From positions 1 to 36,020 of the forward strand of contig JAHQWP010000085.1 of the NCBI GenBank assembly GCA_029856235.1: DNA of 36,020 nt, written 5' to 3'. Source of the stretch: Promethearchaeia archaeon (GTDB lineage Archaea; Asgardarchaeota; Lokiarchaeia; Sigyniarchaeales; SOKP01). This document shows, one piece after another, positions 1-36,020 of the stretch. The translations under genes and the position numbers were made by a program. Numbering within the stretch: the first letter of the stretch is position 1; each line of letters begins with the position of its first letter. Under the pieces are notes generated by a model that was given only the letters and a program-made list of their open reading frames with translations, searched no databases and was not told the origin of the DNA.

Positions 1-673
1 CAATCGTTTCGACCAAAAACCGACATCGATTTTCTACTGCTCCTCCATATTCATCAGTCCTCCTATTATAAAACCGCGATAAAAATGCCGATAATAACAT
101 TCCATGACCAGAATGTATATCAATGTAATCAAATCCCGCATTCTTTACTCTCACTGCCCCTTGGGCTAATTTTTCCTCAATTTCAGCAATTTCCTCAATA
201 TTCAATTCACGGATTCCAGAACCAAGTTTTTTTAAGCGATCCGCAAACCCAGGTACCACTGAACTCTGTGCTGAAGTTGCTTCTACGGGATCCATGACTG
301 AAGGACCGTTGGTTATCATTTGTATATTCATAAATCCACTAAACATCAAAGCTATTATTCCGCCATAACCCATTTGCATTCCTATCTTAGCATCATATTC
401 GTGGATCTTGTCCGTAAGTTTATTATATTTTCGGACCTCCTTCTCGGTCCCTATATGCGCCATACCAGCACTTATTACTAAGGGAGGGTCAGGATTCGTG
501 TTTTCATAAGTAATTAATCCTGCTCCTCCACGAGCTTTATCTTCATATATGCGAAAAGACGCTGTAGTTGGAGCACCATTTCGATTAGATGAAAATGATA
601 ACATGGGTGGAAAACCTAACCTATTTTTAAATACAACATCTCTAATTGTAATTGAATCACTTAATTTTACCAT
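1..673 (-). CDS. NADH:flavin oxidoreductase / old yellow enzyme family, N-terminal part (cut by window edge)
   Basis: I translated this from the minus strand; it runs open from an ATG at 671-673 to position 1, so only about 224 N-terminal residues are present and the C-terminus lies outside the window. It starts MVKLSDSITIRDVVFKNR, the usual opening of OYE-family (beta/alpha)8 FMN barrels. Near the window edge it has the family signature HSGHGMLLSAFLS followed by N-RRTDEYGG and ENRCRF. Family members reduce activated C=C bonds of enones or enoyl-CoA esters (2,4-dienoyl-CoA reductase, BaiCD, xenobiotic reductases). Whether this one carries the C-terminal Fe-S/FAD extension cannot be seen. It follows the GlcF-like gene in the same direction after 57 bases, with a TATA-like TATATAAA in the gap, so it may have its own promoter. 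The family is secure, the substrate unknown. Confidence 0.85.
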   Translation of the reverse strand, partial: MVKLSDSITIRDVVFKNRLGFPPMLSFSSNRNGAPTTASFRIYEDKARGGAGLITYENTNPDPPLVISAGMAHIGTEKEVRKYNKLTDKIHEYDAKIGMQMGYGGIIALMFSGFMNIQMITNGPSVMDPVEATSAQSSVVPGFADRLKKLGSGIRELNIEEIAEIEEKLAQGAVRVKNAGFDYIDIHSGHGMLLSAFLSRFYNRRTDEYGGAVENRCRFLVETI

Positions 674-718
674 TCTTATTATCCCATTTTTCCTTTTTAT
701 TAAATTTTTATATATTTA

Positions 719-730
719 TTAAAAAAAAAA
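719..730 (-). terminator. Oligo-T tract after the GlcF-like gene
   Basis: On the minus strand the stop codon of the Fe-S protein gene is followed at once by a run of about ten T residues. Archaeal RNA polymerase terminates at oligo-T tracts without needing a hairpin, so this is a plausible terminator, though the whole region is AT-rich. Confidence 0.35.
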
Positions 731-1936
731 TTAATTTAAAGCTTGTTCTACTAACTCCATCAGATCTACCATTTTTATATCGGAATTAAGTGCTTTTATT
801 GCATCAGCTAAGTTTCTATAGCAGAAAGGGCAAATACTTACTAAGTTATCTGCGCCTGTTTCCTCAGCTTCCTTTATTCTACTCTTAGCAATTTCTAGAG
901 CCAACTCAGAAAACCCTTTTTTTAGTCCTCCACCAGCTCCGCAACAGTTTGCACTTTGCTTAATTGTTTTCATCTCAGTTATATTCGCAATTTTGTTCAA
1001 TATCTCTCTCGGTTCTTCATAGAGCCCCATATGTCGTCCTGTATGACATGGATCATGGTACGTCGTATTTAATTCTAAATTTTTTAACTTTACATTGTTT
1101 TCCTTTACATATTTGTTTAAGAATTCAATCGTATGATAGACTGTAATTCCTAGCTCTTTCATATAATCAGCATAATCTTTCTTTAAAGTTCTATAACAAC
1201 CTGCGCAACTTGTAATTATAGATTTCACTCCACTTTTCTTAAACATTTCATAATTCTTCGTTGCAACCGAATTAAAGGCTTTAAGGTCTCCTGTTCTCTT
1301 TCCAACGCTTCCACAACACACTTCATGTTCTCCGAAAACAGAAAAGTCTATACCCAATTTATTTAGAGTCTTGGCTGTATTTAATGCTACTTTCTCAATA
1401 TCTGGAGTTAAAGCAGCTGTACATCCTACAAAATAAAGAAAATCTGCTTGTTCGGTATTAGCATCTTTTACTTTGAAATCTAGCTTTTCTAACCATTTGC
1501 TTTTAAGCTTGTTGTCTCTTTCATAAGGGTTTAAGAGTTCAATCATCGCTTTGTTCATCGGAATATGCGCTTCTAATCCATACCCCGCATCAACTAATTC
1601 AGCCCGCAAAGCTTCATAAAGAGCAACGTTATCCATATCGTAAGCACACGCTTCTGAGCATGCGTTGCATGTAGGGCACTGGAATATAACATCTGCCATG
1701 TCCTTGCTTAATTCTAATTTTCCTTGCCAGAGCGATCGAATTATTTGCATTTTTCCCCTACTAAAAAAAGGTTCGAATCCAGATGTATGTTCTCTTGCTA
1801 CGCACACGCCCCACTTTTGTGGGCTCGCCGTGTAATCAGTTTGTTCCCTGCAATCACCGCACGCTATACATTGTAATACGCTTGGTCCAACTTTAGCTAA
1901 ACGTTTAAATTTTTCTTCCGGTTTGTTTTCAGTCAT
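731..1936 (-). CDS. (Fe-S)-binding heterodisulfide reductase/glycolate oxidase-type subunit (HdrD/GlcF-like)
   Basis: This 401-residue protein has two N-terminal ferredoxin-like motifs, C23-x2-C26-x2-C29 (probably with C45) and C87-x2-C90-x2-C93-x3-C97. Two CCG domains follow: C172, C207-C208, C244-x2-C247, and C297, C331-C332, C369-x2-C372. This is the architecture of HdrD, GlcF, GlpC and LldE-type electron carriers. The first motif is not a standard ferredoxin motif because its fourth Cys is distant and no Pro follows. It lies 9 bases after the FAD oxidase gene, so the two are co-transcribed and probably form one complex. In it, electrons from a 2-hydroxy acid would pass from FAD to Fe-S clusters and on to an unidentified acceptor. 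No membrane segment is visible. The ATG start at 1936 sits just behind the upstream stop. Confidence 0.85.
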   Translation of the reverse strand: MTENKPEEKFKRLAKVGPSVLQCIACGDCREQTDYTASPQKWGVCVAREHTSGFEPFFSRGKMQIIRSLWQGKLELSKDMADVIFQCPTCNACSEACAYDMDNVALYEALRAELVDAGYGLEAHIPMNKAMIELLNPYERDNKLKSKWLEKLDFKVKDANTEQADFLYFVGCTAALTPDIEKVALNTAKTLNKLGIDFSVFGEHEVCCGSVGKRTGDLKAFNSVATKNYEMFKKSGVKSIITSCAGCYRTLKKDYADYMKELGITVYHTIEFLNKYVKENNVKLKNLELNTTYHDPCHTGRHMGLYEEPREILNKIANITEMKTIKQSANCCGAGGGLKKGFSELALEIAKSRIKEAEETGADNLVSICPFCYRNLADAIKALNSDIKMVDLMELVEQALN

Positions 1937-1945
1937 TTTTCTTAC

Positions 1946-3481
1946 CTACCCCTCATCTTTTACTATGTATTTAGCCATATCGTCTTCATAGCTATACATG
2001 TGAAATTTATTTGGACTCAATAGAAAGTTTGGATCCACCGCTTTTTTCATGTCTTTAAAAAATTGCCTATATTCCGGTGTAAATGCGTCTGCTTCCACAA
2101 TTGACTGTGAAATCGATTCACCAAGCCAGTAATGAACTGCGCCATAACGGACCTGATATCTGGTTTTCTTATGCCACATTTTCATGTTCTGTTCTCGCAT
2201 TTCATCCACATTATTCCCCGTAAAACCTCCTAATACTACAAAGTTCCCATTAGGTAGAAAATATTGCATTGCAGCGAATGTTCCGGGAGGTAACGCATTT
2301 CCTTCGGGAAAATGATCTTTATTCTGTATATCAAAGTCAAGAATCTTTTTATGTATATTCCCCATGTGTGAAATGGGTATTTTATGGCATGTAACCATTG
2401 TGATATTTGCGGGTGTAGCGGATATTGATGCTTGGAAAAAATGAAATTGACTTTTTAAATCATATTTCCACGCTGATCCTTCCGCACCAGCTGGTGGTTT
2501 AGGAAGGGGGGTCGTAATATTATCTTTTGTCATAATCTCCTCGAGTTTTTCTAGATGAACATCTAAGATTCGTTGATCTGTTGCCTCCAAGGTTATCATG
2601 AATAACGGTCCTTTAATCCTTATTTTTTTCCCCTCTGGTGTTCTTAAATCACCTGCAGTCATTTGTACGAGTATTTGAGGTAAAACCATTAAATCGCGCA
2701 ATCCATCTCCAATATCGTTCCTAATGCTATGTGCTATTTTAAATATGTTATTATAATCACCATTTTTAAGAAGATAACTTCTACTTGCTTTAAATGGAGG
2801 ATCTGGCCATATTCTTAGGTAAGCTTTGGTTTTAATTCCCATCGTACCAACGTCGCCCATAAAAAGCCCAGTAAAATCAGGAGATAAACCATATCGGCAA
2901 AAGGGTTTAGCATATTTACTTGCTGCGGCTCCAGTTTTAATGATGGTTCCTTGAGGATTAGGTAAAACTACCTCAACACCTAAGCAGATATCAGGAACTA
3001 AACCATATTTAGTTGATCCTCCTCCTGCAGTGCTATTGGAAAGACCTCCTCCAATTGTTGCTGCATATCCACTTCCTGGGCCAATAGTACCTGTTGTATA
3101 ACCCATAGGATGTAGTTGTGAAACCAAATCTCCCCATGTAATACCACACTCAACTATAATATAATAATCTTCCGTATTTATTTCCAAAATTTTGTTCATC
3201 CGTGTAAGATCTAAAAGAATTCCACCTTCAGTGACTGAACCTCCAACGAGATCAGCGCCACCACCTCTTGGAACCATAGGAATCTTATATTTATTGGCAA
3301 TCTTCACTATATCTGAAACTTCTTCTGTAGTTTCTGGTCTTACAATTATGTCAGCCCACCTATCTGGAAAAGCGGGGTCTACATTCCTTGAATACGCTGC
3401 TTTCATAAAATCCTTATCAGTGATATAGTCAGATCCAAGGATGTTCTCAATTTCTTTATAAGCCTCTTCTACTTTTGACAT
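1946..3481 (-). CDS. FAD-linked oxidase, GlcD/D-lactate dehydrogenase type
   Basis: This 511-residue protein has a PCMH-type FAD-binding domain over roughly residues 37-215. It includes PRGGGADLVGGS at about 71-82 and a glycine-rich stretch near 130-150 (GPGSGYAATIGGGLSN). A C-terminal cap domain follows, ending in a VDPNFLLSPNKF motif typical of GlcD/Dld flavoproteins. The family oxidises 2-hydroxy acids such as glycolate and D-lactate, or other secondary alcohols. The GlcF-like Fe-S partner follows directly, so this is the catalytic subunit of a two-component dehydrogenase. The start at 3481 has a GTGATT ribosome site a few bases upstream. A copy of the shared 19-bp motif lies about 31-49 bases before the start. 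The substrate cannot be read from sequence; glycolate, D-lactate or a longer 2-hydroxy acid are all possible. Confidence 0.85.
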   Translation of the reverse strand: MSKVEEAYKEIENILGSDYITDKDFMKAAYSRNVDPAFPDRWADIIVRPETTEEVSDIVKIANKYKIPMVPRGGGADLVGGSVTEGGILLDLTRMNKILEINTEDYYIIVECGITWGDLVSQLHPMGYTTGTIGPGSGYAATIGGGLSNSTAGGGSTKYGLVPDICLGVEVVLPNPQGTIIKTGAAASKYAKPFCRYGLSPDFTGLFMGDVGTMGIKTKAYLRIWPDPPFKASRSYLLKNGDYNNIFKIAHSIRNDIGDGLRDLMVLPQILVQMTAGDLRTPEGKKIRIKGPLFMITLEATDQRILDVHLEKLEEIMTKDNITTPLPKPPAGAEGSAWKYDLKSQFHFFQASISATPANITMVTCHKIPISHMGNIHKKILDFDIQNKDHFPEGNALPPGTFAAMQYFLPNGNFVVLGGFTGNNVDEMREQNMKMWHKKTRYQVRYGAVHYWLGESISQSIVEADAFTPEYRQFFKDMKKAVDPNFLLSPNKFHMYSYEDDMAKYIVKDEG

Positions 3482-3511
3482 TTTTAATCACAGTTTTATT
3501 AATTTTTTTAT

Positions 3512-3530
3512 GATATACTTTGTCTATTAA
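3512..3530 (-). promoter_or_regulatory. Copy 1 of shared 19-bp motif (candidate operator), upstream of GlcD-like gene
   Basis: The plus-strand sequence is GATATACTTTGTCTATTAA. It matches the common pattern AATATAC-N7-ATTAA at all but the first position and with the same spacing. It is one of the weaker copies because its right half departs from the dyad. Confidence 0.4.
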
Positions 3531-3767
3531 AGTTATAAAAGTTTTTTATTCTTCTTATCTCATTACCGTAAATTATCTATATAAAATAGAATATGAAAAT
3601 ATGAGAGATTTTTGAGATACTTCAAGTAGTTTTTTGATAGAATTAACTTACTAAGCAAGAATTTTTATTTCAAAAAACGAAGTAAAAGCCTAGTCGGTTA
3701 GAAGTTGAAAATTTTATGAAATCCTACAAGGTTTAAGCAAAAACTTTAATTGATTTATGAATTTTTA

Positions 3768-3786
3768 AATATACGCTTACCATTAA
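3768..3786 (+). promoter_or_regulatory. Copy 2 of shared 19-bp motif, upstream of ThDP enzyme
   Basis: The sequence is AATATACGCTTACCATTAA. It overlaps a TATA-like TTTAAATA and ends 17 bases before the ATG at 3804, so a bound regulator would block TBP or polymerase. The left half is perfect; the right half is a poor dyad match. Confidence 0.45.
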
Positions 3787-3803
3787 AAATTTGAGTGGAT
3801 ATT

Positions 3804-5522
3804 ATGTCAGAAAATAAGTTGATTCATGGAGGAGATGTCTTAATTAAATGTCTCCTCAAAGAAAATGTCAAATATATGTTTGGCATTATTGGTGGCCATT
3901 TCCTCCCGATGTTCGATGCAATCCATAAATGGGGGAGAGAACAAGGAATTAATACGGTTATGTTTCGTCACGAACAAGCAGCAGCCCATGCAGCAGATGC
4001 TTATGCGAGAGTGACTAATACGCCAGGAGTTTGTTTTGGAACCGTTGGTCCGGGAGCATTACATCTCGTCCCTGGAATAGGAGCTGCTTGGAGCGACAAT
4101 ATCCCCGTTATTGCAATAATACCACAAGTTAACAGTCAGCAGGAAGATTCATTTGTTCTTCAAGGTAATTTAGATCAAATTACCTTGTTCAAACCAATCA
4201 CTAAATATCAAAAAACTGTTAGAAATATAGAAGAAATTCCAGACGCAGTACAAAAGATATTTCGGGAAGTAACGGGAGGTCGACCACAACCTGTACTTCT
4301 AGAAATTGTAGCGGATGTATATTTTCAGAAAATAAAAGAGAACAAATTAGCGATAATCTCGTCAGATCAATACAGAGCTATGGCAAAACCCTCCGTTAAT
4401 GAAGATTTAATAAAAAAATCATTAGAACTCCTTTTGTCTGCCGAAAAACCTTTAATAGTGTCTGGTGGTGGAGTCCTAAGAGCTGAAGCATGGGACGAAT
4501 TACAGGAATTAGCAGAATATCTACAAATCCCTGTAATGACGAGTATTATGGGAGTAGGATCTCTCTCAAATCAATCAAGTTGTTTTCTTGGGACATCGAT
4601 AGGAAGTGCGACATATCAAGCTACAACAAGAGCAGATGTAATTTTAGCCCTTGGTACTAAGTTTTCACACACACTATTTCTTGGAAAAGCTCCAGTCTGG
4701 AGGGACACCCAAAAAATGATTCATGTTGATATTGATCCATCCATAATTGGGCGATCGAAACCAATTACGCTGGGAATTGTTGCCGACTGTAAGCAGTTTT
4801 TAACGCAAATCCTCGAAGAAGTCAAGAAAACTAAAAAGATTGAAAAAAGAGAGTGGTTGAAAACGCTTCTTGCCGAAAAACAGAAAAGTCAATCCGTCTA
4901 CACGAGAAAAGCTTCTAATGATAATATGCCCATTGTTCCACAAAGATTAGTTAAAGAAGTGTATGATTTTATAGATGATGACGCTATTCTTATTAATGAT
5001 GGAGGAGACATTACATACTATGCATTAGAGGCAATTAATATGTATAAGGAACGAAAACCCTTATCAACTCTGCAAGCTATTGGCATGGGCCACCTTGGAA
5101 CATCCGTAGGCTATGGAATTGGAGCAAAACTAGCCAAACCAGATACACAAGTCATTTCAATCTCAGGAGATGGAAGTTTTATGATAAACATCCAAGATTT
5201 AGAAACAGCTGTCAGATTAGGATTAAAAAATCTAATTTTTGTGATTGCAAATAATGCGTGTTGGGGTAATATAAAATGTGGTCAAAAATTAGTTTTTAAA
5301 GAGCGTTATATCGATGTAGACTTACCTGACTGTGATTATGGAAAAATAGCGGAGAGCTTTGGATGCTACGGCGAAGAGGTCACTGATCCTAATGAGATCA
5401 CTCCCGCGTTGAAACGCGCAAAAAATTCTGGTAAACCTGCTGTAATTGACGTAAAAACTAAATTTGAGATTCCCGATTTAGTCAAATTAGAATGGGCAGG
5501 CGCCAAGAATTTTACCGATTAA
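3804..5522 (+). CDS. ThDP-dependent enzyme of the acetolactate synthase/2-hydroxyacyl-CoA lyase family
   Basis: This is 572 residues from the ATG at 3804, which has GAGTGGAT as ribosome site; a GTG at 3795 would add three residues. It shows the three-domain layout of the family. The N-terminal PYR domain has the catalytic Glu at about residue 57 (FRHEQAAAHAADAYAR) and GTVGPGALH. A central Rossmann-like domain follows. The C-terminal PP domain has GDG at about 455-457 and NN at about 483-484, the Mg/ThDP motif. Homologues include acetolactate synthase, oxalyl-CoA decarboxylase, benzoylformate decarboxylase, sulfoacetaldehyde acetyltransferase and 2-hydroxyacyl-CoA lyase. The neighbours (2-hydroxy-acid oxidase, acyl-CoA enzymes) make a 2-hydroxyacyl-CoA lyase or decarboxylase role attractive, but that is inference. 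No regulatory small subunit lies nearby, which argues against branched-chain amino acid synthesis. Confidence 0.85.
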   Translation: MSENKLIHGGDVLIKCLLKENVKYMFGIIGGHFLPMFDAIHKWGREQGINTVMFRHEQAAAHAADAYARVTNTPGVCFGTVGPGALHLVPGIGAAWSDNIPVIAIIPQVNSQQEDSFVLQGNLDQITLFKPITKYQKTVRNIEEIPDAVQKIFREVTGGRPQPVLLEIVADVYFQKIKENKLAIISSDQYRAMAKPSVNEDLIKKSLELLLSAEKPLIVSGGGVLRAEAWDELQELAEYLQIPVMTSIMGVGSLSNQSSCFLGTSIGSATYQATTRADVILALGTKFSHTLFLGKAPVWRDTQKMIHVDIDPSIIGRSKPITLGIVADCKQFLTQILEEVKKTKKIEKREWLKTLLAEKQKSQSVYTRKASNDNMPIVPQRLVKEVYDFIDDDAILINDGGDITYYALEAINMYKERKPLSTLQAIGMGHLGTSVGYGIGAKLAKPDTQVISISGDGSFMINIQDLETAVRLGLKNLIFVIANNACWGNIKCGQKLVFKERYIDVDLPDCDYGKIAESFGCYGEEVTDPNEITPALKRAKNSGKPAVIDVKTKFEIPDLVKLEWAGAKNFTD

Positions 5523-5580
5523 ACTTATAGTTTAATTTTTGTAGCATATATAGAGATAATTAAAAAAATATTTTAAAGCC

Positions 5581-7083
5581 ATGACAGGTAAAGTTAAAAT
5601 ACAAGGGTTATGCATACCTCAATTTGAAGCCGTTAAAGACGCTTTTTCGAAGAACTTTAAAGAAGGAATGGAAATTGGCGCGAGCTTTGCCGTAATGATT
5701 AACGGTAAGTATGTAATAGATATCTGGGGAGGACATAAAGATATAAACAAAACCCAACCTTGGGAAAAAGATACCATCTGTAATGTATATAGCACAACTA
5801 AAGTTCCGACAGTACTATGTACCATGATGTGTGTAGATCGAGGGCTCCTAGATTTAGACGAAAAAGTAGCGAAATACTGGCCGGAGTTTGCACAAAATGG
5901 AAAAGAAAATATTTTAGTACGACAACTTTTAAGCCATACCTCTGGTCTAGCAGGAATAGAAGAACCAATCCCTTCGAGTTCTTGGTATGATTGGGATAAA
6001 ATAACTAGCCTTTTAGCGGCTCAGAAGCCATGGTGGGAACCAGGTACTAAATCGGGTTATCATTCTGCTACCCACGGATTTTTGTTAGGAGAATTGGTTA
6101 AAAGAGTTACTGGAAAGTCTCTTGGAAAATTTTTTAAGGAAGAAGTAGCAGATCGCCTTAAAATAGATTTTCACATCGGATTGGCAGAAGAACATGTTCC
6201 ACGTGTTACTAAATTAATCCCTGACGGTCCTATTATAAATGATATGTTCCTTCTTATGAAAAGAGTTTTTGATATTGGAAATAATTCAGAAATCGTTAAA
6301 AAAGAAATTAAGACTTTAGACAAAAATGTATTGCTTGATTTTGGAGCTGAAGATCAATTTTCTGTTATAATTTCAAATGGTATAATTAAATTTAAAAGGG
6401 GGAAAATTAAAAATCCCGATTGTAGCTTTATTACTTCAAAGGATCGAGCCAGAACCATGAACTGGATATTTTCCAGAGTAAAAGACGAACCCGAATATAT
6501 CTCTAAATATTTGAAAATGGAAGGAAAGCCAGAAGATTTAAACCGAGTTAAGGAGCTTTTTGAATTAATTGCTTTAGAAGCGCGGAAATTACCCTCTGTG
6601 GGAATTAAAATGGGTTTGAATGGGAGTATACGAGACTATTCTGGGGATCGCGCATGGCAAGCAGCAGAACTCCCCGCTTCCAACGGTCATGGTAACGCGA
6701 GATCTGTAGCAAAAATAGCATCTGTAATTGCGTGTGAAGGAGAACTTGAAGGTATAAGAATTATATCTCAAGAAACATTAGAAAAAATCCTTGAAGAACA
6801 GATTTTCGGTAGGGATCTTTTATTGGCTTATACTATTCGATGGGGTCTAGGGGTGGCCTTGCCATTCAAAGAACGTCCACGCCCGAATCCCAGGACATGT
6901 TTTTGGGGAGGGATGGGTGGATCAGCTATACAAATGGATCTAGATGCACACATTGGTATAGGTTATGTCATGAATCAGATGAGGACTCAAACTTTACAAG
7001 AAACAAAAGATAATAAATATCATTCTGATACAAGAGGTAATAGATTAATTACTGCTGTTTTAGAATCATTAGATTTAATCTAA
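5581..7083 (+). CDS. Serine beta-lactamase-fold esterase with an inserted SCP2-like lipid-binding domain
   Basis: This is a 500-residue class C beta-lactamase/EstB-type protein. Its SxxK motif is at S71-T-T-K74. The Tyr motif is Y160-H161-S162, a variant of YxN. The C-terminal box is FWGGMGGS near 441-448, in the place of KTG, as in family VIII esterases. Between about residues 220 and 332 lies an extra segment that interrupts the fold. It reads like an SCP2 sterol-carrier domain: FSVIISNGIIKFKRGK, then a CSFITS strand, a helix, and KYLKMEGKPEDL in the position of the SCP2 'GK-v-GD' motif. The usual length without the insert would be about 390 residues. No signal peptide is visible, so it is probably cytoplasmic, hydrolysing an ester, thioester or amide of a lipid-like substrate. 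It starts 58 bases after the ThDP gene, with a TATATA box near 5545. Confidence 0.8.
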   Translation: MTGKVKIQGLCIPQFEAVKDAFSKNFKEGMEIGASFAVMINGKYVIDIWGGHKDINKTQPWEKDTICNVYSTTKVPTVLCTMMCVDRGLLDLDEKVAKYWPEFAQNGKENILVRQLLSHTSGLAGIEEPIPSSSWYDWDKITSLLAAQKPWWEPGTKSGYHSATHGFLLGELVKRVTGKSLGKFFKEEVADRLKIDFHIGLAEEHVPRVTKLIPDGPIINDMFLLMKRVFDIGNNSEIVKKEIKTLDKNVLLDFGAEDQFSVIISNGIIKFKRGKIKNPDCSFITSKDRARTMNWIFSRVKDEPEYISKYLKMEGKPEDLNRVKELFELIALEARKLPSVGIKMGLNGSIRDYSGDRAWQAAELPASNGHGNARSVAKIASVIACEGELEGIRIISQETLEKILEEQIFGRDLLLAYTIRWGLGVALPFKERPRPNPRTCFWGGMGGSAIQMDLDAHIGIGYVMNQMRTQTLQETKDNKYHSDTRGNRLITAVLESLDLI

Positions 7084-7176
7084 ATTATTCGTCATCTGAA
7101 GAAAAATCTTTATACTAAATTTTTTTTAGTTTTACTTCAATTCACAATTTTTTAATATTAAATTTGTTTTAATATA

Positions 7177-7195
7177 AATATACAGTTTATATTAA
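7177..7195 (+). promoter_or_regulatory. Copy 3 of shared 19-bp motif, upstream of nitronate monooxygenase-like gene
   Basis: The sequence is AATATACAGTTTATATTAA. It contains the perfect inverted repeat AATATA-N5-TATATT and ends 34 bases before the ATG at 7230. It also overlaps a TATA-like TATAAATA. Confidence 0.5.
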
Positions 7196-7229
7196 CTAAG
7201 ATATCTGTTAAATAAATAAAGTGAAAAAA

Positions 7230-8261
7230 ATGATAGAAACGAACATAACAAAGATGTTTGGATTAAAATATCCAATTTTCAGCGCCCCTATGGGTCCCTT
7301 CTTCACGCGTGAGTTAGCTTTAGCAGTGAGCGAAGCGGGTGGATTAGGTGTATTATCGAACGTTAACATAGTGGGTACTGATCCTGTCGAGGAGCATAAA
7401 ACAAGCATTGAATACATGATTGAACACACTGATAAGCCCTTTGGACTTAACATTCTCACATCGCGCAACAACCGTGGAGTCAAAGAAATGATCACTGATA
7501 TACCTAAGATTATTATGGACAATCCTAAAATGAGAGAACAATGCGTTTATTTCTTAACTTCTGCGGGTTCTTCAAAACTCCTTCCCTCTTCTAAATCTTT
7601 TCAAGAACTTAGAGAGAAATCGGAAGTCAAACATTTTCACGTGGCACCAGCGCGTTGGTTAGCCCAAAAATGCGTAGATGCAGGAGTAGATGGAATTGTT
7701 TGTACTGGCACTGAAGGAGGCGGCCACCAATCCTATGAAAAAGTTTCGACACTTGTATTACTCCAGCAACTAAATGAAGCTTTTCCAGACTTGCCAAAAA
7801 TTGCTTGTGGTGGATTTGCCACCGGAGAAGCCTTAGCTGCTGCTCTTTCTCTTGGCGCAGGAGCAATTGCAATGGGTTCTAGATTCATTGCCTCCAAAGA
7901 GAGCGAATTTCACGAGAAATACAAGGCTTTAGTTCCCCCTGGAACTCCACAAGATACTAGTCTTTATACTGGATCGTTTGGCCCAATTCGATTATATAAA
8001 AACGAGTATGCTTTAGCACACCCTGCCCCTTCTACAAAAGAGGAAATGATAGCCTATGAGAATTCTATAACTCTTGAGATGATGCAAAAAGATGCAGATG
8101 CCTACGATAGAGTGTATAACGGCGACACTGAACACGGAGCGGTTCTTCTTGGCCAATCAATCGGAATTATCAATAGTATAGACAGTGTTAATGACATCAT
8201 TGAAAGAGTAATAAAGGGAGCAGAAGCAGCAATAAAAAAGAATTATTCTTCTCTAAAATAA
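7230..8261 (+). CDS. Nitronate monooxygenase/FabK-like FMN enzyme
   Basis: This 343-residue FMN TIM-barrel belongs to the 2-nitropropane dioxygenase/FabK group. It opens with KYPIFSAPMGPF. It has SEAGGLGVLS near residue 36-45, and the active-site loop TEGGGHQ with the conserved His at about residue 166. The phosphate-binding end is GGFATGEAL followed by GAGAIAMGSRF. Relatives oxidise alkyl nitronates, reduce enoyl-ACP, or act on other activated CoA or carbonyl substrates, so the reaction is not fixed by the family. A GTG at 7221 is also in frame, but GTGA there looks like the ribosome site for the ATG at 7230. It is a single gene unit between the esterase and the TetR regulator and has its own copy of the shared motif. 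Confidence 0.8.
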   Translation: MIETNITKMFGLKYPIFSAPMGPFFTRELALAVSEAGGLGVLSNVNIVGTDPVEEHKTSIEYMIEHTDKPFGLNILTSRNNRGVKEMITDIPKIIMDNPKMREQCVYFLTSAGSSKLLPSSKSFQELREKSEVKHFHVAPARWLAQKCVDAGVDGIVCTGTEGGGHQSYEKVSTLVLLQQLNEAFPDLPKIACGGFATGEALAAALSLGAGAIAMGSRFIASKESEFHEKYKALVPPGTPQDTSLYTGSFGPIRLYKNEYALAHPAPSTKEEMIAYENSITLEMMQKDADAYDRVYNGDTEHGAVLLGQSIGIINSIDSVNDIIERVIKGAEAAIKKNYSSLK

Positions 8262-8384
8262 GGAATCGAATAATTCCAATTAATTTTTCTTTTTCTTTTT
8301 CATTTTAAATAAACTCTTTAGAATAGTAGCAAAATTATTTTAAAACAATCTTTAAGCTATTATATTGAAAACTACAAAATATTA

Positions 8385-8403
8385 AATATACGGTATATAT
8401 TAA
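8385..8403 (+). promoter_or_regulatory. Copy 4 of shared 19-bp motif, upstream of the TetR gene
   Basis: The sequence is AATATACGGTATATATTAA, the most symmetric copy, with core ATATAC-G-GTATAT and outer ATTAA arms on both sides. It lies about 60 bases before the TetR start, which is where an autoregulatory operator would be expected. Confidence 0.55.
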
Positions 8404-8464
8404 TAGATATTAATGAGATCATTTTTTTTAAGTTATCAAAATATCTCTTTAAAAGTGTGAATCT

Positions 8465-9193
8465 ATGAGTTCAGAGCGAAACAAAGGAAAAACCAGAAGT
8501 CGTTCACCACAAAAAAAAGCTGAACAGTTTGAACGTATTTTAGATGCTGGAAAACAATTGTTTAATGAAAAGGGTATAGAAGGATTTAGTTTACGCGGTT
8601 TGGCTAAAAATCTTGACATGAACCAAAATAATCTGTATAATTATATTGATAGCAAGCGAGAACTTTGGATAGCTATTCGGAATAAATTCTATAAGCAATT
8701 TAAAGACGAGAATAAAGTAATAATAGAATCTCATAAAGGATCTAAAGTGGATCTGTTAATGAAAATCTTTAATCATTTTCTCGAGTTTGCTGAAAATGAC
8801 CCCGCGGCATCAAGATTGATGCATATTATACCTTCACCACCGTCTGACAAGGTAGGAAAATTTGAAAAAGAATATAAGGCTTTTAATTTTTTAGACGGAA
8901 CAACTCGTAAAATACAGGAAGCCATAAATAACGGAGAAATTAAAGAAGATAACAGCGCGGTTCTTTCCTTCTTTATATACAGTTTAATTTTAGGGGCTTC
9001 AATTGTAGAATATAATATGAGAATTCTTGAAGACAATAATAGTGTGAAGAAGGAAACAAAAGCGGACGAAACTATTCAATTTAGAACTCAACCTTTTACA
9101 AGCCAAGAATTTAGAAAGTACGTGTTAAAAAAATTAGAATTGGGGTTAACAGATCCAAATTTAATTGTAAAAGAATCAGATTATAAAGAATAG
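8465..9193 (+). CDS. TetR/AcrR-family transcriptional regulator
   Basis: This is a 242-residue protein. After a basic N-terminal tail of about 20 residues comes a clear TetR helix-turn-helix at about 22-70 (RILDAGKQLFNEKGIEGFSL, then LAKNLDMNQNNLYNYIDSKR). The rest is a mainly helical ligand-binding and dimerisation domain with no recognisable ligand signature. The C-terminal 40 residues are longer and more charged than in typical TetR proteins of about 200 residues. TetR proteins usually bind acyl-CoAs, fatty acids or hydrophobic ligands when encoded beside acyl-CoA genes, so an acyl-CoA-responsive repressor is a fair inference. The symmetric 19-bp site directly upstream suggests autoregulation, and the same site recurs before five other units here. 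The start ATG is preceded by AAGTGTGA. Confidence 0.88.
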   Translation: MSSERNKGKTRSRSPQKKAEQFERILDAGKQLFNEKGIEGFSLRGLAKNLDMNQNNLYNYIDSKRELWIAIRNKFYKQFKDENKVIIESHKGSKVDLLMKIFNHFLEFAENDPAASRLMHIIPSPPSDKVGKFEKEYKAFNFLDGTTRKIQEAINNGEIKEDNSAVLSFFIYSLILGASIVEYNMRILEDNNSVKKETKADETIQFRTQPFTSQEFRKYVLKKLELGLTDPNLIVKESDYKE

Positions 9194-9277
9194 AACTTTT
9201 TTTTCCTCTCAAAATTATCCTAATTAAGATTAAACTGATATAACATCTATCTAGTGGAGTCTAAAAAAAATATTATA

Positions 9278-9296
9278 AATATACATTGATCATTAA
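9278..9296 (+). promoter_or_regulatory. Copy 5 of shared 19-bp motif, upstream of SDR/HAD operon
   Basis: The sequence is AATATACATTGATCATTAA. It keeps both ends of the pattern but has a diverged centre. It lies 41 bases before the SDR start and overlaps TATAAATA. Confidence 0.45.
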
Positions 9297-9337
9297 GAAC
9301 TATATATCAATCAAAAGAAATATAAAGTGAAAAATAA

Positions 9338-10249
9338 ATGGGAATGTTAGATGGAAAGGTTGCCATTGTAACTGGCGCTGGACGAGGATTAGGAAGAGAG
9401 GAAGCGTTATTAATGGCAAAAGAAGGATGCAATTTGATTGTTAATGATATTAGTGGCGCAGAAGAAGTAGCTAAGGAGTGTGAAAAGCTCGGAGTTAAGG
9501 TTATTTCTAATAATGACTCTGTAACTGATTTTAAAAAAGCAGCTGAAATGATAGATCAAGCAATTTCGGAATTTGGTAAATTAGATATTGTTGTGAATAA
9601 TGCTGGGATTATTAGGGATAGAATGATCTTTAATATGTCAGAGCAAGATTTTGACGATGTTGTTGCCGTTTCCTTGAAAGGAACATTTAATTTAACTCGC
9701 CACGCGGCTGTTTATTTTAGAAAGATGGGTAAAGAAGATCCAGAAATAAAGAATTTTGGACGGATTATAAATACGGCTTCTGATTCGGGATTATATGGTA
9801 ATGTTGGTCAGTCTAATTATGGTGCGGCGAAATCAGGTATCGCAACTTTCACCGCAATAGTATCTCGAGAAATAGCTAAGTATGCAACTGTTAATTGCGT
9901 TGTACCAAGTGCAAGAACGCCAATGACTACCGAAGAGACTCCAAAACTGGTTGGTTGGATGAGCACTAAAACGAAAGATGGATTTGATTTGTTTCATCCT
10001 GCTCATTTTGCACCATTAGTGGTGTTTTTAGCTTCAGATAAAGCTAGAGAAATCAATGGAGAAGTTTTTAGAGCAATTGGCGATAAAGTCTGGGTGTACC
10101 GTGGATGGAGAGCTGTAAAAATGATTGAAAACAATGGTAAGCCATTCACAGCTGAACTCTTAGCTGACCGCGTTAAAAGCGAACTGATGAAGAACTTGCC
10201 TTCGAAAAGTGAAGGTGCTGCTACCCCAGATGTATTGTTTGGCAAATGA
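9338..10249 (+). CDS. Short-chain dehydrogenase, MFE-2-type (R)-3-hydroxyacyl-CoA dehydrogenase candidate
   Basis: This 303-residue classical SDR has the cofactor motif T12-GAGRGLG-19, an acidic residue after beta-2 (VNDIS, favouring NAD), and NNAG at 87-90. The catalytic residues are Ser in NTASDSG (148 or 150), Tyr161 and Lys165 in QSNYGAAKSG. It is longer than the usual 250 residues. The C-terminal tail (VWVYRGWRAVKM, then TAELLADRV) resembles the dehydrogenase unit of peroxisomal multifunctional enzyme type 2 and its bacterial homologues. That points to NAD-dependent oxidation of (R)-3-hydroxyacyl-CoA, or the reverse. It is the first gene of a pair with a 3-hydroxyacyl-CoA dehydrogenase 33 bases downstream. 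The assignment to SDR is firm and to MFE-2 type likely. Confidence 0.83.
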   Translation: MGMLDGKVAIVTGAGRGLGREEALLMAKEGCNLIVNDISGAEEVAKECEKLGVKVISNNDSVTDFKKAAEMIDQAISEFGKLDIVVNNAGIIRDRMIFNMSEQDFDDVVAVSLKGTFNLTRHAAVYFRKMGKEDPEIKNFGRIINTASDSGLYGNVGQSNYGAAKSGIATFTAIVSREIAKYATVNCVVPSARTPMTTEETPKLVGWMSTKTKDGFDLFHPAHFAPLVVFLASDKAREINGEVFRAIGDKVWVYRGWRAVKMIENNGKPFTAELLADRVKSELMKNLPSKSEGAATPDVLFGK

Positions 10250-10282
10250 TTTACTCTTATTAAAAATATTGAGAGGATTATT

Positions 10283-11458
10283 ATGACAAAAGTAAAAAAT
10301 GTTGTTATGTTAGGATTTGGAGACATGGGAAAAGGAATTACCCAAGTGTGCTTAATGGCAGGCCATAATGTTATTGCGGTTGATGTTATTGATGAAATCA
10401 TTGAAAAAGGGTTAGAATATAATAAAACAGGATTCGAAAAACTCGAAGCTAAAGGGAAATTGCCAGAGGGTGTTTCCGCAGGCGCCATAATGGCAAATTT
10501 AAGCGTAAATAAAGACCTAGCTGAAGCAGTTAAAAATGCTGATTTAGTTATAGAAGCTGTCGTCGAAAAACTAGATGTAAAACAAAAACTCTGTAACACA
10601 GTTATTGAGAATTCGCCAGATCATTGCATTTTTGCGTCGAACACGTCATCAATAAGTATTACTGAAATTGCTCAAGGCTGTAATAAACCGCAAAACGTTA
10701 TTGGAATGCATTTTTTTAACCCTGCTCCTTTGATGCGACTAATAGAAGTGATAAAAGGTGATAAAAGTTCTGACGAGGCAATGGATATTGGAGTCGAATT
10801 CTCAGAATCTTTACCTTGTTTAAGAGGAAAGCGATTTGTTGCTCGCGTTCTTAAAGATCGTCCTGGATTTATCGTTAACCGTGTTTTATCACCAAGTAGT
10901 ATGTATTCAAATTTTATAGTTGATCTGGCGTATGAGAAAGGTATTCCATGGGAACAAGTAGACGCCGATTTATCCGGTCCTAATGCTCCAATGACTTCGC
11001 TTACACTATCAGATTTTACTGGTAGGGACATTGCTTACCATGCTCAATTATATTACGCTGAGAAACTTTCTCCTGATTTTAAACCGGGCAAAGTTTTAAC
11101 GATGCAAGTCGAAGAAGGGAAATTGGGAAAAAAAACAGGTCAAGGGTTCTATGATTGGTCTAAAGGACGACCACAACCAGATCTTTCTAAAAAAGCTGGC
11201 TTAGTGAACCGTTTAGTATTCGGAGCTATCAGTGCTAACGAGGGATGTAGAATATTAGAAGAAGGTGTCGTTTCTAGTTGGAGCGTTATAGATGAGGCGA
11301 TATTAGCAGGTATGAACTTTCCAGGGCCAATGAAATTCGCAACTGAACACTACGAAGAAATGGCTAAACTTTTAGAGGAATATTCTGAGAAGTTGCAAAA
11401 ACCATATTTGAAACCATGCGAATTATTAAAAACTGGAAAATTTGTTGATATGGTTTAA
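10283..11458 (+). CDS. 3-hydroxyacyl-CoA dehydrogenase (HAD/FadB-type, stand-alone)
   Basis: This is a 391-residue NAD-binding protein. It begins with VVMLGFGDMGKGI (GxGxxG at 11-16) and an acidic residue in AVDV. The catalytic region carries NTSSISITEIA (Ser about 122), H143 in GMHFFNPAPLMRL, E155, and RPGFIVNRVL with Asn199. The spacing between the Ser, His and Glu matches the known L-3-hydroxyacyl-CoA dehydrogenases. One or two C-terminal helical 6PGDH-like domains follow. It would oxidise (S)-3-hydroxyacyl-CoA to 3-ketoacyl-CoA in the cytoplasm. The ribosome site is GAGAGGATT. It is co-transcribed with the SDR gene, giving an operon with dehydrogenases of apparently opposite stereospecificity, which would be consistent with epimerisation or with broad acyl-CoA substrates. 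No hydratase domain is fused. Confidence 0.88.
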   Translation: MTKVKNVVMLGFGDMGKGITQVCLMAGHNVIAVDVIDEIIEKGLEYNKTGFEKLEAKGKLPEGVSAGAIMANLSVNKDLAEAVKNADLVIEAVVEKLDVKQKLCNTVIENSPDHCIFASNTSSISITEIAQGCNKPQNVIGMHFFNPAPLMRLIEVIKGDKSSDEAMDIGVEFSESLPCLRGKRFVARVLKDRPGFIVNRVLSPSSMYSNFIVDLAYEKGIPWEQVDADLSGPNAPMTSLTLSDFTGRDIAYHAQLYYAEKLSPDFKPGKVLTMQVEEGKLGKKTGQGFYDWSKGRPQPDLSKKAGLVNRLVFGAISANEGCRILEEGVVSSWSVIDEAILAGMNFPGPMKFATEHYEEMAKLLEEYSEKLQKPYLKPCELLKTGKFVDMV

Positions 11459-11499
11459 AATAAAGAAAAAGGACAAAAAATTTTATTTTATTTTTTTAA

Positions 11500-12324
11500 T
11501 TATTTACCTGTAAATTTAGGTTTTCTCTTTTGTAAAAATGCTGTCACACCTTCGGTAACATCTTTAGATTGTGAATTAACCGCATAACCCAAATGTTCAA
11601 ATTGAAGCCCAACATTTAGTGGTACTTGAGTACCATAGTCTATTGCTTTCTTTATGACAAATAGGCTTTTTGTGGCGGCGTTTCCTAACCAAGTTGCTTT
11701 TTCATGCACTAAATCTTCGAAATCATCATTATCGACCAAGTATGATACTAATCCCCAATCATACAAAACTTCAGCTGAATAATGCTCACCGAAATAAATC
11801 ATGGTTTTAGTTCTTATTTTACCTAAATTTCTGATTAGTCTCTGTGTTCCTCCATTGAAGGGAGCGATTCCTCGTTTAATTTCTGGAAAACCAAATGCAG
11901 AGCGCTTTGATGCTATAACAATATCGCATACTAGTACTAGTTCAAATCCGCCACCTAAAGCGTAACCATCTACAGCAGCTATGATGGGTTTTGGAAATCT
12001 CTCTATTGAATCATAGTACTTATGTCTTAAATGCATTGCATGACTCTGATCCATTAAATTACTTGGATCAACATCAGGATGCCTACGAGCTGATAAATCA
12101 GCGCCGGCAGAAAAGGCTGGTTTTTTAACGAAATCTTTAGTACCTCTCAAAACTACGCATCTAACCGATTTATCTAATTCCATCGATTCAAAGGCATCAG
12201 CAATCTCTTTTAAGGTTTTATTTTGCAACGCATTTAATCTCTCTGGACGATTAATTGATATTACTGCGTAATTTCCCTCTTCCACTTTATCAATTTTAAT
12301 ATGTTCAAATTTTAGTTCTGACAC
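11500..12324 (-). CDS. Enoyl-CoA hydratase/isomerase (crotonase family)
   Basis: This is a crotonase of about 274 residues. The oxyanion-hole strand is AFSAGADLSARRHP. The helix is GYALGGGFELVLVCDIVIA with Glu128, and FGFPEIKRGI carries the second Glu148, so both catalytic acids of classical hydratases are present. It ends with FLQKRKPKFTGK, a typical crotonase C-terminus. It would hydrate trans-2-enoyl-CoA to (S)-3-hydroxyacyl-CoA, feeding the HAD encoded convergently just beside it. I prefer the GTG at 12324 because the GTG at 12336 lies inside the AGGTGA ribosome site; the longer version would add four residues. The 3' ends of this gene and the HAD gene are 41 bases apart, with T-rich stretches serving both directions. 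Confidence 0.87.
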   Translation of the reverse strand: MSELKFEHIKIDKVEEGNYAVISINRPERLNALQNKTLKEIADAFESMELDKSVRCVVLRGTKDFVKKPAFSAGADLSARRHPDVDPSNLMDQSHAMHLRHKYYDSIERFPKPIIAAVDGYALGGGFELVLVCDIVIASKRSAFGFPEIKRGIAPFNGGTQRLIRNLGKIRTKTMIYFGEHYSAEVLYDWGLVSYLVDNDDFEDLVHEKATWLGNAATKSLFVIKKAIDYGTQVPLNVGLQFEHLGYAVNSQSKDVTEGVTAFLQKRKPKFTGK

Positions 12325-12385
12325 TTCAAATTTCACCTATATATTTTTTTAAATAAAAATAAGGATAGTTTTAAAAAAAAGCTAA

Positions 12386-12808
12386 TTAAAACCGAGAAGA
12401 TTCTCTCGGTGCACCTTCTTTATTTCTAAAATAGTACCCAAAGAGATAACCTATTATTAATCCAACAAATACGGTCATTATCCCAAAATTCACTAATAAG
12501 GCTAATAAAAATAGGAAAAAATCAATCGCATATACTAATGCTATGAAAATACTTGCTAATATTATTGATAATACTGAACCAGTTAATCCTACAATAATAC
12601 CCGTTTTAATATGTGATTGTGATTCTTTTTTATATTTAAACGTAAAATAGAGGCCAAAACAACATCCTATAACCAAATATATATCTCCAAAAAAGATAAT
12701 TCCATAAGGTAAAATTGTCAGCAAGATACTTGTAAATAAGGCGATTATAATAATTCCAATCAGCATATTATATCTTTGGATAAATCCAGATTCAGACTTG
12801 ATATCCAT
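12386..12808 (-). CDS. Small four-helix membrane protein, unknown function
   Basis: This is a 140-residue protein dominated by hydrophobic segments: about residues 13-34 (MLIGIIIIALFTSILLTILP), 36-53, 68-95 and 97-130. This suggests four membrane spans with a short basic N-terminus and a charged tail (RNKEGAPRESSRF). It resembles the many small integral membrane proteins annotated only as hypothetical in archaea. I recognise no motif. The ATG has GTGA six bases or so upstream, supporting real translation. It lies 61 bases before the crotonase start in the same direction, so it could be co-transcribed, but a functional link is not evident. Confidence 0.6.
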   Translation of the reverse strand: MDIKSESGFIQRYNMLIGIIIIALFTSILLTILPYGIIFFGDIYLVIGCCFGLYFTFKYKKESQSHIKTGIIVGLTGSVLSIILASIFIALVYAIDFFLFLLALLVNFGIMTVFVGLIIGYLFGYYFRNKEGAPRESSRF

Positions 12809-13093
12809 TTATTTTTTCACATCTTTTTATAAAACTAGGATAAATAATTGTCTATTAAATAAAGAATTTTTCAAATATAATTAAAAATGTTGGTTAACAA
12901 GAAAAAAAGCGTAAATTCATTTTAAACCCTCTTTGCAAGTCTACAATCTATAGTGAAATAAGTTTTATATCTAACTCTTTGGTTTCAGGGATAAAACATG
13001 ATTTAGGGTGTGTATTTTTATCTAAAATCATATTTATGCAAAATTCATAGTGAGATCGACTACAAAATATTAATATTAAAAAAATTATTAATA

Positions 13094-13112
13094 AATATAC
13101 GATTTATATTTA
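13094..13112 (+). promoter_or_regulatory. Copy 6 of shared 19-bp motif, upstream of DmsA-like gene 1
   Basis: The sequence is AATATACGATTTATATTTA. It contains the perfect inverted repeat AATATA-N5-TATATT. It is farther from its gene (about 135 bases) than the other copies. Confidence 0.45.
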
Positions 13113-13140
13113 TAAAAGTTTAATTCTTAAAAAATTTGTA

Positions 13141-13172
13141 TATACTAAATTTAACCCGATTATACTAAATTT
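13141..13172 (+). repeat. 12-base direct repeat TATACTAAATTT, two copies 20 bases apart
   Basis: TATACTAAATTT occurs at 13141-13152 and again at 13161-13172. The start-to-start distance of 20 bases is about two helical turns, putting both on the same face of DNA. This arrangement is typical of tandem regulator sites. It lies between the 19-bp motif and the DmsA-like start. Confidence 0.5.
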
Positions 13173-13246
13173 GATAAGAAATATGAAAGCTCAATATTTA
13201 TTTGTTTATCTTTCATAAAAAACATTAATTAATTGGTGATAATAAT

Positions 13247-15559
13247 ATGGAAAATGAAGAAGTTTTGAAAGATGATGATATTAAAATTATCCACACAACT
13301 TCTGCTTTTGATTGTGGAGGGCGGTGTCCTTTAAGGTTTCATGTGAAGGATGGCAAAATCATCAGAGTAGAAGGTGATGACACGGCAGATCCCGATAACC
13401 AACTTAGAGCTTGCCTACGATGTCGATCAATAAGGGGTTATCTTTACCATCCAGAACGATTAAAATATCCTCTAAAAAGATCAGGACCAAAGGGTTCTGG
13501 TCAATTTGAAAGAATAACATGGGATGAAGCTCTTGATACAGTTGCCGCTAAGATTAAGGAAGTTAAGGAAAAATATGGAAATCAGAGTCTATTGGTTGTA
13601 GCTAATGGAGGATACTTTGGTTCTCTACATCTTCCTGCTGCAGCATATCAAAGATTATTTAATGCTTTAGGAGGGTTCTCAACAACATATGGAAATATAT
13701 CCTCGCAAGGAGCGATATATGGAACACAAGCGTCGTATGGTTTTGGCCAAATTTTTGTAGGAAATAGTAAAGAAGACTGGATGAATTCTAAATTGATAAT
13801 CCTCTGGGGTTTCGATCCTGCACGTATGATTGGGGGGACAAATACTCTATGGTGGTTAATTAAAGCAAAGGAAAATGGAGCAAAGGTAATAGCTATTGAT
13901 CCAAGATATACAGATACTGCTTTAACTGTAGCTGATCAATGGATTCCAATAATTCCTGGAACTGATGTCGCCATGATGGCCGCTGTGGCATACGTGATTT
14001 TAAAAGAAAATCTTCAGGATCAAGAATTTCTTGATAAATATACTCATGGATTTGGTAAATATAAAGCATATGTAATGGGTGAGGATGATGGTATCCCGAA
14101 AACACCAGAATGGGCTGAAAAGATATGTGGCGTAAAATCCTCCACAATTACAGAATTAGCTAGAGAATATGCTACAACAAAACCTGCCGCACTAGAAGAC
14201 GCTCAGGGTCCAGCAAGATCGTATATGGGTGGTCAATATAATCGCGCAGCAATTACATTATCTGCAATGACAGGAAACATAGGAAGACCTGGAGGAAGTG
14301 CTTGTGGTGGACTTCACGGAATTCCTTATGCACACATGTTTAGATCAATTGCGATTCCTCCTGGTGTGAATAAAGCATACCCAAAAGGGCCTTCTTTAAG
14401 AGGTAATATAAATCCAAGAGATCGCTTAGATAAAAAGGTGCATGTTAATAAAGTTTTTGATGCAATTCTCAAGGGTAAAGCTGGTGGATATCCTTTTGAT
14501 GCCAAATTTGCTATGTTTTTCCAATGTGATTTTCTAAATCAAATAGGAAATGCAAACCTTTCAAGGAAAGCTATGCAGAGAGAAGATTTGTTTACTGTAG
14601 TCCCTGAAATTTGGATGACTCCTACGGCCCAATATGCTGATATAGTACTTCCGGTCACAAGTTTTGCTGCTAGGAGTGATCTTACAAGACCATGGCCATC
14701 AGGTCCTTATTTTGGACACATGAATAAGGCAATTGAGCCACTTGGAGAGTGCAAGGATGATATAAGGATAGCTGAGGAACTGGCAAAACGATTGGGTATC
14801 GAAAACTTCGGATTAGATGCCGTACTTAATGAATTCATGAAAGCAACTAGCAAAAGTGTCCAGGAAGAAATACAACAATTAGATACTGTTGAAGAAAAAA
14901 TGTTACGTGTGTTTACAGCTCTTGCTCCGGATTTAAAACAATATATTGGAAAAGATTATCAAAAATATAAAACCGATGGTGTTTATAGAATCAAAGATGT
15001 AAAACCGTATGTAGCATTTAAAAAGAATATAGATGATTTTGAAAACAATCCTTGGCCAACTCCATCTGGAAAGATTGAAATTTTCTCAGACCAAATCGCC
15101 AGTTGGAACAACCCTATGGCTCCTGCTATTCCAAGTTATGTCCCTACATGGGAAAATCGTGATGATCCATTAGCAGAAAAGTACCCTCTCCAATTTTTAA
15201 GTTTTCATCCTCGACACTCAGTTCACTCTGAATTACAAAAAGTCGAATGGCTACAAGAAATTGGATTACAAAGACTATGGATAAACCCTGTTGATGCTGA
15301 GGAAAGAGGAGTTCGAGATGGAGACACTGTTCTAGTCTTCAATGACCGTGGAACAATTTCGGTTAATGCTTGGGTAACAAAACGAATTATCCCTGGAGTG
15401 GTTGCAATGCCAGAAGGAGCTTGGTTTAATCCTGATGAAGATGGAATTGATAGAGGAGGTTGTGCAAACACATTAACTAAAGACGCGATGAGTGAAGGAG
15501 GCGCTGCTGCATTGAAGACATGTCTAGTTCAAGTAAAAACTGAGAAGGAGTGTGCCTAA
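13247..15559 (+). CDS. DmsA-like molybdopterin oxidoreductase, catalytic subunit 1 (altered Fe-S motif)
   Basis: This is a 770-residue DMSO-reductase-family protein of DmsA type. The N-terminal Fe-S domain reads FDCGGRCPLRFHV with LRACLRCR. Then come RLKYPLKR, RITWDEALD, WGFDPARM, IDPRYTDTA, IPIIPGTDVAM and the C-terminal molybdopterin domain FNDRG with EGAWFNPDEDGIDRGGCAN. A Ser pair at 152-153 (YGNISSQG) occupies the usual Mo-ligand region. The first Cys of the expected C-x3-C-x3-C-x28-C motif is Ser19, leaving C23, C27 and C56, plus an extra C59 where relatives have Gly. There is no Tat signal, so it should be cytoplasmic. It overlaps the next gene, its electron-transfer partner. The ribosome site is GGTGAT. 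The substrate is unknown. Confidence 0.87.
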   Translation: MENEEVLKDDDIKIIHTTSAFDCGGRCPLRFHVKDGKIIRVEGDDTADPDNQLRACLRCRSIRGYLYHPERLKYPLKRSGPKGSGQFERITWDEALDTVAAKIKEVKEKYGNQSLLVVANGGYFGSLHLPAAAYQRLFNALGGFSTTYGNISSQGAIYGTQASYGFGQIFVGNSKEDWMNSKLIILWGFDPARMIGGTNTLWWLIKAKENGAKVIAIDPRYTDTALTVADQWIPIIPGTDVAMMAAVAYVILKENLQDQEFLDKYTHGFGKYKAYVMGEDDGIPKTPEWAEKICGVKSSTITELAREYATTKPAALEDAQGPARSYMGGQYNRAAITLSAMTGNIGRPGGSACGGLHGIPYAHMFRSIAIPPGVNKAYPKGPSLRGNINPRDRLDKKVHVNKVFDAILKGKAGGYPFDAKFAMFFQCDFLNQIGNANLSRKAMQREDLFTVVPEIWMTPTAQYADIVLPVTSFAARSDLTRPWPSGPYFGHMNKAIEPLGECKDDIRIAEELAKRLGIENFGLDAVLNEFMKATSKSVQEEIQQLDTVEEKMLRVFTALAPDLKQYIGKDYQKYKTDGVYRIKDVKPYVAFKKNIDDFENNPWPTPSGKIEIFSDQIASWNNPMAPAIPSYVPTWENRDDPLAEKYPLQFLSFHPRHSVHSELQKVEWLQEIGLQRLWINPVDAEERGVRDGDTVLVFNDRGTISVNAWVTKRIIPGVVAMPEGAWFNPDEDGIDRGGCANTLTKDAMSEGGAAALKTCLVQVKTEKECA

Positions 15560-17549
15560 AGTGCAAGTAGGATTTTATTTTGATCAATCACGATGTGCTG
15601 GGTGCCATGCTTGTAGAGTAGCATGTAAAGATTGGAACGATGTACCTGCAGGTCCTGCTTCATGGATGAGGGTTAAATACCATGAAGAAGGCCCATTTCC
15701 TAACATATTTGCTAGCTATTTAATTTCACCCTGCTATCATTGCGAAGAACCAGTATGTGCTTTCGTTTGCCCTAATGAAGCTATAACTAAACGAGAAAAT
15801 GATGGAATTGTAGTCATTGATCAAGAAAAATGTCGTGAAGAACATCATTGTGGTATTATTTCAAATTCAAAGACCCTATATGGAGAAGCACAAGCACCAT
15901 GTCAGATTGCTTGCCCAGTTCACCTTCATATACCCGCATATACAGCTTTGATTGCTAAGGGTAAATTTAAAGAGTCACTGGATTTAATCCGAAGAAGAAT
16001 GCCTTTACCATCAGTGTGTGGTCGAGTGTGTCTTCACCCTTGTGAAGATGTTTGTAAAAGACAAGAAGTAGATCAAGCAATCGCGATCGAAGCACTAAAA
16101 GGCTTTGTAACTGATCATGTTCCTCAAGAAATTCCCGATAAAATTCCTCAAACTCAACCTGACAAAGTAGCCATCATAGGTTCTGGTCCTTCGGGATTAT
16201 CTGCTGCTTACGATTTAATAAGATTAGGTTATGGAGTAACCATATTTGAGGCTTTACCTGTAGCTGGGGGTATGTTAACTGTTGGAATTCCTGAACATCG
16301 CTTACCACGTGAAATTCTTCAAAGGGATATTGATTATATAAAAGCTTTAGGGGTAGATATTAAAACTAATTCACCTATCGACTTAGAAAAGGGAGTAGAT
16401 GATCTTTTAAGCCAAGAATATGGAGCTGTTTTAATAGCGATTGGCGCTCATAAAGGAACAACTCTCAAAATTCCTGGTGTTGATTTAGAAGGAACACTTG
16501 TTGGGTCTTCATTCATGCGAAATGTCAACCTTGGAAAAGATGTAAAGATAGGCAGTAAAGTTATAGTGATCGGGGGTGGAAATGTTGCTATGGATTGTGC
16601 TCGTACTGCTCGACGATTAGGTGCTGCTGAAGTAGCGGTATCTTGTCTAGAATGCTGTGATGATATGCCTGCTTCAACCTCTGAAGTTGAACAAGCTCGA
16701 GAAGAAGGAATTCAAATTCATGATTCTCATACATTTACTCGTATTGAAGGCGATAACGGAAAAGTTTCTGGAGTAGGATGCCTAGACATCACAGAGTGTA
16801 CTTTTAATGAAGAAGGTCAACCTCAATTTGATATTGTTGACAGAAATGAACACATTTTAGAAGCTGATACCGTAATATTTGCAGTTGGACAAAAACCAGA
16901 TATATCGAATTCTAGTAAAATTAAAATCAATTCTAGTGGTACTATTGAAGCTGATAGAGAAACTCAATTGATCAATAAAGAGGGTGTATTTGTTGCTGGA
17001 GACTGTTTTAGTGGAGTAGCAAGCATCATAGATGCTATTGCCAGCGGGCAGAATGCAGCTTCGCATATGCACCGCTATTTACAAGGAGATGTACTTAGGA
17101 CAAGAGCGATCCCAATGAGCAAAGCAACTGAAATAGAAATCGATATCCCTTCAGATATTATTAAAACTGAACGTCAACCCATGCCAAATTTACCGGTAGC
17201 AGAAAGAATCTCTAATTTCAATGAAGTAACAATGGGTTACAGTGAAGAAGCAGCCATAGCTGAAGCTGAGCGATGCTTAAATTGTGCGGGACACTTATGT
17301 AAGGATGTTTGTCCGTATTCAGCTCCTCAGTTTGGTGGCGAAGAAAAAGCTAAAATGCAAAAATGTAATTTTTGTGTTGATAGACATGAACAAGGAAAAC
17401 AACCTGTATGCGTAGAATCTTGTTACGCTCGTGCCCTTGATTCAGGAACGTTAGAGGAATTGAAAGCAAAATATGGAGATATTCAAGAGACCTCAGGATT
17501 TGTATACTCTGAAAAACATAAACCCGCAATTATATTTAAACCTAAATAA
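15552..17549 (+). CDS. DmsB-like four-cluster ferredoxin with a GltD-like NAD(P)H/FAD oxidoreductase inserted
   Basis: This is a 665-residue nested fusion. Residues 1-101 are the first half of a DmsB: C15-x2-C18-x2-C21-x3-C25, C61-x2-C64-x4-C69-x3-C73, then C94-x5-C100. Residues about 112-578 are a full GltD-type module. It has the N-terminal Fe-S domain (C117, C121, C156, C160, C164, C168), an FAD fold (IGSGPSGLSAAYD at 209-221), an NAD(P) fold (VIGGGNVAMDCA at 339-350), and VAGDC at 481-485. Residues 581-665 resume DmsB with HLCKDVCPYSAPQF, C605-x2-C608, C620-x3-C624 and the usual DmsB tail. The enzyme could pass electrons between NAD(P)H and the DmsA-like subunit. The GTG start overlaps the end of that gene by 8 bases, behind AAGGAG; a GTG at 15561 is possible. 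Confidence 0.85.
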   Translation: MPKVQVGFYFDQSRCAGCHACRVACKDWNDVPAGPASWMRVKYHEEGPFPNIFASYLISPCYHCEEPVCAFVCPNEAITKRENDGIVVIDQEKCREEHHCGIISNSKTLYGEAQAPCQIACPVHLHIPAYTALIAKGKFKESLDLIRRRMPLPSVCGRVCLHPCEDVCKRQEVDQAIAIEALKGFVTDHVPQEIPDKIPQTQPDKVAIIGSGPSGLSAAYDLIRLGYGVTIFEALPVAGGMLTVGIPEHRLPREILQRDIDYIKALGVDIKTNSPIDLEKGVDDLLSQEYGAVLIAIGAHKGTTLKIPGVDLEGTLVGSSFMRNVNLGKDVKIGSKVIVIGGGNVAMDCARTARRLGAAEVAVSCLECCDDMPASTSEVEQAREEGIQIHDSHTFTRIEGDNGKVSGVGCLDITECTFNEEGQPQFDIVDRNEHILEADTVIFAVGQKPDISNSSKIKINSSGTIEADRETQLINKEGVFVAGDCFSGVASIIDAIASGQNAASHMHRYLQGDVLRTRAIPMSKATEIEIDIPSDIIKTERQPMPNLPVAERISNFNEVTMGYSEEAAIAEAERCLNCAGHLCKDVCPYSAPQFGGEEKAKMQKCNFCVDRHEQGKQPVCVESCYARALDSGTLEELKAKYGDIQETSGFVYSEKHKPAIIFKPK

Positions 17550-17559
17550 TTTTTTTTTT
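17550..17559 (+). terminator. Oligo-T tract after the first molybdoenzyme operon
   Basis: About ten T residues follow directly after the stop of the DmsB/GltD fusion. This is a plausible archaeal intrinsic terminator separating it from the ferredoxin gene downstream. Confidence 0.4.
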
Positions 17560-17677
17560 CACATTAAAATTAATAGAATAGTTTTTATAATGGAAAGAAA
17601 TAGAAAGAAAGCGAAATAAAATATAAATAATTCAAGAAAACAAATTGAAATAGTGTATAATATTTGGAAGAAAAAAA

Positions 17678-18826
17678 ATGACAGAAACAATGGATAAAGA
17701 AACATATAGGAAATATAAAAAAGCAGCTCAGATAATTAATGGAGCAGGTGGTACGCCTTTAACCATTGGTGATACTCTTATTAAAATTTTAAAACACATT
17801 TTACCTGATGAAGAGGCTCTCAGTTATATAAAATACTTTAAGTCTAAGACATCCCAAACCATATTACAATTAAAAGAAACTAGTGGTCTATCTGAAGAGG
17901 ATCTTCTATCTAACCTTATTAAATTGGCAAAAGTAGGATTGATTTTTAACCAACCTAATAGACACGGTGTTATTGTATACCGGTTAATGCCTTTCATTGA
18001 TGTTGGTGTTTTTGAATATACGTTTATGGGAGAATTAGAAGATAATATAGCAAACAGGGAATTAGCACGATTATATCACGAATTAACGAGTGGACTTCAG
18101 GACATATTAAAAAAAAATTACGAGGGAGTAGAAGCCTTTGTGAAAAGAAGGGCTCCAGTTGATAGAACTATACCGTACACAATCAATAAAGCTTCTGGAA
18201 ACGAAATCGAAATAGTAGTAGATACAATTCTAGATGTTCCTGAAGAGAAGATTTTACCAGTTCAAAAGGTAGAAGAACTTGTTGAAAAATTCGACGATAT
18301 CGCCGTTGGTCATTGCTTTTGTCGCCACCAACAGGATTTATTAGACAATCCCTGCAAACAAACAGATATTAGAGAAAATTGCTTTACTTTTGGAAAATCT
18401 GCGCGGTATACTTCAGAACAGGGGTTTACTAGATTGATCTCCAAGGAGGAAGCTTTAGAGATTATAAAGAAGTCAGATGAAGATGGATTAGTTCATAAAG
18501 CCTATCATCCCCATTTTGACACAGCTAAGGATGAAACTAGCTTATGCATCTGTTGTAATTGTTGTTGTGGCCAAGCTGGACCCTATTCCGTTAATGTTAA
18601 TTCAACCAAGTATAAAGCTCTAGTTAACCAAGAGGCTTGCACTGGGTGTGGGATATGCGTTGAAAATTGTCATACATTTGCGATGAAATTGAATGAGGAT
18701 AATGTGGCCGTAGTGGGAGAAAGATGCATTGGTTGTGGCGTTTGTGCATACATGTGTCCAGAACAAGCAATCTCTCTTGAAGAAAACGAGAGAATTGTCA
18801 GGCAAATGCCCCCTCGACCTGAATAA
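17678..18826 (+). CDS. Multi-cluster 4Fe-4S protein with winged-helix-like N-terminus
   Basis: This 382-residue protein has three parts. Residues 1-105 are helical, with a likely winged-helix fold (TILQLKETSGLSEEDLLSNL then GLIFNQ). Residues 206-300 carry an unusual Cys set: C213-x-C215, C226, C235, then C290-x-C292-C293-x-C295-C296-C297. Residues 318-370 hold two ferredoxin motifs (C321/C324/C327/C331 and C350/C353/C356/C360). The pattern HCFCRH, NCFTFGKSA, GF-R-IS-EEAL, CICCNCCCG is one I know from uncharacterised ferredoxins of anaerobes that accompany redox enzymes; I do not know a proven function. It lies 128 bases after the molybdoenzyme operon in the same direction and could be its electron carrier. 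It is probably cytoplasmic. The ATG follows a GGAAG-type ribosome site. Confidence 0.75.
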   Translation: MTETMDKETYRKYKKAAQIINGAGGTPLTIGDTLIKILKHILPDEEALSYIKYFKSKTSQTILQLKETSGLSEEDLLSNLIKLAKVGLIFNQPNRHGVIVYRLMPFIDVGVFEYTFMGELEDNIANRELARLYHELTSGLQDILKKNYEGVEAFVKRRAPVDRTIPYTINKASGNEIEIVVDTILDVPEEKILPVQKVEELVEKFDDIAVGHCFCRHQQDLLDNPCKQTDIRENCFTFGKSARYTSEQGFTRLISKEEALEIIKKSDEDGLVHKAYHPHFDTAKDETSLCICCNCCCGQAGPYSVNVNSTKYKALVNQEACTGCGICVENCHTFAMKLNEDNVAVVGERCIGCGVCAYMCPEQAISLEENERIVRQMPPRPE

Positions 18827-18906
18827 ATATAGTAAAAATGTAATTTTTTTAATTTAAAACAAAAAGAAACATTAATTTATTTTTTATTTTAGTATTTTTA
18901 GCTAGA

Positions 18907-19755
18907 TTATTCCACAATCGCATAAGCGTTTCCGAGTACTACTGGTCGATCCTGACGATCTGTTCGCATTTGAATCATATAGCGTCCATTATTTTTCCAA
19001 CCCTCAGTTGTTAAAGTTTCTCCAGGGTACACTTCATTTGTAAATCTTGCTTTGAACTCTTTGAAACGAGCAACGTCGCCGTCGCAAAGACCGTAAACTA
19101 TTGCTCTTGTGGCGTAACCGTAGGTACAGAGCCCGTGAAGAATAGGTTTAGTAAATTTTCCACTTCTCTTAGCAAATTCAGGGTCTATATGTAGGGGGTT
19201 CAAATCTTGGTTTAATCTATATACTGCAGCTTGATTATCATTAGTTTTATACGATATGCTAAAATCAGGTTCAACACCCTTGGGAGGATTTAATGGCTCT
19301 GCTTTAGGTCCACTGTCTCCCCCAAAATTCCCCTCACCAATGTAAAAGTGGATATATTTAGCATCGAACACATTATCACCATCAGATGTTCTTCCTGTTA
19401 TTTTTGTATGGACAACAGCCGCTTTTCCTTTATCATAGATGTTTTCACATACCCCTATTACCTTTAATTCGCCTTCTTTAGGGAATGGTTTATAGAGTTT
19501 GATCATTTGTTCTCCATGGATAAAGCGAGAACCATCTAAGCCCTTCTTACTAAGTCTTGGGAACCCTATTCCTCCTACAATACAAGCGTAACTTGGAAAG
19601 ACCTTTAAACCCCCTTTAGCCCCTTCGTAAACGAATGATAATTCGTCAGGCTGAGCCCCAATCCCTAGATTATACAGAATTACATCCTTCCAAGAATATT
19701 TGAAAGTTCTTTCTTGGGTTTCTTTTCCTATGATATCTAAATCCAAACTAGTCAT
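18907..19755 (-). CDS. MaoC-like (R)-specific enoyl-CoA hydratase 2
   Basis: This is a double hot-dog protein of about 282 residues. The C-terminal hot-dog carries the hydratase 2 motif YRLNQDLNPLHIDPEFA with catalytic Asp184 and His189, followed by KPILHGLCTYGYATRAI. The N-terminal half (LYNLGIGAQPDELSFVYE) is the degenerate substrate-binding repeat. This is the layout of the hydratase unit of eukaryotic MFE-2 and of its stand-alone bacterial homologues. It hydrates trans-2-enoyl-CoA to (R)-3-hydroxyacyl-CoA, the substrate expected for the SDR at 9338. I chose the ATG at 19755; a GTG nine bases upstream would add three residues. Upstream, AAAGTATAAATC looks like a BRE/TATA promoter. The gene converges on the ferredoxin gene across an 80-base T- and A-rich gap. 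Confidence 0.88.
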   Translation of the reverse strand: MTSLDLDIIGKETQERTFKYSWKDVILYNLGIGAQPDELSFVYEGAKGGLKVFPSYACIVGGIGFPRLSKKGLDGSRFIHGEQMIKLYKPFPKEGELKVIGVCENIYDKGKAAVVHTKITGRTSDGDNVFDAKYIHFYIGEGNFGGDSGPKAEPLNPPKGVEPDFSISYKTNDNQAAVYRLNQDLNPLHIDPEFAKRSGKFTKPILHGLCTYGYATRAIVYGLCDGDVARFKEFKARFTNEVYPGETLTTEGWKNNGRYMIQMRTDRQDRPVVLGNAYAIVE

Positions 19756-19824
19756 TATTACCACAAATAAATTTACATATTAGATTTATACTTTTAATTA
19801 TCTATATCTCCAATTATATTTTAA

Positions 19825-20412
19825 TTATTTCAATTCTGGATTGAGGAACTTATTTTCTTTTTTTGGTTTCAGAAGAATTGACGGTTTGATTTTATCATTG
19901 TTTAGAAATCCTTCAGCATCAACATTGTTTCCATATTTTTCCCGTAATTCTTCCATTGGACCGACATCGAGTGCGTACATTGGACACGCTTCTACACATA
20001 TTGGCTGTTGACCTTTCTCTAACCGGTCTAGACAAAGATCACATTTTTCCATTTTAGCGTTTAGTTCGTTACTGAATTGTGGAGAGTCCCAGGGACAAAC
20101 TTTTAGGCATTTAAATCCGCATTCATCTTTTCCAATGCATTTTTCACGATCGATTACCACTATTCCATCTTTCTCCCTTTTCGTTATAGCGTTTGTTGGG
20201 CAAGCCTTTACACAAGGGGGATCAACACAATGGTTGCATGAAATTGTTAAGTAAGCTAGAAAAATATTAGGAAATTTTCCTTTTTCGATTGATTTGACCC
20301 TTATCCAATTTACAGGTCCCGCAGGTATGTCGTGCCAATCCTTACAAGCAACAGAGCAAGTAAAACAACCAATACATCGTGACTGATCAAAATAGAAACC
20401 AATTTGATTCAA
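19825..20412 (-). CDS. DmsB-like four-cluster ferredoxin subunit
   Basis: This is a 195-residue electron-transfer subunit with four Cys motifs: CIGCFTCSVACKDWHD, CNHCVDPPCVKACPTNAIT, CIGKDECGFKCLKVCPWDSPQF, and CDLCLDRLEKGQQPICVEACP. It matches the DmsB/PhsB/NrfC class in length and order. It is close in sequence to the split ferredoxin halves of the 15552 gene and shows what that protein would look like without its insertion. The TTG start shares the bases TTGA with the TGA stop of the DmsA-like gene, so translation is probably coupled. There is no hydrophobic segment and no signal peptide. It should pass electrons between the DmsA-like subunit and a soluble partner. Confidence 0.88.
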   Translation of the reverse strand: MNQIGFYFDQSRCIGCFTCSVACKDWHDIPAGPVNWIRVKSIEKGKFPNIFLAYLTISCNHCVDPPCVKACPTNAITKREKDGIVVIDREKCIGKDECGFKCLKVCPWDSPQFSNELNAKMEKCDLCLDRLEKGQQPICVEACPMYALDVGPMEELREKYGNNVDAEGFLNNDKIKPSILLKPKKENKFLNPELK

Positions 20413-22721
20413 GAGTTTCCCGCCAATTGATTTTTTTGATACAATTTTACTTCTACTAACGCACTATTCATAGGAAATGCTCCTCCTGGAGAATATGCAT
20501 CTTTAGTTAAGACATTAGCACATCCACCCCTATCGACTCCATTTTCATCTGGATCGTACCAAGCTCCTTGATAAACGCATACTACTCCTGGGCTAATGCG
20601 GTCTGTAACTTTTGCAAAAATTCTTATTCTACCTCGATCGTTATAGATATCGATTAAATCTTCATTTCTAACGTTACGGATCGAAGCATCAATTGGATTA
20701 ATCCAAGCCGCGTGAGGTTCTATCTCTTCTAACCACGGAATTTTATTGAGAGACGAGTGAGTACGTCTTTTATTGTGAGGCGTGATTAATTGCAATGGGT
20801 ATTTTTTTGTTAAAGGAGAATCATAATGCTCTTCATGACTAAAGTACTTAGGAATCGCTGGCATTAGTGGAATGTTCTTTTCTGCTATGTGTTCGCAATA
20901 AATTTCAATTTTTCCAGATATCGTTGGAAAGGGATAATTTTCTGGATCTTCAATTTGGTTTTTAAAAGCGACAAAAGGCTCTTCCACTTTAACTTTGAAA
21001 TATCCATCTTTTTTCATTTTACCGTAGCTTTTTATATCTTTGCGAGGAGATGTAAATATTTGTAAAATTTGGTCCTCAGGCAGGTCTAGGAGACTGGATT
21101 TGATTCCTAGTTTTTTAGAAAGTTCTCGACATATTTCTAAATCAGATTTAGATTCATAAAGTGAATCGATCGCTTTGTTTAGGTAAATATAATAAGGAGA
21201 TCCAAGCCATGGAACTGCAATGTCGTTCCGTTCCATAAATGTGTTAGCTGGTAGGATGATATCCGCAAATTTTGCTGTGGGAGTCATAAATTGTTCATGA
21301 GTAACAATAAAGTCTAACGATTTTAAAGCTCTTATTCCTTTATTTACGTTACTGTATTGATTTAGACGATTTGTACCACATATATAAGCCATTTTTATAT
21401 CTGCGGGATAACCCCCTTTAGTTCCTTGCAAGATAAAATTGTAGTAATCGTTAAAATGTACTCGTGTGCTTGCTGGGTTTGTTCCACCTCGAAGTTTATA
21501 TAACGCTTCTTTACGAGGTGGAGCGTTAAAGTCAACAAGATTATCCTGAGGTCTTGGTTTTTTGGGTTTGTCTTTTTCATGAATTTGCTTAATCGGTCCT
21601 TCTTTCTTTTTTCCTACTGAACCACCACTCTCTCTGCTATAGTATGCCCTCATAAAACCAGAGGCATAACCTCCATTAATTCCAATGTTACCAGTAATTG
21701 CACATAAAACATTAGCTGCTCTCGAATATTGCTCACCAAATGTTGTTCTCGCAGGACCCCAACCCGCGATAAGGGCTGCTGGTTTACTTGTAGCGTACTC
21801 CCGAGCTAGTTTTGTTATAATTTTTTCTGGTACAGTAGTAATCTCTTCTGCCCAGCTAGGTGTTTTTGGTTGACCGTCTTCACGTCCAAGCACATATTCT
21901 TTGTAAAGATCAAATCCTACCGTATATTTATCAATAAATTGTTGGTCCTGAAGCTTTTCAGTTATTATAACATAAGCCATTGCTAGCAACATAGCTGTAT
22001 CAGTACCCGGGCGAATGGGAATCCATTCATCTGCTAATATTGCAGCTGTATCAGTAAAAATAGGGTCGATAGCTATTAATTTAGTTCCTTTTTCTCGAGC
22101 TTTAGCTAGCCATAAACTTGTTCCGGGATCCCAAACAGTATTGGCAGGATTCCAACCCCACATTATTATTAACTTAGAATTAAGTAAATCGTCGCGAGCA
22201 TTTCCCGTCATCATCGTGCCATATGTTGCCATTGAGGCAAAAAGAGCCCCTTCATATGAAGGTATTCCCCACATACGAGTATAACCCCCTATTTGGTTTA
22301 ACATTAAACCAACTGGTGTAACACCATGAAGCATTCCTTGATTTCCACCCCCCGGTACGAATAGAATTGCCGAGTTACCATATTTTCCTTTTATTTCTAA
22401 AATCTTAGATGCTACATGGCTTAAAGCATCTTCCCATGAGATCCTTTTGAATTTCCCTTCACCTCGTTCTCCAACGCGTAGTAGAGGGTATTTAAGTCTT
22501 TCCTCAGAATATACTCGTTGTCTATATGCTCTCCCTCTTGAACATGCCCTTAATTGTGGTTCCTTCTCATTATCTGTTTCAATTCGGGTAATCTTTCCAT
22601 TTTTTACGTGTGCCTTAAGGACACAGCGACCTCCACAATCGTGACAACATCCCGTATTTACTATTTTTTCAGTACTCTCATCCATATCTGCTTTGTCATT
22701 TATCATTTTGGATATGCTCAA
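20409..22721 (-). CDS. DmsA-like molybdopterin oxidoreductase, catalytic subunit 2
   Basis: This is a DMSO-reductase-family protein of up to 770 residues. Unlike the paralogue at 13247 it keeps the complete Fe-S motif: C25-x3-C29-x3-C33 and C60 (CCHDCGGRC, RACSRGR). Other landmarks are RLKYPLLR, RISWEDALS, IMWGWNPANT, IDPIFTDTAA, WIPIRPGTDTAML, TPTAKFADIILPA, and the C-terminal YNDRGRIRI with QGAWYDPDENGVDRGGCANVL. Ser155 (WGIPSYEGA) lies in the Mo-ligand region. The extreme N-terminus is not a Tat signal. The start is uncertain: TTG at 22721, ATG at 22706 or ATG at 22685. A TATATT/TATAAT stretch around 22728-22740 would place transcription start near 22710, favouring 22706. It is translated with the DmsB-like gene. 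The substrate is unknown. Confidence 0.87.
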   Translation of the reverse strand: MSISKMINDKADMDESTEKIVNTGCCHDCGGRCVLKAHVKNGKITRIETDNEKEPQLRACSRGRAYRQRVYSEERLKYPLLRVGERGEGKFKRISWEDALSHVASKILEIKGKYGNSAILFVPGGGNQGMLHGVTPVGLMLNQIGGYTRMWGIPSYEGALFASMATYGTMMTGNARDDLLNSKLIIMWGWNPANTVWDPGTSLWLAKAREKGTKLIAIDPIFTDTAAILADEWIPIRPGTDTAMLLAMAYVIITEKLQDQQFIDKYTVGFDLYKEYVLGREDGQPKTPSWAEEITTVPEKIITKLAREYATSKPAALIAGWGPARTTFGEQYSRAANVLCAITGNIGINGGYASGFMRAYYSRESGGSVGKKKEGPIKQIHEKDKPKKPRPQDNLVDFNAPPRKEALYKLRGGTNPASTRVHFNDYYNFILQGTKGGYPADIKMAYICGTNRLNQYSNVNKGIRALKSLDFIVTHEQFMTPTAKFADIILPANTFMERNDIAVPWLGSPYYIYLNKAIDSLYESKSDLEICRELSKKLGIKSSLLDLPEDQILQIFTSPRKDIKSYGKMKKDGYFKVKVEEPFVAFKNQIEDPENYPFPTISGKIEIYCEHIAEKNIPLMPAIPKYFSHEEHYDSPLTKKYPLQLITPHNKRRTHSSLNKIPWLEEIEPHAAWINPIDASIRNVRNEDLIDIYNDRGRIRIFAKVTDRISPGVVCVYQGAWYDPDENGVDRGGCANVLTKDAYSPGGAFPMNSALVEVKLYQKNQLAGNS

Positions 22722-22765
22722 GTTTATTCTAATTATAATATGAAGTATTTATGATGATAATAATA

Positions 22766-24070
22766 TTATTGAGATCCGATAAGATATATTAACCCTTCAG
22801 GAAGGTAAGTTTGCCAAGCAATGTATTCATGCCCTCCGGGGAATTCTTTATAAAAATGGGTGTATCCTTTTTTCTGAAGCATTTTATGAAAATTTTGAAT
22901 AGGTTTAATCGCTCTTGTTTCGAGATTACCTACATTTAAATAAAATTTCAAATCTAATTTTATATTTTTTAAGTATTGCTTTGTTAGCCACTCTTCTTCT
23001 TTTTCGTCTTCTTTACTCCACCACCGCACATAATCATCGCCATAAAACTGCAAACTATATTGAAACCAAAGGTTACCAGGATACCATTGGTAAAAACCTG
23101 ATTGGGAAAGTATATTTCTGAACATTTCAGGGTGTTTGAATCCTATATAAGAAGCTGCTAATCCCCCAGAACTACTACCAACTAATACTGAGTGCGCGGG
23201 GTCAGAGCTAATGTTATACCTCTCATGAGCCCAAGGTAATAATTCTTTAACAATAAAATCCGCAAATTGTGGTTGACATAATAAATCTCTTCCTCTACTA
23301 TAACCACTATAGTTATGAATAAAAATTGCTATACTCGGTGGAATTTTCTCTTCAGCATGCAAATTATCCAATATTTGTGGTGTTAAAGTAAAATCAATAA
23401 AAGCTTTTCCATCAAAAATAATTAATAAATGAAATGGTTTATCATATGAATCGATATTATTTGGGGTATATATCCATATTTTTCTCTTTGCATTTAAAAG
23501 ATTACTGTGGAAATCCATACTCTCCATATTGCCGGGGATTACATTCTTTTTTGGTTTCAGCCACTTTAAAGGAACTGCATCTGGCATTTCAAGCACGGAG
23601 TATTCAACAACAAATAATTGCCCTTCTCTCCTATATCTCTGTGTAAATCTTTTAGGATTGTATTGATCGGGTGATAATGTGTCCCAATTGTCCATTAAAT
23701 TGTCATAAAACCTATTGAATTTAAGGGAATTATTTTTACTAATTGAATAGATGGTTCGTGTTCCATTCAGGACTACAAAACTCTTATAAAATATATCAGT
23801 GTTTTCAATTCGTTCACAAATATTGTTCGATAAGACATCATCCTGATTAGCAAGTGAACACACAACGACAGCATTAGTAGTATCTTTATCAGCTTGAACA
23901 ATAAAAGTCACAAGTTTATGGTCTTCATCCCCTTCTATTTGTTCAATTAAAGGTGTACCGAATCTTTCTATTTTATCCCAAAATTTATTTAACGCTGATT
24001 TATTTCCGCCATATAATTCTTTATTAAGGTCTTGTATTGTGAAGCTCTTAGGAGTTTTCTTCTTTTCCAT
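22766..24070 (-). CDS. Enterochelin esterase (Fes)-like alpha/beta hydrolase
   Basis: This 434-residue protein has a putative beta-sandwich N-terminal domain (about 1-165), like the E-set domain of Fes and related esterases. A D-type esterase domain follows: KIWIYTPNNIDSYDKPFHLL, IFDGKAF, then the nucleophile elbow G298-S-S300-S-G302, and a C-terminal His in FPGGHEYIAW. These are the features of the esterase D/enterochelin esterase superfamily. No signal peptide is visible, so it is probably intracellular. Nothing nearby suggests siderophore uptake, so the natural ester is unknown; sugar or acyl esters are equally possible. It lies 122 bases after the epoxide-hydrolase-like gene in the same direction, with a TATA-poor gap, so co-transcription is uncertain. 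Confidence 0.8.
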   Translation of the reverse strand: MEKKKTPKSFTIQDLNKELYGGNKSALNKFWDKIERFGTPLIEQIEGDEDHKLVTFIVQADKDTTNAVVVCSLANQDDVLSNNICERIENTDIFYKSFVVLNGTRTIYSISKNNSLKFNRFYDNLMDNWDTLSPDQYNPKRFTQRYRREGQLFVVEYSVLEMPDAVPLKWLKPKKNVIPGNMESMDFHSNLLNAKRKIWIYTPNNIDSYDKPFHLLIIFDGKAFIDFTLTPQILDNLHAEEKIPPSIAIFIHNYSGYSRGRDLLCQPQFADFIVKELLPWAHERYNISSDPAHSVLVGSSSGGLAASYIGFKHPEMFRNILSQSGFYQWYPGNLWFQYSLQFYGDDYVRWWSKEDEKEEEWLTKQYLKNIKLDLKFYLNVGNLETRAIKPIQNFHKMLQKKGYTHFYKEFPGGHEYIAWQTYLPEGLIYLIGSQ

Positions 24071-24192
24071 CGTTTTAATTAAATGCGAATTTTTAGATAA
24101 ACTTCAATAAAGTCTTGAAATGATTTATTTCTAATCTAATTAACTTTTTATTGGTTCCAATAACTATCCAATTCGAAAATAAAAGAGATTAA

Positions 24193-25104
24193 TTAAAGGA
24201 ACTCTCTAATCAATGAATTTACCTTATCTGGTCGTTCATTTATAATCCAGTGTGACCCTTCAGGGATTCTTTTGATTGTTAAATCGGGTATAAATTCATC
24301 AAGACCTTCCAAATTATGAGTAGTTAGAGCAGTATCTTTCTCACCCCAAATTACTAATGCTGGAACATTAATCATTACAGGACTTAACTCTACTTGCTTG
24401 TCCGTTAAATTATCTATCTTTTCTCCTTGTGAGGGGGGCTTTATTCCGCCTGCTCTGTAATAATTCAATCCTCCTGTTAAAGCTCCTGGTTGAGACCAAG
24501 CATTTACATACATTTGCTTGTCATCATCTGTAAATTCCATTTCAGGAGTAACAATTATGTTCAAGATATTTATGTAATTATTTGCGGAAAGATAACCTTC
24601 AGCTTTTTTCGTTCTAAAGAATAAAACATATTGACTAGAAGATTGCTGATCTTTATTTTTCGCTATCAACCGCGCAAAGATATTAGGATGTGGAGCGTTG
24701 ATAATAATTAGTTTTTCTACTAAGTTTGGATGTGTGTTAGCAAACGGATATGCGACAACACCTCCCCAATCATGTCCAACTAATATGAATTTTTTCCGAT
24801 TAAAATGCTCTTCAACAAGTGCTCTAATATCTTCGACTATATGTTTAGGTTGATATTGTTCAATTTCTGTTGGTTTGGATGAAAGGTTATAACCTCTCAA
24901 GTCCGGAGCAACGGCAAGATAATCTTTGGAAAATTCTAAAAGTTGGTCTCTCCACATGTACCAGAATTGAGGAAAGCCGTGCAAAAAAACGATCAGTTTC
25001 CCATCCTCTGGTCCAGCTTTAATATAATGTATTTTATTGTCGTTAACTTCAGCAAATCCCGTTTTAAATTCCGGATAATTTTTTCTAATAATTTCTTCAG
25101 ACAT
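24193..25104 (-). CDS. Alpha/beta hydrolase, epoxide hydrolase/haloalkane dehalogenase-like
   Basis: This 303-residue protein has HGFPQFWYMWRDQL (oxyanion region, H42-G43) and PDLRGYNLSSKP. The nucleophile elbow is VGHDWGGVVAY with Asp112, which marks epoxide hydrolases and haloalkane dehalogenases rather than Ser esterases. The acid is probably Asp in WGEKDTAL (about 257) and the base His in EGSHWI (about 284). The cap domain contains several Tyr residues as in epoxide hydrolases, so hydrolysis of an epoxide or a halo-compound is the likely reaction. It has no signal peptide. The start ATG at 25104 follows AGGTAAA. It is divergent from the glycyl-radical activase gene across about 140 bases. 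Confidence 0.83.
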   Translation of the reverse strand: MSEEIIRKNYPEFKTGFAEVNDNKIHYIKAGPEDGKLIVFLHGFPQFWYMWRDQLLEFSKDYLAVAPDLRGYNLSSKPTEIEQYQPKHIVEDIRALVEEHFNRKKFILVGHDWGGVVAYPFANTHPNLVEKLIIINAPHPNIFARLIAKNKDQQSSSQYVLFFRTKKAEGYLSANNYINILNIIVTPEMEFTDDDKQMYVNAWSQPGALTGGLNYYRAGGIKPPSQGEKIDNLTDKQVELSPVMINVPALVIWGEKDTALTTHNLEGLDEFIPDLTIKRIPEGSHWIINERPDKVNSLIREFL

Positions 25105-25243
25105 CTAATTTTACCTATAACACGTTATTCTAAATATTTTATTGTGAAATATGTTTCAAGCGTTAAAAAAGCTTTATTAATATAATAAAATTAAATTAGT
25201 TCCAAAACTTTTGTTATTTAATAACTCGCTTAAAACCTATATA

Positions 25244-26209
25244 ATGACAGTATCTAAAGCCCTAGTTTTCCAGATTCAAAAGATGTCTACTGAAGACGGT
25301 CCTGGCATTAGAACAACTGTTTTTTTTAAGCAATGTCCGCTAAAATGTGTATGGTGCCACAATCCCGAATCTATTTCAAAAAAGAAGCAGTTAGAGTGGT
25401 TTAAGCATAAATGTATAGGTTGTAAAATATGCATTGAAACATGTCCAAAGGGAGCGTTAAATCTCGATGAGGATGGTATGCATATCGATAGGAACATCTG
25501 TGATAGTTGTGGTTTATGCTCAGATGAATGTCCTAGCACTGCTTTACACATGTTTGGGGAATTATGGAATTTAGAGGCTTTATATTACGAGGTTCAAAAA
25601 GATAAAATATATTACACCCAATCTCATGGTGGTATTACGGTTTCAGGTGGCGAGCCTACGCTCCAGTCTGACTTTATACTAAGTTTTTTGAGAAAGTGTA
25701 AAGATAACGAGATTTCAACTGCATTAGACACTTGTGGGTATGCTTCCAAGAGCATTTTTGAAAAGTTACTTCCTTATGTTGATTTAGTACTTCTTGATGT
25801 TAAGGAGATTAATTCTGAAAAACATGAAGAATACACAGGTGTTCCAAATACCCTCATCTTGGAAAATTCTATCTGGATTTCGGATTATGTAAAACAAAAC
25901 GGTAAAAAACTCTGGATTCGAACTCCAATTATCCCCCATTATACTGCGACGGAGGAAAATATCAAAGGAATCGGAGAATTTATCGTAAATAAATTACATA
26001 ATATTCCTGAAAGGTGGGATTTGCTTTCGTTCAATAATCTATGTGCCGCGAAATATGAACGATTGGACATGGAATGGTGCCTAAAAGACTTCCCTCTAAT
26101 TTCTACAGATAAAATGAACGAGTATATCGAGATTGGGAAAAGAACTGGTGTTACGAACGTTCAATGGTCTGGATTAACGAAAAGAGAAGATAGTAAAAAC
26201 AATTTTTAA
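25244..26209 (+). CDS. Glycyl-radical-enzyme activating protein (radical SAM)
   Basis: This is 321 residues from the ATG at 25244; upstream in-frame TTG starts are less likely. The radical SAM motif is C31-x3-C35-x2-C38 in KQCPLKCVWCHNPES, with the GRE-activase signature around DGPGIRTTVF. Two ferredoxin clusters are inserted: C57/C60/C63/C67 and C86/C89/C92/C96. SGGEP follows at about 134-138. This two-cluster layout is that of PflA-like activases of PFL2, glycerol/diol dehydratase, choline lyase and arylacetate-type glycyl radical enzymes. It would use SAM and reduced ferredoxin to create the glycyl radical on a partner enzyme, which is not in this window. It heads a four-gene operon (16-base gap to the next gene). 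The presence of oxygen-labile chemistry supports an anaerobe. Confidence 0.87.
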   Translation: MTVSKALVFQIQKMSTEDGPGIRTTVFFKQCPLKCVWCHNPESISKKKQLEWFKHKCIGCKICIETCPKGALNLDEDGMHIDRNICDSCGLCSDECPSTALHMFGELWNLEALYYEVQKDKIYYTQSHGGITVSGGEPTLQSDFILSFLRKCKDNEISTALDTCGYASKSIFEKLLPYVDLVLLDVKEINSEKHEEYTGVPNTLILENSIWISDYVKQNGKKLWIRTPIIPHYTATEENIKGIGEFIVNKLHNIPERWDLLSFNNLCAAKYERLDMEWCLKDFPLISTDKMNEYIEIGKRTGVTNVQWSGLTKREDSKNNF

Positions 26210-26225
26210 AAGTACTAGAAGGTGA

Positions 26226-27116
26226 TTGAAAATAGGAAAGAATAAAAACAAAATTGAGTGGTCCCCTACAATCTCCGAGGAAGGAATAGAATTTACTCAA
26301 CCCGATATAATGCTTAAGTTAATATCTACTATAGACGATCGAGGTTGGCCCCATGTTACCTTAATATCAAGCAATCGGGCGATAAGTAAAAATAAAATCG
26401 TATGGGGGGCGTTCACTGAGGGTTTAAGTAAAAAATATGTTAAGGAAAGACCGAAGCAAGGAATTTTTTACATGACTACTGCAATGCCGTTTAAATTTCT
26501 TCAAGCTAAAGTGGATTTTAGCCATACCACAAAAGAAGGTAAAGATTTAGAGCATTTCAACCAAACACAGTTAATGCGCTACTTTACTTATGTACGAACA
26601 CACACTGCATACTATAACAACATTGTAGCTGCAACTCCTATAAGGAATTTACCGTTATTTGGAATTGTAAAGGGAATAATAAAAGATATAATAGGAAAAG
26701 GGGGCGCGAAGACCAAACTCGATGAGAAAAGGTTGAATTTCATCGGATATAAATTATTTGCTGCACCCATAGCCGTCAGAGTAATTTCTTATATAGACCC
26801 TGTTGACGGTTATCCGACTATGATTCCTTCTATTCAACTTCAAGCCGCGGATTATAACAGGTTAGTGTTTCCTCCTTCAATATTGAAAGAAGATTTGTAT
26901 CAAATTCCCGTTGATTCAAAAGTGGCTGTGTTTGGTATGAATTTTGATTTTTACAATCAAGTAGTAAAAGGAACTTTCACAGGATTTAAGAAATTTAGAG
27001 GAATCAAGTTCGGTGTTATCGAGATTGAAGAAATCTATAATAGTACACCTCCCGTCCCAAGAGTTATATATCCTAGGGTGGAAACTGTTCCAAAGGTTAC
27101 TGAATTTCACTTATAA
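26226..27116 (+). CDS. PNPOx-like FMN-binding split-barrel protein (apparently duplicated)
   Basis: This is a protein of about 296 residues. Two segments look like the entry strands of pyridoxamine-phosphate-oxidase-like barrels: LISTIDDRGWPHVTLISS near 31-48, and ISYIDPVDGYPTMIPSIQLQA near 194-214. This suggests two tandem split barrels or a pseudo-dimer. Such proteins bind FMN, F420 or haem and act as oxidoreductases or bind flavin for partners. I cannot assign a reaction. The start is unusual: the only in-frame start candidate is TTG at 26226, which directly abuts the AGGTGA ribosome site with almost no spacer. The true start could be a rarer codon a few residues later. It lies 16 bases after the activase and 38 before the sulfatase, so it is part of the same operon. 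Confidence 0.6.
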   Translation: MKIGKNKNKIEWSPTISEEGIEFTQPDIMLKLISTIDDRGWPHVTLISSNRAISKNKIVWGAFTEGLSKKYVKERPKQGIFYMTTAMPFKFLQAKVDFSHTTKEGKDLEHFNQTQLMRYFTYVRTHTAYYNNIVAATPIRNLPLFGIVKGIIKDIIGKGGAKTKLDEKRLNFIGYKLFAAPIAVRVISYIDPVDGYPTMIPSIQLQAADYNRLVFPPSILKEDLYQIPVDSKVAVFGMNFDFYNQVVKGTFTGFKKFRGIKFGVIEIEEIYNSTPPVPRVIYPRVETVPKVTEFHL

Positions 27117-27154
27117 ATTAAATTTAATTTAATATTAACCAGGAGATCCTTATT

Positions 27155-28690
27155 ATGCCGAAAGAAAAAATGAATGTCTTATTCATTATAACGGATCAAC
27201 ACCGCGCTGACATGATGGGGTGCTATGGGAACAAAGTGCTTAAAACTCCCAATTTGGATAGGTTCGCAAGCGAAAGTAGACATTTTTCTAATGCATTCTG
27301 TACTAATCCCATGTGTATGCCCAACAGAGCGACTCTCCTTACGGGTTATTATCCAAATGTTCATGGAGTACGTAGTAATGGAATAAATGTGCCTTTAGAT
27401 ATGCCAACAATAACCCAAACGCTTGTAAATAGAGGTTACCATACGATTAATGTGGGTAAAATGCATTACAACATTTGGGTAATGCCTTACGATCCAAAAG
27501 ATACATCAGCTGAAAATTTTGATGATTGGAGCGTAGAGAAACCAAATAGAAATCATTTAGCTCATGACAATTTTCCTAATCCTTATTATGGTTTTGAAGA
27601 ATGCGATTTAGTGTTAGGGCATTCCTCAGCATGTTTAGGACATTATTTCGATTGGCTTAAGGAACGAGCTCCAGAAATAGCTGAGAATGTTAGAAAACAA
27701 TATCTTCATGATGTACCAATATTTGGTATGTTCAATGATAATTTTATACCAGAAGAACTATACAACACTACTTACATCAAAAATAATACGATATCATTCC
27801 TAGAGAAATATTCTGAGGGTAAATACGATGATAAGCCGTTTTTTATACACTGCTCTTTTCCGGATCCACATCACCCTGTAAGCCCTCCTGGAAAGTATAG
27901 GGAGATGTATAATCCCGAGGATATAGAACTTCCATCTAATTTCCACGATTTAGAAAATTTGTACAAGCATCCATATCTAAAAACCCACTTGGAAAATCCA
28001 CCATATAGAGGGGCGTTATTAAGGGAAGAATCTGAGGAAAACATTAGACGATTTACTGCTCTCAGTTATGGTTCTGTTTCGCTAATAGATAACGCTGTTG
28101 GTGAAATTTTAGCGTCCTTAGAAAAATTAGGGCTCTCAAAAAATACCATGGTAATTTTTACCTCAGACCACGGAGATTATATGGGATCTCATGGAATATG
28201 TTTAAAGGGACCCTCTCCATTTAACGACACACTACAAATACCCTTAATATGGAGAGTTCCAGGACTTACCAGTCCGGGAGTTACAGATGCTTTAATCAGT
28301 TCTGTTGATATTCCAAGGACAATTCTCGAACTATTAAACATCAAAGAACGCTACAGGCCCCTAGGTATGCAAGGATATAATATGAAGCCGGTCTTGGAGG
28401 ATCCAACGAAAAAGTTGCGTGACTGTTTGCTAATCACAGAAGATGAGGAAGTTGGACCTAAGGGACCTTTATATACTCGCGTTACTCATCTTATTACTGA
28501 AGATTACAAAATTACTAAATTTGCGGAATTACCCGGATATGGTGATATATATGACAGAAAAAATGACCAGGGAGAATTGAACAATCTTTGGGATAAATAT
28601 AAAGATTTAAGACTTGACTTAACAGATAAGCTACTTCATGAATATATGATAACGCGAAGTAGATTTCCAACAAGACAAGGTGGAACTTAG
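27155..28690 (+). CDS. Sulfatase/phosphonate-monoester-hydrolase family enzyme, formylglycine (Cys) type
   Basis: This 511-residue alkaline-phosphatase-superfamily protein begins with VLFIITDQHRADMMGCYGN (metal ligand Asp14). It carries the modification motif C54-M-P-N-R58 (CMPNRATLLTG), so Cys54 should be converted to formylglycine. FTSDHGDYMGSHG supplies later metal ligands. The family hydrolyses sulfate esters, choline sulfate or phosphonate monoesters. It has no signal peptide, so it is cytoplasmic, unlike many exported sulfatases. A Cys-type sulfatase in an anaerobe normally relies on a radical-SAM maturase (anSME); the activase two genes upstream is of the glycyl-radical type, and no anSME is seen here. 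The start has AGGAGATC upstream. The stop overlaps the next gene by 11 bases. Confidence 0.85.
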   Translation: MPKEKMNVLFIITDQHRADMMGCYGNKVLKTPNLDRFASESRHFSNAFCTNPMCMPNRATLLTGYYPNVHGVRSNGINVPLDMPTITQTLVNRGYHTINVGKMHYNIWVMPYDPKDTSAENFDDWSVEKPNRNHLAHDNFPNPYYGFEECDLVLGHSSACLGHYFDWLKERAPEIAENVRKQYLHDVPIFGMFNDNFIPEELYNTTYIKNNTISFLEKYSEGKYDDKPFFIHCSFPDPHHPVSPPGKYREMYNPEDIELPSNFHDLENLYKHPYLKTHLENPPYRGALLREESEENIRRFTALSYGSVSLIDNAVGEILASLEKLGLSKNTMVIFTSDHGDYMGSHGICLKGPSPFNDTLQIPLIWRVPGLTSPGVTDALISSVDIPRTILELLNIKERYRPLGMQGYNMKPVLEDPTKKLRDCLLITEDEEVGPKGPLYTRVTHLITEDYKITKFAELPGYGDIYDRKNDQGELNNLWDKYKDLRLDLTDKLLHEYMITRSRFPTRQGGT

Positions 28691-29585
28691 CCCGATGATA
28701 TGGAAAACTAAAATTACTCAACTACTAAACCTCCAATTTCCGTTAATAATGGGAGCTTTTGGAGGGTGGGGTAAGGCGGAGTTCGCCTCTACTTTTTCAA
28801 ATGCAGGCGGATTAGGAATTATCGCAGCTCTAAATTTTCCAGACCCAGAAGATTTCAGGAAAGATATAAAAAGGATGAAACAATTAACTACGAAGCCTTT
28901 TGGAATTAATCTCTCATTACCACATCATATCTTAGAGGAAAACAGGGGAAGTAAAAAAACTAAGGAACGGTATTTAGAATATGTCGATATCGCACTCAAT
29001 GAAAATTGTCACATCTTTACAACTTCAGGATATAAAGCATCATTCATTGGGAAAAGAGTTCATGAAGCTGGTGGCCTATGGTTTCACAAATGTGTATTAA
29101 TTAAGCACGCTATTTCCGCAGAAAAAGAGGGCGCAAACGGAGTCACTTTAGTAGGTCTAGAAGGAACTGGATTTAAAAATCCCCTAACAAACACTACTCT
29201 TGTAAACATCACCTTGGCGAAAAAAATGCTCAAAATCCCGATAATTGCGGCTGGTGGGATTGGTGACGCAAGAGGTTTTTTAGGCGCCCTAGCGATGGGA
29301 GCTGATGCGGTTTGTTTAGGTACAGCCTTAATGGCCACAAATGAATGCCCGGTATCAACAAAAATTAAAGAGAAATGGCTTAATTTAGATATTTTCGAGG
29401 AAATTTTTCACAATAAAATATACAAATATAATGTCAAGAATTTTATGGCACCTTCAACAGCAATAGGGCATCGTAAGACTCTGGTATCTATACATAATCT
29501 AGTCGAGGAACTGATTACAGAGGCAAATGGTATATTAGATTCTTGGGGATTTAACCATAATGAATTTAATACGCTTGACATATAA
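28680..29585 (+). CDS. Nitronate monooxygenase-like FMN TIM-barrel lacking the active-site His
   Basis: This is a 301-residue relative of the protein at 7230, with LQFPLIMGAFGGWGKAEFAS, NAGGLGIIAAL, TTKPFGINLSLP, AAGGIGDARGFLGAL and GADAVCLGTALMAT. The loop that reads TEGGGHQ in the other copy is LEGTGFK here, so Phe165 replaces the catalytic His. The FMN phosphate-binding end is intact. It might still be a flavin reductase or use a different base. The GTG start at 28680 lies inside the sulfatase gene, with AAGGTGG around it; an ATG at 28695 is the alternative. The overlap indicates co-translation with the sulfatase. The reaction is unknown, but the partner genes imply a shared pathway. Confidence 0.75.
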   Translation: MELSPMIWKTKITQLLNLQFPLIMGAFGGWGKAEFASTFSNAGGLGIIAALNFPDPEDFRKDIKRMKQLTTKPFGINLSLPHHILEENRGSKKTKERYLEYVDIALNENCHIFTTSGYKASFIGKRVHEAGGLWFHKCVLIKHAISAEKEGANGVTLVGLEGTGFKNPLTNTTLVNITLAKKMLKIPIIAAGGIGDARGFLGALAMGADAVCLGTALMATNECPVSTKIKEKWLNLDIFEEIFHNKIYKYNVKNFMAPSTAIGHRKTLVSIHNLVEELITEANGILDSWGFNHNEFNTLDI

Positions 29586-29686
29586 AATTTTATATAAAGG
29601 AATAGAAAGAACAACTTTTAGAAATTAAGTGAAAACTTTTTTATTCCTCATTAATCTAAATACAAAACAGAGTCGTTTGCTTTAAT

Positions 29687-30637
29687 ATGGATTTTTTCAC
29701 TCATTTAGTTTTTGGTGCTTTAATGTACCTCCTATTGCTAAAGGAGGTTACCTTGGATTATTTATTCCTAGCAATATTCTTCTCCATTTTACCCGATTTA
29801 GATGTATTTTTAACACCTTTGAAAAAAGTTATAAAATCGAATTATCTTGAACATCGTGGAGGATCTCATTCATATATCGTTGGAATAATTATTTCTTTCA
29901 TTATAAGTGTTATAAGGTCATTAATCATACAGCAACCTTTTATCTTTGTTTGGATTATCGGATTTTCTTTTTATAGTCTACATGTGTCAATGGATTTACT
30001 TACAACAACTAAAATTCCTTACTTATTTCCACTCTCCAAAAAGGAGTATAGCTTTTACGTTGAAAAAGCGGGTAGTTTTTTTACTTTCGTGAATTCAATA
30101 ATCTTTCTTATCTTGCCGTTATTTATTTTTAGACTTTTCACAGAAATATACTTTATTCAATTATATATCAACATGTATACTTCTTTTTTCTTAATATATT
30201 ATTTCTATCGAATACTCTCAAAGCTTTTTGTCTCAAGAACTCTTGATACTAACCAAAAATACCTTCCCGGATTATTACCGTTTTACTTCAAGGTTTACAA
30301 TTATCAAATTAATGGAAACGAAATATTGTCGAGTATCGAAAAAAAATCTCATTTTTCAAAAAAAACAGAGGAAATAAAAATTAAGGTTACCTTAAGCTCT
30401 CAGGAGAAATTATTCTACGACGAAGCATGGAAATTGAACAAAAAAAATTATTACTTTGCAAAATGGACTCTGTTTCCAACCGTTATCAGAGAAGAAGGAA
30501 TTTTTACCGTTAGATTCTTCTTTCTAGAAACAATGATGCACACAAGAAACATGTATATTCAATATAATTTTGATATAGATTCTCAGGCTTTTATCGGCGT
30601 TGAACAAGGTTCCGGTCATATACAAAATAAAAAATGA
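29687..30637 (+). CDS. Membrane-bound metal-dependent hydrolase-like protein (YdjM/DUF457 type)
   Basis: This is a 316-residue protein. Its N-terminal 190 residues contain four to six hydrophobic spans. They also hold the polar signature of the YdjM/DUF457 family: His6 in FFTHLVFG, D37-L-D39 in ILPDLDVFL, H56-R-G-G-S-H61-S in EHRGGSHS, and His/Asp in LHVSMDLLTT. These residues are thought to bind metal in the membrane plane. The family is poorly characterised and linked to lipid or cell-surface stress in bacteria. The C-terminal 110 residues are soluble, rich in Lys and aromatic residues, and specific to this protein. The start ATG has no clear ribosome site and may belong to a leaderless transcript. 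Confidence 0.72.
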   Translation: MDFFTHLVFGALMYLLLLKEVTLDYLFLAIFFSILPDLDVFLTPLKKVIKSNYLEHRGGSHSYIVGIIISFIISVIRSLIIQQPFIFVWIIGFSFYSLHVSMDLLTTTKIPYLFPLSKKEYSFYVEKAGSFFTFVNSIIFLILPLFIFRLFTEIYFIQLYINMYTSFFLIYYFYRILSKLFVSRTLDTNQKYLPGLLPFYFKVYNYQINGNEILSSIEKKSHFSKKTEEIKIKVTLSSQEKLFYDEAWKLNKKNYYFAKWTLFPTVIREEGIFTVRFFFLETMMHTRNMYIQYNFDIDSQAFIGVEQGSGHIQNKK

Positions 30638-30649
30638 GCCCCTCTAACC

Positions 30650-30799
30650 ATGAAAAAAAAAGAAAAGCAAGATTTAGATGACGACGAAGTTGAAAAGGTA
30701 TTAGATAGCATATGGAAAAACTGGGAATCACGGAGAAGATGCGAACAAACTCATACTCCAGAATATTTGAAGAAAAAGAAAAGTGAAAATCCTGAATAA
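30650..30799 (+). CDS. Small charged ORF (49 residues), hypothetical
   Basis: An ATG at 30650 opens a 49-codon frame ending in TAA at 30797-30799. It is 12 bases after the membrane protein stop. The product MKKKEKQDLDDDEVEKVLDS, then IWKNWESRRR and a Lys-rich tail, is strongly charged. It has two Trp residues and a predicted helix, which is less random than expected for AT-rich spacer. No family is recognised. It could be a small partner co-transcribed with the gene before it. Confidence 0.4.
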   Translation: MKKKEKQDLDDDEVEKVLDSIWKNWESRRRCEQTHTPEYLKKKKSENPE

Positions 30800-30933
30800 A
30801 AAGCTCATATTTTCTGTATTTGAAAAAAAAACCTAATTTTCTTATAAACTCATCCTATTGTTTCATTAAGATGAATAATTAATTATATAGAAGCATAAAA
30901 TTAAAAATATTTATAGCATTTCGGCTAATACAT

Positions 30934-30941
30934 ATTTATAT
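30934..30941 (+). promoter_or_regulatory. TATA box of the pyrophosphatase gene
   Basis: TATTTATATC at about 30934-30943 is the best TATA element upstream of the pyrophosphatase. It would set transcription start near 30965, leaving a leader of about 30 bases that contains AATGTGAAT as ribosome site. Confidence 0.4.
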
Positions 30942-30993
30942 CTTTTTTAATATAAAAAAAAATAAACAAAAAATACTTTAATGTGAATAAAAC

Positions 30994-33096
30994 ATGGCAG
31001 TAGCGTTTTTATTAGTATCCTTAATCGCCGGGATTATATCTATTGGAATGGCGATGTATTTTAGACAATTAGTATTGAAAGAGGATCCTGGAAATGAAAA
31101 AATGGTTACAGTTGCCGGATATATTGAAGATGGTGCAAAAGCATACATCAAGGTACAATATATGGTTTTAGCTGGTTTTGTTGGAGCTTTATTTTTTATT
31201 ATACTCTTTGCATTACCTTCTCCGTTGGCACCTAGCGAACGATATGCTGTATTCTTTAATTGGGAACAAGCTGTAGCTTACCTGATCGGGTCCGTGGGAT
31301 CAATGCTCGCTGGATATCTAGGATTGTATGTTGGTGTGAAAGCAAATACTCGAGCAGCTCAAGCTTGTACTGTAGGCACCAAAGAAGGGTTCAATGTGGC
31401 ATTTTTTGGAGGCGCTGTAATGGGTTTGGCTGTTGTAGGTGTTGCCCTCATCGGAGTTTCAGTTTTGTATTGGGTGTTTGGAACGCCGTTAGTAGTTCTT
31501 GGTTTTAGTTTTGGAGCAAGCAGTATTGCCCTATTTATGAAATGTGGCGGTGGTATCTTCACAAAAACTGCAGATGTGGGCGCTGATCTAGTGGGAAAAG
31601 CAGAATACGATTTACCTGAAGACGATCCGAGAAATCCTGCAACAATAGCTGACAATGTGGGAGATAACGTAGGTGATATCGCTGGGATGGGTTCTGATTT
31701 GTTTGATTCATATGTAGCATCCATCGTCGCTGCAATGATGCTCGCAGCATCATTAGCGTTAATTACCGGCATAAATCCTGATTTAGATCCTGTATTACGA
31801 GCTACTCTTGTAGTTGCTCCCGTTGTTTTATGCGGAGTTGGGTTAATCGCTTCTCTTATTGGGATTTTTATCATCAAATATAGAAAAGCAGAAGATCCTG
31901 GAAAAGCCTTGAACAATGGAACGTATTATGCAACACTAATCTTTGCTGGAATTGCCGCTATTTTTACGTGGATTCTAACCCTTGATTTAGATCCTGATGG
32001 ATCTCTATTATTATGGCGGATTTATTTTGCTGTTTTAATTGGGCTTGCATCTGGTATTGTTATGGGCTTTACAAGCGACTACTTTACCCGTGATGATAAG
32101 GCACCAACTAGAAACATTGCAAACTCAGCAAAAGAGGGTCACGCTGTAGTCATTTTGAGTGGCTTTTCATATGGACTCCTCAGTGTAGTTCCTCCAACTC
32201 TAGGAATTATTGTAGCAATGGCAGTTTCCTATCTTCTTGCTGGAGTGTTTGGAGTAGCAATGGCAGCAGTAGGAATGTTGGCAATTGTTGGTACAATCGT
32301 ATCTAACGATGCTTATGGACCTATCGTTGATAATTCTCGTGCGATCGCCGAACAAGGCGAATTAGGAGACGATGTGATCCGAACTGCAGATCATTTAGAT
32401 TCCGCTGGAAATACAGCTAAAGCTATCACAAAAGGATTCGCAATTGGAGCCGCAAATTTGACTGTTTTTGCGTTATTATTCTCTTTTGCTGAAGAATCAG
32501 GGATTACAGCTGTAGATCTATTAAGAATAGAGGTGCTTATTGGAGCATTCGTTGGTGTTGTTGTACCCGCTCTTTTTTCAGCACTGTTGGTACTAGCAGT
32601 TCAAAGGAATGCTGCAAAAATGGTTGATGAGATACGAAGACAATTTGAAGAAAACCCAAAAATTCTAACTGGTGAAGAACCTGCTGATTTTAAGAGGACA
32701 ATTGATATAGCAACAAAAGGCTCATTACGAGAATTAATTTTGCCGAGTATAATCTCTATAACCGTTCCTATAGCTATTGGTATAATTTTTGGCGTAGCTT
32801 CCTTAGGGGCATTTCTTGCAGGAGCAATCTTATCGGGATTCGTATTTGCAGTGTTTATGAGCAATAGTGGCGGATCCTGGGACAACGCTAAGAAATGGAT
32901 TGAGGATGGCAACTTAGGAGGTAAAGGGACTGATGTACATAAAGCTTCAATTACGGGTGATACGGTGGGAGATCCTTTCAAGGACACTGCAGGTCCAAGC
33001 ATCAATACATTGTTAGTAGTAATGAGTTTAACAGCATCAATTTTTATGGGCTTATTATTGCTATTCAATGGGGGAATGGGATTAATAACATTCTAA
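30994..33096 (+). CDS. hppA: Membrane-bound proton-translocating pyrophosphatase, K+-independent type
   Basis: This 700-residue integral membrane protein has about 16 hydrophobic spans. The PPi/Mg site is present: DVGADLVGKAEYDLPEDD (starting about residue 193), DNVGDNVGDIAGMGSD, and the C-terminal GDTVGDPFKDTAGPS. The subtype-determining motif reads GNTAKA at 472-477. A Lys at that position marks the K+-independent class, which pumps protons, whereas K+-dependent enzymes have Ala. It couples pyrophosphate hydrolysis to ion export across the cytoplasmic membrane. The PPi comes partly from acyl-CoA synthetases, which fits the acyl-CoA theme of this locus. It is monocistronic, with a TATA box about 60 bases upstream. 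The length and both termini fit the family. Confidence 0.95.
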   Translation: MAVAFLLVSLIAGIISIGMAMYFRQLVLKEDPGNEKMVTVAGYIEDGAKAYIKVQYMVLAGFVGALFFIILFALPSPLAPSERYAVFFNWEQAVAYLIGSVGSMLAGYLGLYVGVKANTRAAQACTVGTKEGFNVAFFGGAVMGLAVVGVALIGVSVLYWVFGTPLVVLGFSFGASSIALFMKCGGGIFTKTADVGADLVGKAEYDLPEDDPRNPATIADNVGDNVGDIAGMGSDLFDSYVASIVAAMMLAASLALITGINPDLDPVLRATLVVAPVVLCGVGLIASLIGIFIIKYRKAEDPGKALNNGTYYATLIFAGIAAIFTWILTLDLDPDGSLLLWRIYFAVLIGLASGIVMGFTSDYFTRDDKAPTRNIANSAKEGHAVVILSGFSYGLLSVVPPTLGIIVAMAVSYLLAGVFGVAMAAVGMLAIVGTIVSNDAYGPIVDNSRAIAEQGELGDDVIRTADHLDSAGNTAKAITKGFAIGAANLTVFALLFSFAEESGITAVDLLRIEVLIGAFVGVVVPALFSALLVLAVQRNAAKMVDEIRRQFEENPKILTGEEPADFKRTIDIATKGSLRELILPSIISITVPIAIGIIFGVASLGAFLAGAILSGFVFAVFMSNSGGSWDNAKKWIEDGNLGGKGTDVHKASITGDTVGDPFKDTAGPSINTLLVVMSLTASIFMGLLLLFNGGMGLITF

Positions 33097-33251
33097 TACA
33101 AGCTATAAAATATAATTTTCATATACTTTTTTCTTTTTTTATTATGAACGCGTTCTGTGAAATTACTATTGACCCAAAATTCGAAAAATATTTTTAAAAT
33201 TGAGTATTTAATTTATCGTTTAACCATTAAATTGTAGATTAGGGTTCAAAT

Positions 33252-34565
33252 ATGGCTGAAAGAAAATTCCTTAACAAAGAACAACACGCTGATCAAATGA
33301 GAAACTATTCTATTGATCCTCGAAAAGCGATGGTTACCATTATTCTAAGTATAATTGTAGATGTTTTCGGATATAGCATGGTATTACCTCTTTTACCTGA
33401 AATCGTAAAAAATTTTGGGTCTTCAGCTATTTTCGTAGGTATTCTTGTATCCTCTAATGCGTTAACTACTTTTATCTTTGGACCAATTTGGGGGCGCTTA
33501 TCAGACAAATACGGTCGTAAACCAATATTACTAATCTCACAGGCAGGAACTGGTATTTCGTTTTTAATCTTAGCGTTGTCTCCCAACATCTATGTAATCC
33601 TTTTTTCTCGGATTTTAGATGGAGTATTCGGAGGACAAATACCCGTTATACGAGCTTACATATCCGATATCACTACACCAGCAACCAGAGCATCTCAAAT
33701 GGGTAAGCTAATGATAGGACATACAGTAGGGATGATTTTCGGACCAATAATTGGAGGATTTTTAGGTGAAATCAATTGGAGATACCCATCACTAATCGCA
33801 GTAATTTTATCAATAATTGCCATGATTTTAACATTAAAGGTGTTAATAGAGAGTATGCCCAAAAATAGAATCTCCGATCTTAAACAACAGAAAAAAGACC
33901 GAGAACTATCTTCAGAAAAGAAAAGGAAGACTTTTACAGGAGAAATTATCGTTCGTTTTGTGCAAGTCTTTTTACTATTCTCAATTACGGTTATGTTTAA
34001 CTCGAGCATGGCGTTAATTCTTGATGAGCGATATGGAGCTTCCCCACTCATTATCGGGCTTGTCATGACTCTTGCTGGTGTAACAATCGCGATATACGGG
34101 GGTTTCCTTATGAAACCGCTTTTCAAGAAAGTGGGAGAAAAGAGAATATTATTAATTGCCTCGGTCCTTCTTATTGTGAATTTTGGCGTCTTCCCTTTTA
34201 TGACCGAATTGTGGATGATTTTTGCGTTCATTCCATCGTTCGTGTTCAGCATGGTGTTTTTACCCTCATTAATTCAAAGCAATATTACTAAAGCCGTGGA
34301 TGCTGATAAACAAGGAGTAGTGAGTGGAATGACGACAAATGTTCAGTCAATCGCACAGATTATTGCACCTTTGATTGCAACAGGATTCATTCAAATAGGA
34401 GGATTAAGTATAGGTGCAATATTTCTAAACCAATACGAATTAATAGGCTATTTAGCAGTAATTTTAGGTATCGGGCTTTTTATAAGTTTATACTTTGATT
34501 TAAAACGGCATACCTACCTATATTCTTACGAAAAACCACAAAATCTTACTGTTGAATCGAATTAA
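33252..34565 (+). CDS. Major facilitator superfamily transporter (drug/H+ antiporter-like)
   Basis: This is a 437-residue protein with about 12 hydrophobic spans and a charged central loop (about residues 207-230, KQQKKDRELSSEKKRK). MFS motif A is clear at about 80-92 (GRLSDKYGRKP). SRILDGVFGGQIPVIRAYISD and GPIIGGFLGE resemble the motifs of 12-TM TetA/multidrug exporters. It lacks a signal peptide and starts with a soluble N-terminal tail. Substrate and direction are unknown; drug or metabolite export coupled to protons is the family's usual role. It stands alone between the pyrophosphatase and the anchored protein. Confidence 0.88.
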   Translation: MAERKFLNKEQHADQMRNYSIDPRKAMVTIILSIIVDVFGYSMVLPLLPEIVKNFGSSAIFVGILVSSNALTTFIFGPIWGRLSDKYGRKPILLISQAGTGISFLILALSPNIYVILFSRILDGVFGGQIPVIRAYISDITTPATRASQMGKLMIGHTVGMIFGPIIGGFLGEINWRYPSLIAVILSIIAMILTLKVLIESMPKNRISDLKQQKKDRELSSEKKRKTFTGEIIVRFVQVFLLFSITVMFNSSMALILDERYGASPLIIGLVMTLAGVTIAIYGGFLMKPLFKKVGEKRILLIASVLLIVNFGVFPFMTELWMIFAFIPSFVFSMVFLPSLIQSNITKAVDADKQGVVSGMTTNVQSIAQIIAPLIATGFIQIGGLSIGAIFLNQYELIGYLAVILGIGLFISLYFDLKRHTYLYSYEKPQNLTVESN

Positions 34566-34646
34566 TTCCTTTTTATATCAAAGAATAAATCTTAAAATAG
34601 GGAAAAAAAATAAAAATTATAAGACTGTTTAACGAAGATAATATTG

Positions 34647-35372
34647 ATGAGATATCAGAAAATAACATTAGAGATATTGATTATTTTACTCTGCTTATAT
34701 TATTTTATTCTACCCATTCAAGCGTTAAAAACCTCTCCAACATTTATATTGGGAGATTCGTGTATCCCAATGGATGAAGAGGGTTTCATTGAATATGATT
34801 TTGATTCATCAGTAGCACCTTCACTCTCAAAGGTAGAGGTAAAGATTCTCGATATCTATCAATTAAATAACAATACTCCCCTATTGGTTGTGAATATTTC
34901 TGTTAGTGAATTAAATCTAAACATTAATGAATATGAAGCACTAATTGTAGATTCTATAGAATTTGCTAATCAAACTTGTTTGTTATATAATAAAACAGAA
35001 CAATACTTTCGATATAATCAAAATATGGAGAATTTATTAACCAATGGATTTGGAGGTTTTTATTTAATGCCTAATGATCCTGTTGACATAAACATTGTAA
35101 AGGGTTACATTGATACCTATACATCTTGGTCTGCTAGCGTAGAGGAAAATACAATTACGATTGATATTAATAATGACCAAGCAATCCTTCAATATAACGA
35201 TCAAGGAATATTAATTAGAGAAGAAATAAAATCAGCGGGTCAAATAGTATCCACATTAAGCATGGTTGTGACCAACGAGCCTACCATTTCTTTTGGCGGA
35301 TTATTCGTTTTATTCTTCATGATGGCTGTATTTGGATTGGTATTTATTCAGTGGAATATGAAAAAACGATGA
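34647..35372 (+). CDS. Extracytoplasmic protein with N-terminal signal and C-terminal membrane anchor, unknown function
   Basis: This is a 241-residue protein. A hydrophobic segment at about 7-28 (ILIILLCLYYFILPIQAL) looks like a signal peptide or anchor. A C-terminal span at about 219-236 (GLFVLFFMMAVFGLVFI) ends in a short basic tail (NMKKR), the topology of an archaeal surface protein anchored at its C-terminus. The external part is beta-rich, has two Cys that could pair, and has several N-x-S/T sequons (NISV, NQTC, NKTE). This layout recurs in hypothetical surface proteins of Asgard archaea, but I recognise no family. I prefer the ATG at 34647 over a TTG one codon earlier. Confidence 0.65.
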   Translation: MRYQKITLEILIILLCLYYFILPIQALKTSPTFILGDSCIPMDEEGFIEYDFDSSVAPSLSKVEVKILDIYQLNNNTPLLVVNISVSELNLNINEYEALIVDSIEFANQTCLLYNKTEQYFRYNQNMENLLTNGFGGFYLMPNDPVDINIVKGYIDTYTSWSASVEENTITIDINNDQAILQYNDQGILIREEIKSAGQIVSTLSMVVTNEPTISFGGLFVLFFMMAVFGLVFIQWNMKKR

Positions 35373-35378
35373 ATCGAT

Positions 35379-35408
35379 GCGTTAGAGATGGCTTGAACTC
35401 CTCTACGC
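35379..35408 (+). terminator. Hairpin after the anchored protein gene
   Basis: GCGTTAGAG at 35379-35387 can pair with CTCTACGC at 35401-35408, with one bulged base and a loop of about 13. It lies six bases after the stop codon. It could stop transcription before RNase P RNA or be a chance fold; there is no strong T-run directly behind it. Confidence 0.25.
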
Positions 35409-35437
35409 TAAATTTCTATAAAATAAGATACAAAAAT

Positions 35438-35447
35438 TTATATAAAA
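35438..35447 (+). promoter_or_regulatory. TATA box of the RNase P RNA gene
   Basis: TTTATATAAA, preceded by an A-rich BRE-like stretch, ends about 20 bases before the first base of the P1 helix. This is the canonical archaeal TATA-to-start distance, so the RNA's 5' end is probably the transcription start itself. Confidence 0.6.
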
Positions 35448-35466
35448 AAAACTTTTAATTCTTCAG

Positions 35467-35796
35467 TGACACATGAGATATGGGGCTGACGGCGAACTTG
35501 ATTCGCTGAGGAACCTCGCCTCACATTTCCAAACTTGGAGTAGAGAACTACTACGGTGAAAATCGTATTTTAGCAACTGAAACGTCACTGCCCTTTTACG
35601 CACATTAATGATTTGGATGTAAGCCAGAGAAATTGTAATTGGGAACGGTTGGAACGAGCTAAAACCAGGGTGCAAGGCCAAATGAAAGCGATGAGTATTT
35701 GGAACGAGCTTTAGGTAGGCCGCTTAGTTTGATGCCCCACCTATTTCTTGGCAACGAGGAATAGAACAAAAAGGCGGGTATATATCTCAGGTGTCA
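35467..35796 (+). ncRNA. rnpB: RNase P RNA (archaeal type)
   Basis: This is the catalytic RNA of tRNA 5' processing. A P1 helix closes the molecule: TGACAC-A-TGAGATAT (35467-35481) pairs with ATATCTCA-G-GTGTCA (35782-35796) with a single A/G mismatch. Inside, GAGGAA at 35508-35513 fits conserved region I. GGGAACGG lies near 35641. GCAAGGCCAAAT at 35672-35683 is identical to the conserved region IV string of E. coli RNase P. TAGGTAGGCCGCTT at 35712-35725 follows it. AGAACAAAAAGGCGGGTA at 35763-35780 corresponds to the conserved region V string (CAGAA...GGCUUA). The length of about 330 bases and order of elements fit a type A archaeal RNA. It has its own TATA box. T-rich sequence after 35812 may terminate it. 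Confidence 0.85.
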
Positions 35797-35897
35797 TTCT
35801 TTTACCCAATTATACAATTTTAATTTTTCAAATACTTTTTCTGCATTCTGAGAAATTATCTCTCTATAGTAATATTAATACGATTCAACTAATATTA

Positions 35898-36020
35898 TTA
35901 GAAATTTCTTGACTTTCCCTTCAAATCAAAGTCTGCGATAACCCCACTTCTATTCTTAAATTCCCAATTTCTTTCGAAATCATTATATCTCCAGAAATGA
36001 GTGTTACATATTCTTAGATT
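35898..36020 (-). CDS. Possible C-terminal end of a gene running in from the right
   Basis: On the minus strand a frame is open from the window edge for 40 codons to a TAA at 35898-35900. It ends with HFWRYNDFERNWEFK, then SGVIADFDLKGKSRNF. The mix of aromatic and charged residues looks protein-like rather than random for AT-rich DNA. There is too little to name a family, and it could be chance. Confidence 0.3.
   Translation of the reverse strand, partial: NLRICNTHFWRYNDFERNWEFKNRSGVIADFDLKGKSRNF

Follow-up and report, generated by a model that had tools for sequence, protein, structure and literature searches.

The window examined here, a 36,020-nucleotide stretch (contig JAHQWP010000085.1, assembly GCA_029856235.1) from a member of the Lokiarchaeia, encodes a MopB catalytic subunit followed directly by open reading frame (ORF) 15552-17549, in which a DmsB-like ferredoxin is interrupted by a GltD-like module. 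A conventional pair of the same kind, encoded on the opposite strand, served as a reference. The features are as follows.

13247 to 15559, + strand: MopB catalytic subunit, DmsA/YnfE-like, 770 aa (Pfam Molybdopterin and Molydop_binding)
15552 to 15854, + strand: DmsB-like N-terminal half, residues 1 to 101 (TIGR02951 at 5 to 101; 63% identity to DmsB 19825), holding motif I (C15, C18, C21, C25), motif II (C61, C64, C69, C73) and the start of motif III (C94, C100)
15831 to 15851, + strand: start of motif III up to the split, C94-REEHH-C100
15855 to 15899, + strand: linker, residues 102 to 116 (from the alignment)
15900 to 17291, + strand: GltD-like module, residues 117 to 580 (Pfam, phmmer, AF2, Foldseek)
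17274 to 17315, + strand: RC575-LN-C578-AGHL-C583-KDV-C587-P, the GltD RCxxC followed by the remainder of DmsB motif III
17298 to 17546, + strand: DmsB-like C-terminal half, residues 583 to 665, holding the remaining part of motif III together with motif IV (C605, C608, C620, C624)
19825 to 20412, - strand: conventional uninterrupted DmsB paralogue (reference), whose motif III reads CIGKDECGFKCLKVCP
20409 to 22721, - strand: DmsA-like protein paired with the conventional DmsB (reference), its identity to MopB 13247 being about 50%

ORF 15552 begins with GTG, overlaps the end of the MopB gene by 8 bases and runs in an intact frame for 665 aa. When searched against its own genome, it matched the conventional DmsB 19825 in two pieces, at residues 5 to 102 (63% identity, E = 3.5e-40) and residues 580 to 665 (51% identity, E = 3.9e-25), and no match to that protein was found between residues 102 and 580. 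The C-terminal half was up to 61% identical to a Chloroflexota DmsB. The middle of the protein matched the profiles PRK12771 (residues 92 to 609, 452 bits) and PRK12814 (residues 110 to 585), together with the Pfam domains Fer4_20 (PF14691, residues 114 to 191) and Pyr_redox_2 (PF07992, residues 205 to 499), both above their gathering scores. The DmsB model TIGR02951 scored 146.3 bits, below its family cutoff of 214.1, as did the uninterrupted paralogue (188.6 bits); ORF 15552 likewise stayed below the curated cutoff of PRK12771 (516 bits), and a more distant nested protein of bacterial clade B, described below, passes it with 535 bits (L110). The two-piece DmsB match bracketing a full GltD match confirms the initial annotation: a DmsB-type ferredoxin, of the four-cluster kind, is interrupted within its third cysteine motif by a whole FAD/NAD(P)H module of the GltD type; the numbering it had given for the flanking cysteines (C94, C100, C583, and C587) was also correct.

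The insertion point was located with a MAFFT alignment of ten uninterrupted DmsBs with nine Lokiarchaeal rows, two of which are second copies from genomes already represented. In the nearest conventional DmsBs, motif III is C-x5-C-x2/3-C-x3-CP in a single run. The order in ORF 15552 is C94-REEHH-C100, linker, GltD, C583-KDV-C587-P, and the insert therefore sits between the second and third cysteines of the motif. C583 and C587 align with motif III of DmsB, and the sequence that follows C587 (PYSAPQF) is clearly that of a DmsB. Depending on where it is counted from, the insert is about 466 residues long, when measured from C117 up to the residue ahead of C583, or 482, from C100 to C583, and the linker ahead of it is 4 residues shorter than in the closest relative and otherwise similar across the Lokiarchaeia. 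All 16 DmsB-type cysteines (C15, C18, C21, and C25; C61, C64, C69, and C73; C94, C100, C583, and C587; C605, C608, C620, and C624) are invariant in the Lokiarchaeal set, and those of the N-terminal half are invariant across the nested set and the conventional DmsBs. A distant bacterial clade has the same split, reading KC-NG-C before the insert and RCISC-GTC-CVQTCP after it.

The inserted module starts with C117-xxx-C121-P and ends with RC575-xx-C578, with an FAD Rossmann fold from residue 205 and an NAD(P)H Rossmann fold from residue 336. Its closest matches by phmmer were 9bov_A (E = 1.7e-105) and Sporomusa StnC, 8oh5_C (E = 5e-89), and AF2 modeled most of residues 200 to 510 with a pLDDT of about 80 to 97; a Foldseek comparison with 9bov_A (E = 5e-51) confirmed the kinship with GltD. 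The DmsB halves reached a pLDDT of only about 24 to 51 with either of two alignments, the second of which placed most DmsB rows in the right motif and gave no better values. Seven cysteines (C117, C121, C160, C164, C168, C575, and C578) and K183, all invariant in the Lokiarchaeal set, would form two putative [4Fe-4S] sites in the module. Homology to StnC and to pig dihydropyrimidine dehydrogenase assigns C160, C575, C578, and K183 to one predicted cluster and C117, C121, C164, and C168 to the other. K183 aligns with StnC K170, which has been reported to be a cluster ligand (PMC10482914). The residues Y-R-R of the NADPH site of StnC are replaced by C365-L-E in the clade of the window, which suggests a preference for NADH there; a clade of Thermodesulfobacteriota proteins (clade B) retains Y-R-R. 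Another Asgard family encodes GltD-like ORFs of 539 to 563 aa (L071 to L073, from G135, G134, and G136) that are 42 to 44% identical to the inserted module, carry a C-terminal ferredoxin and share the C-L-E signature. These are possible unfused relatives of the module.

Stand-alone GltD proteins offer a reason why such a site might tolerate so large an insert. In them RC-xx-C and C-xxx-CP are contiguous (RC-xx-C-x4-C-xxx-CP), as in the stand-alone GltD of the same genome (RCLQCENPLCVAGCP), and in the nested protein this motif is interrupted at a position that matches the break in DmsB motif III. The module's two ends would consequently be expected to meet in space, and both junctions would be motif hybrids. 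With the module ends side by side, the DmsB halves would be expected to fold together as in an ordinary DmsB, which would explain both how a module of more than 450 residues can occupy a cluster loop and why the site recurs.

In NarH, the ligands of FS4 are C196, C217, and C223, and those of FS3 are C184, C187, C192, and C227 (PMC5338063). Mapping this ligand table on ORF 15552 gives a putative FS4 of C73, C94, C100, and C583 and a putative FS3 of C61, C64, C69, and C587, so that two clusters, not one, would straddle the insert. The initial annotation had assigned C94, C100, C583, and C587 to a single cluster; the NarH homology instead places C587 in FS3 and the other three in FS4. The phmmer match to NarH aligned residues 47 to 100 with 170 to 223, at equal lengths, and would place C94 on C217 and C100 on C223, whereas in the DmsB alignment C100 is the second cysteine of motif III. 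Judged by homology, both readings keep C94 and C100 in FS4. The remaining clusters would be FS2 (C25, C605, C608, and C620) and FS1 (C15, C18, C21, and C624).

The partner, MopB 13247, scored 639 bits against TIGR02166, below the cutoff of 777.7. Its S152 aligns with the Mo-ligand serine of DMSO/TMAO reductases (alignment to 7l5i/1eu1), making an oxotransferase reductase our first guess for its activity. No twin-arginine motif was seen on either MopB, the N terminus of 13247 included, and no membrane anchor gene was recognised near the nested gene. In those Lokiarchaeia loci for which flanking sequence was retrieved, the nested gene and the MopB gene are immediate neighbours.

Several further features of this neighbourhood were observed. 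Residues 17 to 60 of MopB 13247 hold an unusual FS0 motif (TSAFDCGGRC...RACLRCR), in which the first cysteine of the DmsA-type motif is a serine and an extra cysteine (C59) follows the last; it is kept in all Lokiarchaeal relatives whose N terminus was read and is absent from the paralogue 20409 (CCHDCGGRC...ACSRGR). In genome G008, the MopB (L082, 6667 to 8979) is 75% identical to the window MopB and 89% identical to that of another genus (G160), whereas most flanking genes are 88 to 97% identical to those of the window and the nested gene is 82% identical to that of the window and 76% to that of G160, suggesting that recombination replaced the MopB gene alone. The window ORF 17678-18826 encodes a 382-aa protein that has a 2x[4Fe-4S] ferredoxin at its C terminus and additional Cys-rich stretches. 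It was considered as a third subunit and rejected; the pair in the other genus lacks it, and it accompanies the pair only in the three loci of the window's genus, which places it outside the conserved unit. The window also encodes a glycyl-radical-enzyme activase (25211 to 26209; TIGR02494, 313 bits, above cutoff) and a membrane-bound H+-translocating pyrophosphatase (30994 to 33096; PF03030, 765 bits).

The initial annotation had proposed a search for homologues as a check, and the same nested order was found in Lokiarchaeia, Thermodesulfobacteriota, and Chloroflexota; the arrangement is not special to the genome of the window. The full nested protein was present in 8 of the 228 Asgard genomes searched, from two genera of one family. 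The seven further Lokiarchaeia proteins are 74 to 86% identical to that of the window, and the records include MAGs from different studies. Single nested proteins were found in a Thermodesulfobacteriota genome (G316, 61% identity) and a Chloroflexota genome (G821, 54%), and clade B comprises ten Thermodesulfobacteriota proteins of 632 to 665 aa with the same nested order and 36 to 37% identity by blastp. The architecture therefore occurs in archaea and in two bacterial phyla. In every nested protein found, the break in motif III falls between Cys2 and Cys3, and a MopB gene is adjacent at every nested locus with flanking sequence read. These numbers come from samples searched at strict thresholds, comprising 395 genomes of Thermodesulfobacteriota, 350 of Chloroflexota, and 300 from the phylum to which G231 belongs, and the counts are lower bounds.

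Four candidates were rejected. Three that appeared nested by match range (L035, L040, and L113) are NuoG-type [2Fe-2S]/ferredoxin proteins joined end-to-end to GltD, and a Methanosarcinales match (L041) has no DmsB part ahead of GltD. In another genome (G570; L103, 4876 to 11965), two MopB modules lie adjacent, the first pairing MopB with a nested-like protein and the second pairing MopB with an uninterrupted DmsB. In the nested-like protein, motif III runs directly into the GltD CxxxCP (KCGFPCSLECPAG); it looks like a third nested case, one without a linker, in a gene whose 3' part reads N.

That two unrelated ORFs had been joined by misassembly, or that the gene is a pseudogene, was a natural concern for a gene read from a single MAG contig. 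The same nested order in independent assemblies, at 74 to 86%, 61%, and 54% identity, rules out misassembly, and with an intact frame and conserved motifs this explanation retains virtually no probability. The number of origins is a closer question. DmsB parts of the Lokiarchaeal type, with that of G316, grouped in the tree among uninterrupted Chloroflexota and Lokiarchaeia DmsBs, and those of the Thermodesulfobacteriota type fell in a different clade, again together with uninterrupted sequences. A single nested clade was rejected for the DmsB part (AU p = 7e-5) and also for the GltD parts, which likewise separate (AU p = 0.015). With both trees rejecting a common origin, the module was probably inserted at least twice at the homologous place, and we regard this simplest reading as quite probable, our confidence being tempered by long branches and a small sample. 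One ancient insertion followed by precise losses would account for the insertion point shared by both clades, and only two clades were sampled, in trees with long branches; against it stand both AU tests and the MopB partners, which in clade B are Fdh-alpha/PhsA-like and about 29% identical to the window MopBs, themselves DmsA/YnfE-like and so of a different subfamily. We consider a single insertion unlikely. Separate origins at one site would in turn imply that the site is functionally favoured.

It could also be argued that no cluster spans the insert, C575, C578, C583, and C587 forming a complete motif for the DmsB part alone, with C94 and C100 as leftovers; the insert would then only separate motif II from motif III, much as in type III HdrA. 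The spacing C-xx-C-x4-C-xxx-CP is plausible for a four-cysteine motif, phmmer aligns residues 570 to 637 with the formate dehydrogenase beta chain 1kqf_B, and HdrA-type ORFs do have a complete motif after GltD. However, the RCxxC belongs to GltD itself, being conserved in GltD proteins that have no DmsB part (C575 and C578 in 8 of 8 non-nested GltD rows), and in HdrA-type ORFs it is followed by four more cysteines, whereas in ORF 15552 it is followed by two. C94 and C100, moreover, are retained in every Lokiarchaeal member and in both nested clades. We therefore think it improbable that C94 and C100 are leftovers. A different doubt concerns the direction of electron flow. The module might not be a donor to MopB at all, serving instead in a dehydrogenase that reduces NAD(P)+ or in flavin bifurcation among NAD(P)H, ferredoxin, and the Mo centre. 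The nearest solved relatives (9bov, 8oh5, and 9n5u) are large subunits of bifurcating transhydrogenases, the MopB partners of clade B are similar to Fdh-alpha/PhsA, and acyl-CoA genes occur among the clade B neighbours. Yet the StnC flavin, which is of the same type, does not bifurcate (PMC10482914), the subset of window ORFs tested against Pfam yielded no NuoF/HydB-like or NfnS-like subunit, and the window MopB has the Ser-ligand region of DMSO/TMAO reductases. Such a role seems unlikely for the enzyme of the window.

The observations support a model, which we consider likely, in which ORF 15552 is a CISM-type (DmsB-like) electron-transfer subunit with a GltD module at the loop of its distal cluster, FS4, linking it to NAD(P)H. 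Electrons would pass from NAD(P)H to FAD, to the GltD cluster of C160, C575, C578, and K183, to that of C117, C121, C164, and C168, and onward through FS4, FS3, FS2, and FS1 to FS0 and the Mo/W-bis-MGD centre of the adjacent MopB, the reverse direction also being considered. In NXR, FS4 adjoins the haem of the C subunit (PMC8387239). Since FS4 is the cluster that adjoins the quinol/haem subunit in conventional enzymes, the module would plug into the electron-entry end, taking the place of a membrane anchor of the DmsC/NarI type as the entry for quinol or haem electrons. The product would be a pyridine-nucleotide-linked molybdoenzyme, soluble and cytoplasmic, that in all likelihood works as a reductase and probably draws its electrons from NAD(P)H rather than from membrane quinols. 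Complex formation with MopB and the direction of electron flow are inferred from sequence, and on this reading the wiring of NAD(P)H to the neighbouring molybdoenzyme, already suggested at first inspection, is the likely sense of the fusion. We lean, somewhat less firmly, towards the broader view that two different molybdoenzyme wire subunits received GltD in the same FS4 loop, by at least two independent insertions, yielding soluble pyridine-nucleotide-linked enzymes in which ligands of FS4 and of FS3 lie about 480 residues apart.

If true, this would be a clear case of modular rewiring, in which NAD(P)H of the cytoplasm takes over from membrane quinol at the electron-entry point, through a module inserted without loss of the cluster motif. 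Its recurrence in a second enzyme suggests a testable rule, insertion at the distal cluster of a module whose ends meet in space, that is perhaps useful for design. The metabolism of Lokiarchaeia, Thermodesulfobacteriota, and Chloroflexota also gains a candidate NAD(P)H-linked molybdoenzyme, one that automatic annotation would call no more than a generic NAD(P)-binding protein.

With DmsB and other CISM subunits (TIGR02951; NarH, FdnH) ORF 15552 has in common the four cysteine motifs, the 16 cysteines, and the MopB neighbour, but their motif III is contiguous where that of ORF 15552 is opened by a module of about 466 residues. With GltD-like proteins (PRK12771, PRK12814, Sporomusa StnC, and the large subunits of NfnABC) it shares the Rossmann folds, the two [4Fe-4S] sites, and the RCxxC at the C-terminal end. 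In StnC, GltD (residues 102 to 565) lies between domains, with a [2Fe-2S] domain ahead of it, and supplies a NuoG-type chain, whereas in ORF 15552 it lies inside a ferredoxin motif. AegA and YgfT combine a CISM-like ferredoxin with GltD in one chain, the ferredoxin being complete and ahead of GltD rather than nesting it, and the initial annotation had rightly cited AegA as an end-to-end fusion. It had also held that a nested fusion in this position was without known precedent. This stands for the position inside a motif, and in the open-access papers searched we found no description of DmsB-GltD nesting; it does not stand for insertion as such, which has been published for type III HdrA, where GltD is inserted within a ferredoxin and has been proposed to deliver electrons from NAD(P)H to the clusters (PMC12054007). 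The HdrA-type ORFs examined, however, have a complete first motif before GltD and a complete second motif after it, while ORF 15552 is split inside a motif; the HdrA host is not a molybdoenzyme subunit, while ORF 15552 is DmsB-like at both ends; and no HdrA model was among the 25 NCBIfam matches listed for ORF 15552. The in-motif position, the DmsB/molybdoenzyme host, and the recurrence thus appear undescribed in that literature, and the principle itself is one already known from HdrA, StnC, and AegA/YgfT.
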